Positions 1 to 57,827 of a stretch of DNA of 57,827 nt are shown here, piece by piece. Source of the stretch: Herbidospora galbida. Lineage in GTDB: Bacteria; Actinomycetota; Actinomycetes; Streptosporangiales; Streptosporangiaceae. The notes beneath the pieces were generated by a model. The model searched no databases and was not told where the DNA came from. It saw nothing but the letters and a program-made list of their open reading frames with translations. The DNA lies in assembly GCF_005233835.1 (NCBI RefSeq), contig NZ_SZQA01000042.1, positions 1 through 57,827 on the forward strand, in the 5' to 3' direction. A program made the translations under genes and the position numbers. Each line of letters opens with the position of its first letter. The stretch's first letter is position 1.

Positions 1-2
1 TG

Positions 3-1838
3 CTGATGGGCACCGTGCGCGGCCACGCGCCGACGCCCGGCCCGCACGTGCGGCGCATGCTGGCGGCGGTCGCGCGGCAGGACGGCCACCGGCGCGTCGT
101 GCTCGGCCCCCTCGGCCCGGCAGACGTCGCCGAGCTGGTCCGCCGGGAGACCGGACGGTCGCCGGGTCCCGGGGTCGCGCGCGACATCCAGGCCCGCACC
201 GAGGGCAACCCCCTGTTCGTCCGCGAGCTCGCCAGGTTCCTGGCCGGAGCGGGGCGGCTGTCCGACCGGGCGGCGGCCCGGACCGCCGTCCCGTCGACGG
301 TGCGCGACATCGTCCGCGACCGGACGGCCAGGCTCGACGACGCCGACCGCCGCCTCATCGAGATCGCGGCCCTGATGGGCCGTGACGTCGACGCCCGCCT
401 GCTGGCGGACGCGTCCGGCCTCGACGTGCCGGGGTGCCTCGCCCGGCTGGATGACCTCGCGGCGCTCGGCCTGGTCGAGGCGGCCCCCGGCGCCCCGGGC
501 GAGTGGCGGTTCGCGCACGATCTCGTCCGCGAGTCGGTGGCCCGCTCGACGCCCGCGTCGGACGCCGGCCACCTCCACCTGCGCATCGCCGCCGCGCTCG
601 CGCGGAGCCGCGAACCGGCCGAGCGGCACGGTGAGGCGCTCGCCCACCACCTGTGCTCGGCGGGCCCGCTCGCCGAACCGGCGCGGACGGCGGAGGCGCT
701 CATCGTCGCGGCCCGCGTCGCGGCCCGGCGATCCGCCTACGCGACGGCGGAGAGGCGCCTCGACACCGCGATCCGGATCGCCCGCGACGCCGGGCTCCCC
801 GCCCTCGAACTGACCGCGCTCACCGAACTGACCGCCGTCGCGGGCATCCACTCGGGCTTCGTCGGAGCCGCCCTGGACCATCTCGACCGCGCCGAGACCA
901 TCGCCCGGTCGCTCGGCCGGGAACGGGAGGCCACCGGCTTCCTGTTCTCCCGGTTCCTGGCGCACGCCCAGGGCATCCGGCTCGACGCCGCCGGGCGGCT
1001 CGCGCGCCGGCTGCTGGACCTCGGCCTGCGCTCGGCCGACCCGGTCGTGCGGGCGTCCGGGCACCACGCGTGGGGCGTCCACCAGTGGAGTTCGGGCGAC
1101 GTCGGCGGGGCCTTGCGGAGCCTGCGCCGGTCGGACTCGCTCGTCCGCGCCGAGCGCGACGCCGAACCGCTGCGGCACCGGCTGCAGCTGAGCACGCCGG
1201 TCATGCTGGCCCTGAACACCGCGCTGCACGGCGACCCGGTCGGCGCGCGCCGCCTCTTCGACGCGGTGGAGGCCGCCGCCGGCGACGACCCCTACGCCAT
1301 CAGCGTGTGGGGCTCGTTCGCCGTCACCGCGGCGGCCGTCGCGGGCGACCCCGCCTGGGCGCTGCGGGCGGCCGAGACGGCGATCAGGGCCGATCCCGGC
1401 TTCTCCTTCACCTTCTCCGGCGGCTATCTGCGGCTGGCCAGGCAGTGGGCGACGGCCATGTCCGGCGGCGACCCGGTCGCGTCGGCGGCGGAGATGGCGC
1501 GCCTCGTCGAGACCACCCTGGTCGACCCCCCTCGGTCGAACCTGGCCACCTGGTACGCGCTGCTCGCCGAGGTCCTGCTCCGCGCCGGCGACGTCTCCGC
1601 CGCGACGACCGCGCTCGACCGGGCCGAGACGTTCATCGACGCCTACGGCGAACGCTACGCCGAGGGGCTGGTCCTGCTCATCCGCGCGGAGGCGCTGCGA
1701 GACCATGGCGACCTCGCGTCGGCCGAACGGGTGGCCCGCCGGGCGCTCGCCCTGTCGCGGGAGCGCGGCGCCGGTCTCTTCGCGGCGCGCGCCGGCGACC
1801 TGCTGGCCGGGCTCCCGCCGGGTCGTCAGCCGAGATAG
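3..1838 (+). CDS. STAND/AAA-type ATPase regulator, C-terminal part (cut by left edge)
   Basis: The frame is open to the left edge, so the N-terminus and the expected Walker A and B motifs lie outside the window. The remaining ~611 codons begin late in the ATPase domain: TEGNPLFVREL (about residue 65 of what is visible) is the GNPLFV element typical of LuxR/MalT-like and SARP-associated STAND ATPases. The rest is Ala/Arg-rich and alpha-helical, consistent with TPR-like repeats. No C-terminal LuxR helix-turn-helix is visible; the protein ends in LLAGLPPGRQPR. It is probably a signalling ATPase or a regulator that has lost, or never had, its DNA-binding domain. Its stop codon overlaps the convergent formyltransferase by 13 bases. 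Confidence 0.75.
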   Translation: MMGTVRGHAPTPGPHVRRMLAAVARQDGHRRVVLGPLGPADVAELVRRETGRSPGPGVARDIQARTEGNPLFVRELARFLAGAGRLSDRAAARTAVPSTVRDIVRDRTARLDDADRRLIEIAALMGRDVDARLLADASGLDVPGCLARLDDLAALGLVEAAPGAPGEWRFAHDLVRESVARSTPASDAGHLHLRIAAALARSREPAERHGEALAHHLCSAGPLAEPARTAEALIVAARVAARRSAYATAERRLDTAIRIARDAGLPALELTALTELTAVAGIHSGFVGAALDHLDRAETIARSLGREREATGFLFSRFLAHAQGIRLDAAGRLARRLLDLGLRSADPVVRASGHHAWGVHQWSSGDVGGALRSLRRSDSLVRAERDAEPLRHRLQLSTPVMLALNTALHGDPVGARRLFDAVEAAAGDDPYAISVWGSFAVTAAAVAGDPAWALRAAETAIRADPGFSFTFSGGYLRLARQWATAMSGGDPVASAAEMARLVETTLVDPPRSNLATWYALLAEVLLRAGDVSAATTALDRAETFIDAYGERYAEGLVLLIRAEALRDHGDLASAERVARRALALSRERGAGLFAARAGDLLAGLPPGRQPR

Positions 1839-2764
1839 CCGCCCATCGTGCGGAAGTAGTCGGTCGCGGCGAGTTCGGTCCCGTCGTCGAGCCGGACCTT
1901 CCTGATCACCAGCCCGGGAAGCCGCCCCGACCGCGCGTCGCGCCCGGCCACGATCACGATCCCGTCGCCTTCGCGGATGAACACCCGACCGGGCGTGCCG
2001 CCGTAGAGACCCTCGGACACCGAGGCTTCGAGCACGCGGACCCGCTCGCCCTTGTGGACGGTGAAGGCGTTCGGATAGGGGTCCGACTGCGCGCGTACGA
2101 GCCGCTCCAGTTCCTCGGCCGGCCACGTCCAGTCGATCCGGCTGTCTTCGACGGCCCGCTTGTGGAAGAAGGAGGCCCGCGACCGGTCCTGGGGCGTCCA
2201 TACCGCGCGGCCCGACTCGATGAGGTCGAGCCCTTCGTGGACGATCGGCGCGATGAGGTCGACGGTGGCGAAGAAGAGGTCGGTCGCGGTCGACGTCGGG
2301 GTCACCGGGACCGAGCGCTGGATCAGGATGTCGCCCGCGTCCAGTTCCTCGGTCATCCGGTGGGCGGTCACGCCGACCTCCGGCTCGCCGTTGATCAGGG
2401 CCCAGATGATCGGTGAGAATCCGGCGTATTTCGGCAGCAGCGAGTCGTGCACGTTGAGGGTGCCGTGCGGGGGCAGGTCGTAGATCTCCGGGGGCAGCCA
2501 CGTCCGCCAGTTGTTGGCGACGATGACGTCCGCCTGGGCGTCCTTCACGGCCTGCAGTAACTCGGGGTCGGTCGGCCGGTTCCGCAGCAGGACCGGCACG
2601 TCGTGCTCGGCGGCCAGGTCGGCGACGCTGTCGTCCCAGATCTTCTCGTACGCGTGGTCGCTCTTCGGATGGGTCACCGCCAGCACCACCTCGTGCGACG
2701 ACTCCAGCAGCGCCCGCAGCGTGCGGTGCCCCCAGGTCTGGTGTCCGAACATGACGACCCGCAT
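1826..2764 (-). CDS. Methionyl-tRNA-formyltransferase-like enzyme, probable hydroxyornithine formyltransferase
   Basis: A 312-residue formyltransferase of the Fmt fold. The catalytic triad equivalents are visible: N104 and H106 in NVHDSLLP and D142 in ELDAGDIL, so it should use 10-formyl-tetrahydrofolate. Because it is divergent from an ornithine N5-monooxygenase across an iron box, the likely substrate is N5-hydroxyornithine, as for the formyltransferase of coelichelin biosynthesis (CchA), rather than Met-tRNA. I chose the ATG at 2764, preceded by GGAGAGGGAG; an upstream TTG at 2791 would run into the operator region. No siderophore NRPS is in the window. The formyltransferase family is certain; the siderophore role is inference from context. 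Confidence 0.82.
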   Translation of the reverse strand: MRVVMFGHQTWGHRTLRALLESSHEVVLAVTHPKSDHAYEKIWDDSVADLAAEHDVPVLLRNRPTDPELLQAVKDAQADVIVANNWRTWLPPEIYDLPPHGTLNVHDSLLPKYAGFSPIIWALINGEPEVGVTAHRMTEELDAGDILIQRSVPVTPTSTATDLFFATVDLIAPIVHEGLDLIESGRAVWTPQDRSRASFFHKRAVEDSRIDWTWPAEELERLVRAQSDPYPNAFTVHKGERVRVLEASVSEGLYGGTPGRVFIREGDGIVIVAGRDARSGRLPGLVIRKVRLDDGTELAATDYFRTMGGYLG

Positions 2765-2796
2765 GGTGGGCGCTCCCTCTCCGTCGGCCAATATTG

Positions 2797-2815
2797 CAAG
2801 GTAAGGCTAACCTTA
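2797..2815. promoter_or_regulatory. Iron box (DmdR/IdeR-type operator)
   Basis: The 17-base core AAGGTAAGGCTAACCTT (2798-2814) is a near-perfect dyad and closely matches the actinobacterial DmdR1/IdeR iron box (TTAGGTTAGGCTNACCTAA type). It lies midway between the divergent formyltransferase and ornithine monooxygenase starts, so one Fe-bound repressor dimer pair could shut off both genes in iron-replete cells. Confidence 0.88.
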
Positions 2816-2847
2816 TTTACCATACGAGCGACAAGGGAGGCGATCGC

Positions 2848-4137
2848 GTGACCACGATGGTCTACGACGTTCTGGGGATCGGATTCGGGCCGTCGAACCT
2901 GGCACTGGCCATAGCCATCGAGGAACACAACGCGCAGGCCGCGCCATCGGACAGGATGGCCGCCGCCTTCCTGGAGAAACAGCCGCGCTTCGGCTGGCAC
3001 CGGGGCATGCTCATCGACGACGCGACGATGCAGGTCTCCTTTCCGAAGGACCTGGTCACGATGCGGAACCCGGCCAGCGAGTTCAGTTTCCTCTGCTACC
3101 TGCAGGACAAGGGCCGCCTGGTCGACTTCCTCAACCAGAAGACCCTCTTCCCGCTCCGCGCGGAGTTCCACGACTACTTCGAGTGGGCGGCGGCGCGGAT
3201 GGCGCACACGGTCACCTACTCGGCCGAGGTGACCGAGGTGAAGGCGGTCAAGGAGGACGGCGAGATCCGCTACTTCGACGTCGTCACCGCCGACGGCCGG
3301 GTCCGCCGGGCCCGGAACCTGTCGGTCGCGGTCGGCCTGGAGCCGCACCTGCCGCCCGGGACGGTGCTGTCCGACCGGGTGTGGCACACCAGCGGGCTGG
3401 TCCCGAAGGTGGCCGAAAAGGTGGCCGGCGGTGACCGGATCGACCGCGCGTTAGTGCTCGGGGCGGGCCAGAGCGCCGCCGAGGCGGTCGACTACCTGCA
3501 CCGGACCTTCACCGACGCCGAGGTCTGCGCGGTCTTCGCCAAGTACGGCTACACCCCCGCCGACGACAGCCCGTTCGCCAACCGCATCTTCGACCCCGAC
3601 GCGGTCGACGTCTACTTCACCGCCCCCGCCGAGGTGAAGCAGTCGCTCGTCGACTACCACCGCAGCACCAACTACTCCGTGGTCGACATGGAACTCATCC
3701 AGGCCCTGTACGCCACCATGTACCGCGAGAAGGTGCACGGCCGCCAGAGACTCCAGATGCTCAACGTCTCCCGCATCCGCGATGTCGAGGAGGGCCCCGA
3801 CGGCCTGCGGGTGACGGTCGAGTACCTCCCGACCGGCGAACACGTCACGATCGAGGCCGACGTGCTGGTCCACGCGACGGGCTACCGCCCCCACGACGTG
3901 GCCGCGCTCCTGGGCGAGGCGGGCAAGCTGTGCCTGCGCGACGACGAGGACGCGCTCAGGGTGAGCCGCGACCACCGCGTCCAGTTCGCCGCCACCGTGA
4001 CCGCCGGCGTCTACCTCCAGGGCGGCACCGAGCACTCCCACGGCCTCACCTCAACCCTGCTGTCGACCACGGCGATCAGAGCGGGCGAGATCCGCGACTC
4101 CGTCCTCGCCCACCGCGGCGCGGTAGTCGCGGGGTGA
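2848..4137 (+). CDS. L-ornithine N5-monooxygenase (siderophore biosynthesis)
   Basis: A 429-residue flavoprotein of the SidA/PvdA/IucD/CchB family that hydroxylates the side-chain amine of ornithine (or lysine) using FAD, NADPH and O2, the first step of hydroxamate siderophore assembly. The FAD site is GIGFGPSNLALA near the N-terminus, the NADPH site is VLGAGQSAAEAVDY (about residue 205), and the C-terminal ATGYRPHD motif is typical of the family. I start at GTG 2848 behind GGGAGG (2835-2840). It shares the iron-box control region with the divergent formyltransferase. Its 3' end overlaps the convergent AraC gene by 87 bases. Ornithine rather than lysine is inferred from the formyltransferase partner. 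Confidence 0.9.
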   Translation: MTTMVYDVLGIGFGPSNLALAIAIEEHNAQAAPSDRMAAAFLEKQPRFGWHRGMLIDDATMQVSFPKDLVTMRNPASEFSFLCYLQDKGRLVDFLNQKTLFPLRAEFHDYFEWAAARMAHTVTYSAEVTEVKAVKEDGEIRYFDVVTADGRVRRARNLSVAVGLEPHLPPGTVLSDRVWHTSGLVPKVAEKVAGGDRIDRALVLGAGQSAAEAVDYLHRTFTDAEVCAVFAKYGYTPADDSPFANRIFDPDAVDVYFTAPAEVKQSLVDYHRSTNYSVVDMELIQALYATMYREKVHGRQRLQMLNVSRIRDVEEGPDGLRVTVEYLPTGEHVTIEADVLVHATGYRPHDVAALLGEAGKLCLRDDEDALRVSRDHRVQFAATVTAGVYLQGGTEHSHGLTSTLLSTTAIRAGEIRDSVLAHRGAVVAG

Positions 4138-5052
4138 GAGGCCGTAGGCGGCCTTGAACAGGCGGCTGAAGTGGGAGGCGTCCGGGAAGCCCCACTGGGC
4201 GCCGATCGCGCTGACCGGACGGCCCGCCTGGAGCGGGTCGCGCAGGTCGCGGACGCAGTGCTCCAGGCGCCGGGAGCGGATCCAGGCGGCCACCGTCGTG
4301 CTCTCGGCGCTGAACAGCTTGTGCAGGTAGCGGGTGGAGATGTGGTGGGCGGCCGCGATCCGGGCCGGGTCGAGCCCGGGGTCGCCCAGGTGCGCCTCCA
4401 TGTACGACGTGATGCGCAGCAGCGTCGCCCGCCGCGCGGCGTCGGGGTCGGCCGGCGGCAGGTCCAGCCGGTCGGCGAGCATGGTCGCGACCAGGTCGAC
4501 CACGTTGCCCGCCAGCCGGGCGCCGTCGCGGACCTCGACGTCGTCGAGCTGGGCCGCGAGGCGGAGCAGGAACGGCGCGACGAGGGCGCCGACGCCGCCG
4601 GAGCCCGGGATCGCCCGGCCCGTCACCTCGTCGACCCTGTCGTGGGGCAGGCCGAGCATGGCGCGCGGGAACAGCAGCACGACCATGCGGGTCGGCGCGT
4701 CGAAGTCGAGCCAGTAGGGGCGGTCGGTGTCGTACACGGCCATCTCGCCGGTCTGGACGACGGCCTGCCGGCCGGCCTGCTCCAGCCGTCCGCCGCCCTT
4801 CACGAACAGGCCGAGCTTAAGGCTGTCGGACGGGGCGGCCGAGACCAGCCGGGACGTCCGGCGGGCCTGGTGGGCCGTTGTGGCGACGTCGATCACGTCG
4901 ATCGGGCCCAGTGAGGTGGACCGGAGTTTCCCGTCGAAACGGCCTTGGGGAAGAACTGCTTCAAGCGGTACAAATGCCGAAGAAACGACATCTCGCCAGA
5001 AATCCTGACGCTCTTCGACGGGGACGCCCGCAGTGTGGGCGATATACAGCAT
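4051..5052 (-). CDS. AraC-family transcriptional regulator
   Basis: A 333-residue regulator. The N-terminal ~200 residues resemble the AraC_binding_2 (NitR/FeaR-type) sensor domain, ending in FLLRLAAQL. The C-terminal ~100 residues hold two helix-turn-helices: LDPARIAAAHHISTRYLHKL and SAIGAQWGFPDASHFSRLFK, followed by the AraC signature YGLSPRDYR. Start ATG 5052 is the only plausible one in frame; no strong ribosome-binding site precedes it. Divergent from the LivF-like gene and convergent, with overlap, to the ornithine monooxygenase. Ligand unknown; the divergent arrangement makes the ABC ATPase gene its likeliest target. Confidence 0.88.
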   Translation of the reverse strand: MLYIAHTAGVPVEERQDFWRDVVSSAFVPLEAVLPQGRFDGKLRSTSLGPIDVIDVATTAHQARRTSRLVSAAPSDSLKLGLFVKGGGRLEQAGRQAVVQTGEMAVYDTDRPYWLDFDAPTRMVVLLFPRAMLGLPHDRVDEVTGRAIPGSGGVGALVAPFLLRLAAQLDDVEVRDGARLAGNVVDLVATMLADRLDLPPADPDAARRATLLRITSYMEAHLGDPGLDPARIAAAHHISTRYLHKLFSAESTTVAAWIRSRRLEHCVRDLRDPLQAGRPVSAIGAQWGFPDASHFSRLFKAAYGLSPRDYRAAVGEDGVADLARSDRRGRQQG

Positions 5053-5117
5053 GGGTGCAGATTGGGACTCGGTGCGCTCTGCGTCAAGTCGTGTGCCGTT
5101 AGGTGCAAGACGAATGC

Positions 5118-5145
5118 TTGCCGAAATTTCCACAATTGACGGCAA
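5118..5145. promoter_or_regulatory. Inverted repeat directly upstream of LivF-like start
   Basis: TTGCCG (5118-5123) and CGGCAA (5140-5145) form a 6-base inverted repeat with a 16-base AT-rich centre that abuts the ATG at 5146. It could be an operator for the divergent AraC regulator or a hairpin hiding the start; there is no clear Shine-Dalgarno sequence. The short arms limit confidence. Confidence 0.35.
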
Positions 5146-5778
5146 ATGAACGCCGTACTGGAAGTCACCGCACTGTCCGCCGGATATGGCGCCGCGCGCG
5201 CGATCCGCGCCGTCACGATACGGGTTGAGCAGGGAGAACACCACGCGATCGTGGGCGGCCCCGGCTCGGGCAAGTCGACGCTGCTGCGCACCGTCGTGGG
5301 CCTGCACCCCGCCGCGAACGGGACGATTCGTTTCAACGACACCGACATCACCCGGGAACGCCCGGAATGGCGGAAAGCCCGTGGCCTGTGCCTGATGCCG
5401 CAGAATCACCGTTTGTTCACGTCGCTCACCGTGGAAGAGAACCTTCTGGTCGGCGCGCGCTGGGGAGCCCCCGGTCCGTGGACCCTGAGCAGGGTCTATG
5501 AGCTCTATCCGTACCTCCTGGAAAAGCGGCGCGCCCTTGCCGCGTCGCTCACCCTGTCCGAACACCAGGCCGCCGCCGTGGGCCGGGCCCTGATGGCCAA
5601 CCCCCGGATCCTGCTCCTCGACGCGCCCGCCGACCTGGCGGCCCTCGGCCGCCTCACGAAGGAGGGCCTGGCGGTCGTGGCGGCCACCCGCGAGGTCCCG
5701 GCCGGGGCCTGCCACGTCCACCGCCTGATCGACGGGACGGTCACGACCACCCGGACGGAGGTCCGCTGCCGCCGCTGA
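5146..5778 (+). CDS. Degenerate LivF-like ABC ATP-binding protein
   Basis: A 210-residue ABC ATPase resembling the branched-chain amino acid/amide transporter subunit LivF (usually about 235 aa). Walker A is intact (GGPGSGKST) and the Q-loop reads LMPQNH. The signature that should read LSGGQ is LSEHQ, and the Walker B is ILLLDAP, so the catalytic glutamate after the aspartate is alanine. The switch-histidine region reads VVAATRE, with no histidine. No permease or binding protein is adjacent. It may be a nucleotide-binding remnant or a regulatory ATPase controlled by the divergent AraC protein; hydrolysis looks impaired. Confidence 0.8.
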   Translation: MNAVLEVTALSAGYGAARAIRAVTIRVEQGEHHAIVGGPGSGKSTLLRTVVGLHPAANGTIRFNDTDITRERPEWRKARGLCLMPQNHRLFTSLTVEENLLVGARWGAPGPWTLSRVYELYPYLLEKRRALAASLTLSEHQAAAVGRALMANPRILLLDAPADLAALGRLTKEGLAVVAATREVPAGACHVHRLIDGTVTTTRTEVRCRR

Positions 5779-5816
5779 GCCGCGGCGCGCACCTTCCGTC
5801 CGGGTGTGCCCTGTCA

Positions 5817-6956
5817 TCAGGTACGGGTCCAGCGCTGGTTGGCGGCGCCGTTGCAGGACCAGATCTGCAACTGCACCCCGTTGGCCGTCGAGTAGTTCGG
5901 GACGTCCAGGCACTTGCCGGCGCCGACGGCGGTGATGGTGCCGTCGGCGTTGAAGCGCCACTTCTGGTTGTTCTGGCCGTTGCAGTCCCAGATGATCACG
6001 GCTGCGCCGTCGGCGGTGGAGCCGCCGTTCACGTCCAGGCACTTGTTGCCGTAGACCCGCAGCTCAGACGCTGACGTGGCGGTCCACCGCTGGTTGGCCT
6101 GCCCGTTGCAGTCCCAGATCTGCGCCCGTGCGCCGTTGGCCTGGGAGACCCCTGCCACGTCCACGCACCGGTTCGAACCGACACCGCGGATGGAACTCGT
6201 CGTCGACGGGGACGGCGACGGGGTCGGGCTGGGGGTGATGTTCGGCTGGCCGATGCTTCCGGGGACGGACTGCAGGGCCGCGTACCAGGCGGCGGCCATC
6301 TTGTCGTAGCCGCCCGCCGTCGGGTGGATGCCGTCGATCAGGTCGGACGTGGTGAGCTTGCTGTACATGTCGACCAGGTGCACCCGCTTGCCGGCGGAGA
6401 CCTTGCTCCAGACGATGTCCGGGATGGCCGCGTTGAAGGTGCGGGCCGCGGCTGCCTGGCCGGCCGACGACAGCGGGATGATGGTCGCGACGAAGACGTC
6501 GGCGTTCGGAACCGTCGCGGTGATGCGGTCGATCAGCGCGGACAGCCGCTGGGGCGCGGTGGACACGTTGTAGTTCTGCAGGATGTCGTTGGTGCCGATG
6601 TGGAGCAGCACGGTGCGCGGGTTGTGCGTCCGCAACCAGCCGGTGACGTTGGCGTCGATCTGGTCGATGCGCCAGCCGGGATGTCCCTGGTGATCGTGGT
6701 CGCCGAGCGAGCCCGGCCCGTTGAACTGGGTGCCGACGAAGTCGACCGTGTACCGGGCGGCGGCCAGCCGCTGCCACAACCCGATGCGGTAACCGCCGGG
6801 CACCTGGGTGCCCTCGGTGATGGAGTCGCCCAGGGGCATGACGCGCACCCCGCCGTTGGACTCCGCCTGGGCGGCGGTCGTCCGGACGGCCACCAACATG
6901 GCGAGCACGGTCACCGCTCCGAGCACCAGGGTGAGTAATCGTTTCCCAGCGGACAT
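5817..6956 (-). CDS. Secreted SGNH/GDSL hydrolase (CE3-like esterase) with ricin-type CBM13 domain
   Basis: A 379-residue secreted enzyme. Residues 1-31 form a signal peptide (VLGAVTVLAMLVAV core, then AAQA). The SGNH nucleophile is S45 in PLGDSITEG, the block III Asn is in IGTNDIL, and the D-x-x-H pair is DGIHPTAGG. This order fits family 3 carbohydrate (acetylxylan) esterases. A Pro/Ser/Thr linker leads to a C-terminal ricin B-type beta-trefoil with three QxW repeats (QRW, QKW, QRW), likely a carbohydrate-binding module 13. ATG 6956 is preceded by GAGAGG. Probably deacetylates plant polysaccharide. A LacI-type palindrome lies upstream. Confidence 0.9.
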   Translation of the reverse strand: MSAGKRLLTLVLGAVTVLAMLVAVRTTAAQAESNGGVRVMPLGDSITEGTQVPGGYRIGLWQRLAAARYTVDFVGTQFNGPGSLGDHDHQGHPGWRIDQIDANVTGWLRTHNPRTVLLHIGTNDILQNYNVSTAPQRLSALIDRITATVPNADVFVATIIPLSSAGQAAAARTFNAAIPDIVWSKVSAGKRVHLVDMYSKLTTSDLIDGIHPTAGGYDKMAAAWYAALQSVPGSIGQPNITPSPTPSPSPSTTSSIRGVGSNRCVDVAGVSQANGARAQIWDCNGQANQRWTATSASELRVYGNKCLDVNGGSTADGAAVIIWDCNGQNNQKWRFNADGTITAVGAGKCLDVPNYSTANGVQLQIWSCNGAANQRWTRT

Positions 6957-6986
6957 GGCCAACCTCTCATCGTGCAGGTCAGGTTG

Positions 6987-7002
6987 ATGTGAGCGTTAAC
7001 AT
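6987..7002. promoter_or_regulatory. Candidate LacI-family operator upstream of the esterase gene
   Basis: The 16-base imperfect palindrome ATGTGAGCGTTAACAT has a central CG and 12 of 16 symmetric positions, the usual form of LacI-family operators. It lies 31-46 bases upstream of the esterase start on the minus strand. Which regulator binds it is unknown. The rest of 6957-7214 holds no gene that I can support. Confidence 0.45.
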
Positions 7003-7214
7003 CTCCACCCGTGATCCTTGGGGTGAATCATGCGAAGCAAACAGGACACAAATGGCGACCGTCAAGAGTATGAAACATCGCGACCCGGGATCCGGCACGC
7101 CTTCCTGCGGGGGCGGCCGCCCCGGCGTTCCGGGGCACTGAAACTTTCCCCATGAGTGACCGGCCGCGACTCCATGGCTGGAATACCTCCCTACCAGGCA
7201 CGGTTTCCGCCGGT

Positions 7215-7952
7215 ATGACGACAACCAGAGGCCGGGTCCGGCTGGAGCCGACGGCCAAGCGTTTGCGCGTTTATCTCGGGGGCCACGTCGTGGCCGACAC
7301 CACGTCGGCGCTGATGGTCTGGGAGGCGCCGTACTACCCGACGTACTACATCCCGATCAAGGACGTCGCGCCCGGGGTGCTGAAGGAGGCCGGTCCGGGG
7401 CCGCACTCGCCCTCCCGCGGCGACGCCACCCTCTACACGGTCACGTCCGGCGGCAAGGAGGCCCCGGCGCTCGTCTACGCCGACTCGCCGATCGAGGAGA
7501 TCCGCGAGCACGTCCGGTTCGAGTGGGACGCCATGGACTCCTGGTTCGAGGAGGACGAGGAGGTCTTCGTCCATCCGCGCGACCCGTACACGCGGGTCGA
7601 CGTCCTGCCGTCGTCGCGGCACATCCGGGTCGAGGTCAACGGGGAGACGGTCGCCGACTCGCGGAACGGGCGGATCCTCTTCGAGACCGGGCTGCCGGCG
7701 CGGTACTACCTGCCCAAGACCGACGTGCGGTTCGATCTCCTCGAAGCCACCGACACGGTCACGCACTGCCCCTACAAGGGGTCGGCCGAATACTGGTCGG
7801 TCAACGGGGGCAAGGACCTCGCCTGGTCCTACCGGACGCCGCTGCCGGAGAGCCAGAAGATCGCCGGGCTGGTCGCGTTCTACAACGAGAAGGTCGACAT
7901 CTACGTCGACGGCGAGCTGGAGCGGCGGCCGAAGACGAAGTTCTCCCAGTGA
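7215..7952 (+). CDS. DUF427 domain protein (two tandem units)
   Basis: A 245-residue protein with two DUF427 repeats. The first has VYLGGHVVADTT and APYYPTYYIP (residues ~15-45); the second has RVEVNGETVADS and GLPARYYLPKTDV (from about residue 140), each followed by a conserved Tyr-Trp/Ser-Tyr block. Function of the family is not established. The start at ATG 7215 (MTTTRGRV) matches how family members usually begin; an ATG at 7152 would add 21 unconserved residues. Its stop overlaps the GTG of the SUMF1-like gene (GTGA), so the two are translationally coupled. Confidence 0.85.
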   Translation: MTTTRGRVRLEPTAKRLRVYLGGHVVADTTSALMVWEAPYYPTYYIPIKDVAPGVLKEAGPGPHSPSRGDATLYTVTSGGKEAPALVYADSPIEEIREHVRFEWDAMDSWFEEDEEVFVHPRDPYTRVDVLPSSRHIRVEVNGETVADSRNGRILFETGLPARYYLPKTDVRFDLLEATDTVTHCPYKGSAEYWSVNGGKDLAWSYRTPLPESQKIAGLVAFYNEKVDIYVDGELERRPKTKFSQ

Positions 7953-8479
7953 TCGAGATCCCCGGCGGGGTGATCCTGCTCCGGGACGAGGCGCGCAACA
8001 CCGGGTGGACGGTCGAGGTCGAGCCGTTCCTGCTGGCCGCCCACCCGGTGACCCGGGAGGAGTTCCACGGCGTCGCCGGCGACCGGCGTCCCGTCACGGA
8101 CGTGTCCTGGCACGACGCCCGGGAGTACTGCGCGCGGATCGGGGGGCGGCTGCCGACCGAGGCCGAATGGGAGCACGCCTGCCGCGCCGGTTCCCGGGGC
8201 GACCGTTACGGCGAGCTCGACGCGATCGCCTGGCACGGGGGCGAGGTGCGGGAGGTGGGCCTCAAGGAGCCCAACTCCTGGGGTCTGTACGACATGATCG
8301 GCAACGTCTGGGAATGGACGTCCGACCTCTACGACCCCGAGGTCTACGGCGAGTACCGGGTCTTCCGGGGCGGCGGCGCGCACGACCGGCCGGCGGCGCT
8401 GCGGGCCTCGTGCCGCCGCAAGAGCCACCCGGCGTTCGCGATCGACGATCTCGGCTTCCGGGTGGCCCGGACGATCTAG
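7949..8479 (+). CDS. SUMF1/formylglycine-generating-enzyme-like domain protein, short
   Basis: A 176-residue single SUMF1-type domain: VSWHDAREYCARIGGRLPTE, then GLYDMIGNVWEWTSD, then FRGGGAHDRPAALRASCRR and the terminal GFRVAR. These are the fold landmarks of FGE-like proteins, but the paired copper-binding cysteines of true formylglycine-generating enzymes are absent, so sulfatase activation is unlikely. GTG 7949 overlaps the DUF427 stop by four bases, suggesting a joint function. Similar non-FGE domains occur in EgtB-type and sensory proteins; the role here is unknown. Confidence 0.82.
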   Translation: MIEIPGGVILLRDEARNTGWTVEVEPFLLAAHPVTREEFHGVAGDRRPVTDVSWHDAREYCARIGGRLPTEAEWEHACRAGSRGDRYGELDAIAWHGGEVREVGLKEPNSWGLYDMIGNVWEWTSDLYDPEVYGEYRVFRGGGAHDRPAALRASCRRKSHPAFAIDDLGFRVARTI

Positions 8480-8491
8480 GCGCATCAGCCC

Positions 8492-9409
8492 TCAGGCGGT
8501 CGTGCTCCGCGTCTGGGGCTCTGCTGGTGCGCGCCGGCCGGCCGCGATCGCGCACGCGGCGCGCACGAGGGCGGCGACGGCCGGTGAGCGGGCGTCCTGG
8601 GGCCACGCGATGACCAATGTGCAGTTCGGCAGGTCGCCGACCGGCCGGTAGGCGACCCCGGGGCGCGGGTTGCGCCGGGCGACCGAGGCCGGCGCGAAGA
8701 ACACGACGCTGCCCGTTTCGACGAGGTTGAAGATCTCCGACAAGTTGGAGGCCGGCCTTGCCTCCCCGGGCCGGCGCGGCGCGGCGCGGCCCGCGTCGAC
8801 CCGGCCCGCGTCGGCCGGCGCACCGTTGGGGAGGATCCGGCCGGCCAGATCCGCCAGGCACAACCGGGACCTGGCGGCCAGCGGGTCGGTGGCGGCCATG
8901 GCGACCAGGACCGGCTCGGTGATCAGCGGCTCGGTGTCCAGCCCCCGGTCGTCCATGGGAGAGAGCACGAGTGCCACGTCGGCCAGGCCGTCGCGCAGTG
9001 CCCCGGGCTGATCGCCGAACCCTCCGAGGATCAGTTCGGGGGGCAGGGCGGCGGGGTCGGTGCGGTAGGCGTCCAGGATCTGCGGCAGCAGGCCGCCGTC
9101 GATGTCGGCCTTGAGTGCGATGCGCAGCCGGGGCGAGGCGCTGCCCGCGTGCCGAGCACGCTGAGCGGCGGCGGTGATCGCCTCCAGGGCGGTTCCGGCG
9201 TCGCGCAGCAGGACCTCTCCGGCGCCGGTGAGCCGCACCTGCCGGGTGGTCCGCTCGAACAGCGTCACGCCGAGCTGCCGTTCCAGCTCCCGGATCGCGC
9301 GGGACAGCGGGGGCTGGGCCATCCCCAGCCGGGCGGCGGCGCGCCCGAAGTGCAGTTCCTCCGCGACCGCGACGAAGTAGCGGAGCTGCCGCACCTCCAG
9401 ATCATTCAT
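8492..9409 (-). CDS. LysR-family transcriptional regulator
   Basis: A 305-residue LysR protein. The N-terminal winged helix is typical: LRYFVAVAEELHFGRAAARL, AQPPLSRAIRELERQLG and LFERTTRQVRLTGAG (residues 8-60). The rest is the two-lobed periplasmic-binding-like effector domain. ATG 9409 (MNDLEVRQL) fits the family start. It is divergent from an NmrA-like NAD(P)-binding protein with 123 bases between, so that gene is its probable target; effector not predictable. Confidence 0.9.
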   Translation of the reverse strand: MNDLEVRQLRYFVAVAEELHFGRAAARLGMAQPPLSRAIRELERQLGVTLFERTTRQVRLTGAGEVLLRDAGTALEAITAAAQRARHAGSASPRLRIALKADIDGGLLPQILDAYRTDPAALPPELILGGFGDQPGALRDGLADVALVLSPMDDRGLDTEPLITEPVLVAMAATDPLAARSRLCLADLAGRILPNGAPADAGRVDAGRAAPRRPGEARPASNLSEIFNLVETGSVVFFAPASVARRNPRPGVAYRPVGDLPNCTLVIAWPQDARSPAVAALVRAACAIAAGRRAPAEPQTRSTTA

Positions 9410-9434
9410 ATCCCCAGGGTATCGATCGCGACCA

Positions 9435-9450
9435 AGGTGATCCTTCACCT
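9435..9450. promoter_or_regulatory. Inverted repeat between LysR and NmrA-like genes
   Basis: AGGTGA-TCCT-TCACCT is a 6-base perfect inverted repeat with a 4-base spacer in the divergent promoter region, placed where a LysR-type recognition site would be expected. It does not follow the T-N11-A consensus closely, so this is a candidate only. Confidence 0.4.
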
Positions 9451-9532
9451 GCGACGTCGCTCCGGGTTCACTCGAAGGCGACCGCCCGGCGCCCCTGAGG
9501 TGCGCCGTCGACCGCAACGCATGGAGACACTC

Positions 9533-10444
9533 ATGATCGTCATCACTACGCCGACCGGTGACGTCGGCCGGCAGGTCCTGGACCGCGTCCTGGACGGCGG
9601 TGAGCCGGTCCGGGTGATCGTCCGCGACCCCTCCCGCCTCCCGGAGCACGTGCGCACGCGGGTCGAGGTGGTGGAGGGCTCCCACGCCGACGCGGACACG
9701 ATCGCGAAGGCACTGGTGGGCGCCGACCGGTTGTTCTGGCTCGTGCCCCCGGCCGGTTTCCGTGACGCCGGCCCCGCCAGGCGCCACTACCTGGACTTCA
9801 CCCGGGCCGCGGCCCGGGAGGCCGCGAGCCGGGGCGTACGGATGGTGCACGTCACCTCCCTGGGCCACGGCTACCAGGACGAGGCCGGACTCCTGTCGGC
9901 CGCGCTCGACATGGACGAGCTGATCGCGGGCACCGGCGTGCGGTACCGGGCCCTGGCGCTGCCGTTCTTCATGGAGAACCTGCTCGGTCAGGCCCGCCCG
10001 ATCGCAGAGCAGGGCGTGTTCTCCATGGCGAACACCGCCGACCAGCCGCTCCTGACCGTCGCCACCCGCGACGTGGCCGCCACGGCGGCGGCGCTCCTGC
10101 TGGACGCCGCCTGGAGCGGACAGGCCCGCGTTCCACTGGTCGGCCCCGACAACCTGACCCCCGACGCCATGGCCGAGATCGTCTCCGCGACCCTGGGCCG
10201 CACGGTCCGCTACCGGCAGGTCTCGCTCGCGGACTTCCGGGCCCGCATGGTGCGGCGCGGCGCGAGCCCGGCGCTGGCCCAGGACATGGCCGACATGGTC
10301 GACGCGCAGAACAACGGAATCTACGACGCCGAACCCCGCGACCCGGCCTCCGCCACCGCCACCGGTTTCCGCCAGTGGTGCCAGGACGTCCTGCGGGGAC
10401 ACGTCTATGCGGCGAACAGCAGCATCAGGCCCGTCACCGTGTAG
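9533..10444 (+). CDS. NmrA-like NAD(P)-binding protein
   Basis: A 303-residue atypical short-chain dehydrogenase of the NmrA/azoreductase-like group. The Rossmann motif TTPTGDVGRQVL opens the protein and VTSLGHG follows beta-5; there is no YxxxK catalytic pair. Members sense or reduce quinone-like compounds or act as redox sensors. ATG 9533 is preceded by GGAGAC at good spacing; ATG 9521 is an alternative. Divergent LysR suggests induction by a small aromatic or redox-active compound. The last 40 bases overlap the convergent membrane protein gene. Confidence 0.83.
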   Translation: MIVITTPTGDVGRQVLDRVLDGGEPVRVIVRDPSRLPEHVRTRVEVVEGSHADADTIAKALVGADRLFWLVPPAGFRDAGPARRHYLDFTRAAAREAASRGVRMVHVTSLGHGYQDEAGLLSAALDMDELIAGTGVRYRALALPFFMENLLGQARPIAEQGVFSMANTADQPLLTVATRDVAATAAALLLDAAWSGQARVPLVGPDNLTPDAMAEIVSATLGRTVRYRQVSLADFRARMVRRGASPALAQDMADMVDAQNNGIYDAEPRDPASATATGFRQWCQDVLRGHVYAANSSIRPVTV

Positions 10445-11688
10445 ACGACCATCAGGACCAGCAGGGGCACCTGGCCCGCCACGGCCGTGCGCCGGGGGAA
10501 CAGCACCAGGGCCCGGTCGTGGGCCAGGGCGGTGCCCAGCACGTGGCCGATGACGATCAGGGTCACCTGGAGCATGGCCACGGCGGCGGGGGTCAGGAAC
10601 GCCGACTGGACGGTCCAGCCGACCGTCCCGAGCCAGTTGGCGCCGGTCATCAGGGGGTCGGAGAGCAGGGCGAGGGTGCGCTGGCCCTCGTACAGGAACA
10701 GGGTGAAGTAGTGCGCCACGATGTAGCCGACGGCGATCGGCACGATCGAGTGGGCGATCTCGCCCGACGTCCGGCCCTGCTCCCCCATGCCGCGCCGGCC
10801 GGCCAGCCGGGTCGCCAGCAGGTAGGCGCCCAGGACCAGCAGGATCACGAACAGCAGCCCGGCCGTGCCCAGCACGGGTGAGGGCAGGCTGTTCTCCTGG
10901 ACGAACCGCACCCAGACCGGCGCGTTGGAGACGCTGTCGTACATGGTCGAGCCCAGCAGGACGATGACCAGCACGACCAGGCCCGGCGCGGGCCGCAGGC
11001 CGGCCATCCCGTCGAGGGGGTTGCGCCAGACCAGCACGCCGTCGTCGCGGCGGGCGACCGGGGAGAGCCGCCCGGCCAGGTCGCTGTAGACCTCGAAGGC
11101 GTCGCCCTTGTCGAACCAGCGCACGCCGTACACGAACCCGCCGGCGAGCATGGCGAGGGCGTACAGACCGAGCCAGCCGCCGATGACCGGCAGGGTCACG
11201 CGCCCGGGGGCGACCAGTTCCAGCCAGACGAAGGCGAACAGCCCGGCGGCGGCCGGCCAGTAGCCGAGCCGCTCGGGCAGCGGCCGGACCGAGCGCTCGC
11301 CCCGGACCAGCAGCACGACGGTCCGCAGCGGGTTGAACAGCCGCCACACGCCGCCGAACACCAGCGACAGCGGCACCAGCCCCACCCAGAACAGGACGTA
11401 GACCACCCCGGCCGTCGGGTTGTCGGCGTCGTCGGGGCCGAAGAAGCCGATCAGGAAGTACGCCGTGACGACCAGGCCGACCGCCCGCCACACCCACGCC
11501 GGCACCCGCCACTGCAGGAACCTCGGCAGCGGGCGGGCGTCGTCGAGGCCGAGGCCGAGCCGGGGCTCCCGCCACAGGAACCCCAGCGCGGCGAACGACA
11601 CCACGAGGCAGATGATCGCGCCGGCCAGGGCGGCGGAGAACGGGATGGGCAGGTCCTGACGGCCGCCCACGCCGTGAGCCAGCAGCAT
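10405..11688 (-). CDS. Polytopic membrane protein, last gene of ebo/copper operon
   Basis: A 427-residue integral membrane protein with about ten hydrophobic segments (for example AALAGAIICLVVSFAAL near the N-terminus and LLVLMVVYTVTGLMLLF at the end). Several histidines sit inside predicted membrane spans (IAHSIVPI, YIVAHYF, VIGHVLG), as in metal- or haem-handling membrane proteins. I do not recognise a named family. It starts (ATG 11688) one base inside the stop codon of the cupredoxin-like lipoprotein gene, so the two are translationally coupled. A membrane partner or electron/metal conduit for the exported copper-type proteins is plausible inference. Confidence 0.78.
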   Translation of the reverse strand: MLLAHGVGGRQDLPIPFSAALAGAIICLVVSFAALGFLWREPRLGLGLDDARPLPRFLQWRVPAWVWRAVGLVVTAYFLIGFFGPDDADNPTAGVVYVLFWVGLVPLSLVFGGVWRLFNPLRTVVLLVRGERSVRPLPERLGYWPAAAGLFAFVWLELVAPGRVTLPVIGGWLGLYALAMLAGGFVYGVRWFDKGDAFEVYSDLAGRLSPVARRDDGVLVWRNPLDGMAGLRPAPGLVVLVIVLLGSTMYDSVSNAPVWVRFVQENSLPSPVLGTAGLLFVILLVLGAYLLATRLAGRRGMGEQGRTSGEIAHSIVPIAVGYIVAHYFTLFLYEGQRTLALLSDPLMTGANWLGTVGWTVQSAFLTPAAVAMLQVTLIVIGHVLGTALAHDRALVLFPRRTAVAGQVPLLVLMVVYTVTGLMLLFAA

Positions 11689-12032
11689 CAGCTCACCACG
11701 AGCTGGAAGAGCTGGAGGTCCTGGTCGTGCGTCTCCACCTCGAACAGCCCGGTCGTGTCGGCCAGGAACGAGATGACCGAGGGGTGGTTCGGCAGCAGCG
11801 TCGCGGCCTTGTCGTAGCCGTGGACGTGCGCCTCGTCGGCGACGTCGCTGGTCACGGTGATCTTGACGCCCTGGTTGAGGCGGACCTCGATCCGGCCCGG
11901 CGGCGGGGTGACCTTCTTGCCGGAGATCGAGATCGTGATCTCCTTGATCGGGCCGACCGCGGCGGCCGGGCCCCCGGTGGCGCAGCCCGTCAGGGCCATG
12001 ACCGCCACGAGCAGCGCGGCAACGTGTCTCAT
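11688..12032 (-). CDS. Cupredoxin-like lipoprotein
   Basis: A 114-residue lipoprotein. The lipobox LTGC gives the lipidated cysteine C17 after a short hydrophobic segment. The body is a small beta-sandwich pattern with DEAHVHGYD and, near the end, GLFEVETHDQDLQLFQL, as in cupredoxin-like domains whose His residues bind copper; the classical Cys ligand is not evident, so metal binding is uncertain. ATG 12032 is preceded by GGAGAA. It lies 10 bases after the CopC-like gene and overlaps the next membrane protein gene by one base. Confidence 0.8.
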   Translation of the reverse strand: MRHVAALLVAVMALTGCATGGPAAAVGPIKEITISISGKKVTPPPGRIEVRLNQGVKITVTSDVADEAHVHGYDKAATLLPNHPSVISFLADTTGLFEVETHDQDLQLFQLVVS

Positions 12033-12042
12033 CGGTTCTCCA

Positions 12043-12867
12043 CTAACGTTTCTTCGCGCCGACCTTGCCGCCGGCTTTGCCGGCGCCGCCCGATCTCGCA
12101 CTCTTGCCAGGATTGCCGGGCTTGCCGGGCTTCTTGGTGTTCTTCGCCGGTGGACGTCGCATCGCCCGCGCCAGCAGCACGACCACGCCCGCGCCCAGCA
12201 CGACCGGGATCAGCCAGACCAGCGGGCTGTCGTCGCCCGTGTCGGGCGCCGCCACCGGCGACGGGGCCACGCTGGGCGCGGCCGTCGTCACGGTCTGGGT
12301 GTCGGTGGTCGGCAGGGTCACCGGCTGGCTGTCCTGCGAGTGGGCCGCCTCGATCGCGGCGAGCAGGCCGGGGTCGGGGCCGCCGGTCGGCTCGGTCCAG
12401 TCCGCGGGGGCCTTGGTGGGCTTGCCCGCGTAGGTGAACTCGAGCTTGCCCTTGACCTCCTCGCCGTCGCTGGCGATCGACAGGTACTCGACCGTGTACT
12501 CGCCGACCTTGGGCCAGTACGCCACGGGGAGCTCGACCGAATAACCCTCGTGGTAGAGGCGGGGCTCCCACTTGCCGTCGATCAGGAACAGCTCCGTGAC
12601 CGGCTCGTCGAGGCGCTTGGTCGCGCCGGTGAGCCACTGCCGCTCGACGCGCTCGCCGCCGGGGCCGGTCACGGTGAAGTGGGCGTTGCGGGGCGGCGCC
12701 TCGGTGAACCAGAGCGTCAGGGTCTGGCGGGCCTCGGCGAGGGTGCCGCCCTTCTCCGGGTCTGACTCGACGAGCTGGCCGTGGGCGAACGCCGGGCCCT
12801 CCAGGAGGACCGTCGTCGTGCCCAGGCAGAGCACCGCGATCAGCAACCGGGCCAGCCATCTCGTCAT
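12043..12867 (-). CDS. CopC-domain exported protein with C-terminal anchor
   Basis: A 274-residue protein. Residues 1-28 are a signal peptide ending PAFA, so the mature protein begins with H29, the N-terminal histidine that binds Cu(II) in CopC proteins (HGQLVESDPEKGG). The usual later ligand motif DGH reads D134-G-E136 here, so the copper site is altered. The CopC/YobA domain spans ~29-150; a Pro/Thr-rich linker, one membrane span (about 218-240) and a Lys/Gly-rich cytoplasmic tail follow. It overlaps the upstream EboE gene by ATGA and is followed by a cupredoxin-like lipoprotein. Confidence 0.87.
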   Translation of the reverse strand: MTRWLARLLIAVLCLGTTTVLLEGPAFAHGQLVESDPEKGGTLAEARQTLTLWFTEAPPRNAHFTVTGPGGERVERQWLTGATKRLDEPVTELFLIDGKWEPRLYHEGYSVELPVAYWPKVGEYTVEYLSIASDGEEVKGKLEFTYAGKPTKAPADWTEPTGGPDPGLLAAIEAAHSQDSQPVTLPTTDTQTVTTAAPSVAPSPVAAPDTGDDSPLVWLIPVVLGAGVVVLLARAMRRPPAKNTKKPGKPGNPGKSARSGGAGKAGGKVGAKKR

Positions 12868-14015
12868 CGGGACACGTCCTCCAGTCCGAGCGCGACCAGG
12901 CGGTCGCGCGTCCAGGCGAGCTCGGCGGCGAGGCCCGCCACCAGGCCCGCGTCTCCCTGCGGGCGGCGGTCCTCGGGGAGGACCTGCCAGGTGTAGGTCT
13001 CGACCTCGACGTGGTCGGTCAGCGCCCGCTCCCCGCCGAAGAGGGCTTCGAGGGTGCTGTTCAGCACGCCGCTCGTGCTCGCCAGCGGCGGCTCGGGGTC
13101 GGCGTGCAGGGGCAGGTGGAAGTGCACCCGCCAGGCGTCCTCCCCGGGCAGGCCGGCGAGCGCCTCGTCGAGGTCGTCGCACGAGCCGCCGCCGCGCTCC
13201 CGCGTCTGGTGCAGGAACCGCTCCTCGTGGAAGGCGGCCAGCTCCTCCTTGGCGGAGGCGGGGTCGTCGACGTGCAGCGCGCACGAGGCCTGGGTCTTCA
13301 CGACCGGCAGCCCCGCCGTCTCCAGCGAGGCCAGCGCCTCGACCGGGTCCTCGAACTGCACCGCGAGGTGGCAGACGTCGAGGCAGACGCCGAGCCAGTC
13401 GTGGTCGAGCGCGGCGAACTCCTCGCACGCCTGCCCGATCGTCTCCACGACGCAGCCGGGCTCGGGTTCGAGCGCGACTCTGACCGTCCGGCCGCTGGAG
13501 GCCGCCAGCTTGGACAGGCCCTCGGACAGCTCGCCCAGCCGGAGGCGGGCCTGGCCGGCCATGGCGGCGTCCCACGGCGTCCGCCACGCCAGCGGCAGCG
13601 TCGACACGCTGCCCCGCGCGGCGTCGTCGGGCAGCAGCCCGGCCAGCACCGAGGCGCAGTCGAGCGTGTAGCGCAGCCGGTCGTGCGTGGTCCAGTCGGG
13701 GACGTACACCTTGCGCTTGACCACCGGATCGTGGAAGCCCCGGTAGGGGAACGCGTTGAGCGTCACCACCTCCAGGCCGCGGGCGGCCAGCTCGCGGCGC
13801 AGGCGCACGACCTGGACGGGGTCCTCGACCAGAGCGGTCGCGACGTCGCGCGCCAGCCACAGGCCGAGGCCCAGGCGGTCGACGCCGAGAGCCTCCCGGA
13901 CCGGCTCGCCGAAGCGGGCGAGCTGGCCCAGGACACCCTCCAGGCTTTCGGCGGGATGGACGTTGGTGCAGTACGCGACGTGCACCGTCGACCCGTCGGG
14001 ATGGCGGAGCCGCAT
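12864..14015 (-). CDS. eboE: EboE-like TIM-barrel protein (xylose-isomerase fold)
   Basis: A 383-residue sugar-phosphate-isomerase-like TIM barrel matching the metabolite-traffic protein EboE. Recognisable blocks are YCTNVHPAESLEGVL at the N-terminus, NAFPYRGFHDPVVK (about residue 100), ALEPEPGCVVET and the metal-site-like CLDVCHLAVQFE. In Nostoc punctiforme the ebo genes are needed to move a scytonemin precursor to the periplasm; the chemistry of EboE is unknown. Start ATG 14015 is one base after the EboB stop; its own stop overlaps the CopC-like start. The assignment rests on motif memory and on its EboA/EboB neighbours. Confidence 0.8.
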   Translation of the reverse strand: MRLRHPDGSTVHVAYCTNVHPAESLEGVLGQLARFGEPVREALGVDRLGLGLWLARDVATALVEDPVQVVRLRRELAARGLEVVTLNAFPYRGFHDPVVKRKVYVPDWTTHDRLRYTLDCASVLAGLLPDDAARGSVSTLPLAWRTPWDAAMAGQARLRLGELSEGLSKLAASSGRTVRVALEPEPGCVVETIGQACEEFAALDHDWLGVCLDVCHLAVQFEDPVEALASLETAGLPVVKTQASCALHVDDPASAKEELAAFHEERFLHQTRERGGGSCDDLDEALAGLPGEDAWRVHFHLPLHADPEPPLASTSGVLNSTLEALFGGERALTDHVEVETYTWQVLPEDRRPQGDAGLVAGLAAELAWTRDRLVALGLEDVSR

Positions 14016-14016
14016 G

Positions 14017-14874
14017 TCAGGCGTCCTTGCGCACGCCGCGCAGCACCGAGTTGCCCTCGAACGTCTCGTCGGTCTTCAGGTCTTCCAGGTCGAGGCGGCC
14101 CGACTGGGCGTAGAACTCGACCGGGTTGCGCCACAGGACCTTGTCGACGTCGTCGGCGGTGAACCCGGCGGCCAGCATCGCGTCGCCGGTCTTGCGGGTC
14201 TTCAGCGGGTCGCTGCGGCCCCAGTCGGCGGCCGAGTTGACCAGCATCCGGTCGGTGCCGAACTCCTGGAGGATGCGGACCATGCGGTCCTCGTCCATCT
14301 TGGTGTCGGGGTAGATCGAGAACGCGGCCCAGCTGCCCGACTCGACGACCATCTTCACGGTCATCTCGTTGAGGTGGTCGACCACGACCATGCCGGGGGC
14401 GATGCCCGACTCGCGCACGACGTCCAGGGTCCGCTTGGTGCCGGCGGCCTTGTCGCGGTGGGGGGTGTGGACCATGATCGGCAGCTCGTGCTCCTTCGCC
14501 AAGTCGAGCTGACGCGTGAAGGCCTCGTCCTCCTCCTTGGTCATCGAGTCGTAGCCGACCTCGCCGACCGCGACCACGCCGTCCTTGGCGAGGTAGCGCG
14601 GCAGCTCGTCGAGGACGTCCACGCAGCGGGGGTCGTTGGCCTCTTTCGGGTTCAGCGCGATCGTGCAGTGGTGGCGGATGCCGAACTGCGCGGCACGGAA
14701 GGGCTCCCAGCCCACGAGGGAGTCGAAGTAGTCGAGGAACGAGCGCACGCCGGTGCGCGGCTGGCCCAGCCAGAAGGCGGGCTCGACCAGGGCCCGGACG
14801 CCGGCCTCGTACATGGCCTCGTAGTCGTCCGTGGTCCGCGACGTCATGTGGATGTGCGGGTCGAAGATACGCAC
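14017..14874 (-). CDS. eboB: TatD-family metal-dependent hydrolase, EboB-like
   Basis: A 285-residue amidohydrolase-fold protein. The metal ligands are visible: FDPHIHMTS at the N-terminus, GEVGYD for the bridging acid, HTPHRDK, VDHLNE and a late NSAADWG aspartate. This is the TatD pattern. GTG 14874 gives the natural N-terminus VRIFDPHIH and lies two bases after the EboA stop. Within the ebo cluster the TatD-like EboB is a standard member; its substrate is not known. Confidence 0.87.
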   Translation of the reverse strand: MRIFDPHIHMTSRTTDDYEAMYEAGVRALVEPAFWLGQPRTGVRSFLDYFDSLVGWEPFRAAQFGIRHHCTIALNPKEANDPRCVDVLDELPRYLAKDGVVAVGEVGYDSMTKEEDEAFTRQLDLAKEHELPIMVHTPHRDKAAGTKRTLDVVRESGIAPGMVVVDHLNEMTVKMVVESGSWAAFSIYPDTKMDEDRMVRILQEFGTDRMLVNSAADWGRSDPLKTRKTGDAMLAAGFTADDVDKVLWRNPVEFYAQSGRLDLEDLKTDETFEGNSVLRGVRKDA

Positions 14875-14876
14875 GG

Positions 14877-15479
14877 CTAGGACTCCTGGTCTACGAGGTT
14901 GAGCACGAGGTGCACGTCGTCGGGCACCACGCGGCCGGCCGCTTCGCGTTCCTTGGCGAAGTCGGCCAGCATGCGGGCGAGTTCGGCGTCGGCGCGGTCG
15001 GCCAGGCCCGCGACGGCCGCCAGGGGGACGCCGACGAACACGCACTTGAGCACGCCGTGCCGCCAGCCCTCGTCGTCGAGGTGGGCGGCGGCGTAGGGAC
15101 CCATGGCGGCGGCCACGAGCCGGGTGTCGTTGGTGCGCAGGGCGTCGCGGACCAGCGGCAGCCCCTCGTCACCGAGGCCGAGGATCGGCAGGGCGCGCAG
15201 CACGGCCCGCTTCTCGGCGTTGTCCCCGTCCGTGTACGCCCTCGACACCGCCGCCGCCTTGGGCCGCGGCAGCGCGTCGAGCAGCAGGGCGCGGGCGGCG
15301 TCGTCGGCCGTCCAGCCCGTCAGGCTCTCCAGGGCGCCCCGGCCGACCTTCCGCCCGGCGGCGGGGAAGAGCACGGCCAGCTTCGCGGGGTCGTCCGCCA
15401 CCTGGGAGCGCGCCGTGGAGAGCCACTCCTCCGCCTCGGGGGTGAGGTCGAGCGCGGCGCGCAGGTCGTCGGGCGTCAT
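14877..15479 (-). CDS. eboA: EboA-domain protein
   Basis: A 200-residue, mostly helical protein with the EboA landmarks: LTPEAEEWLSTA near the start, RKVGRGAL, GWTADDAARALLL, then LRTNDTRLVAAAMGPYAA and LKCVFVGVPLAAV. No catalytic site is recognised; EboA is an essential but biochemically uncharacterised part of ebo clusters. Its ATG overlaps the inositol-phosphate synthase stop (ATGA), making it the second gene of the operon. Confidence 0.85.
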   Translation of the reverse strand: MTPDDLRAALDLTPEAEEWLSTARSQVADDPAKLAVLFPAAGRKVGRGALESLTGWTADDAARALLLDALPRPKAAAVSRAYTDGDNAEKRAVLRALPILGLGDEGLPLVRDALRTNDTRLVAAAMGPYAAAHLDDEGWRHGVLKCVFVGVPLAAVAGLADRADAELARMLADFAKEREAAGRVVPDDVHLVLNLVDQES

Positions 15480-16624
15480 CGGACCGCCCACTCTCGGAGC
15501 GCGTCGTACTGGGCGAGCAACCGGTGCTCGTCGGTGCCGACCGGGTCCTTGAAGAAGAAGCCGAGGGAGGTCAGCGCGCCCGACTCGCCCTGCTCGTGCG
15601 CCCACGACGTGAAGCGGGCCAGGTCGAGCACGAGCGGCGCGGCCAGCGCCGAGTCGCAGCCCTGCCAGGTGAACTGCATCGTCATCCGGACGCCGAGGAA
15701 ACCCTCGAACAGGATGTGGTCCCAGGCGGTCTTCCAGTCGCCCAGGTCAGGAACGTAGTCAATGTGGACCTCGCCCCCGGCGGAGTACCCGAGCATCTTC
15801 GCCATGCCCCGCTGCTTGGAGGCGGTCTTGCTGGCCGCGGCGGCCGGGTCGGCCAGGGTCGCCCCGTCGCCGCCGCCCAGCAGGTTGGTGCCCGACCACG
15901 ACAGGACGCGCAGCGCCCGCGTGGTGAACATCGGCGCGAGCGCCGACCGCATGAGCGTCTCACCGGTCTTGCCGTCACTGCCGGCGTACGGGACGCCGCG
16001 CGACTTCGCCAGCTCGTCGAGGGCCGGCAGGCGGGCGCCGGTCGACGGGGTGAAGTCGACGAAGGCGCAGCCGGCCTCGAAGGCGGCGTAGGCGTACACG
16101 GAACTGGGCGGCAGCACGTAGGCGTCGGTCTCCATGGCCTTCGTGAGCGCCGCGAGGTCGTCGTGCTCGGGACGGTAGGCGCTGGGCGGCTCCGTCGACG
16201 AGACGTTGATCACGACGACCCGGTCGAGGCCGTGCCGCTCGCGGAAGCCCGCGATGTCGGCGGCCAGCCGCTCCACCACCTGGAGCTGCGGCACCGCGTC
16301 CTCGACGTGCACGCCGTCGCGGATCTCCGCCTCGACCGCCGTCACCTCCGGCAGCACCGCCGCCGCGATGTCCCGCGGGACCACTCCCGAGGTGGTCAAC
16401 TGCTCCACGCGCTTGGCGAGGGGCGTGGCCACGATGTCGTGACCGCCGAACACGAGCTCCCCGAATCCGGCCAACGGAAGCTGTGCGAAGTCCGGCAGTT
16501 CCGAGACCAGGCCGACCGGGGCGGCGAGCCCTAACCGCACCGCGGTGGCGCCCGCCATCGCGGTGGTCGCCACCGACCCACGAACCCCAACGAACCAGAC
16601 GCCTGTCCGACTCTGCTTCACCAT
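15476..16624 (-). CDS. Inositol-3-phosphate synthase family protein, first gene of ebo operon
   Basis: A 382-residue protein of the myo-inositol-1-phosphate synthase family. The NAD-binding start VWFVGVRGSVATT, the VINVSSTEPP block, the conserved GSDGKTGETLM and the WSGTNLLGGGDG block are all present. The family converts glucose 6-phosphate to inositol 3-phosphate, though this operon-borne copy may make or sense a related cyclised sugar; cyanobacterial ebo clusters carry a sugar-phosphate cyclase-like gene (EboD) in a comparable role. ATG 16624 follows AAGGGAAG. It heads seven genes with overlaps or gaps of at most 10 bases. Confidence 0.88.
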   Translation of the reverse strand: MVKQSRTGVWFVGVRGSVATTAMAGATAVRLGLAAPVGLVSELPDFAQLPLAGFGELVFGGHDIVATPLAKRVEQLTTSGVVPRDIAAAVLPEVTAVEAEIRDGVHVEDAVPQLQVVERLAADIAGFRERHGLDRVVVINVSSTEPPSAYRPEHDDLAALTKAMETDAYVLPPSSVYAYAAFEAGCAFVDFTPSTGARLPALDELAKSRGVPYAGSDGKTGETLMRSALAPMFTTRALRVLSWSGTNLLGGGDGATLADPAAAASKTASKQRGMAKMLGYSAGGEVHIDYVPDLGDWKTAWDHILFEGFLGVRMTMQFTWQGCDSALAAPLVLDLARFTSWAHEQGESGALTSLGFFFKDPVGTDEHRLLAQYDALREWAVR

Positions 16625-16743
16625 CACCGGCTTCCCTTTCGATATATCTCCGAAGGGACGGCAGTGGGAGGTCGGATGAAGCCGGCCTATGGCACGCTGA
16701 GTCCCCGGTCGGAGGACGCGCACGCCGAACGCGTCTACGGTTC

Positions 16744-16785
16744 AAAAAACCCTGCTTGACCTATGGCGTGCCACCGCCGCCAAGC
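16744..16785 (-). terminator. Rho-independent terminator after the sigma/membrane-partner genes
   Basis: On the minus strand GCTTGGC (16785-16779) pairs with GTCAAGC (16760-16754, one G-U pair) around an inner GGCG/CGCC stem, followed by AGGG and six T residues (16749-16744). It sits 50 bases after the sigma-partner stop and ~120 bases before the inositol-phosphate synthase start, so it would separate the two operons. Confidence 0.6.
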
Positions 16786-16799
16786 CCGAGACGTCCATA

Positions 16800-16828
16800 T
16801 TGTTACGGTGCGGTACAGGTCGGGTCAA
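16800..16828 (-). promoter_or_regulatory. Sigma70-like promoter candidate upstream of ebo operon
   Basis: On the minus strand TTGACC (16828-16823) and TAACAA (16805-16800) are separated by 17 bases, a good housekeeping-type promoter. Transcription would start near 16793, just before the terminator-like hairpin, which would then act as an attenuator for the ebo operon. Alternatively it is fortuitous and the true promoter is nearer 16640. Confidence 0.4.
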
Positions 16829-16834
16829 TGCCGC

Positions 16835-17704
16835 CTACAGGTTCGGAGGGGGCGCGGACCCGTTGTAAAACGGGTTCTGACTGAGCCGTCGTTCAGTGAC
16901 GAGCAGCCGCACCACCCCCTCGCGGACCTGCCAGGCGTTCCAGACGGTCCACTGGTCACCGGGGGTGTCGTCGACGAAGGAGAGCCCTCCGCCGGGTCCG
17001 ATCTCGATCCGCTGGTACGTCACCCGCAGGCCCCGCCGCTCCGCCTCGGCCCTGACCTCCTTCACGGGCGCGCCGTGCCGCAGCCGCACCCCGTGGAGCG
17101 GCCCGCCGGGGCCGAGGGCCTTGTCGTAGTCGGCGTAGTCCTCCCCCGGCCGGGCGGGCCGCCCGAGGCGGATGTCGACCGAGCCGGGGAACCCCGCGGG
17201 CACCCGGACGATCATCGCGCAGCCGGGGGCGGCGGGCGCGCAGCCCTTCGGTTCGAGATCGGCGCTCAGCACCACCCCGCCGTAGGCGAACTCCCCGCCG
17301 ATCTCGTCGGGGCGGTCGAAGGTGCCGCCGATCATCATGCCGAGCGACGTGCCCGCCGACAGCGGCGAGACCGGCAGCGGCCGGATCCGCACGTCCAGCC
17401 CGACGGCCCGGAACGCCTCGGTGAAGCGCTCATGGTCGGCGAAGGGGTCGAGGACGCGGGCGACGTACTGCTCGCCCTCCAGGTGGATCTCGACGGCCGC
17501 GTTGGCGTAGGAGGTCACGAACTGCGGCGGCGTCAGCGTCACGACGAGCCCGGCGGCGACGGCCACCAGGACGGGACGCAGGAACCGGCGCCGCCGGACG
17601 GGCGCGGACGTGCTCATCACGTGGGCCAGCAGGGCTCGGGCGCCCGGCGCGCCGGGGTCGCCGCCCTTCCTGGACGGGTCGAGGGTCGCGAGGAGGTCGG
17701 TCAT
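16835..17704 (-). CDS. Single-pass membrane protein paired with ECF sigma factor
   Basis: A 289-residue protein with a ~45-residue cytoplasmic N-terminus, one membrane span (FLRPVLVAVAAGLVVTL) and a ~220-residue exported domain of unknown fold containing a Cys pair (KGCAPAAPGCAM). Its ATG overlaps the sigma factor stop (ATGA). This layout suggests an anti-sigma or sigma-partner protein, although no zinc-binding anti-sigma motif (HxxxCxxC) is visible. Function is inferred from position only. Confidence 0.7.
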   Translation of the reverse strand: MTDLLATLDPSRKGGDPGAPGARALLAHVMSTSAPVRRRRFLRPVLVAVAAGLVVTLTPPQFVTSYANAAVEIHLEGEQYVARVLDPFADHERFTEAFRAVGLDVRIRPLPVSPLSAGTSLGMMIGGTFDRPDEIGGEFAYGGVVLSADLEPKGCAPAAPGCAMIVRVPAGFPGSVDIRLGRPARPGEDYADYDKALGPGGPLHGVRLRHGAPVKEVRAEAERRGLRVTYQRIEIGPGGGLSFVDDTPGDQWTVWNAWQVREGVVRLLVTERRLSQNPFYNGSAPPPNL

Positions 17705-18216
17705 CGGGTCTCTCCCAGGGGTTCCAGGGTGAAAGAGGTGGGCACGCCGTTGGCGGCCAGCGCCTTCGCGAAGCGGCGGCGGGCGCGGTGGAGACGGACG
17801 CGGACGTTGTTGCGCGTGATGCCGAGCGTCACGGCGATCTCGTCGTGGCCGAGACCCTCCCAGGCGACCAGGGCGAGCAGTTCGCGGTCGCCGTCGGGGA
17901 GCGCGCGGAAGGTCTGCCCGATCACGCTCATCTCGACGCCGGGGGTCTCGGCGTACAAGTCGGCCATCTCGGCGTCGAGCAGCGCGTCGCGGCGTCCGCT
18001 GCGGCGATGCTGGGACAGGACGCGGCGGGCGACGGCGTAGAGCCAGAGGACCGCCTCGTCGCCGCGTGGGATCTTCTCGCGTTTTCGCCAGGCCACGGCG
18101 TAGGTGTCCGCGACGACGTCGGCGGCGTCCTGTGGGGACGCGCAACGGCGCACCGCGTAGCGGGTGAGCCGTTCGTAGGTGTCGCGGAAGACGGCCTCGA
18201 AGGTTTCGGGGGTCAC
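17701..18216 (-). CDS. ECF-type RNA polymerase sigma factor
   Basis: A 171-residue group IV sigma factor. Region 2 is FRDTYERLTRYAVRRC to DVVADTYAVAWRKRE and region 4 is LALVAWEGLGHDEIAVTLGI followed by TRNNVRVRLHRARRR. GTG 18216 is preceded by AAGGGGG. It is coupled by ATGA to a membrane protein gene and preceded 30 bases upstream by a small EF-hand gene. Target promoters are not predictable from this window. Confidence 0.9.
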   Translation of the reverse strand: MTPETFEAVFRDTYERLTRYAVRRCASPQDAADVVADTYAVAWRKREKIPRGDEAVLWLYAVARRVLSQHRRSGRRDALLDAEMADLYAETPGVEMSVIGQTFRALPDGDRELLALVAWEGLGHDEIAVTLGITRNNVRVRLHRARRRFAKALAANGVPTSFTLEPLGETR

Positions 18217-18246
18217 GTCCCCCTTATGACAGTTCGGGCCCCGGCA

Positions 18247-18429
18247 TTACCCGAGGAGGCGGGAGAATTCCTCGAAGGAGTAGCGTCCGTCGCCGTCGGC
18301 GTCGAGACCGGTCGCGTAGGCCCCCAGGGCCTCGGCGGGCAACTGGGGGAAGTGCGCGACGATCTCCGCCTCGGTGACGTATCCGTCGCTGTCGGCGTCG
18401 ATGGCGTCGAACGTAGCCTTGAGGTCCAC
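18247..18429 (-). CDS. Small two-EF-hand calcium-binding protein
   Basis: A 60-residue protein made almost entirely of two EF-hands: DADSDGYVTEAE and DADGDGRYSFEEF, both with canonical loop ligands (Asp 1, 3, 5 and Glu 12). No signal peptide, so cytoplasmic. GTG 18429 follows AAGGAG at good spacing. It lies between a GNAT gene and the sigma factor on the same strand; a calcium link to that sigma factor is possible but unproven. Confidence 0.88.
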   Translation of the reverse strand: MDLKATFDAIDADSDGYVTEAEIVAHFPQLPAEALGAYATGLDADGDGRYSFEEFSRLLG

Positions 18430-18438
18430 CTGGTCTCC

Positions 18439-19257
18439 TTATCCTCGGGCCACACCATAGTGCACGGTCCGGGCGACTTGGGTGAACCCCATCGAACGGT
18501 ACAGACGTGCCGGAATCGGGTAGGCGTCGTCGCCCCGCGGGCTGACCGTGGCGATCTCGGCCCCGAGGGCTTTCGCGGTGTGGAGGGCGGCCAGGCAGAC
18601 GTCCCGGGCCAGCCCCCGGCCCCGGTGGTCGGGGACGGTCCCGACGGGCTCGATCAGGACGGCCTTGCGGGACTCGTCGAGCCAGGCCAGGCAGTAGGCG
18701 GCGGTCTGGCCGTCGACGTCGGCGACGACGTCGAGCTCTCTCCGGTACGGCCGGGTGGCCTGGACGTTCCGATAGCTCTCCTCCGTGACCCTGGACGGAT
18801 AGAAGGCCTCCCGGTGGGCCCTGACCCGGCCCGCGACGTCGGTGACGGGATGACAGGCGGTGGCCGGCTCGGGGAGGGCGTCGAGGTTCCGTGCCAGCTG
18901 CAGGAAGAACGGCCCTTCCCGCGGGACGAACCCGCGCTTCTCGACGGCGCGCATCAGGTGCGGTTCCGCGCTGGAGACCACGACCCCCTCGGGCTCGGTG
19001 ATCCCGGCGAACCAGTCGAGCACCTCACCGGCCCAGTGCTCGTCGACGGCCTGGAGGTTGAGGTGCCCGGGCAGCTCGGCCCACCCCCACGCGACCACCT
19101 CGCCGTCCGACCGCCACACCTTCGTGGGCCACTCGTGCTCGCGGCCGGTGTGCTGGCGCAGTCCCCAGGCCAGATCGCCGACGTGCCAGCGGGCGCCGGG
19201 GAACCACAGTCGGGAGGTAAGGTCCTGCATGTCGCGGAGGGTCATCATGAATCCCAT
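18439..19257 (-). CDS. GNAT-family acetyltransferase (tandem type)
   Basis: A 272-residue protein with a degenerate N-terminal GNAT half and a C-terminal half carrying the acetyl-CoA site: [20 protein letters not shown] and the terminal [13 protein letters not shown]. The substrate is unknown. Start choice is open: ATG 19257, 19248 or 19245; all overlap or nearly touch the divergent NUDIX start at 19247, so the two genes share start-site DNA. Confidence 0.8.
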
Positions 19258-19852
19258 CGATCGATTTCCGACAGTGGACGAGAAGACGGGAAACGCCCTG
19301 ACGGGCTTCCTGCCCGCCTCGGAGGGCCCGCCGCTCGACGCGCCGACGCCCGCCGCGCTGGCCGCGGTCCGGTGTGGCCGGCACCTGCTGCTGGTGTTCG
19401 ACCGCTACCGCGACGAGTGGGAGCTTCCCGGCGGCAGGATCGACCCCGGAGAGACGCCGCTGCAGGCGGCCGTCCGGGAACTGCGCGAGGAGAGCGGCCT
19501 GTATCTGCCCGCCCTGACCTTGGCGGGATACGCGCGCTTCGAGCTCACCAGGCCGCATCGCGTCGAATACGCCGCCGTCTTCACCGGGCAGTCCTCCGGC
19601 CTTCACGACGGCTTCACCCCCAACGAGGAGATCGCCGCGATCCATTGGTGGGACACGACCGGCCCGCCACCCGCCGGGACTCAGATCCTCGACACCACCG
19701 TGGCACGGCACGCGCGCCTTGAATCACGACGGCGGGAAGTGGTCGACCCGGTAGACCCCCGGCATTCCGATCAACCGGTCGAGGAGCGCCGCGTCCGGGA
19801 CGGCGGGCAGGTCGGCCAGGAAGGTGTCGACATAGACGCCCTCGACGAGTGA
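19247..19852 (+). CDS. NUDIX hydrolase
   Basis: A 201-residue protein with a complete NUDIX box, [20 protein letters not shown] followed by ESGL (G-x5-E-x7-REUxEExGU), within a normal ~150-residue fold. It hydrolyses a nucleoside diphosphate linked to an unknown moiety. ATG 19247 is preceded by GGAGG. The last ~45 residues are charged, lie outside the domain, and are read through 129 bases that also encode the end of the convergent secreted protein; they may be a recent extension through loss of an earlier stop. Confidence 0.86.
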
Positions 19853-20500
19853 TTCGTCCAGGGAGAGGCGGGCCGACATCCCGAGCTCGGTCCAGGCCTG
19901 GAAGGCCGGGCTCTGCGGGTACACGACCGCGCCCTCGATGCCGGTGAGCACGTCCTCGACGGCCTGGCGCTCCGCCTCGGTGGCCGCGCCCCGGTCCGCG
20001 CAGACGAACTGGGCGAGCTCGCCCGGTTCCCCGCACATCGTGACGAGCGTGTCGCTCTTGTCGTCCCAGTAGGACCAGGGCGAGACGGAGACGAGCCACG
20101 CGCCGGGGAACCCGGAGTAGCCGGCTTCGACCGCCGCGAGGTCCTCCGAGCGGAGGACCCGGGCGTTGAAGAAGCCCGACATGTCGGACAGCTGTAGCTC
20201 CGGGAACTCGTCGGGCGGCCCGTTCGACCGCTTCGCCTCCCCGCTCGCCCGTTGATCGGCCAGGGCCTGTTCCGGGCTCGTGTACGTCACCTCGGCGAGC
20301 CGGGGGTCGGCCTCCAGAACGGCCTGGATCGACCGCCGTTCCTCCGGGGTCGCCGCCCCTTCATCGCAGGCGCGGGCACTCCCCTCGCACAGGAAGACGT
20401 CGATGCGGCCGCCCTCCGGCCAGGGGTCCTTCGCGGCCGCGCCGGAGGCGGCCGAGGCGCCTGCGCAGACCAGGGCCGCGGAGATCAATAACCGGAGCAT
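19724..20500 (-). CDS. Secreted protein with two FtsX-ectodomain-like units
   Basis: A 258-residue exported protein (signal peptide [17 protein letters not shown]). Two copies of a module resembling the extracellular domain of the cell-division protein FtsX are visible: [20 protein letters not shown] with [17 protein letters not shown], and a second [19 protein letters not shown] with [10 protein letters not shown]. Each has a Cys pair likely bridged. No transmembrane permease part is present. FtsX ectodomains bind and activate peptidoglycan hydrolases (RipC in mycobacteria), so a free extracellular regulator of cell-wall hydrolysis is a reasonable guess. ATG 20500 is preferred to 20530, which lies inside a terminator hairpin. 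Confidence 0.72.
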
Positions 20501-20525
20501 CGTCGGATTATGCCGTAAGAAAAGG

Positions 20526-20575
20526 GCCATCCCGGGACCCGGGCGAGACGCCGGGGGTGCGGGTCCCGGGATGGC
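20526..20575 (-). terminator. Strong intrinsic terminator after the glucanase gene
   Basis: GCCATCCCGGGACCCG (20526-20541) and CGGGTCCCGGGATGGC (20560-20575) form a perfect 16-base stem with an 18-base loop. On the minus strand it is followed by CCCTTTTCTTA. It lies 18 bases past the stop of the GH128-type gene and upstream of the FtsX-ectodomain gene. Confidence 0.8.
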
Positions 20576-20593
20576 GGTCCTGCCGTTCGGTGA

Positions 20594-21910
20594 CTAGCGG
20601 GGCAGCGCCTGGAAGGCGCGGCCGACCGCGGTCGGGGTGCCGTTGTCGCGGAAGAGGCCGCTGTTGACGCCGCTGGCGCCCGCGCCGATGCCGAACCACG
20701 CGTAGCGCTCGACGAACGGGAGCGACTGGAGCATCTTGGCCGACTCGGTCACGAACGCGGCCTGCTGGGCCTCGGTCGGGTAGCGGACGCCGTTGCTGAA
20801 GTCGATCAGGGCGAACTCGGTCAGCCAGATGGGCTTCTTGTAGCGGTCGTACACGGCCTGGAGGTAGCCCTTGAGCTGCTGGACGGCGCGCTCGGTGACG
20901 AAGTCGCCGCCGTACCAGTGCAGCGGGATGAAGTCGACGCGGTAGCCGCGCTGCTTAGCGCCGGTCATGAAGCGGTCGAGCCAGCCGCCCGCGCGGTCGC
21001 CGCCCCACGCCACGGCGGGGGCGCCGAGGATCTTGCCGGCGTCCTGGAGCCTCGGCCACAGTTCGAGGGCCTTCTCGACCGTCATGTTGGCCTGGTCGGC
21101 GAAGTCGGGCTCGTTGAAGCCGAGCAGGTAGGGGCCGGCGGCCTTGGCCTTGGCGAGGTTGGCGTCGGTGACGCTGTTGGCGCCCCAGATCATCGGGACG
21201 AACTGGCTGTCCGCCGGGGTGGTGATGTTGGCGTGGTCGACGGCCCAGGTGTAGTACCAGCTGGCCTGGGCGTTGGCCACGGCGGCGTTGACGCCGGGGA
21301 TCTGCCAGACCGCGATGCCCTTCTTGCCCTTGGCGGTGGCCGGGGGCGTGCTCGGGCTCGACGAGGGGGTCGGCTTCGGAGTCGTGCCCGGCGTGGTGGT
21401 GGGGGTCGTCCCGGGGGTGCCGCTGCCGAAGACCTGGAACTCCCAGAGGGAGACGCCGTACTGGCTGGACCGCTTGGTGGCGTGCAGGCGCACGTAGCGG
21501 GCGCCGGTCGACGCGTTGATCGTCTGGACGCCGCCCTTGCCGGCGGTGGTGGTGTGGATGGTCCGCCACGTCGCGGCGTCGTTCGAGGTCTGGATCTGGA
21601 AGGCGGTCGCGTAGGCGCGCTCCCAGTTGAGGACGATCCGGCTGATCGGCGTGACCTTGCCCAGGTCGAGGCGGATCCACTGCGGGTCGGCGAATTTGCT
21701 GGACCAGCGGGTGCTCGTCTTGCCGTCGAAGGCCGCGGCCGCCGACAGGTCGCCCCGCTCGACCGACGAGGCCACCGCGGGACGACCCTGCGAGACCAGC
21801 GTGTCGGCGGCCTCGGCGGGCCCGGCACCGGTGATCAGGGACGCGCTCAGGGCGGCCACGAGGGCGCCCACGAGCGCGGCGCGCCGGCGGGGAACTGTCG
21901 TCTGAGTCAT
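20594..21910 (-). CDS. Secreted GH128-type beta-1,3-glucanase with F5/8-type C (CBM32-like) domain
   Basis: A 438-residue secreted enzyme. Residues 1-34 are a signal peptide (VGALVAALSASLITGAG). Residues ~38-160 form an F5/8 type C discoidin-like domain (WSSKFADPQWIRLDLGKV, YVRLHATKRSSQYGVS), then a Thr/Pro/Ser linker. The catalytic part (~205-438) has the Asl1-like glycosyl hydrolase pattern of GH128: GFNEPDFADQANM with the acid/base Glu and KKPIWLTEFALIDF with the nucleophile Glu. Likely degrades fungal or algal beta-1,3-glucan. ATG 21910 follows AAGGAC; a strong terminator follows the gene. Confidence 0.88.
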   Translation of the reverse strand: MTQTTVPRRRAALVGALVAALSASLITGAGPAEAADTLVSQGRPAVASSVERGDLSAAAAFDGKTSTRWSSKFADPQWIRLDLGKVTPISRIVLNWERAYATAFQIQTSNDAATWRTIHTTTAGKGGVQTINASTGARYVRLHATKRSSQYGVSLWEFQVFGSGTPGTTPTTTPGTTPKPTPSSSPSTPPATAKGKKGIAVWQIPGVNAAVANAQASWYYTWAVDHANITTPADSQFVPMIWGANSVTDANLAKAKAAGPYLLGFNEPDFADQANMTVEKALELWPRLQDAGKILGAPAVAWGGDRAGGWLDRFMTGAKQRGYRVDFIPLHWYGGDFVTERAVQQLKGYLQAVYDRYKKPIWLTEFALIDFSNGVRYPTEAQQAAFVTESAKMLQSLPFVERYAWFGIGAGASGVNSGLFRDNGTPTAVGRAFQALPR

Positions 21911-22015
21911 GGTTGTCCTTCGTAGGGGATGTCTGAACCGGAGACCCCGCGACGACCTGCGGATAACAGAAATCGGGAAGACGGCGGCAGGTTTTTCCGG
22001 CCACACTCGACGACC

Positions 22016-22555
22016 ATGGACGAACGGCGCATGGTGCGCATCTCCAAGTACCTGGCCAAGCACCTGCGGCACCAGCCGGAACGCATCGGCCTCATCCTCG
22101 ACGAGCAGGGCTGGACCCCCGTCGACGACCTGATCGCGGCCGCCGCCGCGCACGGCTTCCCCTTCGACCGGGCCGAGCTCGACCACGTGGTCGAGGCCAA
22201 CGACAAGAAGCGGTACGTCATCCGCGACGGCCTCATCAGGGCCAGCCAGGGCCATTCGGTCGAGGTCGACCTCGACCTGCCCGTGGTCGAACCGCCGGCG
22301 GTCCTCTACCACGGGACCTCCCCGGCGGCGCTCGCCGCGATCAGGACCGAAGGGCTGGTGCGGATGGCCCGGCACCACGTGCACCTGTCTCCCGACGTGG
22401 CCACGGCCGAGCGGGTGGGGGCGCGGCGGGGGCGTCCGGTCGTGCTGACCGTGCAGTCGGGCCGGATGCACGCCGAGGGGCACGAGTTCCGGGTGAGCGC
22501 CAACGGGGTGTGGCTGACCGACCGGGTGCCGCCGGGCTTCATCCAGTTCCCCTAG
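22016..22555 (+). CDS. kptA: RNA 2'-phosphotransferase (Tpt1/KptA family)
   Basis: A 179-residue protein with both family lobes: ISKYLAKHLRHQPERIGLIL then WTPVDDLI, and the ADP-ribosyltransferase-like half with LYHGTSPAALAAI, HHVHLSP and the terminal PPGFIQFP. It transfers an internal RNA 2'-phosphate to NAD+, giving ADP-ribose 1'',2''-cyclic phosphate. Bacteria lack the yeast-type tRNA splicing substrate, so the physiological role is unclear. ATG 22016 or 22031 could be the start; neither has a clear ribosome-binding site. Confidence 0.92.
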   Translation: MDERRMVRISKYLAKHLRHQPERIGLILDEQGWTPVDDLIAAAAAHGFPFDRAELDHVVEANDKKRYVIRDGLIRASQGHSVEVDLDLPVVEPPAVLYHGTSPAALAAIRTEGLVRMARHHVHLSPDVATAERVGARRGRPVVLTVQSGRMHAEGHEFRVSANGVWLTDRVPPGFIQFP

Positions 22556-22589
22556 ATATACCCGCTATAAGATCACGCCGCGAAGCGCG

Positions 22590-22638
22590 TTGACAAACCC
22601 CCGTGAGTCGAGTTTTGCTCATAAGCAAAACGTTTTGC
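22590..22638 (+). promoter_or_regulatory. Promoter element and LacI-type operator of the sugar-acid locus
   Basis: A consensus -35 box TTGACA lies at 22590-22595; no clear -10 is seen. GCAAAACGTTTTGC (22625-22638) is a perfect 14-base palindrome with the central CG of LacI-family operators and ends immediately before the ribosome-binding site AGGAGGG of the first gene. GTTTTGCT (22612-22619) adds a third half-site pairing with AGCAAAAC (22624-22631), giving two overlapping dyads. The TetR-LacI fusion encoded two genes downstream is the obvious binder. Confidence 0.75.
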
Positions 22639-22652
22639 AGGAGGGTGATCGA

Positions 22653-23507
22653 ATGGCCGACACACCCCGCCGGGTGCTGGTCACGGGGGCCGCGGGCAGG
22701 CTGGGCAGAGCCACGCTCGCGCTGCTGGCCGAGCTGGGGGTCGAGGCGACCGCGCTCGATCGGGAACCGCCGGACGCGGCACGGGCCGTGGTGGGCGACG
22801 CGGGCGATCCGGCGACGGTCCGGCGGGCGCTGGAGGGGGTCGACGCGGTACTGCACTTCGCGGCCATCCCCGCGCCGACGCTGGGCACGCCCGCGGAGGT
22901 CTACTGCGGCAACACCCGGGCGACGTTCGTCGTGCTGGAGGAGGCCGGGCAGCTGGGGGTGCCCCGGGTGGCGCTGGCCAGCAGCCTGTCGGTGACCGGC
23001 CTGCCGTGGGCGGCCAAGCCGCTGCACCCCGCCTACCTGCCGGTCGACGAGCGGCTCCCGCTCCAGAACGAGGACCCCTACGGCCTGTCCAAGCAGGCCG
23101 ACGAGGCGACCGGCGAGATGATGGCCCGGCGGTTCGGGATGGGCGTGGTGGCGCTGCGCTACCCGCTGCTCGGCGGCCCCGGCGACAAGTTCGACACCAC
23201 CGCCGCCCGCTACGTGGAGGACCCCGGTTCGGGGGCCGCCGAACTCTGGACCTACCTGGACGACCGCGACGCCGCCCGAGCCGCCTGGCTGGCGGTGACG
23301 GCCCCCCTCACCGGCTACCACGCCGTCTTCGTGACGGCCCCAGACACCCTCGCCCCGCAGCCGACCGAGGACCTGCTCGACCGCTTCCACCCCGGCGTCG
23401 AACGCCGCCGGCGGTTCGGGGGCCGCGCGGCCCCCGTCGACCTGACGGCCGCCGAGACCCTGCTCGGCTTCCGCGCCGAGCACCTCTTCCCCCTGGAGGC
23501 GCGATGA
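22653..23507 (+). CDS. NAD-dependent epimerase/dehydratase (SDR, uronate-dehydrogenase-like)
   Basis: A 284-residue extended short-chain dehydrogenase. The NAD site is VTGAAGRLGRA; the catalytic YGLSK gives Y-x3-K; LHFAAIPAP and the SSLSVTG serine complete the site. It lacks a nucleotide-sugar-binding tail and sits with an enolase-superfamily dehydratase, so a sugar or uronate dehydrogenase is more likely than a UDP-sugar epimerase. ATG 22653 follows AGGAGGG. First gene of the locus, directly downstream of the LacI-type palindrome, and coupled to the next gene by ATGA. Confidence 0.82.
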   Translation: MADTPRRVLVTGAAGRLGRATLALLAELGVEATALDREPPDAARAVVGDAGDPATVRRALEGVDAVLHFAAIPAPTLGTPAEVYCGNTRATFVVLEEAGQLGVPRVALASSLSVTGLPWAAKPLHPAYLPVDERLPLQNEDPYGLSKQADEATGEMMARRFGMGVVALRYPLLGGPGDKFDTTAARYVEDPGSGAAELWTYLDDRDAARAAWLAVTAPLTGYHAVFVTAPDTLAPQPTEDLLDRFHPGVERRRRFGGRAAPVDLTAAETLLGFRAEHLFPLEAR

Positions 23508-24757
23508 TCGCCGAGACCCAGGCCCCCTGGCCGCCGCGCGACAACCTGAGGATCACCGGGGTCCGGTCGATCGTGACCGCCCCCGGAGGGCCGCCGCTGG
23601 TGGTGGTCCGGGTCGACACCTCCGATCCGGGCCTGTACGGCCTGGGCTGCGCCACCTTCACCCAGCGGTTCCACGCCGTGGCCGCCGCCGTCGACGAGCA
23701 CGTCGGGCCGATGCTCGTCGGCAGACATCCGGCCGACATCGAGGACATCGTCCGGATGGTCCACTACTCGTCGTACTGGCGGGGCGGGCCGGTGCTGAAC
23801 AGCGCCCTGTCCGGGGTCGACCAGGCCCTCTGGGACATCATGGGCAAACGCGCCGGCATGCCCGTCTACGAGCTCCTCGGCGGCCGGGTCAGGGCCGCCG
23901 CCGACACCTATCTGCACGCCGAGGGCGCGACCGTCGAAGAGACCCTCGACCACGCCCGCCGGCTGCTGGCGGCGGGCTACCGCAACGTCCGGCTGCAGAC
24001 CGGCGCGCCCGGCCTGGGCCACTACGGCGCCCCCGGCTCCCCGGGCGGCTACCCGGAGGCCCCCTATCCCGACGGCTGGGACGTGCAGCGCTACCTCCGC
24101 GACACCCCGAAGCTGTTCGAACGGGCCCGCGAGGAGCTGGGCGAGGAGCCGGGGCTGCTGCACGACGTCCACTCCCGGCTCACGGTGAAGCAGGCCGTCG
24201 GGCTGGCGCGGGCGCTCGAACCGTACCGGCTGTTCTTCCTGGAGGACCCGATCGCGCCCGAGTACTACGACCGCCTCCCGGAGGTCAGGGCGGCCGCGCC
24301 GATGCCGATCGCGGCCGGGGAGCAGCTCGGTTCGGTCGCCGACGCGGCCCGGCTGGTCATGAACGGCGGGGTCGACCTGCTGCGGCTGCACGTCTCGGCC
24401 GTCGGGGGACTGACACCGGCCAGGAAGCTGGTCGCGCTGTGCGAGCTGAACGGGGTCGGCACCGCCTGGCACTCCCCCGCCGACGTCTCCCCCGTGGGCT
24501 CGGCGGCCAACATCGCGCTCGACGTCACCACGCACGCGTTCCAGATCCAGGAGGGCCACGTCTACCCCGACCCGGTCGTCGAGGTCTTCCCCGGCACGAT
24601 CAACCCGGTCGGCGGCTACCTGTTCCCGCACGACGCCCCGGGCTGGGGCGTCGACCTCGACGAGAGCGCCGCCGCCAGGTTCCCGCCCGAGAAGCACCTC
24701 CACGAGCGCTGGGCGGGCCGGGTCCGCCGTCCCGACGGCGGCATCGAACCTCCCTGA
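23504..24757 (+). CDS. Enolase-superfamily (mandelate racemase-type) sugar-acid dehydratase
   Basis: A 417-residue member of the ManD/RspA-like branch. The capping domain ends at [20 protein letters not shown], barrel metal ligands follow in [14 protein letters not shown] and AAGEQLGS, and [10 protein letters not shown] precedes the late acidic end. This is the mannonate/gluconate dehydratase pattern (ManD members also carry a His after the first Asp, here DVH). The exact sugar acid is not predictable. ATG 23504 overlaps the preceding stop by four bases, so it is co-translated with the dehydrogenase. Confidence 0.86.
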
Positions 24758-24863
24758 GCGAGACGCGGACGGCCGAAGGCCGGCCGTGGCTCGCGCCACG
24801 AATCTGCCCTCCAGACACGAAGTTACAGCCGGTGCAAGGTGCGTGTGGATATACGATCCCTGC

Positions 24864-26405
24864 ATGGATCGGCGGGAGCGGAAGAAGGCCGAGACGCGCC
24901 GGGCGATCACCGGGGCCGCGCTGCGGCTGTTCGCCGAACGCGGGTTCGCCGCCGTCACGGTGGCCGACGTCGCCGCCGAGGCCGACGTCGCGGTCAAGAC
25001 GGTGTTCAACTACTTCCCGGCGAAGGAGCAGTTGTTCTTCGACGCCGACCCGCCGCTGCTGCCGCGCGGGCCGCTGCCCGAGGAGCCGGTGCCGCAGGTC
25101 GTGGCCGGGTGGGTGGCCGCGACCGGCGTCCTCGACGAGGAGCGGGCGCGGGTCTACCGCGACAACGCCGACCTGCGCGCGCACGCCCGTGAGGCCTTCG
25201 CGGCGCGGGAGGAGGAGCTCGGCGCGGGCGTGACCGGCGCGCTGATCGCGGCGGCGGCGCGGCGGGTGTGGGAGTCGGCGATCCTGCGGGTCGCCGACGG
25301 CGTGCCCGCGCCCACCGCCGCCGAGGAGGCCCGCGACCGGCTGAAAGAGGCGCTGGCCTCCTTCGCCGCGCCTCCGGTCCGCCGCGCCCCCGCCCCCCGC
25401 ACCGACGCCCGGCGGCCGAGCATCCTGCTGGTCGCGCAGGCCGCCGGGGTCAGCGCGACCACGGTGTCCCACACGCTCAACGGGCGGCGGCCGGTCGCGG
25501 CGGAGACGCGGCGGCGGGTGCTGGAGGCGATCGACCGGCTCGGCTACCGCCCCAACGTGCTGGCCCGGGGGCTACGCACCAACCGCAGCCAGACGATCGG
25601 GCTGGTCATCCCCGACATCACCAACCCGTTCTATCCGGCGCTGGCCCGGGGCCTGCAGGACGTGCTGCGCCCGGCCGGCTACGACGAGATCATCAGCAAC
25701 ACCGACGGCGACCGCGACATGGAACGTGCCGCGATCGAGCAGATGATCGCCCGGCAGGTCGACGGGCTGGCGTTCGCCGTCTTCCACACCCACGCCGAAG
25801 ACCTGCTGCCGGTGATCGAGGCCGGGCTGCCGGTGGTCCGGCTGGGCGGCGTGCAGGTGCAAGACGGCGTCGACCTGGTGCACAGCGACGACGAGGGCGG
25901 CGCCGCCGAGGCGACCCGCCACCTGCTCGAAACGGGCTACCGGCGCATCGGCTTCGTCTGCGGGCCGCGCGCCGAAGGGCCCGCCGCCGAGCGCGTCTCG
26001 GGCTACCGGCTGGCCCTGGCCTCGGCCGGGATCGAGGCCGACCCCCGGCTGGTCGTGCACACCAGCTTCAGCCGGTCGGGCGGCGCGGGCGGCACGTCGT
26101 GGCTGCTCGGCCTGCCCGATCCGCCCGACGCGGTGCTGTGCGCCAACGACATCATGGCCCTCGGCGCGCTCGACGCCGCCATGGCCCGCGGCCTGCGGAT
26201 CCCCGACGACCTGGCGGTCATGGGCTTCGACGACATCGAGGCCGCGAGCCTGGTCTCGCCCCGGCTGACCACGATGGCCAACCCGGCCCGCGAGATCGGC
26301 CGGGCCTGCGGCGAACGCCTGCTCGCCCGCCTGTCGGGCACGGTCGCCGAGAGCTCGACCGAGACGATCATCCCGGCCCGGCTGGTACGCCGCGAGTCGG
26401 CCTGA
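24864..26405 (+). CDS. TetR-LacI fusion transcriptional regulator
   Basis: A continuous 513-residue reading frame holding two complete DNA-binding regulators. Residues 1-60 are a TetR helix-turn-helix ([37 protein letters not shown]) followed by a shortened helical part to ~165. Residues ~185-240 are a LacI headpiece ([20 protein letters not shown], hinge [19 protein letters not shown]) and 245-513 the periplasmic-binding-like sensor ([39 protein letters not shown]). The linker is Ala/Pro/Arg-rich. There is no stop, frameshift sign or internal start with a good ribosome-binding site at the junction. It sits between the catabolic pair and the ABC importer, each preceded by a LacI-type operator. 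Confidence 0.88.
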
Positions 26406-26408
26406 CCC

Positions 26409-26460
26409 TTGACACCGAGTGTCGCCCGTGTAAATTCCAGGGACAGTCTTAACGATTTGC
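26409..26460 (+). promoter_or_regulatory. Sigma70-like promoter and LacI-type operator of the sugar ABC importer
   Basis: TTGACA (26409-26414) and TAAATT (26431-26436) with a 16-base spacer form a good housekeeping promoter; transcription would start near 26443. TCTTAACGATTTGC (26447-26460) matches 10 of 14 positions of the palindrome found at 22625-22638, including AACG and TTTGC, and lies just downstream of the start site where binding would block transcription. Confidence 0.6.
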
Positions 26461-26482
26461 GTCCCACCCCCAGGGGGCCGAC

Positions 26483-27865
26483 ATGACATCAGTGAAAGCG
26501 CGCATCCTGTCCTTGGCCGCCGTCGCCACCTTGGTGGCCGCCGGTTGCTCGACAGGCGGCGGACAGACGAGCGAACCGGCCGCGTCCGGGCAGTCGATCT
26601 CGATGTGGACCTTCAAGCAGTCCCACGCGACCGCACTCCAGAAGGCCGCCGAGCAGTTCACCGCGCAGACCGGCATCAGCGTGAAGGTCGAGGCCGTCAC
26701 GCCCGACGACGTCTTCAAGAGCAAGATCCAGAGCGCCGCCCAGACGGGCGACCTGCCCGACGTCCTGGAGGCCCACGCCGCGGGCGAGGACCTGGAGCTC
26801 GGCGCCTCCGGCCTGCTCGCCGACATCAGCGGCGACGTGAACGACGCGTGGAAGGGCCGGTTCCTGCCGTCCACGCAGAACGCGGGCGTGCTCGACCAGG
26901 GCCGCATCGACCGGGCGGCGGCCGACTCGCCGTTCAAACAGGCCAAGGCGGGGTCGATGTACGCCGTCCCGTTCACGGCCGGCGCGTTCGGCATCGTCTA
27001 CGCCAACAAGGAGAAGCTCCAGGCCGCCGGGCTCAGCCCCGACACTCCCCCGGCCAGCTGGGAGGAGTTCGTGGCGGCGCTCAAGACGTCCACGGAGAAG
27101 GACCCGCAGGCGGGCGGCCTCTCGCTCGGCCTGAAGGTCAGCCAGGTCGGGTTCAACTGGGTCTACCAGCCGCTCGCCCACGCCTACCTCGGCAAGGAGA
27201 AGTTCCAGGGGCTGTTCGGCAAGGACACCACGGCCGGCTTCGGATCGCCCGACGGGGTCAAGACCCTCGATCTGTACGCGCAGCTCACGCCCTACTGGAT
27301 GCCCGGCGCGACCACCCTCGGGATCGACGAGGCCGACATCGCGTTCGCCCAGGGCAAGTCGGCCTACAACGTCGGCGGCACCTTCACCCTGGCGTTCCTG
27401 GCCCAGAACGGCATGTCGCCCGACAAGGTGCTCACCTTCCCGATCCCGCCGTCGGCGTCGGGGGCGCACAAGGACATCGTGATGGCCCCGTTGGCCCTGA
27501 CCTCCCTCGGCGTCACCTCCACCTCGAAGAACCGGGCCGCCGCGCTGAAGTGGATCGACTACGTCACCTCGCCGGCCGGCGCGGGCCTGGTCGCCAAGGA
27601 GTCGCTCGACCTCCCGGCCACCGACCTGGGCGCCGAGGCGGCCACGCTGATGGGCCCGGAACTGGCCGCGCTGCAGAAGTACTTCACCGGCGACCCGGCC
27701 AGCACCTACGACGCGGGCGACACGACGTTCTTCCCCGGCGGCTACGACCAGGTCAAACCGGGTGACGCGGTCGTCCGGCTGTCCCCGCTCAAGGAGCTCG
27801 ACCCGGCGCAGGCCGGCAAGGAGCTCGACGCCATCTTCGGCGCGATGTGGAAGTCAGCCGAGTAG
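26483..27865 (+). CDS. Sugar ABC transporter substrate-binding lipoprotein (CUT1)
   Basis: A 460-residue extracellular solute-binding protein of family 1. The lipobox VAAGC gives lipidated C22. The opening ISMWTFKQSHATALQ and the block VPFTAGAFGIVYANKEKL are typical of carbohydrate-binding members, and FAQGKSAYNVGGTF is the conserved late motif. ATG 26483 follows AGGGGG. First gene of the importer operon with two permeases; substrate likely the sugar, oligosaccharide or uronate processed by the upstream enzymes. Confidence 0.92.
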   Translation: MTSVKARILSLAAVATLVAAGCSTGGGQTSEPAASGQSISMWTFKQSHATALQKAAEQFTAQTGISVKVEAVTPDDVFKSKIQSAAQTGDLPDVLEAHAAGEDLELGASGLLADISGDVNDAWKGRFLPSTQNAGVLDQGRIDRAAADSPFKQAKAGSMYAVPFTAGAFGIVYANKEKLQAAGLSPDTPPASWEEFVAALKTSTEKDPQAGGLSLGLKVSQVGFNWVYQPLAHAYLGKEKFQGLFGKDTTAGFGSPDGVKTLDLYAQLTPYWMPGATTLGIDEADIAFAQGKSAYNVGGTFTLAFLAQNGMSPDKVLTFPIPPSASGAHKDIVMAPLALTSLGVTSTSKNRAAALKWIDYVTSPAGAGLVAKESLDLPATDLGAEAATLMGPELAALQKYFTGDPASTYDAGDTTFFPGGYDQVKPGDAVVRLSPLKELDPAQAGKELDAIFGAMWKSAE

Positions 27866-27867
27866 CC

Positions 27868-28770
27868 ATGGCGACCCGGTGGAGGGAGTGGCTCACCGGC
27901 TGGGCGTTCGTGTTCCCGGCCGTGGCCCTCTTCGCGGTGATGGGCGTCTACACGATCGGCAGCGGCCTTGCGCTGAGCTTCGCCTCGTGGAACGGGTTCA
28001 CCCCCGAGTGGATCTGGGTGGGCCTGGAGAACTACGCCGACCTGCTCTGGGCCGACCCGTCGCTCGCCCCGGGCGTGCGGCGGGCGGCGTGGAACACCCT
28101 CCAGGTGTGCGTGGCGGTGCCGCTGCTGACCGTGCTCATCTCGCTGCCGCTGGCGGTGACGCTCAACTCCGTGCGCCGCCTGCGGGGGCTGCTGCGCTCG
28201 GTGTACTTCCTGCCGTACGTCACCACCGGCATCGCCACCTACTACGCCTGGCGCTACCTGCTCGAACCCGAGGGCTCCATCAACCTGATGCTGCGCTCAG
28301 CAGGCCTCGGCTCGCTGGCGCAGCCGCAGGGCTGGCTGGCCAACCCCTCGACGGCGCTGTGGACGCTGATCCTGATCCTGGTCTGGTCGGCGGTGCCGAC
28401 CGCGACGCTGCTCTACCTGACCGGGCTCCAGGCGATCGACCCGAGCATGGTCGAGGCGGCCCGCATCGACGGCGCGGCCCCCCGGCAGGTGCTGCGGCGG
28501 ATCATCGTGCCGCTGCTGACGCCGATGACGGCCGGGATCGTCCTGCTGGGCGTCCGCGACTCGCTGCACGGGTTCCAGATCTTCCTGATCATGACGAACG
28601 GCGGGCCCGGCGGGCACACCAACGTGCTCGCCCTGGAGACCTACGAACTGGCCTTCTTCAAGGGGCTGGCGCCGACGCTCGGGCTGTCGAGCGCGCTGGG
28701 CTGGCTGCTGTTCGTGGGGGCCGTGCTGCTGACCCTGGCCAACGCCCGGCTGCTGAGGAGGGTGCGGTGA
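27868..28770 (+). CDS. Sugar ABC transporter permease 1 (CUT1, MalF-like)
   Basis: A 300-residue permease with six hydrophobic spans, starting GWAFVFPAVALFAVMGVY. The EAA loop that contacts the ATPase reads VEAARIDGAAPRQVLRRIIV followed by PLL. ATG 27868 lies two bases after the binding-protein stop; a GTG at 27847 is less likely. No ATPase gene is present in the operon, as usual for actinomycete CUT1 importers that share the MsiK ATPase. Confidence 0.9.
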   Translation: MATRWREWLTGWAFVFPAVALFAVMGVYTIGSGLALSFASWNGFTPEWIWVGLENYADLLWADPSLAPGVRRAAWNTLQVCVAVPLLTVLISLPLAVTLNSVRRLRGLLRSVYFLPYVTTGIATYYAWRYLLEPEGSINLMLRSAGLGSLAQPQGWLANPSTALWTLILILVWSAVPTATLLYLTGLQAIDPSMVEAARIDGAAPRQVLRRIIVPLLTPMTAGIVLLGVRDSLHGFQIFLIMTNGGPGGHTNVLALETYELAFFKGLAPTLGLSSALGWLLFVGAVLLTLANARLLRRVR

Positions 28771-29591
28771 CCGCCGCCCGCATCGCGAAGACCGCCGCGT
28801 ACGCGGCGTTGACGATCTACGCCGCGCTGAGCCTCTATCCGTTCCTGTGGATGGTGTCGGGGGCGTTCAAGACCCGCGAGGAGATCCTCGACGGCGGCCA
28901 CCTGATCCCGCGCGAGCCGACCTTCGACACGATCCTCACCACGTGGAACCAGCTCGCGTTCGTCGACTACTTCCGCAACAGCCTGATCGTGACCGGGCTG
29001 ACGGTGCTGGGCGTGCTGGTGGTCTACAGCCTGGCCTCCTACGCGTTCGCGGTGCTCAGGTTCCCGGGCGCCAAAACGCTCTACTGGCTGTTCGTGGCCC
29101 TGCTGTTCGTGCCGGGGATCACGGTGCTGCTGCCGGTGGTGATCCTGGAGAACCGGCTGGGCCTGCTCGGCACCCACATGGGGCTGGTGCTGCCCTTCGT
29201 CAACGGCACGGCCCCGCTGACGGTGCTGCTGCTGACGGCGGCGTACCGGAGCGTCCCGAAGGAGCTGCGCGAGGCCGCGCGGGCCGACGGCGCGAGCGAG
29301 GCGCGGATCTTCCTGCGGGTCTACCTGCCGCTGACCCGGCCCGCGCACATCACGATCGCGGTGCTGACGGCGGTCCCCACGTGGAACGAGTACGTGCTGA
29401 GCCGGGTCTCCCTCAACGACGAGTCGCTCTACACGCTGCCCCTGGGGCTGGAGTCCCTGATTTCCGGTACCGTCGTCCGCTACAACGAGGTGCTCGCGGC
29501 ATCATTGATCATGGTGCTGCCGGTGATCGCGATCTTCGCGTTCCTCCAGCGCTACTTCGTGAACGGTCTGGTCGGTGCGGTGAAAGGGTGA
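28767..29591 (+). CDS. Sugar ABC transporter permease 2 (CUT1, MalG-like)
   Basis: A 274-residue permease with six spans, starting ALSLYPFLWMVSGAFKT, the usual MalG-type opening. The EAA loop reads LREAARADGASEARIFLRVY followed by LPLTRP, and the family C-terminus FLQRYFVNGLVGAVKG is complete. GTG 28767, behind GAGGAGG, overlaps the permease 1 stop by four bases. Confidence 0.92.
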   Translation: MTAARIAKTAAYAALTIYAALSLYPFLWMVSGAFKTREEILDGGHLIPREPTFDTILTTWNQLAFVDYFRNSLIVTGLTVLGVLVVYSLASYAFAVLRFPGAKTLYWLFVALLFVPGITVLLPVVILENRLGLLGTHMGLVLPFVNGTAPLTVLLLTAAYRSVPKELREAARADGASEARIFLRVYLPLTRPAHITIAVLTAVPTWNEYVLSRVSLNDESLYTLPLGLESLISGTVVRYNEVLAASLIMVLPVIAIFAFLQRYFVNGLVGAVKG

Positions 29592-29593
29592 CG

Positions 29594-30073
29594 ATGGTTA
29601 CCGAGACGGACATGGCGCACCTGCGCCGCTGCGTCGAACTGGCCCACGAGGCGTTCGAGGCGGGCGAGGAGCCGTTCGGCTCGGTGCTGGCCACGGCCGA
29701 CGGCACGAAGGTGGCCGAAGACCACAACCGCACGTCGGGCGGCGACGAGACCCGCCACCCCGAGTTCGACCTGGCCCGCTGGGCCGCGAACAACCTGACG
29801 CCGGAACAGCGGGCGGGCGCGACCGTCTACACCTCCGGCGAACACTGCCCGATGTGCTCGGCCGCCCACGCGTGGGTCGGCCTGGGCCGCATCGTGTACG
29901 CCGTCTCGGCTGCTCAGCTGACCGAGTGGCGCGACGGGTGGGGCGCGCCGTCGGCGCCGGTGCGCCCCCTCCCGATCCAGGAGGTGGCGCCCGGGGTGAC
30001 CGTCGAAGGCCCCGTCGCGGCGCTGGAGGCCCCGATGAAGGCCCTCCACCACCGCACGATCACTTCGCGATGA
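29594..30073 (+). CDS. Nucleoside/cytidine-deaminase-family enzyme
   Basis: A 159-residue zinc deaminase. The zinc and proton-shuttle residues are H55-P-E57 (replacing the usual H-A-E) and C85-x2-C88 in EHCPMCSAA, within [14 protein letters not shown] at the N-terminus, as in guanine/cytosine deaminases and TadA-like proteins. ATG 29594 is two bases after the permease stop, so it belongs to the importer operon, which is unexpected for a sugar system and hints at a nucleoside-like or amino-sugar substrate. Its stop overlaps the convergent hydrolase by 14 bases. Confidence 0.85.
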
Positions 30074-30863
30074 ACGTCAGCAGGTCGGCGTTGAACGCCT
30101 TCGCGTAGTCGCCCCTGATCCCGTGCGGCGCCCCCGGGTAGATCTGGAGGGTGGCGTCGGGGATCAGCCGGGCCGACTTCGGGGCCGACGCCTCGAAGGG
30201 CACGATCTGGTCGTCGTCGCCGTGGGCGATCAGGGTCGGCACGTCGATCCGCCCCAGATCCTCGGTGAAATCGGTCTCCGAGAAAGCCCGCACGCACTCG
30301 TAGGCGCTTTTGATGCCGACCTGCATGCTCCACATCCAGAAGGCGTCGATCGCGCCCTGGCTGATCTCGGCGTCCGGCCGGTTGAAACCGTAGAAGGGCA
30401 GCGCGAGGTCCTTGTAGTACTGCGACCGGTCTCCGATCACGCCCTCGCGGATCTCGTCGAAGACCTCGATCGGCATCGAGGCGGCCATGTGCGGCGGGAC
30501 CGCGCTCGCCAGCACCACCTTGTCGACCCGGGAGGTGCCGTGACGGCCGATGTACCTGGTGACCTCGCCGCCGCCGGTCGAGTGGCCGACGAGGACGACG
30601 TCGCGCAGGTCGAGCGTGTCGAGCAGGGCGGCCAGGTCGTCGGCGTAGGTGTCCATGTCGTTGCCGTTCCACGGCTGGTCGGACCGCCCGCCGCCGCGCC
30701 GGTCGTGCGCGATCCCCCGGAAGCCGTGCTCGGCGACGAGGCGCAGCTGGTCGTCCCAGACGTCGGCGGTGAGCGGCCAGCCGTGGCTGAAGACGACGGG
30801 CTGGCCGGTCCCCCAGTCCTTGTAGAAGATCCTGACCCCGTCATTCGTGGTGATGTACGGCAT
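30060..30863 (-). CDS. Alpha/beta hydrolase, non-haem chloroperoxidase-like
   Basis: A 267-residue hydrolase. The nucleophile is S95 in GHSTGGGE, the acid is D217 or D218 in [10 protein letters not shown] and the base is H247 in [20 protein letters not shown] forms the oxyanion region. This is the pattern of cofactor-free haloperoxidases/perhydrolases. ATG 30863 follows GGGGGA; ATG 30878 is an alternative. No secretion signal. Substrate unknown. Confidence 0.88.
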
Positions 30864-30935
30864 TGCGAAATCCCCCATTCCGGAATATGCACATTACCCA
30901 CCGAAATGGCGTCAATACTAATGGTGGAGATTTCA

Positions 30936-30969
30936 CCCTTTCATGACCGGCGACAGAACGGTGAAAGGG
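30936..30969. promoter_or_regulatory. Inverted repeat upstream of methyltransferase gene
   Basis: CCCTTTCA (30936-30943) and TGAAAGGG (30962-30969) form an 8-base perfect inverted repeat with an 18-base spacer, in the 138-base region between two divergent genes and ending 32 bases before the methyltransferase start. It may be an operator or a leader hairpin. Confidence 0.4.
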
Positions 30970-31001
30970 CCGTGACATGCGAAGTGGGCAGGGTGTACGA
31001 C

Positions 31002-32057
31002 ATGGACACCACGAAAATCGAAGACTTCGCGATGAAGATCACCCTGGAGGGCCTGGGCTCCAGCCTCACCCTCCAGACGCACCTGGGCGACCGGCTCGGC
31101 CTGTTCCGCGCCATGGCCGGCGCCGGCCCGCTCACCAGCGCCGACCTGGCCGCCAAGACGGGCCTGTCCGAGCGGTACGTCCGCGAGTGGCTGCGGGTGC
31201 AGGCCGTCGCCGAGCACGTCGACTACGACCCGGCCGCGGGCGCCTACGAACTGCCCGACGAGCACGCCCTGGTGCTGGCCGACGACACCACGATCGCCGC
31301 CCGCGCCTCGGCGTCGCAGATCCAGGCCGCCTCCTGGAAGGCCGCCGACCACCTGGCCGAGGCGTTCCGCACCGGCGAGGGCTTCGCCTGGGACCGCCAC
31401 GACGACAACCTGTTCGACGGCGTGTCGCGGTTCTTCGCCCCGCTCTACCGGTTCAGCCTGGTCGACCACTGGCTGCCCGCCCTCGACGGCGTCACCGAGC
31501 GGCTGGCCGCCGGGGCCCGGGTGCTCGACGTCGGCTGCGGCATGGGGACGTCGTCGATCCTTATGGCCGAGGCCTACCCGAACTCCCGCTTCGAGGGCGT
31601 GGACACCCACGAGCCCTCGATCGAGGCGGCCCGGCTGGCCGCCAAGGACGCCGGGGTCGACGCCCGGGTCCACTTCCACGTCGCCGACTCGGGCGAGGAG
31701 CAGTACGGCACCTGGGACCTGATCTGCTTCTTCGACGCCCTCCACGACATGGGCGACCCGCTGACGGCGGCGACCCGGGCCCGCGAGGCCCTGGCCGACG
31801 GCGGCACCGTCATGGTCGTCGAGCCCTACGCGGCCGACCGCCTGGAGGACACCATCGGCAACCCGATCGCGGCGACCTACGCGGCGGCCTCGGTCATGCT
31901 CTGCCTGCCGCACGGCCTGTCGGAGGGCGCCAGGCTCGGGCTGGGCAACCAGTCGGGCCCCTCCCGCATCGAGGCGCTGCTGCGCGAGGCCGGGTTCGGC
32001 CGGGTGCGGACCGCCCTGACGACCGACTTCAACCTGGTCATCGAGGCCCGCGCCTGA
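31002..32057 (+). CDS. Class I SAM-dependent methyltransferase with N-terminal winged helix
   Basis: A 351-residue protein. Residues ~15-80 form a winged-helix dimerisation domain (LTSADLAAKTGLSERYVREW) as in Rv2258c-type methyltransferases; residues ~165-350 are the methyltransferase with motif I VLDVGCGMGTSS, the acidic FEGVDTHE and DLICFFDALHDM. It likely methylates a small molecule. ATG 31002 is chosen; GTG codons at 30984 and 30993 are possible. The 3' end overlaps the convergent rRNA-methyltransferase-like gene by 20 bases. Confidence 0.85.
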   Translation: MDTTKIEDFAMKITLEGLGSSLTLQTHLGDRLGLFRAMAGAGPLTSADLAAKTGLSERYVREWLRVQAVAEHVDYDPAAGAYELPDEHALVLADDTTIAARASASQIQAASWKAADHLAEAFRTGEGFAWDRHDDNLFDGVSRFFAPLYRFSLVDHWLPALDGVTERLAAGARVLDVGCGMGTSSILMAEAYPNSRFEGVDTHEPSIEAARLAAKDAGVDARVHFHVADSGEEQYGTWDLICFFDALHDMGDPLTAATRAREALADGGTVMVVEPYAADRLEDTIGNPIAATYAAASVMLCLPHGLSEGARLGLGNQSGPSRIEALLREAGFGRVRTALTTDFNLVIEARA

Positions 32058-33117
32058 CCGCGCTCAGCACGACGAACTTCGGATCGCCGGCGACCAGGGT
32101 CGCGTTGCCGAACAGGCGCTTCAGCTTGACGTGGTAGCCGAGGTGCCGGTTGCCGACGATCCGCAGCTCACCACCGGGCCGCAGGGCCCGCTTGGCCTGC
32201 GTGAACATGCGCCACGCCGTCGCGTCGGTGACGGCCTGGTGCGAGTGGAACGGCGGGTTGCACAGCACCAGGTCGGCCGACCCGGGCTCGGCGTCGGCCA
32301 GCCCGTCGCCCACCCGGAACTCCGCCGGGCCCCGCACGTTGGCGCGGGCGGAGGCGACGGCGGCGTAGGACTCGTCGACGAACAGCACCTCGGCGTCGGG
32401 GTTGTCGCGCAGCACGAACGCCCCGACGATCCCGTTGCCGCACCCGAGGTCGACCACCCGCTGCCCCTTGACGGTCTCGGGCAGGTGCTTGAGGAAGAAC
32501 CGGGTGCCGACGTCGAGCCGGTCGCCGCAGAACACCCCGGCGTGGTTGACCAGGTCGAGGCCCTCGTGCGTGTACGTCACCGGAAACCGGCTCGCGACCG
32601 GCGCGGGGCGCGGCTCGGTGAAGATCAGCCGGGCCTTCTTCACCGCCAGAGAGGTGCGGGTCGGGCCGAGGATCCTCTCGAACAGGGCCAGCGTGGAGGT
32701 GTGGATCTCCTTGACCATGCCCGCGCCGAGGATCCTGGTGCCCTCGTGGACCGCCGGCGCGAGCCTGATCAGCTGGTCTTCCAGCAGGGCGAGGCTCTTG
32801 GGGATCCGGACCAGCAGCGTGTCGATGCGGGCCGGCGGGGCGTCTTGGGTCGACAGCAGCGTGGCCTCGGGGAGGCCGAGCCGGGCCAGGTTGGCCAGGG
32901 TCGCCTGCTGGGTCAGGTAGGAGTCGGTGATCTGGACGGGGCGGTGCGCCGCCAGCGCCGTGACCAGCGCGCCCCAGCGGTCGCCGAACACCACGACCGT
33001 GCCCTGGGGCTCGCCGAGTTCGTCGAGGAGGTATTCGTCGGCGGCGTCCCAGGCCCGGAACGGGTCGCGCGGGTCGTCGGGGTGGCGACGCAGGCCGAGA
33101 TCAGAGAGCGGCGACAT
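32038..33117 (-). CDS. RlmG/RsmC-like rRNA guanine-N2 methyltransferase
   Basis: A 359-residue protein with the duplicated methyltransferase fold of RsmC/RlmG: a degenerate N-terminal half and a catalytic C-terminal half with motif I VVDLGCGNGIVGA and the N6/N2-type motif LCNPPFH. The ~360-residue length and NPPF motif favour guanine-N2 methylation of rRNA. ATG 33117 lies inside the end of the YchJ gene (17-base overlap), so it is third in a minus-strand operon after the PEP-utilising enzyme and YchJ. Confidence 0.85.
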   Translation of the reverse strand: MSPLSDLGLRRHPDDPRDPFRAWDAADEYLLDELGEPQGTVVVFGDRWGALVTALAAHRPVQITDSYLTQQATLANLARLGLPEATLLSTQDAPPARIDTLLVRIPKSLALLEDQLIRLAPAVHEGTRILGAGMVKEIHTSTLALFERILGPTRTSLAVKKARLIFTEPRPAPVASRFPVTYTHEGLDLVNHAGVFCGDRLDVGTRFFLKHLPETVKGQRVVDLGCGNGIVGAFVLRDNPDAEVLFVDESYAAVASARANVRGPAEFRVGDGLADAEPGSADLVLCNPPFHSHQAVTDATAWRMFTQAKRALRPGGELRIVGNRHLGYHVKLKRLFGNATLVAGDPKFVVLSAVRRGPR

Positions 33118-33478
33118 AGACCCAGAGGCCGTTCTCACGGGAGAACGAGCTGTGCTCCTCCAGCACCCCGGCCCGGCCGCGCTCGGCGTAGTGGGCCCGG
33201 AACCGGACGGTCCCCTCGGTGTGGATCGCCGACCCGCCGGTGGTCTCGAGGATCTCCAGGGTCGTCCACCGGGTCTTCCGGTCGAGGTCGAGGCGCGGCG
33301 GCCTGGTCGTGGAGTGCCAGGTGGTCAGCAGGTAGGCGGTGTCGCCCTTGGCGTAGGCGGAGAACCGCGACCGCATCAGCGCCTCGGCGGTCGGCGCCGC
33401 CGCCGCACCGGCGTGGAACCGCCCGCAACACTCCCGATATCCCTTGCCCGATCCGCAAGGACACCCCGTCTCGACCAC
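33101..33478 (-). CDS. YchJ-family protein with SEC-C zinc motif
   Basis: A 125-residue protein with an N-terminal SEC-C motif CPCGSGKGYRECCG and the UPF0225/YchJ body (EALMRSRFSAYAKGDTAYLL, TWHSTTRP, VRFRAHY). Function unknown; a zinc-binding or stress-linked role is suggested for the family. Start GTG 33478, 14 bases after the PEP-utilising enzyme stop; its end overlaps the RlmG-like gene. Confidence 0.9.
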   Translation of the reverse strand: MVETGCPCGSGKGYRECCGRFHAGAAAAPTAEALMRSRFSAYAKGDTAYLLTTWHSTTRPPRLDLDRKTRWTTLEILETTGGSAIHTEGTVRFRAHYAERGRAGVLEEHSSFSRENGLWVYVAAL

Positions 33479-33492
33479 CCGGCCATTCTTCC

Positions 33493-35841
33493 CTAGTCCA
33501 GGACCTCGACCGTCCCGGCCGAGCCGTCGACCCGCACCCGGGCGCCGTCGCGGATCCGGCTCGTCGCGTCGCCGGTCCCGACGACGGCGGGGATGCCCAG
33601 CTCGCGGGCGACGATCGCGGCGTGCGACAGGGGGGCGCCGACGTCGGTGACCACGGCGGCGGCGCGGGGGAACAGCGGGGTCCAGCCGACGTTGGTCACG
33701 TTGGTCACCAGGATCTCCCCGGCGGCCAGGTGCTCCGCCTCGCCCATCGACGGGATGACGCGGGCGATCCCCTCGACCACGCCGGCCGCGCCGGGGAAGC
33801 CGTGAATCGACCCGTTCCGCGCGGGGAGCCCCGTCGTCGCGTCGGCGTAGTCGGACCGCCGGTCGGGGTCGGCCGCCCAGCGTTCGGGGTCGAACGCGCC
33901 CCGGATCACCCCCGGGTAGGGCGGCAGCGACCGGTAGTGGTGGTAGGCCGCCCTGCGCGTGTCGATCAGGCCGAGCACGCCCCGATCGCCCCGGAGCAGC
34001 CGCAGGATCTCCCCGATCCGCAGGAAGAACACGTCCTCGCCGATGCCGGTGACCGACCCGGCCCGGCGCACCCAGTCGCGCAGCACCCAGAACGCCCGGA
34101 CCGCCTCCGACCGCGCCTCCTCCCGGGCCTGGACGATCTCGCTCCACCGCCGGATCCGGCCCCAGTAGCGGTAGGCGTTGCGCGGATCATGCTCCTTGAA
34201 CCGCCGCCACGCCGCCCGCGACGCCCGCTCCTGCCGGTTCAGCAGTTCGATCGGGTCCTCCGACAGGCCGTCGAGCTCGCGGTCGAGCCATTGCGGGTCC
34301 TCGCCCGGCCGGGCGACCGACAGTTCGAACTCGTCGGGGCAGCGGTGCCCCCAGCGGTGGGCGTACTCCTGGCGGGACAGCCGTCCGCGCCGCACCTCGC
34401 CCAGGCCGAGCAGCGGCCCCATGCTCTCCAGGTGGGCGCCGAACCCACTGGTCAGCGCGTTGGCGTCGGCCGCGCCGACGAGGTTCTCCAGGCGGTTGCG
34501 CAGGAAGATCAGGCTGCCGGCGTCCTGCCGTCCGGCGGCGGCCAGGAGGCGGTTGCACTCGCGGAAGTAGGGCTCGACCGCGCCCCGCCACAGGCCGGTC
34601 AGGTCGTTGCTGACGGCGATCAGGGTCCGCAGGTCGTCGGCCCGGCGCCGGACGCGCGGCAGCGCGCGGTCGAGCCGCCGGGCGTAGGGGACCAGCGCCA
34701 GGCGGCCTCTCAGCAGCGGCACCATCCCCCGTGCCAGCTGGAGCCGGGCGAGCGGGAGCAGCGGGACCTCGGCCCCCTCGGGCAGCCGGCCGAAGACCGG
34801 CTCCAGGCTGTCCCTGATCATCCGGCTGAGGCCGAGCGACTCGCCGATGGTCAGCAGGACCGACAGGTTCATGTAGAAGCGCCCGCCGATGTTCCCGCAC
34901 ATGGGGTGGCCCGCGAACGACCCGGTGATCATCGCGTCGGCCATGAACCGCTGGACCACCGACCAGGTCACCGGCGTCATGACGCTGGGGATGGCCTCCC
35001 CGAGGTTGCCGTTGCTCCACAGGTAGTCGCCGCCCAGCGAGTCGTTCCACACCTCCCGCCGCCCGGTGATCGGCCGGGCCTGGAGGATGTACGGCTTGGC
35101 CGCCGCGATCCCCCACTCGACGTCCATCGGCATTCCGTACAGGATCTCGATGCGCCGCCCGAGCCCGGTCAGCGCCATCACCTGCTCGCGCGTCAGCGTG
35201 GGCACCGACCGCAGGTCGCCCGGCACCGGCACGAGCCCCGACGTGCCCGCCATGACGGTCTTCTCGGAGATCGTCTCCTCGATGTGGCCGTCGCGGTCGA
35301 CGACGTAGACGTCGGGCGTGACCGTGCCGCCCGCGACGGTCTCCCCCAGCCCCCAGGCCGCGTTGATCACCAGCTTCCCGTCGAGCTCGGTGAACATCAC
35401 CCCCGACACCGACGCGTCCACGAGCTCCTGGACGACCACCGCCATCCCCGGCCGCTCGATGCCCACCCGCTCCCGGTAGGCCCGCGCCCGGTCGTTGTCG
35501 AGCGACCGCCAGCACCGCTCCACCGCGTCGATCACCGCTGCGGCCCCCCGGACCCCGAGATAGGTGTCGTGCTGCCCCGCGAACGACACGTCGGGCCGGT
35601 CTTCGGCCGTGGCCGACGACCGCACCGCGACCGGCACGTCGTCGCCCATCGCCCGGTAGGCCGCCGTGATCTCTGCGGTCACCTCGCGGTTCATCCCGGC
35701 CTCGCGGGCGGCGGTGGTGACGTGGAACCCTCCCGGGACCGGCAGCCCCGCCGTCGCGAGCCGCGCGAGGGAGGCGCCTTTCCCCCCGGCGGTGCCGACG
35801 TCGGCGGAGTCGCTGGTCAACGGCAGGGTGTACGTGCTCAT
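33493..35841 (-). CDS. PEP-utilising/ATP-grasp enzyme, rifampin-phosphotransferase-like
   Basis: A 782-residue enzyme with the three-part layout of rifampin phosphotransferase and PEP synthase: an N-terminal ATP-grasp domain (GGKGASLARLATAGLPVPGG, VAVRSSATAEDRPDVSFAGQ), a long variable helical middle (~330-690) and a C-terminal phosphohistidine domain with H740 in APLSHAAIVARELGIPAVVG. The missing PEP-binding TIM barrel excludes PEP synthase. Rifampin is one possible substrate, but no rifamycin-associated element is seen upstream and the middle domain is divergent, so the substrate is open. ATG 35841; followed closely by YchJ. Confidence 0.78.
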   Translation of the reverse strand: MSTYTLPLTSDSADVGTAGGKGASLARLATAGLPVPGGFHVTTAAREAGMNREVTAEITAAYRAMGDDVPVAVRSSATAEDRPDVSFAGQHDTYLGVRGAAAVIDAVERCWRSLDNDRARAYRERVGIERPGMAVVVQELVDASVSGVMFTELDGKLVINAAWGLGETVAGGTVTPDVYVVDRDGHIEETISEKTVMAGTSGLVPVPGDLRSVPTLTREQVMALTGLGRRIEILYGMPMDVEWGIAAAKPYILQARPITGRREVWNDSLGGDYLWSNGNLGEAIPSVMTPVTWSVVQRFMADAMITGSFAGHPMCGNIGGRFYMNLSVLLTIGESLGLSRMIRDSLEPVFGRLPEGAEVPLLPLARLQLARGMVPLLRGRLALVPYARRLDRALPRVRRRADDLRTLIAVSNDLTGLWRGAVEPYFRECNRLLAAAGRQDAGSLIFLRNRLENLVGAADANALTSGFGAHLESMGPLLGLGEVRRGRLSRQEYAHRWGHRCPDEFELSVARPGEDPQWLDRELDGLSEDPIELLNRQERASRAAWRRFKEHDPRNAYRYWGRIRRWSEIVQAREEARSEAVRAFWVLRDWVRRAGSVTGIGEDVFFLRIGEILRLLRGDRGVLGLIDTRRAAYHHYRSLPPYPGVIRGAFDPERWAADPDRRSDYADATTGLPARNGSIHGFPGAAGVVEGIARVIPSMGEAEHLAAGEILVTNVTNVGWTPLFPRAAAVVTDVGAPLSHAAIVARELGIPAVVGTGDATSRIRDGARVRVDGSAGTVEVLD

Positions 35842-35899
35842 TTCGGGATGATGCCGGAAACTCGGACACACCAAACCCGTCACTCAGCGCCCGTGTGCC

Positions 35900-35921
35900 G
35901 TTCACCGTGTGTAAACATTGC
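35900..35921 (+). promoter_or_regulatory. PHO-box-like direct repeats upstream of phosphatase gene
   Basis: GTTCACCGTGT (35900-35910) is followed directly by GTAAACATTGC (35911-35921), two 11-base direct-repeat units of the actinomycete PhoP binding site (GTTCACC core). The position 36 bases before a PhoX-type phosphatase gene supports control by phosphate limitation. Confidence 0.6.
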
Positions 35922-35956
35922 CAGGCTTACAGTCCCGGTCAAGGAGGTAAGAAATC

Positions 35957-37114
35957 ATGGAAAGACGCAATTTCCTGCGCGCTTCCGTCCTGGGTGCGAG
36001 CACGGTGGCCTTCTCCGGGTCCCTCTGGCAGGGCGCGGCGCTGGCGGCCCCGGCCCAGCCCGCGACCGGCCCCTACGGCGCCCTCCAGGCGGCCGACGCC
36101 AACGGCATCCGGCTACCGGCGGGTTTCACCAGCCAGGTGGTCGCCCGGTCGCGGCAGGTGGTCTCCGGCACCTCGTACACCTGGCACGACGCCCCCGACG
36201 GCGGCGCCTGCTTCGCCGACGGATCCGGCTGGATCTACGTCTCCAACTCCGAGATCAACCCCGGCGGCGGCGCCTCGGCGATCCGCTTCAACTCGGCCGG
36301 CACCGTCGTTTCGGCCAACCGCATCCTGTCGGACACCCGGCAGAACTGCGCCGGCGGCAAGACCCCGTGGAACACCTGGCTGTCGTGCGAAGAGGTCAGC
36401 CGGGGTTTCGTGTACGAGACCCACCCCTTCGGCGGCGCGGCGGTGCAGCGTCCCGCGATGGGCCGGTTCACCCACGAGGCCGCCGCGGCCGACCCGGTCC
36501 GCCGCGTCGTCTACCTGACCGAAGACGAGACGAACGGGCGCTTCTACCGCTTCGTCCCCACCACCTGGGGCGACCTGTCGGCGGGCCGGCTGCAGGTCAT
36601 GGTGGCGGGCTCGGCCACCAGCGGTTCCTTCACCTGGGCGAACATCCCCGACCCCGACGGCAGCCCGACGCTGACCCGCGACCAGGTGCCGGGGTCGAAG
36701 TCGTTCAACGGCGGCGAAGGCTGCTATTACGCCAACGACACCGTCTGGTTCACCACCAAGGGCGACAACCGCGTCTGGCAGGTCAACCTGACGAACAACA
36801 CCTACGAACTGGCCTACGACGACAGCCTCGTCTCCCCCGGCACGCCCCCGCTGACGGGCGTCGACAACGTGACGGGCTCGACCTCGGGCGACCTCTACGT
36901 CGCCGAGGACGGCGGGAACATGGAGATCTGCCTGATCACCCCCGACGACAAGATCTCCCCGTTCCTGCGCATCAGCGGCCAGAGCTCGTCGGAGATCACC
37001 GGCCCGGCCTTCAACCCGGCGGGCGACCGCCTCTACTTCTCCTCGCAGCGGGGCACGTCGGGTTCGTCCTCGGGCGGCATCACCTACTGCGTGACGGGCC
37101 CGTTCCGCCGCTGA
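35957..37114 (+). CDS. Tat-exported PhoX-family (DUF839) phosphatase-like protein
   Basis: A 385-residue beta-propeller-type protein of the PhoX/DUF839 family. The N-terminus RRNFLRASVLGA is a twin-arginine signal. Landmarks are WNTWLSCEEV, GRFTHEAAAADP, VYLTEDETNGRFYRF, GGEGCYYAND and VAEDGGNMEI, with the acidic residues that hold Ca and Fe in PhoX. It should release phosphate outside the cell. A strong ribosome-binding site AAGGAGG precedes ATG 35957 and a PHO-box-like repeat lies upstream. Confidence 0.88.
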   Translation: MERRNFLRASVLGASTVAFSGSLWQGAALAAPAQPATGPYGALQAADANGIRLPAGFTSQVVARSRQVVSGTSYTWHDAPDGGACFADGSGWIYVSNSEINPGGGASAIRFNSAGTVVSANRILSDTRQNCAGGKTPWNTWLSCEEVSRGFVYETHPFGGAAVQRPAMGRFTHEAAAADPVRRVVYLTEDETNGRFYRFVPTTWGDLSAGRLQVMVAGSATSGSFTWANIPDPDGSPTLTRDQVPGSKSFNGGEGCYYANDTVWFTTKGDNRVWQVNLTNNTYELAYDDSLVSPGTPPLTGVDNVTGSTSGDLYVAEDGGNMEICLITPDDKISPFLRISGQSSSEITGPAFNPAGDRLYFSSQRGTSGSSSGGITYCVTGPFRR

Positions 37115-37668
37115 CCGGGCGAGGGGTGGCCGGTCGACGACGCGGCCACCCCGCTCAGGCCTCCGGCCGGAGGCTCCCCGACGGGCAGTTCGAAGACGGC
37201 CAGCCACCGCGTGAGGATCTCCTCCAGCCGGGCGGCGTCGTCGGCGCCGATGGCGTCGAGGAGACGGCGTTCGTTGGCCATGTGCTCGGTGAAGGCCGCG
37301 TCGATCAGCTCCAGCCCCGCCGCCGTCAGGGCGACCACCCGCCCGCGCCCGTCCGACTCGCTGGGCCGCCGGGTGACGAGCCCGGCCTGTTCGAGGCGGT
37401 CGACGCGCTTGGTCATCGCCCCCGTGGTCACCATGGTGTGGGCGGCCAGTTCGCCGGGCGCGCGCTCGAAGGGGGCCCCGGCCCGGCGCAGGGCGGCCAG
37501 CACGTCGAACTCGCCCTCGGCCAGCCCGAACCGCCGGTAGACGAGGCAGAGCCGGTCGGTCAGATGCCCGGCCACGCGGTGCAGCCGGCCGATGACTCCG
37601 GCCGGGCTGACGTCGACGTCGGGCCGCTCGCGGGCCCATTCCTGCTGGATGCGCGCGACGTGATCCAT
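37084..37668 (-). CDS. MarR-family transcriptional regulator
   Basis: A 194-residue MarR protein: LAEGEFDVLAALRRAG, ELAAHTMVTTGAMTKRVDRL and the wing VTRRPSESDGRGRVVALTAA. ATG 37668 (MDHVARIQQEW) is the family-like start; an ATG at 37716 inside the shared palindrome would add 16 residues. It is divergent from an EamA exporter with a nested palindrome between, so it most likely represses that exporter until an effector binds. The C-terminal 10 codons overlap the end of the phosphatase gene. Confidence 0.87.
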   Translation of the reverse strand: MDHVARIQQEWARERPDVDVSPAGVIGRLHRVAGHLTDRLCLVYRRFGLAEGEFDVLAALRRAGAPFERAPGELAAHTMVTTGAMTKRVDRLEQAGLVTRRPSESDGRGRVVALTAAGLELIDAAFTEHMANERRLLDAIGADDAARLEEILTRWLAVFELPVGEPPAGGLSGVAASSTGHPSPGQRRNGPVTQ

Positions 37669-37688
37669 CACGTGGGTCAGGATATATC

Positions 37689-37720
37689 TTCCATGGAAGC
37701 TAATATTAGTTTCCATGGAA
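37689..37720. promoter_or_regulatory. Nested palindromic operator between MarR and EamA genes
   Basis: Two perfect 10-base palindromes TTCCATGGAA (37689-37698 and 37711-37720) flank a third, CTAATATTAG (37700-37709), and the whole 32-base block is itself a near-perfect dyad. TAATAT (37701-37706) resembles a -10 box in both directions. A MarR dimer pair bound here would cover both promoters. Confidence 0.8.
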
Positions 37721-38629
37721 GCTACTTGGCGGTGGGCGCCGATCACGGCGATCGCCCCCATCGCGTGGGGCACGACCTACTACGTCACCCACGCCTACCT
37801 CCCCGCCACCCACCCCCTCTACGGCGCCGTGCTGAGGGCCCTCCCCGCCGGCCTGCTCCTGCTGCTCCTGACCAGGCGGCTCCCGGCCGGCTCGTGGTGG
37901 TGGCGTTCGCTCGTCCTCGGCACACTGAACATGAGCGTCTTCTTCGCCCTGATCTACCTGGCCGCCCAGCTTCTCCCGTCGAGTGTCGCGTCCACCATCA
38001 TGGCGACCTCCCCGATGGTCATGATGCTGCTGGCCTGGGGTCTGGTCGCCGAACGCCCGGCCGTCACCCACCTGGCCGGCGCGGCCGTCGGCGTGGCGGG
38101 CGTGGCGCTGACGGTCTTCACCGGCGCCGAGGCGGTGAACGGCTGGGGCGTGCTGGCGTCGGTGGCCGCGATGATCCTGTCGTCGGCCGGCTTCATCCTG
38201 GCCAAGCGCTGGAGCCGGGGCGTGGACGTCCTGGCGTCCACCGCCTGGCAGCTCACGGCGGGCGGGCTGGTCCTGCTCCCGTTCGCGGTCGTCGTCGAGG
38301 GCGCGCCCCCGCCCGTGACCGGGTCGGGCGTCGCCGCCTACGCCTACGTGTCGGTCGTCGCCACCGCCGTGGCCTTCGCGGCCTGGTTCACCGGCCTGCG
38401 CCACCTCCCGGCCGGCACGGTCGGCCTCATCGGCCTGCTCAACCCGGTGACCGGCGTGGTCGTGGGCACTTTGGTCGCCGCCGAGACCCTGACCCCGATC
38501 CAGCTGGGCGGCCTGGCCCTGACCTTCGCCGGCATCCTGCTGGGCCGCCCGGTCACCCCGAGGCGCCCACCTGTCGCCGCCGGATCGGCGCGAAGGTCGG
38601 AACCGGATCGCGCAGCAGGAATTCGCTGA
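37715..38629 (+). CDS. EamA-family (DMT) exporter
   Basis: A 304-residue transporter with ten predicted spans in two EamA repeats, starting APITAIAPIAWGTTYY; PSSVASTIMATSPMVMMLLA and PAGTVGLIGLLNPVTGVVVG are the repeat landmarks. It likely exports metabolites or drugs. ATG 37715 lies within the operator palindrome, about 9 bases after a -10-like TAATAT and with no Shine-Dalgarno, so the mRNA may be leaderless. The charged tail overlaps the convergent hydrolase gene by 77 bases. Confidence 0.88.
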   Translation: MEATWRWAPITAIAPIAWGTTYYVTHAYLPATHPLYGAVLRALPAGLLLLLLTRRLPAGSWWWRSLVLGTLNMSVFFALIYLAAQLLPSSVASTIMATSPMVMMLLAWGLVAERPAVTHLAGAAVGVAGVALTVFTGAEAVNGWGVLASVAAMILSSAGFILAKRWSRGVDVLASTAWQLTAGGLVLLPFAVVVEGAPPPVTGSGVAAYAYVSVVATAVAFAAWFTGLRHLPAGTVGLIGLLNPVTGVVVGTLVAAETLTPIQLGGLALTFAGILLGRPVTPRRPPVAAGSARRSEPDRAAGIR

Positions 38630-39299
38630 TCATCTGATGACAGAGCTCGGGCTTCTCCACCAGCAGCCCGTGCGACGTCCCGGGCACCACCGCGAGCTCC
38701 CCGTCGGGCAGCGCCCGATAGAGCTGCAGCGCGTGTTCGAGCCGCACCTCGTCGTCGTCGCCGACCATCACCAGCGTGCGCGCCGTGACCCCCTTCAGGT
38801 CCTCTTCCGTGTACGCCGGCTCGCGCGCGTGCAGGTCGTCGAGCTTGGCCGCGACGACCCGATAGTGCCCTTCGCCGTCGGGCGACACCTCGGCGTGGCT
38901 CCGCCCGAGCCATTCGAGGGTGTCCTCGTCGGTGTCGAGCACCCCCGGCAGCCACCCGTCGTGGTGGTAGACGCCCGCGACCAGCACGAGCCCGCGCACC
39001 AGGTCGGGCCGCCGCAACGCCAACGTCAACGCCACAGCGGCCCCGTCACTGCACCCGAGCACGTGGGCGGGCCCGATGTGCCGTTCCTGCAGAGCGATCA
39101 GGTCGTCGGCCATCGCGCCGAACGTGAACGGCCCGGCCACGTCGGCCGTCCGGCCGTGCCCGCGCCGGTCGGCCCGCCAGAGGGTGAAGCGGTATTTCAG
39201 CCCGGCGACGTTGACGTCGAAGGCCCGTGAGTCGACGCCGCCCGGGTGCAGCAGGAAGAGGGGGTCGCCGGTTCCCTGGCGGTCGTACCAGATCTCCAT
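38553..39299 (-). CDS. Alpha/beta hydrolase
   Basis: A 248-residue cytoplasmic hydrolase. S84 in LGCSDGAAVA is the nucleophile, GDDDEV supplies the acid and GTSHGLLVEKP the base; PLFLLHPGGVDSRAF is the oxyanion loop. It resembles the small-molecule esterase/lactonase branch (pimeloyl-ester carboxylesterase-like). ATG 39299. The 3' end overlaps the EamA gene. Confidence 0.86.
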   Translation of the reverse strand: MEIWYDRQGTGDPLFLLHPGGVDSRAFDVNVAGLKYRFTLWRADRRGHGRTADVAGPFTFGAMADDLIALQERHIGPAHVLGCSDGAAVALTLALRRPDLVRGLVLVAGVYHHDGWLPGVLDTDEDTLEWLGRSHAEVSPDGEGHYRVVAAKLDDLHAREPAYTEEDLKGVTARTLVMVGDDDEVRLEHALQLYRALPDGELAVVPGTSHGLLVEKPELCHQMISEFLLRDPVPTFAPIRRRQVGASG

Positions 39300-39360
39300 G
39301 ACCGTCAAGCTAATCGGTGGCGGGTGACGAACCGCGTCCGGCTGCGCCAAGGTGGGACGC

Positions 39361-40332
39361 ATGCGAGTCGTAGTCATCGGTGGCAGCGGCCACATCGGCA
39401 CCTATCTGGTCCCCCGGCTGGTGCGGGCGGGCCATGAGGTCGTCAACATCAGCCGAGGCTCCCGCGCCGCCTACACCGACGCCCCCGAATGGCGGCAGGT
39501 GCGCCAGGTCGTCGCCGACCGGGAACGGCAGGACCGCGAGGGGGTCTTCGGCGACACGGTGGCCGCCCTGCACCCCGACGCGGTCGTCGACCTCGTCTGC
39601 TTCACCCTGGAATCGGCCACGGCGCTCGTCGGCCGCCTGCGGGGCGAGACCGGCCACCTGCTGCACTGCGGCTCCATCTGGCGGTACGGCCCCAGCCTCG
39701 CCCTGCCGATCTCCGAGACCACCGGCACCGCCCCGGTCGGCGAGTACGGCGTCCAGAAGGACCGGATCGCGCGGATGCTGAAAGAGGAGACCGCCGCCGG
39801 CGGACTGGTCACCACGTCCCTGCACCCGGGGCACATCGTCGGCCCCGGCTGGCACCCGATCGGCCCTCTGGGCAACCTCGACCCCGGGGTGTCGGCCACG
39901 CTCTCGGCCGGGCGGCCGCTGCGGATCCCGGGCCTCGGCGCCGAGCTCATGCACCACGTCCACGCCGACGACGTCGCCCAGGCCTTCGAACGGGCGCTCG
40001 ACCGCCGGGACGCGGCGGCGGGCCAGGACTTCAACGTCGTCGCCGCCACCGCCCTGAACGTCCGCGGCTTCGCGCACCAGGCGGCGGCCTGGTTCGGCAA
40101 GAGCGCGACGCTGGAATCGGTGAGCTGGGAGGAGTTCCGCCGCCACACGCCCCGGGAGCCCGCGCAGGCGAGCTGGGAGCACCTCCACCGCAGCCACTTC
40201 TGCTCCATCGAGAAGGCCGCGACCCTCCTGGGCTACGCGCCGGAGCACCAGCCGCAGGCCGCCGTTTTGGAGGCCGTCCGCTGGCTGATCGACCACGACG
40301 AGCTGAAGGTGGCCGGCCCGCTCATCGCCTGA
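39361..40332 (+). CDS. NAD-dependent epimerase/dehydratase family protein
   Basis: A 323-residue extended SDR-type protein with VIGGSGHIGTYLVPRL as the NAD-binding start, LLHCGSIWRYG in place of the usual serine block and YGVQKDRI giving the Y-x3-K pair. MHHVHADDVAQAF is the conserved late motif. It likely oxidises or reduces a sugar-like or small secondary alcohol. ATG 39361 follows AAGGTGG. Its stop overlaps the tandem HxlR gene by 11 bases. Confidence 0.84.
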   Translation: MRVVVIGGSGHIGTYLVPRLVRAGHEVVNISRGSRAAYTDAPEWRQVRQVVADRERQDREGVFGDTVAALHPDAVVDLVCFTLESATALVGRLRGETGHLLHCGSIWRYGPSLALPISETTGTAPVGEYGVQKDRIARMLKEETAAGGLVTTSLHPGHIVGPGWHPIGPLGNLDPGVSATLSAGRPLRIPGLGAELMHHVHADDVAQAFERALDRRDAAAGQDFNVVAATALNVRGFAHQAAAWFGKSATLESVSWEEFRRHTPREPAQASWEHLHRSHFCSIEKAATLLGYAPEHQPQAAVLEAVRWLIDHDELKVAGPLIA

Positions 40333-41260
40333 GCGGGCCCGCGTCCGCGACGGCCCGCTCCACCGCGACGTCGTGCCCGCGCAACGCCACCCCGCACTCG
40401 CCGCACACCAACCGGGGCACGAACGCCTCCCCGCACCCCAGGTGCCGATACACCAGCGCCGGCCCCTCGGGCGCCCGGAACCACCGGTGCCCCCACGCGA
40501 TCGCCGTCACCACGACGGGGAAGAACGCCCGTCCCTTGTCCGTCAGGTGATACGTCGTCCAGTCGGCCCGGTCGGCCGACGGCGCCTGCTCGAAGATGCC
40601 CAGGTCGCAGAAGACGCGCAGCCGGTCGGCCACGATCGCCGGTGGCGCGCCGAGGCGCTGCTCGAAGTCGCGGAACCGGTGCAGCCCCTGGAAGGCCCCG
40701 CCGAGGATCGCCGCCGACCACCGGTTCCCGATCAGCGTCATCGTCTGGGGGAAGAGCCCGGCCGACGCCGAGGCGACCCGCCGCCGGGTCGTGCCGGAGG
40801 GGACCGAGCGTTCCCACGTCCCCGACGGGCCGAAGGTCCCGGCGACGTCGCGGGGCAGCGCGGCCTCGCCGCACGCCTGGCAGGCCAGGACGGGCGTGAA
40901 CGCCGACCCGCACCCCCGGTGGACCATCACCGGCAGCGACTCCGCGTGCTCCGGCACCCAGGCCGACTCCCACGCCCACACGGTCAGCAGCACCGGCCAC
41001 AGATCGCGCCCGCGTTTGGTCAGCCGGTAGTCCGACGTCTTCTCGAAGACGCCCGACTCCGTCAGGTGGGCCAGCCGCCCGGTCAGCACGGCGTGGGAGA
41101 TCGGGAGCGCGCTGCGCCACTCCCCGTAGCGCCGGACGCCCATCATGGCGTACCGGAGAATGAGCAGGTTCCACTCGTCGCCGACCAGGCCGAGGGTCAT
41201 GCCGACCGCGTTGGTGCCCCCCGGGGCCAGCGCGGTGGGGCGGGTTCCCGGGTCAGGCAA
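40322..41260 (-). CDS. Tandem HxlR-family transcriptional regulator with Cys-pair tails
   Basis: A 312-residue protein with two HxlR winged helices: GLVGDEWNLLILRYAMMGVR with SHAVLTGRLAHLTESG, and TLIGNRWSAAILGGAFQGLH with PPAIVADRLRVFCDLG. Each is followed by a zinc-ribbon-like segment, GCGSAFTPVLACQACG and GCGEAFVPRLVCGECG. One chain could thus act as a pseudo-dimer sensing redox state or a thiol-reactive ligand. The TTG at 41260 overlaps the carotenoid oxygenase end by 8 bases; ATG 41200 is an alternative that would clip the first helix region. Confidence 0.84.
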   Translation of the reverse strand: MPDPGTRPTALAPGGTNAVGMTLGLVGDEWNLLILRYAMMGVRRYGEWRSALPISHAVLTGRLAHLTESGVFEKTSDYRLTKRGRDLWPVLLTVWAWESAWVPEHAESLPVMVHRGCGSAFTPVLACQACGEAALPRDVAGTFGPSGTWERSVPSGTTRRRVASASAGLFPQTMTLIGNRWSAAILGGAFQGLHRFRDFEQRLGAPPAIVADRLRVFCDLGIFEQAPSADRADWTTYHLTDKGRAFFPVVVTAIAWGHRWFRAPEGPALVYRHLGCGEAFVPRLVCGECGVALRGHDVAVERAVADAGPLRR

Positions 41261-42761
41261 GCCCGACGGCCCGTTCAGGAGACTCCGCGGTCCGCCAGCC
41301 GGGGATCGACTCCCCGGGAGCCCAGGTGGCGTGGGTGCCGCTGGAGACGCGTTCGGGGAGGCGGATGCGGGCCAGCGGGCCGTCGCCCACGCGGGCCGCG
41401 TCGAAGATCAGGCACTCCGAGCGGTCGTCGTTCATGTCGGTCGTCAGCGTGATCAGGTAGCCGTCGTCCTCAGCCGCCGATCCGGCGCGCGGGGCCATGG
41501 CGGGCTCGCTGCCGTAGACGTTCGCGGGGAGCCTGTACGTCTCCTCCTTCCCGGTCAGCAGGTCGTGCTTGGTCACGCCGTCGAACAGGAACCAGCCCTC
41601 GACCCCGGTCGCCGCGTAGGCGTAGCGGTAGCCGACGCCGCCGTACGCGGAGTTGAGCACCCCGAACTCGGTGATCGAGTCGGTGAGGCGCTCCTCCCGG
41701 CACTGGCCGGTCGTCAGGTTCAGCCGCCAGCGGTGCAGCTTGGTCTTCATCCGGTCGAGCGCCAGGAAGCGGAACATACGCTGGTAATAGCTGCCGTCGC
41801 CGAGGTCCTTGGGCTCCGGGTCCTCCTGGAAGAAGCCGTCGAGCACGATCTCGTCGCCCTCTTCGTAGGCGTTCACCCAGTGCAGGACGTAGGTCGAGGC
41901 GGCCTCGAACCACTGGACCTTCGCGCCGGTCCGGGGGACGACGCCGATCCGCAGCGGGATGTCGGGATGGAAGCGGGCCGCGTACTTGCCCCGTCTCAGC
42001 AGGTCGGGGTCCCAGAACATGGGGCAGTCGTTGAGGATCGCGTAGTTCTCGGTGAACGCCATGTCGTGCGGCAGCCGGGGGCCGGGCAGCGGAACGTCCA
42101 CGTAATGGGTCAGCCGGTTGTCGGCCGAGACGACGCCGTAGTGCATGTAGGGCTCGTCGGTGCCGTAGTTGAAGAACAGCAGTTCGCCGGTGCGCGGATC
42201 GACCTTCGTGTGCGCGGAGACGCCGCAGGCGTAGGGGAAGTCGCCGTGCCATTCGGCCTTGCCGAGCGTCTCCAGGGTCAGCGGGTCGAGCCGGTAGAGG
42301 TCGCCGCACTGGTAGAAGCTGGTCAGCGCCACCCCGGCGTGCACGACGACGTCGGTCGAGGAGGCGTCCTTCAGGCGGCCGCGCGCGCCCCAGCCGTCGC
42401 GCAGCGACAGCGAGGGGCGTTCGGCCAGGCCGGCCCACAGCGGCCCGCCCGCCTCGGCCTCGGCGAGGAAGCCGTCGGTCCGGATGAAGCGGTTGCGGTA
42501 GAAGGCCCGGCCGTCGCGGAAGCCGATCACGTGCACCATCCCGTCGCCGTCGAACGGGTGGTAGCGCTCGATGGCCGGGTGGACGGGGTTCTCGGTGTTG
42601 CGCAGGTAGACGCCGTCGAGGTCGGCCGGGATCTCGCCGATCACGTCGAGGTCGTCGGCCCGCCACTCGGTGGTCTGCGGACGCCACGGGCCGGTCCGGT
42701 AGGGGTGGTCGTCATCTTCCGGAAGGGTCGACAGGACCCGTGCCACGACGTCGACGTCCAT
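41253..42761 (-). CDS. Carotenoid/lignostilbene oxygenase (CCD family)
   Basis: A 502-residue seven-bladed beta-propeller dioxygenase. The four iron-binding histidines are visible: H184 (SAHTKVD), H232 (PHDMAF), H294 (LHWVNA) and H477 (GTHATW). The N-terminus VYLRNTENPVHPAIERYHPF and DGDGMVHVI are family signatures. It cleaves a carbon-carbon double bond in a carotenoid, apocarotenoid or stilbene. ATG 42761 is two bases after the thiolase stop; co-transcription with a thiolase suggests the aldehyde product is further degraded or the substrate is an acyl-CoA side chain. Confidence 0.92.
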   Translation of the reverse strand: MDVDVVARVLSTLPEDDDHPYRTGPWRPQTTEWRADDLDVIGEIPADLDGVYLRNTENPVHPAIERYHPFDGDGMVHVIGFRDGRAFYRNRFIRTDGFLAEAEAGGPLWAGLAERPSLSLRDGWGARGRLKDASSTDVVVHAGVALTSFYQCGDLYRLDPLTLETLGKAEWHGDFPYACGVSAHTKVDPRTGELLFFNYGTDEPYMHYGVVSADNRLTHYVDVPLPGPRLPHDMAFTENYAILNDCPMFWDPDLLRRGKYAARFHPDIPLRIGVVPRTGAKVQWFEAASTYVLHWVNAYEEGDEIVLDGFFQEDPEPKDLGDGSYYQRMFRFLALDRMKTKLHRWRLNLTTGQCREERLTDSITEFGVLNSAYGGVGYRYAYAATGVEGWFLFDGVTKHDLLTGKEETYRLPANVYGSEPAMAPRAGSAAEDDGYLITLTTDMNDDRSECLIFDAARVGDGPLARIRLPERVSSGTHATWAPGESIPGWRTAESPERAVGLA

Positions 42762-42763
42762 TG

Positions 42764-43978
42764 CTACTCCCCTGTTCCGATCACGAAGCTGACGGTCGTG
42801 GTGGTGCTGCCGCCGATGTTCAGCGTGCCGAAGCGGCGGGCCCCCTCGACCTGGTAGGCCCCCGCCCGCCCTGCCACCTGCCGGGACGCGTCGAGCACCA
42901 TCCGCACGCCGGTCGCGCCGACCGGATGGCCCCCGCCGATCAGGCCCCCGCCGGGGTTGACCGGGATCCGCCCGCCGATCTCCAGGTCGCCGTTCTCGAC
43001 GGCCTTCCAGCTCTCTCCGGGGTCGGTGATGCCGAAGTGGTCGATCGCGGCGTACTCCGACATGGTGAAGCAATCGTGGGTCTCAATGCCGTCGATTTCC
43101 GCCAAAGAGACGCCGGCGCGGGTGAAGGCGTCGGTGATCGCCCGGCGGACGTGCGGGAGGACGTAGGGCTCTCCGGCGCTGCGGGCGAGCTTCTGGGCCA
43201 GCGGCAGGCCGACCGTGCGGTGGCCCCAGCCGAGGATCTGCGCCATGGGGCGGGCCCGCGTCCGTTCCAGGAAGCGGCGGCCGACCACGACCAGGCCGGC
43301 GCCGCCGTCGGTGATCTGGGAGCAGTCGGTGCGGCGGACGCGGCCCTCCACGACCGGATTGGCCTCGTCGTCGGCGGCGAAGCTCGCGTCGGTGAAGGCC
43401 CACTTGCGGGTCTGGGCGTTGGGGTTGGCCGTGGCGTTGGAGAAGTTCAGCCGGGCGATGGCACGCAGGTGGGCCTCGTCGAGGCCGTAGCGGCGGTCGT
43501 ACTCGTCGGTGAGGGCGCTGAACATGTGGGGCCACATGAACTTCGCGTCCCGGCCCTCGTGGCCGACCCAGGCGGCGGCGCCCAGGTGGCCGGCCGCGTC
43601 GTCGCCCGGGACGGTGCGTTCGAGTTCCAGGCCGAGGACGAGGGCGCAGTCGTAGCGGCCCGACTCGATGTCGGCCATCGCCGCGAGCAGGGCGACGCCG
43701 CCGGAGGCGCAGGCGGCCTCGTGCCGGGTGGCGGGGACGTCCCAGAGCTCGGGCACGACCGTGGCGGGCATGCCGCCGAGCTGGCCCTGGCCGGTGAAGA
43801 GCTGGCCGAAGGCGTTGCCGACGTGGATGACGTCGACGTCGGCGGCGGAGACGCCCGCGTCCTCCAGCGTCGCGCGGACCGTCTCCCCGGTGAGGTCGGC
43901 GAAGTCGAGGCCCTCGCGGGACCAGTTGCGGGCGAAGTCGGTCTGGTGGCCACCCAGGACCCATACGGCTTCCGGCAT
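42764..43978 (-). CDS. SCP2/lipid-transfer-type thiolase
   Basis: A 404-residue thiolase of the SCP-x-like group. The nucleophile is the Cys of HEAACASGGVAL; the conserved HDCFT and NPGGGLIGGGHPVGATG blocks supply the second Cys and His. Such enzymes act in steroid side-chain or branched fatty-acyl-CoA degradation. ATG 43978. Divergent from a second thiolase across 37 bases, and followed by the carotenoid oxygenase. Confidence 0.88.
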   Translation of the reverse strand: MPEAVWVLGGHQTDFARNWSREGLDFADLTGETVRATLEDAGVSAADVDVIHVGNAFGQLFTGQGQLGGMPATVVPELWDVPATRHEAACASGGVALLAAMADIESGRYDCALVLGLELERTVPGDDAAGHLGAAAWVGHEGRDAKFMWPHMFSALTDEYDRRYGLDEAHLRAIARLNFSNATANPNAQTRKWAFTDASFAADDEANPVVEGRVRRTDCSQITDGGAGLVVVGRRFLERTRARPMAQILGWGHRTVGLPLAQKLARSAGEPYVLPHVRRAITDAFTRAGVSLAEIDGIETHDCFTMSEYAAIDHFGITDPGESWKAVENGDLEIGGRIPVNPGGGLIGGGHPVGATGVRMVLDASRQVAGRAGAYQVEGARRFGTLNIGGSTTTTVSFVIGTGE

Positions 43979-44015
43979 GCTTTCGTACTACAACAAACAG
44001 AGTTACAGTGCAAAC

Positions 44016-45188
44016 GTGTCTGACGTCTACCTCCACGACTACGTGCGCACGCCCCGGGCCAAGGGCTCCACCAAGGGCTCGCTGCACCACCTGAGCCCGG
44101 TCGACCTGGTGTCCGGTCTGCAGCGGGCGCTCGCCGGGCGGGGGCTCGACCCGGCCGCCGTCGGCGACGTGATCGTCGGGTCGGCCTCGCAGGTCGGCGA
44201 GCAGGGCGGCAACCTCGCCCGGGTGGCCACGCTGCTGGCCGGATGGGGCGACGCGGTCCCCGGAGGCACGGTCAACCGCTTCTGCGCCAGCGGGATCGAC
44301 GCCGTGGCCCAGGTGGCGGCGCGCATCCGTACCGGGGAGATGGACCTCGCGGTCGCCGGGGGCGTCGAGAGCGTCTCCCGGGTGGCCATGTTCAGCGACC
44401 GCGCGCCCCTCTGGACCGACCCGGCGACGATCGAGCGGGTCGGCTCGATCCACATGGGGGTGGCCGCCGACCTGAACGCCACGATCGACGGCTGGACCCG
44501 CGAGCAGCTCGACGCCTACGCCGTCGAGACCCACGCGAAGGCCGCGGCGGCCTGGGACCGGGGCGACTTCGCCGATTCGGTGATCCCGGCCACCCGCGCC
44601 GACGGGTCGGTCTTCGACCGCGACGAGCTGATCCGGCCGGGCACCTCGATGGAGTCGCTGGCCGCGCTGGCCCCCGCCTTCGCCGACCCCGTGCAGGACG
44701 CCGTCGCGCTGAAGGCCCATCCGGAGGTGGGCGAGATCGTCCACCACCACACGGTGGGCTCCTCCCCCGCGCTGGCCGACGGCGCGGCGCTGCTGGTCCT
44801 CGGCACGGCGGAGAGCCCGATCAGGGTCGTGGGCGCGGCGACCGCCGCCGTCGATCCGGTCGTCATGCTGACCGCCGGGCAGGTCGCCGTCGAGAAGGTG
44901 ATCGCCAGGGCCGGGCTCACCCCCGCCGACGTCGACGTCTACGAGTTCGCCGAGGCCTTCTCTGCCCTGTGCCTGCGGCTGCGGCGCGACCTCGGGCCGG
45001 GCCCCGACCGGCTCAACCCCGGCGGCGGCACGATCGCGATGGGGCACGCGTTCGGCGCGACCGGCGCGATCATGGTCGGGCAGTGCGCCGAGAACCTGAC
45101 CCGCCTCGGCGGGCGTTACGGGGTCGCCGCCGTCAGCGGCGCGGCCGGGCTCGGGGTGGCTGTGCTCATCGAGCGGGTAGACGGTTGA
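44016..45188 (+). CDS. Acetyl-CoA C-acyltransferase (thiolase), FadA-like
   Basis: A 390-residue thiolase. The nucleophilic Cys is in NRFCASGIDAVAQ and the catalytic His in MGHAFGATGAIM (usually GHPxGxSG). The C-terminal second Cys of classical thiolases (usually CIGGG) aligns with a Ser in AAVSGAAGLG, so the acid/base residue appears changed. GTG 44016 is the only suitable start. Followed one base later by the DUF1295 gene. Confidence 0.88.
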   Translation: MSDVYLHDYVRTPRAKGSTKGSLHHLSPVDLVSGLQRALAGRGLDPAAVGDVIVGSASQVGEQGGNLARVATLLAGWGDAVPGGTVNRFCASGIDAVAQVAARIRTGEMDLAVAGGVESVSRVAMFSDRAPLWTDPATIERVGSIHMGVAADLNATIDGWTREQLDAYAVETHAKAAAAWDRGDFADSVIPATRADGSVFDRDELIRPGTSMESLAALAPAFADPVQDAVALKAHPEVGEIVHHHTVGSSPALADGAALLVLGTAESPIRVVGAATAAVDPVVMLTAGQVAVEKVIARAGLTPADVDVYEFAEAFSALCLRLRRDLGPGPDRLNPGGGTIAMGHAFGATGAIMVGQCAENLTRLGGRYGVAAVSGAAGLGVAVLIERVDG

Positions 45189-45189
45189 C

Positions 45190-45984
45190 GTGATCTGGAT
45201 CAATCTGGCGGCGACCCTCGTGGCCGTCGCGCTGACCATGGCCGTGACCATGGCCTACGCGCTGCGCACGAACAACCAGTCGATCGTCGACTCGGTCTGG
45301 GGCCTCGGGTTCGTGGTCGTCGCGATCGTGTCGTTCGTCGTCTCGCTCGCCGCCGGCGAGGGCAGTCCGGCGCGGTCGCTGCTCGCGCTGGTGCTCACCG
45401 CGATCTGGGGGGTGCGGCTGGGCGCGTTCATCCACCACCGCAACCGGGGCAAGGGCGAAGATCCCCGGTACGCCGCCATGCTGCGCCAGAACAGCGGTCC
45501 GGTGGCCCCCTTCGTGCTGAAGAAGATCTACCTGCCGCAGGGCGCGGTCATGTGGTTCGTGTCGCTGCCGGTGCAGATCGCCATGTTCCAGCCCCAGCCG
45601 CTGAACGTCTTCACCTGGCTGGGCGTGGCCCTCTGGATCGTCGGGTTCGCGTTCGAGGCGATCGGCGACGCGCAGCTGGCCCGGTTCAAGGCCGACCCCG
45701 CCAACAAGGGCCGGGTCATGGACCGGGGCCTGTGGGCGTGGACGCGGCACCCCAACTACTTCGGCGACGCCGCCGTGTGGTGGGGCCTGTTCCTCATCGC
45801 GCTGGGCACCCCGTGGGCGCTCGTCACCATCGTGTGCCCGTGGCTGATGACGTACCTGCTGATCTCCAAGAGCGGCAAGGCCCTCACCGAGAAGCGCATG
45901 GCGAAGAGCAAGGGCCAGGAGTTCGTCGACTACGTCAACCGGACCAGCGGGTTCTTCCCGCTGCCGCCGCGTCAGCGCTCGTAG
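45190..45984 (+). CDS. DUF1295 membrane protein (steroid 5-alpha-reductase fold)
   Basis: A 264-residue membrane protein with six to seven spans. The C-terminal motif LWAWTRHPNYFGDAAVWWG with GQEFVDYVNRTSGFFP is the NADPH-binding signature of the DUF1295/isoprenylcysteine-methyltransferase/steroid-5-alpha-reductase fold. It may reduce a conjugated enone. GTG 45190 lies one base after the thiolase stop, so they form an operon. Its end overlaps the convergent GNAT gene by 13 bases. Confidence 0.88.
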   Translation: MIWINLAATLVAVALTMAVTMAYALRTNNQSIVDSVWGLGFVVVAIVSFVVSLAAGEGSPARSLLALVLTAIWGVRLGAFIHHRNRGKGEDPRYAAMLRQNSGPVAPFVLKKIYLPQGAVMWFVSLPVQIAMFQPQPLNVFTWLGVALWIVGFAFEAIGDAQLARFKADPANKGRVMDRGLWAWTRHPNYFGDAAVWWGLFLIALGTPWALVTIVCPWLMTYLLISKSGKALTEKRMAKSKGQEFVDYVNRTSGFFPLPPRQRS

Positions 45985-46709
45985 GCCCACATGTGGAACC
46001 GGGTCAGCTCCCGGAACCCCATCTTCTGGTAGACGGGCAGCCCGAGGTCGCTGGCCAGCAGCATGGCCGGGGCGGCGGGGTCGGCGCACGCGGCGGCGAA
46101 GGTGACCGCCGCGGCGAACCCCCGGCCGCGCGCCTCCGGAGCCACCGAGACGTAGTTGACCTCGGTGAGCCCGTCATAGGTGTACGCCGCCGCCGTCGCC
46201 ACCGGCAGGCCGTCGAGCCGGCCGAGAAACAGCCGCCAGCCGGTGGCGTGGACGCCCGCACCGAACAGGCGGCCCGGCTGCCAGCCCGCCCGGTCGAGCG
46301 GGTAGGCCCGCGCCACCGTCGCCTCGAACTCGGCGGGGTCGCCGGTGACCTCCTCGACGTGGTGGGGCAGGCGCGGCGGCTCGCCGGGCTCGCGGATCAT
46401 CAGCGGCGGCTGCCCGTCGGTGCGCCAGGGCGCGACCGGCTCGGGCAGCGGCCAGCCGCCCCACAGGTAGAACAGGCCGGGGCCCTCGTGCAGACCGGCG
46501 AACTCGAGCGCCTCGCCGGCCAGCCGGCCGAGGTCCTCCGGCTCCCGCAGCAGCGTCGCCCCGTTGGCGAATCCGGCCGCTCCCCCGAAGTCGGCCAGCC
46601 ACATGTCGTCGCTCCGCGACACCTTGCCGCCCTGGAGGGCGACGTGGGCGTCCGCGGAGGCGGCCAGGAGGCGGGCGTATCGGGTGAGCATGTCGGTCAT
46701 AAAGGACAT
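45972..46709 (-). CDS. GNAT-family acetyltransferase
   Basis: A 245-residue protein with a C-terminal GNAT domain: VNYVSVAPEARGRGFAAAVT holds the acetyl-CoA pyrophosphate loop and LPVYQKMGFRELTRFHMW is the closing motif. The N-terminal ~110 residues are unconserved helical sequence. ATG 46709 or 46700; the gene lies 6 bases after the helical-repeat gene and is probably co-transcribed. Substrate unknown. Confidence 0.82.
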   Translation of the reverse strand: MSFMTDMLTRYARLLAASADAHVALQGGKVSRSDDMWLADFGGAAGFANGATLLREPEDLGRLAGEALEFAGLHEGPGLFYLWGGWPLPEPVAPWRTDGQPPLMIREPGEPPRLPHHVEEVTGDPAEFEATVARAYPLDRAGWQPGRLFGAGVHATGWRLFLGRLDGLPVATAAAYTYDGLTEVNYVSVAPEARGRGFAAAVTFAAACADPAAPAMLLASDLGLPVYQKMGFRELTRFHMWAYER

Positions 46710-46715
46710 TTTGCT

Positions 46716-47771
46716 CTAGGCGGGCCGTTGCTCGGCAATCTGCCGCCGCATGGCCGACACGTCCATGGAGTAGGGCAGCGTCTCCAGGATGTCGCAGCAC
46801 CGGTCGGCGGCGTTCAGCCATTCGAGCGCGAACTTGGCCACGAACCGGTCGTAGAAGAGCACCAGCCCCGCCCCCGCCAGCAGGAACATCTCCCGGTCGT
46901 CGGGCCGGGAGCGCTCGACCGCCTTGCGCAGGTGGCGGGCGGTCTCGGTGAGGTATTCGGGGTCGCGTTCGACGCGCGACCGGCAGGCCGCCGCGCAGGC
47001 CAGGGTGAGGTCGTCGCGGGCGCCCCAGGGCAGCGCCACGGCGAGGCGGCCGAAGTCGGCCGGGAAGTCGACGGTCAGGTGGCGGCACATCGCCGCCAGC
47101 ACCAGGATCATGGCGTGGTCGAACTCGGGGTCGCCGGGCTTGGCCTGCTCCATCAGCTCGACCAGGGCGTCGACGCCCTCGGCCAGGTCGTGCGGCGCCT
47201 CCGACCTGGTGGTCAGCTGGTCGCCCAGGGCCAGTAACGCGGGCGGGCGCATCAGGCTGGGCGGGGCCGCCAGGGCGGCGCGCAGGATCGAGAGCCTCCG
47301 GCCCTCCGCGGTGCCGGGGTCGTAGGCCGCGAGGCAGGCGTACAGGGTGCCGAGCATCGCGGCGTGCTCGGGCTCGGCCGGGCGTCCCGCCCCGACCGCC
47401 CGGAGCGCGGCCTCGTGGTCGCCGGTGGCCAGCGCGACCGAGCCGAGCAGCAGGAGGGTGTGGGCGTCGTGCGGGTCGTGGCGGGCCGCCGCGAGCAGGT
47501 GCCTCGCCGCCCCGGCGAGGTCGGGCGAGGTCCGCCGGGCCATGACGGCGGCGTCGACGAACGAGATGCCGAGCCCGGGAATCGCGTGCTCCAGGAGGAG
47601 TTCCCCGGCGCGGGAGTGCGCGGTGGCGGCGGCCCGGACGAGGGCGGGGGTGGACTCCCCGGTCCGCAGTCGCCGCTCGACGACCCGGGCGGCCTCGATC
47701 GCGACGGCGGGCGTGGGATCGTGCTTCAACGCGCGGAGGGCACGTTCGACGTCCTCGTCCGGTGAAGTCAT
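46716..47771 (-). CDS. Helical-repeat (TPR-like) hypothetical protein
   Basis: A 351-residue soluble all-helical protein. Repeating segments such as ALRALKHDPTPAVAIEAARV, HDAHTLLLLGSVALATGDHE and AAMLGTLYACLAAYDPGTAE look like degenerate TPR units. No catalytic motif, signal peptide or membrane span. Not assigned to a family; ATG 47771 is clear. Followed 6 bases later by a GNAT gene, so it may present a substrate to that enzyme. Confidence 0.68.
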   Translation of the reverse strand: MTSPDEDVERALRALKHDPTPAVAIEAARVVERRLRTGESTPALVRAAATAHSRAGELLLEHAIPGLGISFVDAAVMARRTSPDLAGAARHLLAAARHDPHDAHTLLLLGSVALATGDHEAALRAVGAGRPAEPEHAAMLGTLYACLAAYDPGTAEGRRLSILRAALAAPPSLMRPPALLALGDQLTTRSEAPHDLAEGVDALVELMEQAKPGDPEFDHAMILVLAAMCRHLTVDFPADFGRLAVALPWGARDDLTLACAAACRSRVERDPEYLTETARHLRKAVERSRPDDREMFLLAGAGLVLFYDRFVAKFALEWLNAADRCCDILETLPYSMDVSAMRRQIAEQRPA

Positions 47772-47882
47772 ATGAGCATATTGCCGGTATTTCGACGTTC
47801 GTTACGAGGGTTCGACCAGAGAAGTTCGGGCTCCGGGCGAAGATGGCACGAGAGGGACATTTCCTGTCAATTAGCCCGTATT

Positions 47883-47905
47883 TATCGATGGCCATTATGT
47901 CGATA
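47883..47905. promoter_or_regulatory. Short inverted repeat upstream of ABC exporter operon
   Basis: TATCGA (47883-47888) and TCGATA (47900-47905) are 6-base inverted arms with an 11-base AT-rich spacer, within the 167-base relatively AT-rich gap between divergent genes and 34 bases before the ABC ATPase start. Candidate operator only. Confidence 0.35.
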
Positions 47906-47938
47906 GGTTGACCCCCGACACCTGACCTGAGGAGCGAC

Positions 47939-48694
47939 GTGGCCGCGGCTTTGGAACTCGACGGACTCGGCAAACGCTTCGGCCCGAAAATAGCGGTCGA
48001 CCATGTGAGCCTTTCCGTCCCGCCCGGATCCTTTTACGGCCTGGTCGGCCCGAACGGCGCCGGGAAAACCACGTCACTGTCGATGGCGGTGGGCCTGCTG
48101 CGCCCCGACACCGGCCACGCCCGCGTCTTCGGAGTCGACGTCTGGGACGACCCGATCGGCGCGCGGGCGCGGGTGGGCGTGCTCCCCGACGGGCTGGCCC
48201 TGCCCGAGCGGCTGACGGGCCGGGAGCTCCTCACCTACCTGGGCCGGCTGCGCGGGCTCGACCGCGCGACGGCCGCCGCGCGGGCCGGCGAGCTGCTGGA
48301 GATCCTGGAGCTCGACCAGGCCGAACGCACCCTGGTGATCGACTACTCGACGGGCATGCGCAAGAAGATCGGCCTGGCCACCGCGATGCTGCACGGCCCC
48401 CGCCTGCTGGTGCTCGACGAGCCGTTCGAGGCGGTCGACCCCGTCTCCGCGCTGACGATCCGGGCGATGCTGAAGAGCTTCGTCGCCGGGGGCGGTTCCG
48501 TCGTGCTGTCGAGCCACGTCATGGCGCTGGTGGAGCAGCTGTGCGACCACGTCGCGGTGATCGACAAGGGCCGCGTCGCCGCCGCCGGGCCCCTCGACGA
48601 GGTGCGCGACGGCCGCTCCCTCGAAGACCGGTTCGTCGAACTGGTCGGGGCCGACGTCGACGACATGAAGGGGCCCTCGTGGTTGGCGTCCTGA
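47939..48694 (+). CDS. ABC-2-type exporter ATP-binding protein
   Basis: A 251-residue ABC ATPase with Walker A GPNGAGKTT, signature YSTGMRKK (the STGM form common in exporter ATPases), Walker B LLVLDEPF and switch His in LSSHVMALVE. GTG 47939 follows GAGGAG. It partners the overlapping permease gene. Substrate unknown; lipid, peptide or antibiotic export are typical. Confidence 0.9.
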   Translation: MAAALELDGLGKRFGPKIAVDHVSLSVPPGSFYGLVGPNGAGKTTSLSMAVGLLRPDTGHARVFGVDVWDDPIGARARVGVLPDGLALPERLTGRELLTYLGRLRGLDRATAAARAGELLEILELDQAERTLVIDYSTGMRKKIGLATAMLHGPRLLVLDEPFEAVDPVSALTIRAMLKSFVAGGGSVVLSSHVMALVEQLCDHVAVIDKGRVAAAGPLDEVRDGRSLEDRFVELVGADVDDMKGPSWLAS

Positions 48695-50550
48695 TCGCGA
48701 TGAAGTTACGGGTGCTGCGGCACTCGATCGGCGGGTCCCGTGCGGCCGGCATGGTCATGGGCGGGCTGGCCGGCCTGGCCCTGGCGATCGGCACGATCGT
48801 GGTGGCGGGCATCGACGGCGACCTGCTGGCGGCCGTCTTCGCGGTCTGGCTGTTCGGCTGGATGCTCGGCCCGGTCTACACGGGCGGCGGCGACGAGAGC
48901 GTCCGGCCCGAACACTTCTCGCTGCTGCCGATCGACCCGCGCAAACTGGCCCTGGGCCTTCTCGGCACGGCCTTCGTCGGCGTCCCCCCGCTGGTCAGCC
49001 TGGTCGCCTTCAGCGCCCTGGCCGTCTACGCCGGGTCGTTCGGCCTGGCCGGGTTCACGGTCGCGCTGGTGGCGATCCCGCTGATGGTGGCGCTGGTCGT
49101 GGCGCTGTCGCGGCTGATGATCGGCGTGCTGGGCGTGGCCGTCCGGTCGCGGACGGGCGCGATCCTGGCGGCGCTGGTCAACGCGTCGATGAACGTCGTG
49201 CTGAACCAGTCGTGGGTGCTGATCTGGGCGGCGATCCAGTTCGACCTGCTGACGTCGGGCTTCCCCCCGGCCTTCTCGACCGTGGTGCGCTGGCTGCCGT
49301 CGGGCTGGGGCATCGCGGCCGTGGAGGCGGCCGGGCGGGGCGACTGGCTCGTGGTGGCGGCGGCCCTCCTCGGGATCTGCGCGCTCATCGCGCTGGCGCT
49401 GCTCGTGTGGTCGCAGCTGCTGGTCAGGCGGACCACGACCAAGCCCCTGCACTGGGTCCCCCAGGGCACCGGCGGCGACCTCGCCGCCCGCGGCCCGGTG
49501 GGCGCGGTGGCGGCCAAGGAACTCCGGACGTGGTCGCGCGACCTGATGCGCACCCACCTGCTGTGGTTCGCCGTCTTCTTCGGCCTGCTCTACACCCTCG
49601 TCCCGCTGATCATCGACTGGTACGGCATGCTGCCGTGGGCCGGCGTCCTGGTGGTCGTGATGGCCGCCGCGACCTCGGCCAACCTGTTCGGCCTCGACGG
49701 CACCTCCCTGTGGCTCAACCTGGTCAACCCCGGCACCGAGCGGGCGGAGGTACGCGGCCGCCAGCTCGCCTGGCTGCTGCGGGTGGCCCCGATCGCGATC
49801 GTGTTCACCGTCGCCGGCACGATCGTCGGCGGTGAGGGCTGGACGTGGCCGTGGACGCTGTCGATCCTGGCGGCGGTGCTGGGCGGCGGCGCCGGGCTGA
49901 TCGCCCTGGTGTCGGTCGCGATGCTGGTGCCGGTGACCGAGCCGACCAGGCGCAGCGGCAACCCGCTGGAGGCGGGCGCCATCTTCGGCCAGGTCGTGCT
50001 GATGCTGCTGCTGGTGACGGTGACGGCGCTCCCGGCGGGCGGCGTCGCCTACCTGGGCGACGCGCTCGACCTGCCGGTCGTGTCGTGGCTGGCCGTGGCG
50101 GTCGGCGTGGGCACGGGCGCGGGGCTGACGTGGTGGTTCGGGCGGATCGCCCACCGGATGCTGGCGGCGAGGGGGCCGGAGCTGCTGAGCCTGATGCGCT
50201 CAGGCGGGACCGTCTCGCCCGGTTCGGGCGAGGTGACTGCCGCGGGGCGGGCCCGGGTGAAGCTGCCGGCCGGCAAGCAGGCGCTGGTCACGTTCCTGTG
50301 GATCTTCTGCTGGATCCCGCTGTTCCCGCAGGGGCTGGTGCCGCTGTGGATGATCTGGACCGGCGGCGACGCGCGGCTCTGGTTCCTGGCGCTGCACCTG
50401 CAGGATCCGTGGCGGATCCCGGTGGCCCTCGCGTTCGTCGTCATGGGGGCGGTGATGATCTACTACGGCACGGTCATCCCGAACCGCCACGACCGGGCGA
50501 CACGTGAGCGGCAGTCGTCGGAAGAGCGCCATCTGGAGAACGTGGGCTGA
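48679..50550 (+). CDS. ABC exporter permease, large polytopic
   Basis: A 623-residue membrane protein with about 12-14 hydrophobic spans in two halves joined by a hydrophilic stretch (GPVGAVAAKELRTWSRDLMR). No large extracellular domain. Its GTG (48679) lies inside the ATPase gene (16-base overlap) behind AAGGGG, so the pair is translationally coupled. It resembles the fused ABC-2 permeases of actinobacteria. A sensor kinase follows 85 bases later. Confidence 0.85.
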   Translation: MVGVLIAMKLRVLRHSIGGSRAAGMVMGGLAGLALAIGTIVVAGIDGDLLAAVFAVWLFGWMLGPVYTGGGDESVRPEHFSLLPIDPRKLALGLLGTAFVGVPPLVSLVAFSALAVYAGSFGLAGFTVALVAIPLMVALVVALSRLMIGVLGVAVRSRTGAILAALVNASMNVVLNQSWVLIWAAIQFDLLTSGFPPAFSTVVRWLPSGWGIAAVEAAGRGDWLVVAAALLGICALIALALLVWSQLLVRRTTTKPLHWVPQGTGGDLAARGPVGAVAAKELRTWSRDLMRTHLLWFAVFFGLLYTLVPLIIDWYGMLPWAGVLVVVMAAATSANLFGLDGTSLWLNLVNPGTERAEVRGRQLAWLLRVAPIAIVFTVAGTIVGGEGWTWPWTLSILAAVLGGGAGLIALVSVAMLVPVTEPTRRSGNPLEAGAIFGQVVLMLLLVTVTALPAGGVAYLGDALDLPVVSWLAVAVGVGTGAGLTWWFGRIAHRMLAARGPELLSLMRSGGTVSPGSGEVTAAGRARVKLPAGKQALVTFLWIFCWIPLFPQGLVPLWMIWTGGDARLWFLALHLQDPWRIPVALAFVVMGAVMIYYGTVIPNRHDRATRERQSSEERHLENVG

Positions 50551-50635
50551 TCACCCACCCACCATTAGGTACACAGAGTTACTATTGCTAACTTTTAGTG
50601 ATGACTCTGGATGGGGACGACACGGACGGGACCGC

Positions 50636-51982
50636 GTGAAGTCCCCCCGGCAGTGGTCGGTGCGGCTGCGCCTGACGATCTGGGCGACGGCGGCGGCGGC
50701 GCTGGCGTGCGCGGTGACGGTGGGGTTCGTCCTCGACGGCAACCATCAGGCACGGATGTCCGACCAGCTCCGCGAGGTGTACTCCGCCGACCTGCGGGTG
50801 CTGCACCACCTGGCCCGCCAGCGGGCGGTGCCGCCCGTGCTGCCCGACGAGGGACTGACCGCGATGCAGGTGGTGGACCCAAGCGGACGGCTGGTGTCGG
50901 CGAACACCCGGATGGCCGGCCAGCCGCGCATGGCCTTCTTCGTCCCGCCGCGCCGCCCCGGAGGCATGGACGGGGTGGTCTGCGACGTGCCCAGCTTCCC
51001 CGGTCAGTGCCTGACCGTCGCGGCCATGTGGATCACGACCCCGAGCGGCGACCTGATCGTCTACGGCGGGGAGCCGACCCATCCCTGGTACGGCGACAGC
51101 GCGTTCGCGACCGTGCTCGTCTCCGGAGCCCTGATCTGGCTGATCCTGGTGGCGGTGGGCACCCATTTCCTCGTCGAACGCGCGCTGCGCCCCGTGGTGG
51201 ACATCGCCTCCGAACTTGCCGAGATCACCGAGAAATGTCCTGGCCGCCGGGTGCCCGTGCCCGCCCACCACGACGAGATCCGCTATCTGGCCACCACCGC
51301 GAACCGCACCCTGCAACACCTGGAAGAGGCCATCGAGCGGGAGCGGCGGTTCACCTCCGACGTCTCCCACGACCTGCGCACCCCCATCACGGGAGCCCGG
51401 CTGCGGCTGGAGGAGGCGCTGACCGATCCCGAGGTGGACTGGCCGACGACGGCCCGGGAACTGCTCAACGACATGGAACGCCAGCAGGCGCTCGCCGAGG
51501 ACATCCTCACCCTGGCCCGCATGGGCAACGAACGGCTGCCCCCGCAGTCACGGGCCGATCTCGGTCAGCTGGCCCGACGCGAGATCGAGCGCCGCCCCCA
51601 TGGCCGGGTGCCGATCGAGACGGACCTGGAGCCGGAGGTGATCGTCTTCTGCGACCGGCTGCTGATCTCCCGGCTGATGGCGAACCTGCTGGACAACGCC
51701 CAGCGGCACGCCGTGAGCCGCGTGGTCGTCGCGGTCAGGACCGAGGACGGCACGGGGGTGCTGGTGGTGGCCGACGACGGCGCCGGCATCGCACCCGAAT
51801 ATCGCGAACTCGTCTTCGAGCGGTTCGCCCGGTTGCCGGAATCGCGCGAGCTGGATCCCCACGGCACCGGCCTCGGCCTGGCCATCTGCCGTGAGATCGC
51901 CCAGGCCCACCAGGGTTCGCTCAACGTCGAGGATTCGGCCCGGGGAGCGTGCATGGTGCTCCGCCTGCCCCTCCAGACCTGA
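50636..51982 (+). CDS. Orphan sensor histidine kinase
   Basis: A 448-residue kinase: membrane span at ~12-30, extracytoplasmic sensor ~31-155 with a Cys pair (VVCDVPSFPGQCLTV), second span ~162-182, HAMP-like linker, HisKA with SDVSHDLRTPI, N-box LLDNAQRHA, G1 ADDGAGIA and G2 GTGLGLAI. GTG 50636 is the best start. No response regulator is adjacent on either side, unusual for this family; the neighbouring exporter suggests an envelope-stress or antibiotic-sensing role by inference. Confidence 0.9.
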   Translation: MKSPRQWSVRLRLTIWATAAAALACAVTVGFVLDGNHQARMSDQLREVYSADLRVLHHLARQRAVPPVLPDEGLTAMQVVDPSGRLVSANTRMAGQPRMAFFVPPRRPGGMDGVVCDVPSFPGQCLTVAAMWITTPSGDLIVYGGEPTHPWYGDSAFATVLVSGALIWLILVAVGTHFLVERALRPVVDIASELAEITEKCPGRRVPVPAHHDEIRYLATTANRTLQHLEEAIERERRFTSDVSHDLRTPITGARLRLEEALTDPEVDWPTTARELLNDMERQQALAEDILTLARMGNERLPPQSRADLGQLARREIERRPHGRVPIETDLEPEVIVFCDRLLISRLMANLLDNAQRHAVSRVVVAVRTEDGTGVLVVADDGAGIAPEYRELVFERFARLPESRELDPHGTGLGLAICREIAQAHQGSLNVEDSARGACMVLRLPLQT

Positions 51983-51993
51983 CCGGCGCGGAT

Positions 51994-52320
51994 TCAGGAC
52001 GGTTTCCCGATGATCTGCTGGAGGACGTCCATGTATCTGCGGAACGCCTCGCGGCCCTGGTCGGTCAGCGACAGCCAGGTGCGGGGGCGTTTGCCCTCGA
52101 AGGCCTTGGCGGCGTTCACGTAGCCCGCCTCTTCGAGCGCCAGCAGGTGCTTGGACAGCAGCGAGTCGCTGACCTCGATGGTCTCCTTGAGGAAGCGGAA
52201 GTCGGCCTGTTCGGCCGCCGCCAGTGCCGCCATGATCGACAGGCGCACGGGTGCGTGGATGAGGTCGTCGAGGTCGTGGCGCGGGTGGGTGTGCTCCTGC
52301 GGCGGCCTGGCCCCGCTCAC
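51994..52320 (-). CDS. Winged-helix transcriptional regulator (MarR/ArsR-like)
   Basis: A 108-residue single winged helix: LIHAPVRLSIMAALAAAEQA, ETIEVSDSLLSKHLLALEEA and the wing RPRTWLSLTDQGREAF. This is the small DNA-binding type found next to membrane proteins. GTG 52320 overlaps the upstream membrane protein stop (GTGA), so the two are co-translated and presumably act together. Confidence 0.87.
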   Translation of the reverse strand: MSGARPPQEHTHPRHDLDDLIHAPVRLSIMAALAAAEQADFRFLKETIEVSDSLLSKHLLALEEAGYVNAAKAFEGKRPRTWLSLTDQGREAFRRYMDVLQQIIGKPS

Positions 52321-52736
52321 AGGCTTCTCCGCAGCCGCCAGCCGGCGTAGATCATCGGCAGGCCCGAGATCAGGCACAACACCGCCACCAGCCAATTCGT
52401 GGTCTCCACGCCCGCGATTTTAAGGCCGGTCGCGACCAGCATCGGCGCGAGGAACGTCACCCCGCCCAGCAGCGTGAGCCGGGTGACCCAGGGCGCGTTG
52501 ACCCGCCCGCGCAGACCGGGCCGGCGCGGCAGGACCAGCATCCAGATCACCAGGGCGATCCAGCCGGCGCCCGCGACGACGCCCGCCCAGTCGGGGCCGA
52601 GCAGCATGCCCCACCAGTAGGGCCCGGTCGCCAGGCCCATCACCAGCAGGATCGTGCTGTAGGCCCGGCGCGTCTTGCGCACCTCTTCTTCGACCCGGCG
52701 TACCTCGTCGAGAGCCGCACCAGCGGACAGTTCCAC
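52317..52736 (-). CDS. Small membrane protein coupled to winged-helix regulator
   Basis: A 139-residue protein with a ~30-residue helical N-terminus (LDEVRRVEEEVRKTRRAYST) and four hydrophobic spans in two pairs (for example ILLVMGLATGPYWWGMLL and WLVAVLCLISGLPMIYAGW). GTG 52736 follows AAGGAGG. No family recognised. First gene of a two-gene unit with the regulator; it could be the regulator's target or membrane signal input. Confidence 0.78.
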   Translation of the reverse strand: MELSAGAALDEVRRVEEEVRKTRRAYSTILLVMGLATGPYWWGMLLGPDWAGVVAGAGWIALVIWMLVLPRRPGLRGRVNAPWVTRLTLLGGVTFLAPMLVATGLKIAGVETTNWLVAVLCLISGLPMIYAGWRLRRSL

Positions 52737-53042
52737 AACTCCTCCTTCGTTCCGGTACTCAAACGCTATCAAGTACTCAACTCACGTTCAAGTGAATATC
52801 TAGAGATCCGATCTTTTCGAGTAAATCGAAGGGTTCTTTACAGAACTCGACAACCTGGATCGGTCCACCTTGGCACTCTGACCTGCGAACTCTTACCGAT
52901 CATTAATCCAGAAGTTTCCAAAAGGCTGCTGAATGTTGCATTCGTGTGTCGACGGCTGTCAAGATGACGCCGAGCCGTCCGATGTTACGCGGCGATAACA
53001 CCGCGACGTGCCCTCCCCTCCGTCAGACCGAAGGAGTCCCAC
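52737..53042. other. 306-base AT-richer divergent promoter region with direct repeats
   Basis: No gene is seen here. GTACTCAA occurs twice (52755-52762 and 52773-52780), exactly 18 bases apart, close to the start of the membrane-protein/regulator operon; two such half-sites are a likely operator for the winged-helix protein. The remainder up to 53028 is markedly AT-richer than its surroundings and presumably holds promoters for the minus-strand pair and for the secreted glycosidase gene, whose ribosome-binding site GAAGGAG lies just before 53043. Confidence 0.5.
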
Positions 53043-54974
53043 GTGGCCGTCTCCCGCCGGGGGTTCATGACCTCCGCCATGACCGGCTCCGCCCTCGCCG
53101 CGGTGTCCTCGACCGGTGTGCTGTCCGCGCTCTCCAGCCCGGCGCACGCGGCGAGCCCGCCCGGCGACGTCGTGGGGAAGATCACCGTCGGATACCAGGG
53201 CTGGTTCGCCTGCCGTGGCGACGGCTCCCCCATCGACCGGTGGTGGCACTGGAGCGGTGCCGACAACACCGTGCCGCCCTCGCCCTCCAACACCACGATC
53301 GTGTCGTGGCCCGACATCCGCGACTACACGCGGACGTACCCGACGCTCTACCAGAACCTGAACAACGGCCAGACGGCGAACCTGTTCTCGTCGTGGGACC
53401 AGCAGACGATCGACACCCACTTCAAGTGGATGCGCGACTACAACTGCGACACCGCCGCCCTGCAGCGGTTCAACCCGTTCGGCGCCGAAGGCCCGATCCG
53501 CGACGGGATCACGGCGAAGGTGCGGCAGGCCGCCGAGGCCTACGGCCGCAAGTTCTACATCATGTACGACGTCACGAGCTGGACGAACTTCCAGTCGGAG
53601 ATCAAGACCGACTGGACGAACAAGATGTCGGCGTACACGCAGAGCCCGATGTACGCCAAGCAGAACGGCAAGCCCGTCGTCTGCATCTGGGGCTTCGGCT
53701 TCAACGACCCCGGCCGCCCGTTCCCCCCGGCGCCCTGCCTGGAGGTCGTCAACTGGTTCAAGGCGCAGGGCTGCTACGTCATCGGCGGCGTCCCGACGTA
53801 CTGGCGGCAGGGCATCAACGACTCCCGCAGCGGGTTCGGCGAAGTCTACCGCGCCTTCAACATGATCTCGCCGTGGATGGTCGGCCGCACCCACACCATC
53901 TCGGGCCTCGACGGCTTCTACGCCAACAACGTCGTGCCCGACGTGGCCGACTGCAACGCCAACGGCATCGACTACCAGCCCTGCGTCATGCCCGGCGACC
54001 TGCAGTCGCGCGCCCGCGCCCACGGCGACTTCATGTGGCGGATGTTCTACAACACCATCCGCGCCGGGTCGCACGGCATCTACATCTCCATGTTCGACGA
54101 GTACAACGAGGGCAACCAGATCGCCAAGACCACCGAGACGCAGGCCACCGTGCCCGCCGGGTCGGGCATCCTGTCGCTCGACGAGGACGGCACCTTCTGT
54201 TCCAGCGACTACTACCTGCGGCTGACCGGCGACGGCGGCCGGATGCTGAAGGGCCAGATAGCGCTCACCGCGACCCGGCCGACCCCGCCGGTGGTGTCGA
54301 GCGGCGACAACCAGGCCCCGTCGGTGCCCGCGAACCTGGTCGTGACCAACCGGACGGCGACCTCCGTCACCCTGTCGTGGGCCGCCTCGACCGACAACGT
54401 CGGGGTGGCGTCCTACCAGGTCAACCGGGGCGGCACGGCGGCCGGCACGACCGCCGCGACGACCTTCACGGTGACCGGGCTGACCCCGAACACGGCCTAC
54501 ACCTTCACCGTCCTCGCCCGCGACGCGGCCGGGAACGCCTCCGCGCCCTCGGGCGGGGTGTCGGCCACGACGCTGCCCCAGACCACCGCCTACGTAGCGC
54601 TGCGGGCCCGCGTCAACAGCAGGTACGTGACGGCGAACGCCGGTCAGAACCTCATCGCGAACGCCACCACGATCGGCACCGCCCAGCAGTTCGAGCGCGT
54701 CACCCTGGCCAACGGCCAGATCGCGCTGCGGGCCCGCTCGAACAACCAGTACGTCTGCGCCGAGAACGCGGGCGCCGCGCCGCTGATCGCCAACCGGGCG
54801 GCCGTCGGCCCCTGGGAGACCTTCACGCTGGTGCAGAACCCGAACGGCTCGGTCAGCCTCCGGGCGCAGGCCAACGACCAGTACGTCTGCGCCGAGAACA
54901 ACGGCGCCGCCGCGCTGATCGCCAACCGGGCGGCCATCGGCGGATGGGAGCAGTTCGACATCGTGACCGCGTAG
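53043..54974 (+). CDS. Tat-exported GH99/GH71-like glycosidase with FN3 and beta-trefoil domains
   Basis: A 643-residue secreted protein. The N-terminus SRRGFMTSAMTG is a twin-arginine signal cleaved near AHA. Residues ~45-400 match the GH99/GH71-like catalytic barrel (VGYQGWFACRGDG, DRWWHWSG, NLFSSWDQQTIDTHFKWM, FDEYNEGNQI); relatives act on alpha-mannan or alpha-1,3-glucan. Residues ~425-510 are a fibronectin type III domain and ~515-643 a fascin-like beta-trefoil with repeated YVCAENAGA/YVCAENNGA units, likely carbohydrate-binding. GTG 53043 follows GAAGGAG. Confidence 0.84.
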   Translation: MAVSRRGFMTSAMTGSALAAVSSTGVLSALSSPAHAASPPGDVVGKITVGYQGWFACRGDGSPIDRWWHWSGADNTVPPSPSNTTIVSWPDIRDYTRTYPTLYQNLNNGQTANLFSSWDQQTIDTHFKWMRDYNCDTAALQRFNPFGAEGPIRDGITAKVRQAAEAYGRKFYIMYDVTSWTNFQSEIKTDWTNKMSAYTQSPMYAKQNGKPVVCIWGFGFNDPGRPFPPAPCLEVVNWFKAQGCYVIGGVPTYWRQGINDSRSGFGEVYRAFNMISPWMVGRTHTISGLDGFYANNVVPDVADCNANGIDYQPCVMPGDLQSRARAHGDFMWRMFYNTIRAGSHGIYISMFDEYNEGNQIAKTTETQATVPAGSGILSLDEDGTFCSSDYYLRLTGDGGRMLKGQIALTATRPTPPVVSSGDNQAPSVPANLVVTNRTATSVTLSWAASTDNVGVASYQVNRGGTAAGTTAATTFTVTGLTPNTAYTFTVLARDAAGNASAPSGGVSATTLPQTTAYVALRARVNSRYVTANAGQNLIANATTIGTAQQFERVTLANGQIALRARSNNQYVCAENAGAAPLIANRAAVGPWETFTLVQNPNGSVSLRAQANDQYVCAENNGAAALIANRAAIGGWEQFDIVTA

Positions 54975-55001
54975 CCGGAACTGTCGCCGGGTGCTCCTAG
55001 A

Positions 55002-57122
55002 GTGGCGCCCGTGGAGGCGACGGTCGAGCGGCTGGTGTTCGTCCGCGACGACGAATACACGGTCGCGCGGATGAGCGACGGCGGTGGCGGTTTCGTCGCC
55101 GCCGGTCGCGTGCTGGCGGGCGTGCAGCCCGGCGAGACCCTCAAGCTCGCCGGGTCGTGGTCCGACCACCCCCGCCACGGGCGCAGGTTCGCGGCGGAGG
55201 CGTGCGAGCGGGTGACCCCGGCGACGATCCCGGCCATCCAGGCCTACCTGGGGTCGGGGCTGATCCGGGGCATCGGCCCGCGGCTGGCGGCGGCGATCGT
55301 CGGGCACTTCGGCGCGGACACCCTGACCGTGATCGACGCCGAGCCCGACCGGCTGACCGAGGTGATCAACATCGGCCCGCAGCGGCGGGCCCAGATCGTC
55401 GAGGCGTGGCTCGATCAGAAGGCGGTCGCCGCCCTCATGGTGACCCTGCAGGGCTTCGGGGTCTCCCCCCTGCTGGCCGCCAAGATCTACCAGGCGTTCG
55501 GCTCCGACAGCCAGGAGGTCGTCTCCACCGATCCCTACCGGCTGATCGGGCGGGTGCGCGGGGTCGGGTTCCACATCGCCGACCGCATCGCGCTGCGATC
55601 CGGCGTACCCGAACGGAGCCCGCAGCGGATCAAGGCGGCGATCCTCGACCGCCTCGAATCGGCCGCCGCGCGGGGCGGCCACTGTTATCTGGCGATGCCC
55701 GCGCTGCTGGCCCAGACGGCCGAGCTGGTGGAGCAGGATCCCGAGCTGGTCCGCGCCATGGTCGACGCGCTGACCGCCGAACGCCGCGTGGTGGTGGAGG
55801 CCGGGGAGCAGCCCGGCCGGGTCGTCGTCTACGACAAGGAGCTGCACAGCCGCGAGGTAGCGCTGGCCGGGCACCTCCGGCGCCTGATGTCGGCCACGTC
55901 GGGCATGCCGATGCGCCACTACGACGAGGACGCCTCCCTCCACGACGACCAGCGGGCGGCGGTGACGCTGGCGCTGACCTGCCAGGTGACCGTGCTGACC
56001 GGCGGGCCGGGCTGCGGCAAGAGCCACACCGTGCGGTCGATCGCGCGGGCGGTCCGGGCCATGGGCGGCACGGTGACGCTGGCCGCGCCGACCGGGAAGG
56101 CGGCCAAGCGGCTGTCGGAGCTGACCGGCCTGCCGGCGATGACCGTCCACCGCCTGCTGATGGCCCCCGACGACGACGGCACCACCCTGTTCGCCGAGGC
56201 CCCGGCCAAGGCCGACCTGGTCGTGGTCGACGAGGCGTCGATGCTCGACCTCCACCTGGCGGTCCGGCTGACCGCCGCGATCCCCGACGGCGGCCACCTG
56301 CTGCTGGTGGGCGACACCGACCAGCTGCCCAGCATCGGTCCCGGCAACGTGCTGGCCGACGTGCTGAAGGTGCCCGACATCCCGCGCGTGCGGCTGACCC
56401 ACGTGTTCCGGCAGGCCGAGGGCAGCGGGATCGTGCGGGCGGCCCATCTGATCCGCTCGGGGCACCTGCCCGACCTGCCGGGGCGGGGCGGGTTCTGGTT
56501 CGAGGAGGCGGGCGATCCCGAGCTGGTCGCCGAACGGGTGGTGCACCTGGCGACCGACGGCATCCCGCGCAAGCAGGGGGTCTCCCCCGACCAGGTGCAG
56601 GTGCTGTGCCCGATGCGGCGCGGCGTGACCGGCACGGTCGAGATCGGGCGGCTGCTGCAGGAGCGGCGCAACCCGGCGCGCGAGGGGGTGGCCGAGTTCT
56701 GGTCGGGGCCCGAGGTGTTCCGGGTGGGCGACCGGGTCATGCCGGTGCGCAACAACTACGACAAGGGCGTCTTCAACGGCGAGACCGCCACGATCACCGC
56801 GATGGACCTGCCCGGCCGCGTCGCCGCCCTGCGGGTCGACGACGGGCGCGAGGTCGACTACGGCTTCGACGAGCTCGACGACCTCACCCACGCCTACGCG
56901 ATCAGCGTCCACCGGGCACAGGGCAGCGAATACCCGTTCGTGGTCGCGCCGCTGGTGGCCGAGTCGGGCGGGATCATGCTGCGGCGGCGGCTGCTCTACA
57001 CGCTGGTGACCAGGGCGAAGGCGTGGGTGGTGCTGGTGGGGCACCGGGAGGCCCTCGAACAGGCCGTCCACCAGCTGGGCACGGCCCGCAACACGGGGCT
57101 GGCCAGGCGGCTGAACGTGTAA
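55002..57122 (+). CDS. recD2: RecD2-type ATP-dependent DNA helicase
   Basis: A 706-residue SF1B 5'-3' helicase. The N-terminal part has the RecD2 OB-fold-like start and helix-hairpin-helix segments (GSGLIRGIGPRLAAAIVGHF, GFHIADRIALRSG). Helicase motifs follow: I GGPGCGKSHT, Ia APTGKAAKRL, II VVVDEASML, III GDTDQLPSIGPG, IV-like VLCPMRRG, and V/VI HAYAISVHRAQGSEYP with LYTLVTRAK. RecD2 works without RecBC in repair and recombination. GTG 55002 or 55011 could be the start; no clear ribosome-binding site. Confidence 0.93.
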   Translation: MAPVEATVERLVFVRDDEYTVARMSDGGGGFVAAGRVLAGVQPGETLKLAGSWSDHPRHGRRFAAEACERVTPATIPAIQAYLGSGLIRGIGPRLAAAIVGHFGADTLTVIDAEPDRLTEVINIGPQRRAQIVEAWLDQKAVAALMVTLQGFGVSPLLAAKIYQAFGSDSQEVVSTDPYRLIGRVRGVGFHIADRIALRSGVPERSPQRIKAAILDRLESAAARGGHCYLAMPALLAQTAELVEQDPELVRAMVDALTAERRVVVEAGEQPGRVVVYDKELHSREVALAGHLRRLMSATSGMPMRHYDEDASLHDDQRAAVTLALTCQVTVLTGGPGCGKSHTVRSIARAVRAMGGTVTLAAPTGKAAKRLSELTGLPAMTVHRLLMAPDDDGTTLFAEAPAKADLVVVDEASMLDLHLAVRLTAAIPDGGHLLLVGDTDQLPSIGPGNVLADVLKVPDIPRVRLTHVFRQAEGSGIVRAAHLIRSGHLPDLPGRGGFWFEEAGDPELVAERVVHLATDGIPRKQGVSPDQVQVLCPMRRGVTGTVEIGRLLQERRNPAREGVAEFWSGPEVFRVGDRVMPVRNNYDKGVFNGETATITAMDLPGRVAALRVDDGREVDYGFDELDDLTHAYAISVHRAQGSEYPFVVAPLVAESGGIMLRRRLLYTLVTRAKAWVVLVGHREALEQAVHQLGTARNTGLARRLNV

Positions 57123-57164
57123 TCGGCCATAGACGGCGGCTCCCGATTCGGAGACCATGCCCGC

Positions 57165-57827
57165 GTGATCGACACACCTCTCGTCGAACGTGAGCGGCAG
57201 CTGGCCGCGTTCGACGCCCATCTGCGCGCGCTGGCCTCGGGGGCCGGGCGGTTCGTCGTGGTCGACGGCGGGCCCGGCGCGGGCAAGAGCCGGCTGCTCG
57301 CGGCGGTCCGCGCCGCCGCCGACGGGCATCGGGTGCTGTCGGCGCGGGCGTCGCGGCTGGAGCGCACCTACGCGTTCGGCGTGGTGCGGCAGCTGCTCGA
57401 ACCCGTCGTCGCGCGGGCCGCCGACCGGGAGCGGCTGCTGGCCGGTCCGGCCGCCGCGGCGTCGGCGGTGCTCGGGGCACCCGGGGAGCCGCCGGGCGAC
57501 TACGCCGTGCTCAACGGGCTGTTCTGGCTGGTCGCGAACGTCTGCGAGACCGGTCCGGCGGTCCTCCTCGTCGACGACCTGCACTGGGCCGACGAGGCGT
57601 CGCTGCGGTTCCTGGCCTATCTGCTGCCGCGCGTCGACGGGCTGCCGCTGCTGGTGGCCGCCGGGTCGCGGCCCGAGTCCGACGGCGGCCTGCTCGACGT
57701 CGTCCTCACCGAGGCCGAGCGGCTGCCGCTGCCGCCGCTGACCCCCGGCGGGGTGGCGGCGGTGCTCGACGGCGTCACCGGCCAGCGGCCCGACGCGGCG
57801 TTCGCGCGGGCCTGCGCCGAGGCGACC
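57165..57827 (+). CDS. LuxR/STAND ATPase regulator, N-terminal part (cut by right edge)
   Basis: The frame from GTG 57165 runs 221 codons to the end of the window. It begins LVERERQLAAFDAHL, followed by Walker A GGPGAGKSRL, RLERTYAFGVVRQLLEPVV and the Walker B LLVDDLHWADEAS, then LPPLTPGGVAAVLDGV. This is the AAA/STAND module of large LuxR-family (MalT-like) regulators of about 900 residues. The downstream TPR and helix-turn-helix parts lie beyond the window. A preceding ATG at 57157 runs straight into a stop and is excluded. Confidence 0.85.
   Translation, partial: MIDTPLVERERQLAAFDAHLRALASGAGRFVVVDGGPGAGKSRLLAAVRAAADGHRVLSARASRLERTYAFGVVRQLLEPVVARAADRERLLAGPAAAASAVLGAPGEPPGDYAVLNGLFWLVANVCETGPAVLLVDDLHWADEASLRFLAYLLPRVDGLPLLVAAGSRPESDGGLLDVVLTEAERLPLPPLTPGGVAAVLDGVTGQRPDAAFARACAEAT

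Follow-up and report, generated by a model that had tools for sequence, protein, structure and literature searches.

A seven-gene operon joining ebo genes to a copper-type trio in Herbidospora, and its possible function

Introduction

Herbidospora is a soil bacterium. The window analysed here is the whole 57,827-nucleotide stretch of contig NZ_SZQA01000042.1 of Herbidospora galbida, in which genes of the ebo pathway are followed by three genes of copper-handling type. Deletion work in Nostoc shows that ebo genes are needed for metabolite export, according to the excerpted text of PMC6282210. The locus raises the question of whether the copper-type genes serve the ebo pathway, or have come to lie behind it by chance.

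Results

Layout of the operon

The genes, listed in their order of reading, and the site upstream of them are as follows.

16799..16828, minus strand: sigma-70-like promoter-like site (9 of 12 consensus bases, where shuffles give 0.1; weak evidence)
15476..16624, minus strand: INO1-type myo-inositol-phosphate synthase (PF07994 3e-52, PF01658 2e-33)
14877..15479, minus strand: EboA-domain protein (NF035938 173 bits, cut-off 50)
14017..14874, minus strand: EboB, TatD-like metal-dependent hydrolase (PF01026 2e-16; GTG start)
12864..14015, minus strand: EboE TIM-barrel protein (NF035939 424 bits, above the cut-off of 250)
12043..12867, minus strand: CopC-domain exported protein (PF04234 51 bits, cut-off 23; 4-bp overlap with EboE)
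11688..12032, minus strand: small cupredoxin-like lipoprotein (lipobox, HxH and ExH residues, no Cys ligand)
10405..11688, minus strand: membrane protein of about ten spans from an unnamed family (hydropathy; invariant residues)

The seven genes run from 16624 to 10405 with spacings of -4, 2, 1, -4, 10 and -1 bp, and this spacing is kept within 2 bp in six Herbidospora loci (L118-L123). The close packing claimed in the preliminary description is thus borne out by coordinates, spacing and conservation in Herbidospora, and, as read from the gene arrangement, the seven-gene operon is confirmed. Values of dN/dS range from 0.08 to 0.43 across the seven genes (three comparisons per gene within the genus), and the operon genes are under purifying selection within Herbidospora.

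A scan of positions 10000-17000 for sigma-70-like promoters found the site upstream of INO1 as its sole match, and none inside the operon. At 17701-18216, upstream of the operon, there is a gene for an ECF sigma factor. Both observations would suit a grouping for regulation only, whereby the trio and ebo respond to a common stress signal and benefit from a single promoter, with no biochemical link between them; we consider this very unlikely, given that the modules lie apart in other trio genomes and yet still share their distribution.

INO1 and the ebo proteins of the operon

Profile searches upheld the INO1, EboB and EboE assignments (PF07994/PF01658, PF01026 and NF035939, respectively), and EboB is 69-81% identical to the EboB of the other named ebo loci. 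For EboA, the domain model NF035938 was passed, while the stricter family model NF035937 gave 85 bits against a cut-off of 320, so that the earlier assignment is supported at the level of the domain. EboE found only matches above E 0.2 among PDB sequences.

INO1 aligns with the Archaeoglobus myo-inositol-phosphate synthase 1u1i (8.8e-75), with the aligned Lys274/278/306/367 and Asp261/332, which we take to be the catalytic residues, all kept. Ebo loci elsewhere were sampled from the best 80 of 574, and 52 of the 74 non-Herbidospora loci had 9 kb on both sides. INO1 is present in 50 of these 52 well-flanked actinobacterial loci. Since it is so regularly present, INO1 belongs to the actinobacterial ebo cluster, and a chance neighbour is ruled out by the same count. 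From the sequences, INO1 probably replaces EboD as the cyclitol-forming step. The genome's one PF01761 protein lies on contig C88; used as an AroB-type query, with no EboD positive control, it found no sugar-phosphate cyclase in ebo loci at E 1e-3.

The second half of the pathway

The absence of EboC noted earlier holds for this operon but not for the genome. Contig C55 carries EboC, an isomerase and EboF together, exactly the ebo genes lacking in the operon, and EboC loss is thereby ruled out. The C55 EboC exceeds the cut-off of the SCO3242 family NF045897 (322 bits, cut-off 260) and falls below that of the NCBIfam EboC model NF035940 (120 bits, cut-off 250). EboF is of the phosphodiesterase type (PF01663 3.7e-55). 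In other genera the seven ebo-pathway genes usually lie in one cluster; in Herbidospora the pathway is therefore split over two loci, with EboC retained. That the halves belong together follows from the occurrence of EboC in 53/56 EboE genomes and 0/94 others, among 150 sampled genomes of Streptosporangiaceae. The two halves appear to differ in ancestry (AU test, its hypothesis picked after the identities had been seen).

The copper-type trio

The CopC assignment is supported by a score above the PF04234 cut-off, while the NCBIfam CopC equivalog NF033814 gave 29 bits against a cut-off of 95, and no match was found among PDB sequences. Both ends of the protein are hydrophobic, as a signal peptide and a C-terminal anchor. 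The N-terminal His after the signal peptide (AHG), His29, is invariant in all 14 aligned rows.

For the lipoprotein, an alignment of 50 rows shows His69, His71 and Glu100 to be invariant and His102 to be kept in 45. A type 1 blue copper site consists of Cys-His-His-Met. The only Cys of the Herbidospora galbida lipoprotein is the lipobox Cys17, with HxH and ExH in place of a type 1 site. Searches gave no Pfam match at E <= 1, NCBIfam matches all above E 0.04 and PDB sequence matches only above E 0.2. Two homologues match nitrosocyanin (20 bits) and NosZ (14.5 bits) weakly; together with the lipobox and the residues, these weakly suggest the label 'cupredoxin-like'. A low-confidence AlphaFold model, built with seven Herbidospora sequences at least 92% identical to that of the window, consists mostly of strands (pLDDT 42).

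The membrane protein had been described as a ten-span protein with intramembrane histidines, and this is what hydropathy indicates: about ten spans, with conserved His in the spans or at their edges. His5, His326, His382, His390, Met413 and Asp251 are invariant in 61/61 rows. No Pfam family (CopD included) matched at E <= 1, nor did any NCBIfam model, nor a PDB sequence at E <= 5; a scan of viral contigs found no relatives. The AlphaFold model has a pLDDT of 34 (again seven Herbidospora sequences, at least 92% identical to that of the window). The label 'fenitrothion hydrolase' for this family was not confirmed, as the plasmid records listed give hypothetical protein or are unannotated, and the literature found was off topic.

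In five of the 13 annotated plasmid regions viewed, the membrane-protein homologue has a gene for copper membrane monooxygenase, multicopper oxidase or PCu(A)C no more than about 5 kb away, which supports the copper flavour first proposed for the trio. Four plasmids, three from mycobacteria and one from a haloarchaeon, have copper oxygenase or oxidase genes near the homologues. These neighbours favour the model of copper-dependent oxidation put forward in the preliminary description, here in the form that a copper enzyme outside the membrane oxidises or matures the exported ebo product and is loaded by the trio, as does the Nostoc system, where the ebo genes work ahead of an oxidative dimerisation in the periplasm (excerpted text of PMC6282210). 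However, a Pfam search found no recognisable oxidase in the operon, and there was none among 10 scanned trio-adjoining genes from seven other CopC-bearing loci, representing part of the flanking genes. We regard this model as improbable.

Location and co-distribution of trio and ebo

The genome-neighbourhood survey confined adjacency to a single genus, at odds with the expectation that the trio would adjoin ebo genes across actinobacteria. Outside Herbidospora the trio adjoins ebo in none of the 52 well-flanked loci drawn from the best 80 of 574, which rules it out as a general part of ebo clusters. Within the family, trio and ebo lie 12 kb apart or less in 6/33 genomes, all six being Herbidospora. 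In the 20 other trio genomes EboE is on a different contig (17, at whatever distance) or at about 180 kb or more (3), as measured with one EboE per genome. Gene order flanking the trio, compared over nine relatives, gave no sign of which module had moved. A set of 40 loci was hand-picked from genome-search matches.

Of 150 sampled Streptosporangiaceae genomes, 26 carry the trio-type CopC, and these are also the 26 that carry the matching membrane protein. The trio type was first defined post hoc by a threshold of 66% identity in the membrane protein; a search with CopC then gave the identical 26 genomes at E <= 1e-49, with three weak matches of about 1e-9 dropped. EboE is present in all 26. 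Conversely, the trio is absent from 30 of the 56 EboE genomes of the family, so that ebo does not need the trio: the trio needs ebo, and not vice versa.

On an rpoB tree taking in 110 of the 150 genomes (21/26 trio, 47/56 EboE), the Pagel test of trio against EboE gave LR 28.8 and p 8.7e-6; four partial rpoB rows were kept, and the result holds when they are removed. The core clade of 46 tips gave LR 25.6 and p 3.7e-5, and the correlation persists when Herbidospora is left out (p 9e-5). In core-clade simulations, 0 of the 114 kept reached the observed LR (maximum 13.5), with the trio loss rate set by hand to 0.9, where the fitted value is near zero, and with simulations having fewer than five tips in a state dropped. 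Two control traits in all were used: non-trio members of the membrane family (p 0.17) and an EboE paralogue (p 0.41), each against EboE. Just six phylogenetically independent pairs were available, with four to five in the same direction and none opposite (p 0.06-0.125). Membrane proteins of any type are commoner with EboE (27/50 versus 20/94; family, Herbidospora excluded) because of the trio type, as only 7 of 27 genomes with a non-trio membrane protein have EboE. In a phylum sample, the whole membrane family shows no tie to EboE (5/19 versus 74/377, p 0.55).

The functional trio-ebo link proposed earlier thus gains support from the 26/26 co-occurrence and the correlated evolution, and the shared distribution suggests that the trio and the ebo pathway work together. 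The competing account is a chance fusion, in which an unrelated copper trio came to sit behind half an ebo cluster when the genome of the Herbidospora ancestor was rearranged, the shared distribution reflecting lifestyle or clade history. Trio genomes share a clade, so that some hidden trait common to them could underlie both trio and ebo. The restriction of adjacency to Herbidospora, the 30 EboE genomes that lack the trio, the independence of the wider membrane family from ebo in the phylum sample and the location of its members close to other copper genes on some plasmids are all in keeping with such a fusion. EboE in every trio genome speaks against it, as do the Pagel result with its two negative controls and its persistence outside Herbidospora, and the genome sizes of trio and non-trio clade members, which overlap when compared by eye. 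On balance we find a chance fusion doubtful, though it deserves to be taken seriously.

Discussion

The reading to which we give roughly an even chance is that this operon holds one of the two halves of an ebo pathway of the actinobacterial, INO1 type, and that the copper-type trio joined to it in Herbidospora works for that pathway. INO1 would make a cyclitol phosphate from glucose-6-phosphate, a role proposed elsewhere for EboD, and the TIM-barrel and hydrolase proteins may modify it. EboC would then prenylate the modified cyclitol phosphate in the membrane and EboF release phosphate, leaving the ebo product or its cargo exposed outside. The trio could be an accessory to the pathway on the outer side, binding copper and handing it on through the membrane or along it. 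We infer a copper role at the trio, be it uptake, delivery or oxidation, and think copper acquisition or delivery involving the ebo product likelier than oxidation of that product.

A bolder form of the acquisition idea, which we hold to be a long shot, is that core Streptosporangiaceae use their INO1-type ebo pathway to make a cyclitol-isoprenoid that is exported and binds copper, with the trio as its dedicated copper receiver and ebo as a copper-acquisition system. The compound 8-hydroxyquinoline-2-carboxylic acid binds metals. The in vitro preference of an EboC homologue for it, given in the excerpted text of PMC9235831, fits a metal-binding ebo product.

Compared with the ebo system of Nostoc punctiforme and Bacteroidetes (EboA-F), Herbidospora shares EboA, EboB and EboE in the operon and an EboC-like protein and EboF on C55, and these are clustered in relatives. 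It differs in that EboD is apparently replaced by INO1 and an extra isomerase is present, that EboC is nearer the SCO3242 family, and that the cluster is split in two and joined to a copper trio. INO1, apparently in place of the proposed cyclitol-forming enzyme in actinobacteria, lends support to the cyclitol idea and points to a definite substrate that can be assayed. The trio, linked to ebo through its distribution and in one genus through a common operon as well, gives ebo a candidate partner outside the membrane. Together, the two would narrow the chemistry of ebo.

Streptomyces coelicolor SCO3242-SCO3243, a putative transferase and a myo-inositol phosphate synthase, is listed under the CDA cluster as annotation only in the excerpted text of PMC3610822. 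The likeness is that the C55 EboC passes the SCO3242 model and that actinobacterial ebo loci usually have INO1 next to EboC, whereas Herbidospora carries them on separate contigs.

CopC/CopD and YcnJ are copper uptake proteins. The trio resembles them in placing an exported CopC domain beside a membrane protein that has several spans and conserved His, but its membrane protein matches no Pfam family and a cupredoxin-like lipoprotein is added. The plasmids of Mycobacterium dioxanotrophicus and M. chubuense NBB4 carry a homologous membrane protein (40% identity) with a lipoprotein just upstream; unlike Herbidospora, they have no adjoining CopC and no ebo, and instead have methane/ammonia-monooxygenase-type subunits within about 5 kb.

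The window operon and its conservation

The preliminary description had proposed a single run of seven genes on the minus strand of the window (16624-10405), consisting of INO1, EboA, EboB, EboE and a trio of CopC, a cupredoxin-like lipoprotein and a membrane protein of about ten spans. This arrangement was borne out, with spacings of -4, 2, 1, -4, 10 and -1 bp, and the single promoter-like site found in 10000-17000 is located upstream of INO1. Among the best 80 of 574 EboE loci, those closest to that of the window came from six Herbidospora species (93-97% identity), and all six named loci keep the seven-gene set and its spacing (differences of at most 2 bp). EboE lies 2.3-2.6 kb from the membrane protein gene in five other Herbidospora genomes of a 150-genome Streptosporangiaceae sample (the family sample), although some of the named loci probably come from these very assemblies. 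Values of dN/dS range from 0.08 to 0.43 across the seven genes, with CopC highest (three comparisons per gene). The flanking genes are an NmrA-family gene (9401-10444, plus strand), convergent with the membrane protein gene and overlapping its 3' end by 40 bp, and, upstream on the operon's strand, an ECF sigma factor gene (17701-18216) with one more reading frame in between.

Trio and ebo are linked by distribution

The CopC-type trio is tied to ebo beyond Herbidospora by distribution, though not by adjacency. The preliminary description had proposed a survey of trio-ebo adjacency across actinobacteria; it occurs at 0 of 52 other ebo loci drawn from the best 80 of 574, and among 33 family genomes just the six from Herbidospora have the membrane protein gene no more than 12 kb away from EboE. 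When the whole membrane protein family was compared with EboE in a phylum sample, no association was seen (5/19 versus 74/377, p 0.55). With a limit of E <= 1e-49, trio-type CopC is encoded by 26 genomes of the 150 in the family sample (all further matches are at ~1e-9 or weaker), and the same 26 genomes are those with a membrane protein at least 66% identical. EboE occurs in 26/26 genomes with the CopC-type trio and in 7/27 with only other membrane-family members.

The main rival explanation is a chance fusion of the trio with an ebo half, with a hidden shared cause behind the distribution. On an rpoB tree of 110 of the 150 family genomes, a core clade of 47 comprises 21 genomes that have trio and ebo, 20 that lack both and 6 that have ebo alone; the trio alone is seen in none. 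Correlated evolution of trio and EboE was detected with all 110 tips (LR 28.8, p 8.7e-6) and with 46 core tips (LR 25.6, p 3.7e-5), and persisted when Herbidospora, the incomplete rpoB rows or the largest core subclade having neither trio nor ebo was left out (p 9e-5 to 3e-4). None of the 114 core-clade simulations kept was as strong as observed. As controls, neither non-trio membrane-family members (p 0.17) nor an EboE paralogue (p 0.41) showed correlated evolution with EboE. Six independent pairs were available, four to five in the same direction and none opposite, a number too small for significance alone. In three trio genomes outside Herbidospora, trio and EboE share a contig but are ~180 kb or more apart, so that joint loss by a single deletion is unlikely there; in the 17 other non-Herbidospora trio genomes the modules are on different contigs.

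The pattern in the family sample is one-way, the trio never occurring without ebo and ebo frequently without the trio, which suggests that the trio would be an accessory arm working on or with the ebo product. On that reading, the Herbidospora operon looks like a fusion of genes already cooperating beforehand. No description of a trio-ebo link was found in the limited collection of literature searched.

Several further observations were made in the family sample. At G434:C1:1410778-1411437, a CopC-like sequence that matches weakly and contains two in-frame TGA codons is possibly a decaying trio remnant; its genome is small and has no EboE scoring above the cut-off. A second trio-type CopC copy occurs separate from the trio at G404:C11:35607-36389. 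The EboE paralogue (309 aa; locus L009 1288-2217, contig C76 of the window's genome) scores 188 bits with the EboE model, under the cut-off, and is present in 64/150 genomes, with neighbours that by eye resemble MutY and ClpC. Several genomes (e.g. G426, G495, G501, G541) have two rpoB-type genes.

Copper character of the trio

Among 40 membrane-protein loci of our choosing, the lipoprotein is directly upstream on the same strand in 36, on the opposite strand in 1 and not found in 3. CopC accompanies the membrane protein in 7/40, all close relatives; one further match is weak and on the opposite strand. INO1, EboA, EboB and EboE had no match in any of the 40. The trio looks self-contained, as ten trio-adjacent genes scanned in the 7 CopC-bearing loci include no copper enzyme and vary between loci.

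A plasmid survey yielded 15 named regions with the membrane protein, 13 of them annotated, and in 5/13 a copper gene lies within ~5 kb of it:

Copper genes near the membrane protein in plasmid regions
Copper membrane monooxygenase subunits: two mycobacterial plasmids
Multicopper oxidase: Mycobacterium gallinarum and Halobaculum
PCu(A)C: Sulfitobacter

The other 8/13 have no clear copper gene, with the exception of a galactose-oxidase-type gene 3 kb from the membrane protein in Pseudonocardia. In the membrane protein, His5, His326, His382, His390, Met413 and Asp251 are invariant in 61/61 sequences, as are His69, His71 and Glu100 of the lipoprotein in 50/50. The copper genes near plasmid homologues and these invariant residues make the earlier copper-type assignment of the trio a reasonable, sequence-based reading. 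On the M. dioxanotrophicus and M. chubuense NBB4 plasmids, membrane protein and lipoprotein genes are ~5 kb or less from copper membrane monooxygenase genes, and the two encoded proteins are candidates for delivering copper to these monooxygenases.

The remaining ebo genes lie on a second contig

EboC had been described as absent; an EboC-like protein is in fact encoded on contig C55 of the same genome. Of seven UbiA matches in the genome, that on C55 is 51-53% identical to cluster EboC proteins (up to 230 bits), the best scores of the six others being below 39 bits. With the SCO3242 family model it scores 322 bits, above the cut-off of 260, and with the EboC model 120 bits, below the cut-off of 250. 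The C55 run comprises precisely the three cluster genes that the window operon is without:

Genes of the C55 run (coordinates of locus L238)
7858-7004, minus strand: EboC
7007-6198, minus strand: isomerase
6187-4889, minus strand: EboF

EboC is present in 53/56 family genomes with EboE over the cut-off and in 0/94 others. In 46/53 no more than 12 kb separates it from EboE, and in 7/53, namely six Herbidospora and G509, the two are on different contigs.

Quick trees built from concatenated proteins, with Herbidospora and 41 of 53 complete loci, placed the C55 half as sister to one family lineage (SH-aLRT 100) and gave the window half no firm placement. Constraining the window half to the C55 half's lineage was rejected at p 0.024; this value is modest, and the group had been chosen once identities were known. 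EboE alone groups with Sphaerisporangium album (SH-aLRT 95). A simple reading would be an ancestor with two ebo sets, of which Herbidospora retained complementary halves. Two family genomes (G492, G514) have two ebo sets each, one set per genome with one gene not found.

INO1 in the actinobacterial ebo cluster

A tblastn comparison covered the 52 non-Herbidospora actinobacterial ebo loci, drawn from the best 80 of 574, that have flanks of 9 kb or more in both directions. INO1, EboC, EboA, EboB and EboF each matched in 50/52 and the AP_endonuc_2-type isomerase in 49/52; INO1 is therefore a regular member of the cluster, whose commonest order is INO1-EboC-isomerase-EboA-EboB-EboE-EboF. The exceptions are Sphaerisporangium album (EboC, EboE and EboF only), Umezawaea endophytica (EboE only) and Umezawaea tangerina (INO1-EboA-EboB-EboE).

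GSDH-type genes are nearby in 43/52 loci and ThuA-type genes in 38/52, and in five Planotetraspora loci such genes sit between EboB and EboE. Three large proteins scanned all combine GSDH, PKD and CBM6, two also with ThuA and one with a 3-keto-disaccharide hydrolase domain. These neighbours hint at sugar or cyclitol oxidation tied to ebo.

No sugar-phosphate cyclase was found in these ebo loci with an own-genome AroB-type query, a search with no EboD positive control. Alignment of INO1 to the Archaeoglobus inositol-phosphate synthase shows conservation of the catalytic Lys and Asp positions. Given this conservation, the regular presence of INO1 and the lack of a cyclase match, we infer that INO1 stands in for EboD, the proposed cyclitol-forming enzyme of ebo (PMC5133447, PMC6282210). 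'Inositol' is not mentioned anywhere in the main texts of PMC6282210, PMC5133447 and PMC9235831. A table in PMC3610822 lists two genes under the CDA cluster, SCO3242 as a putative transferase and SCO3243 as a myo-inositol phosphate synthase.
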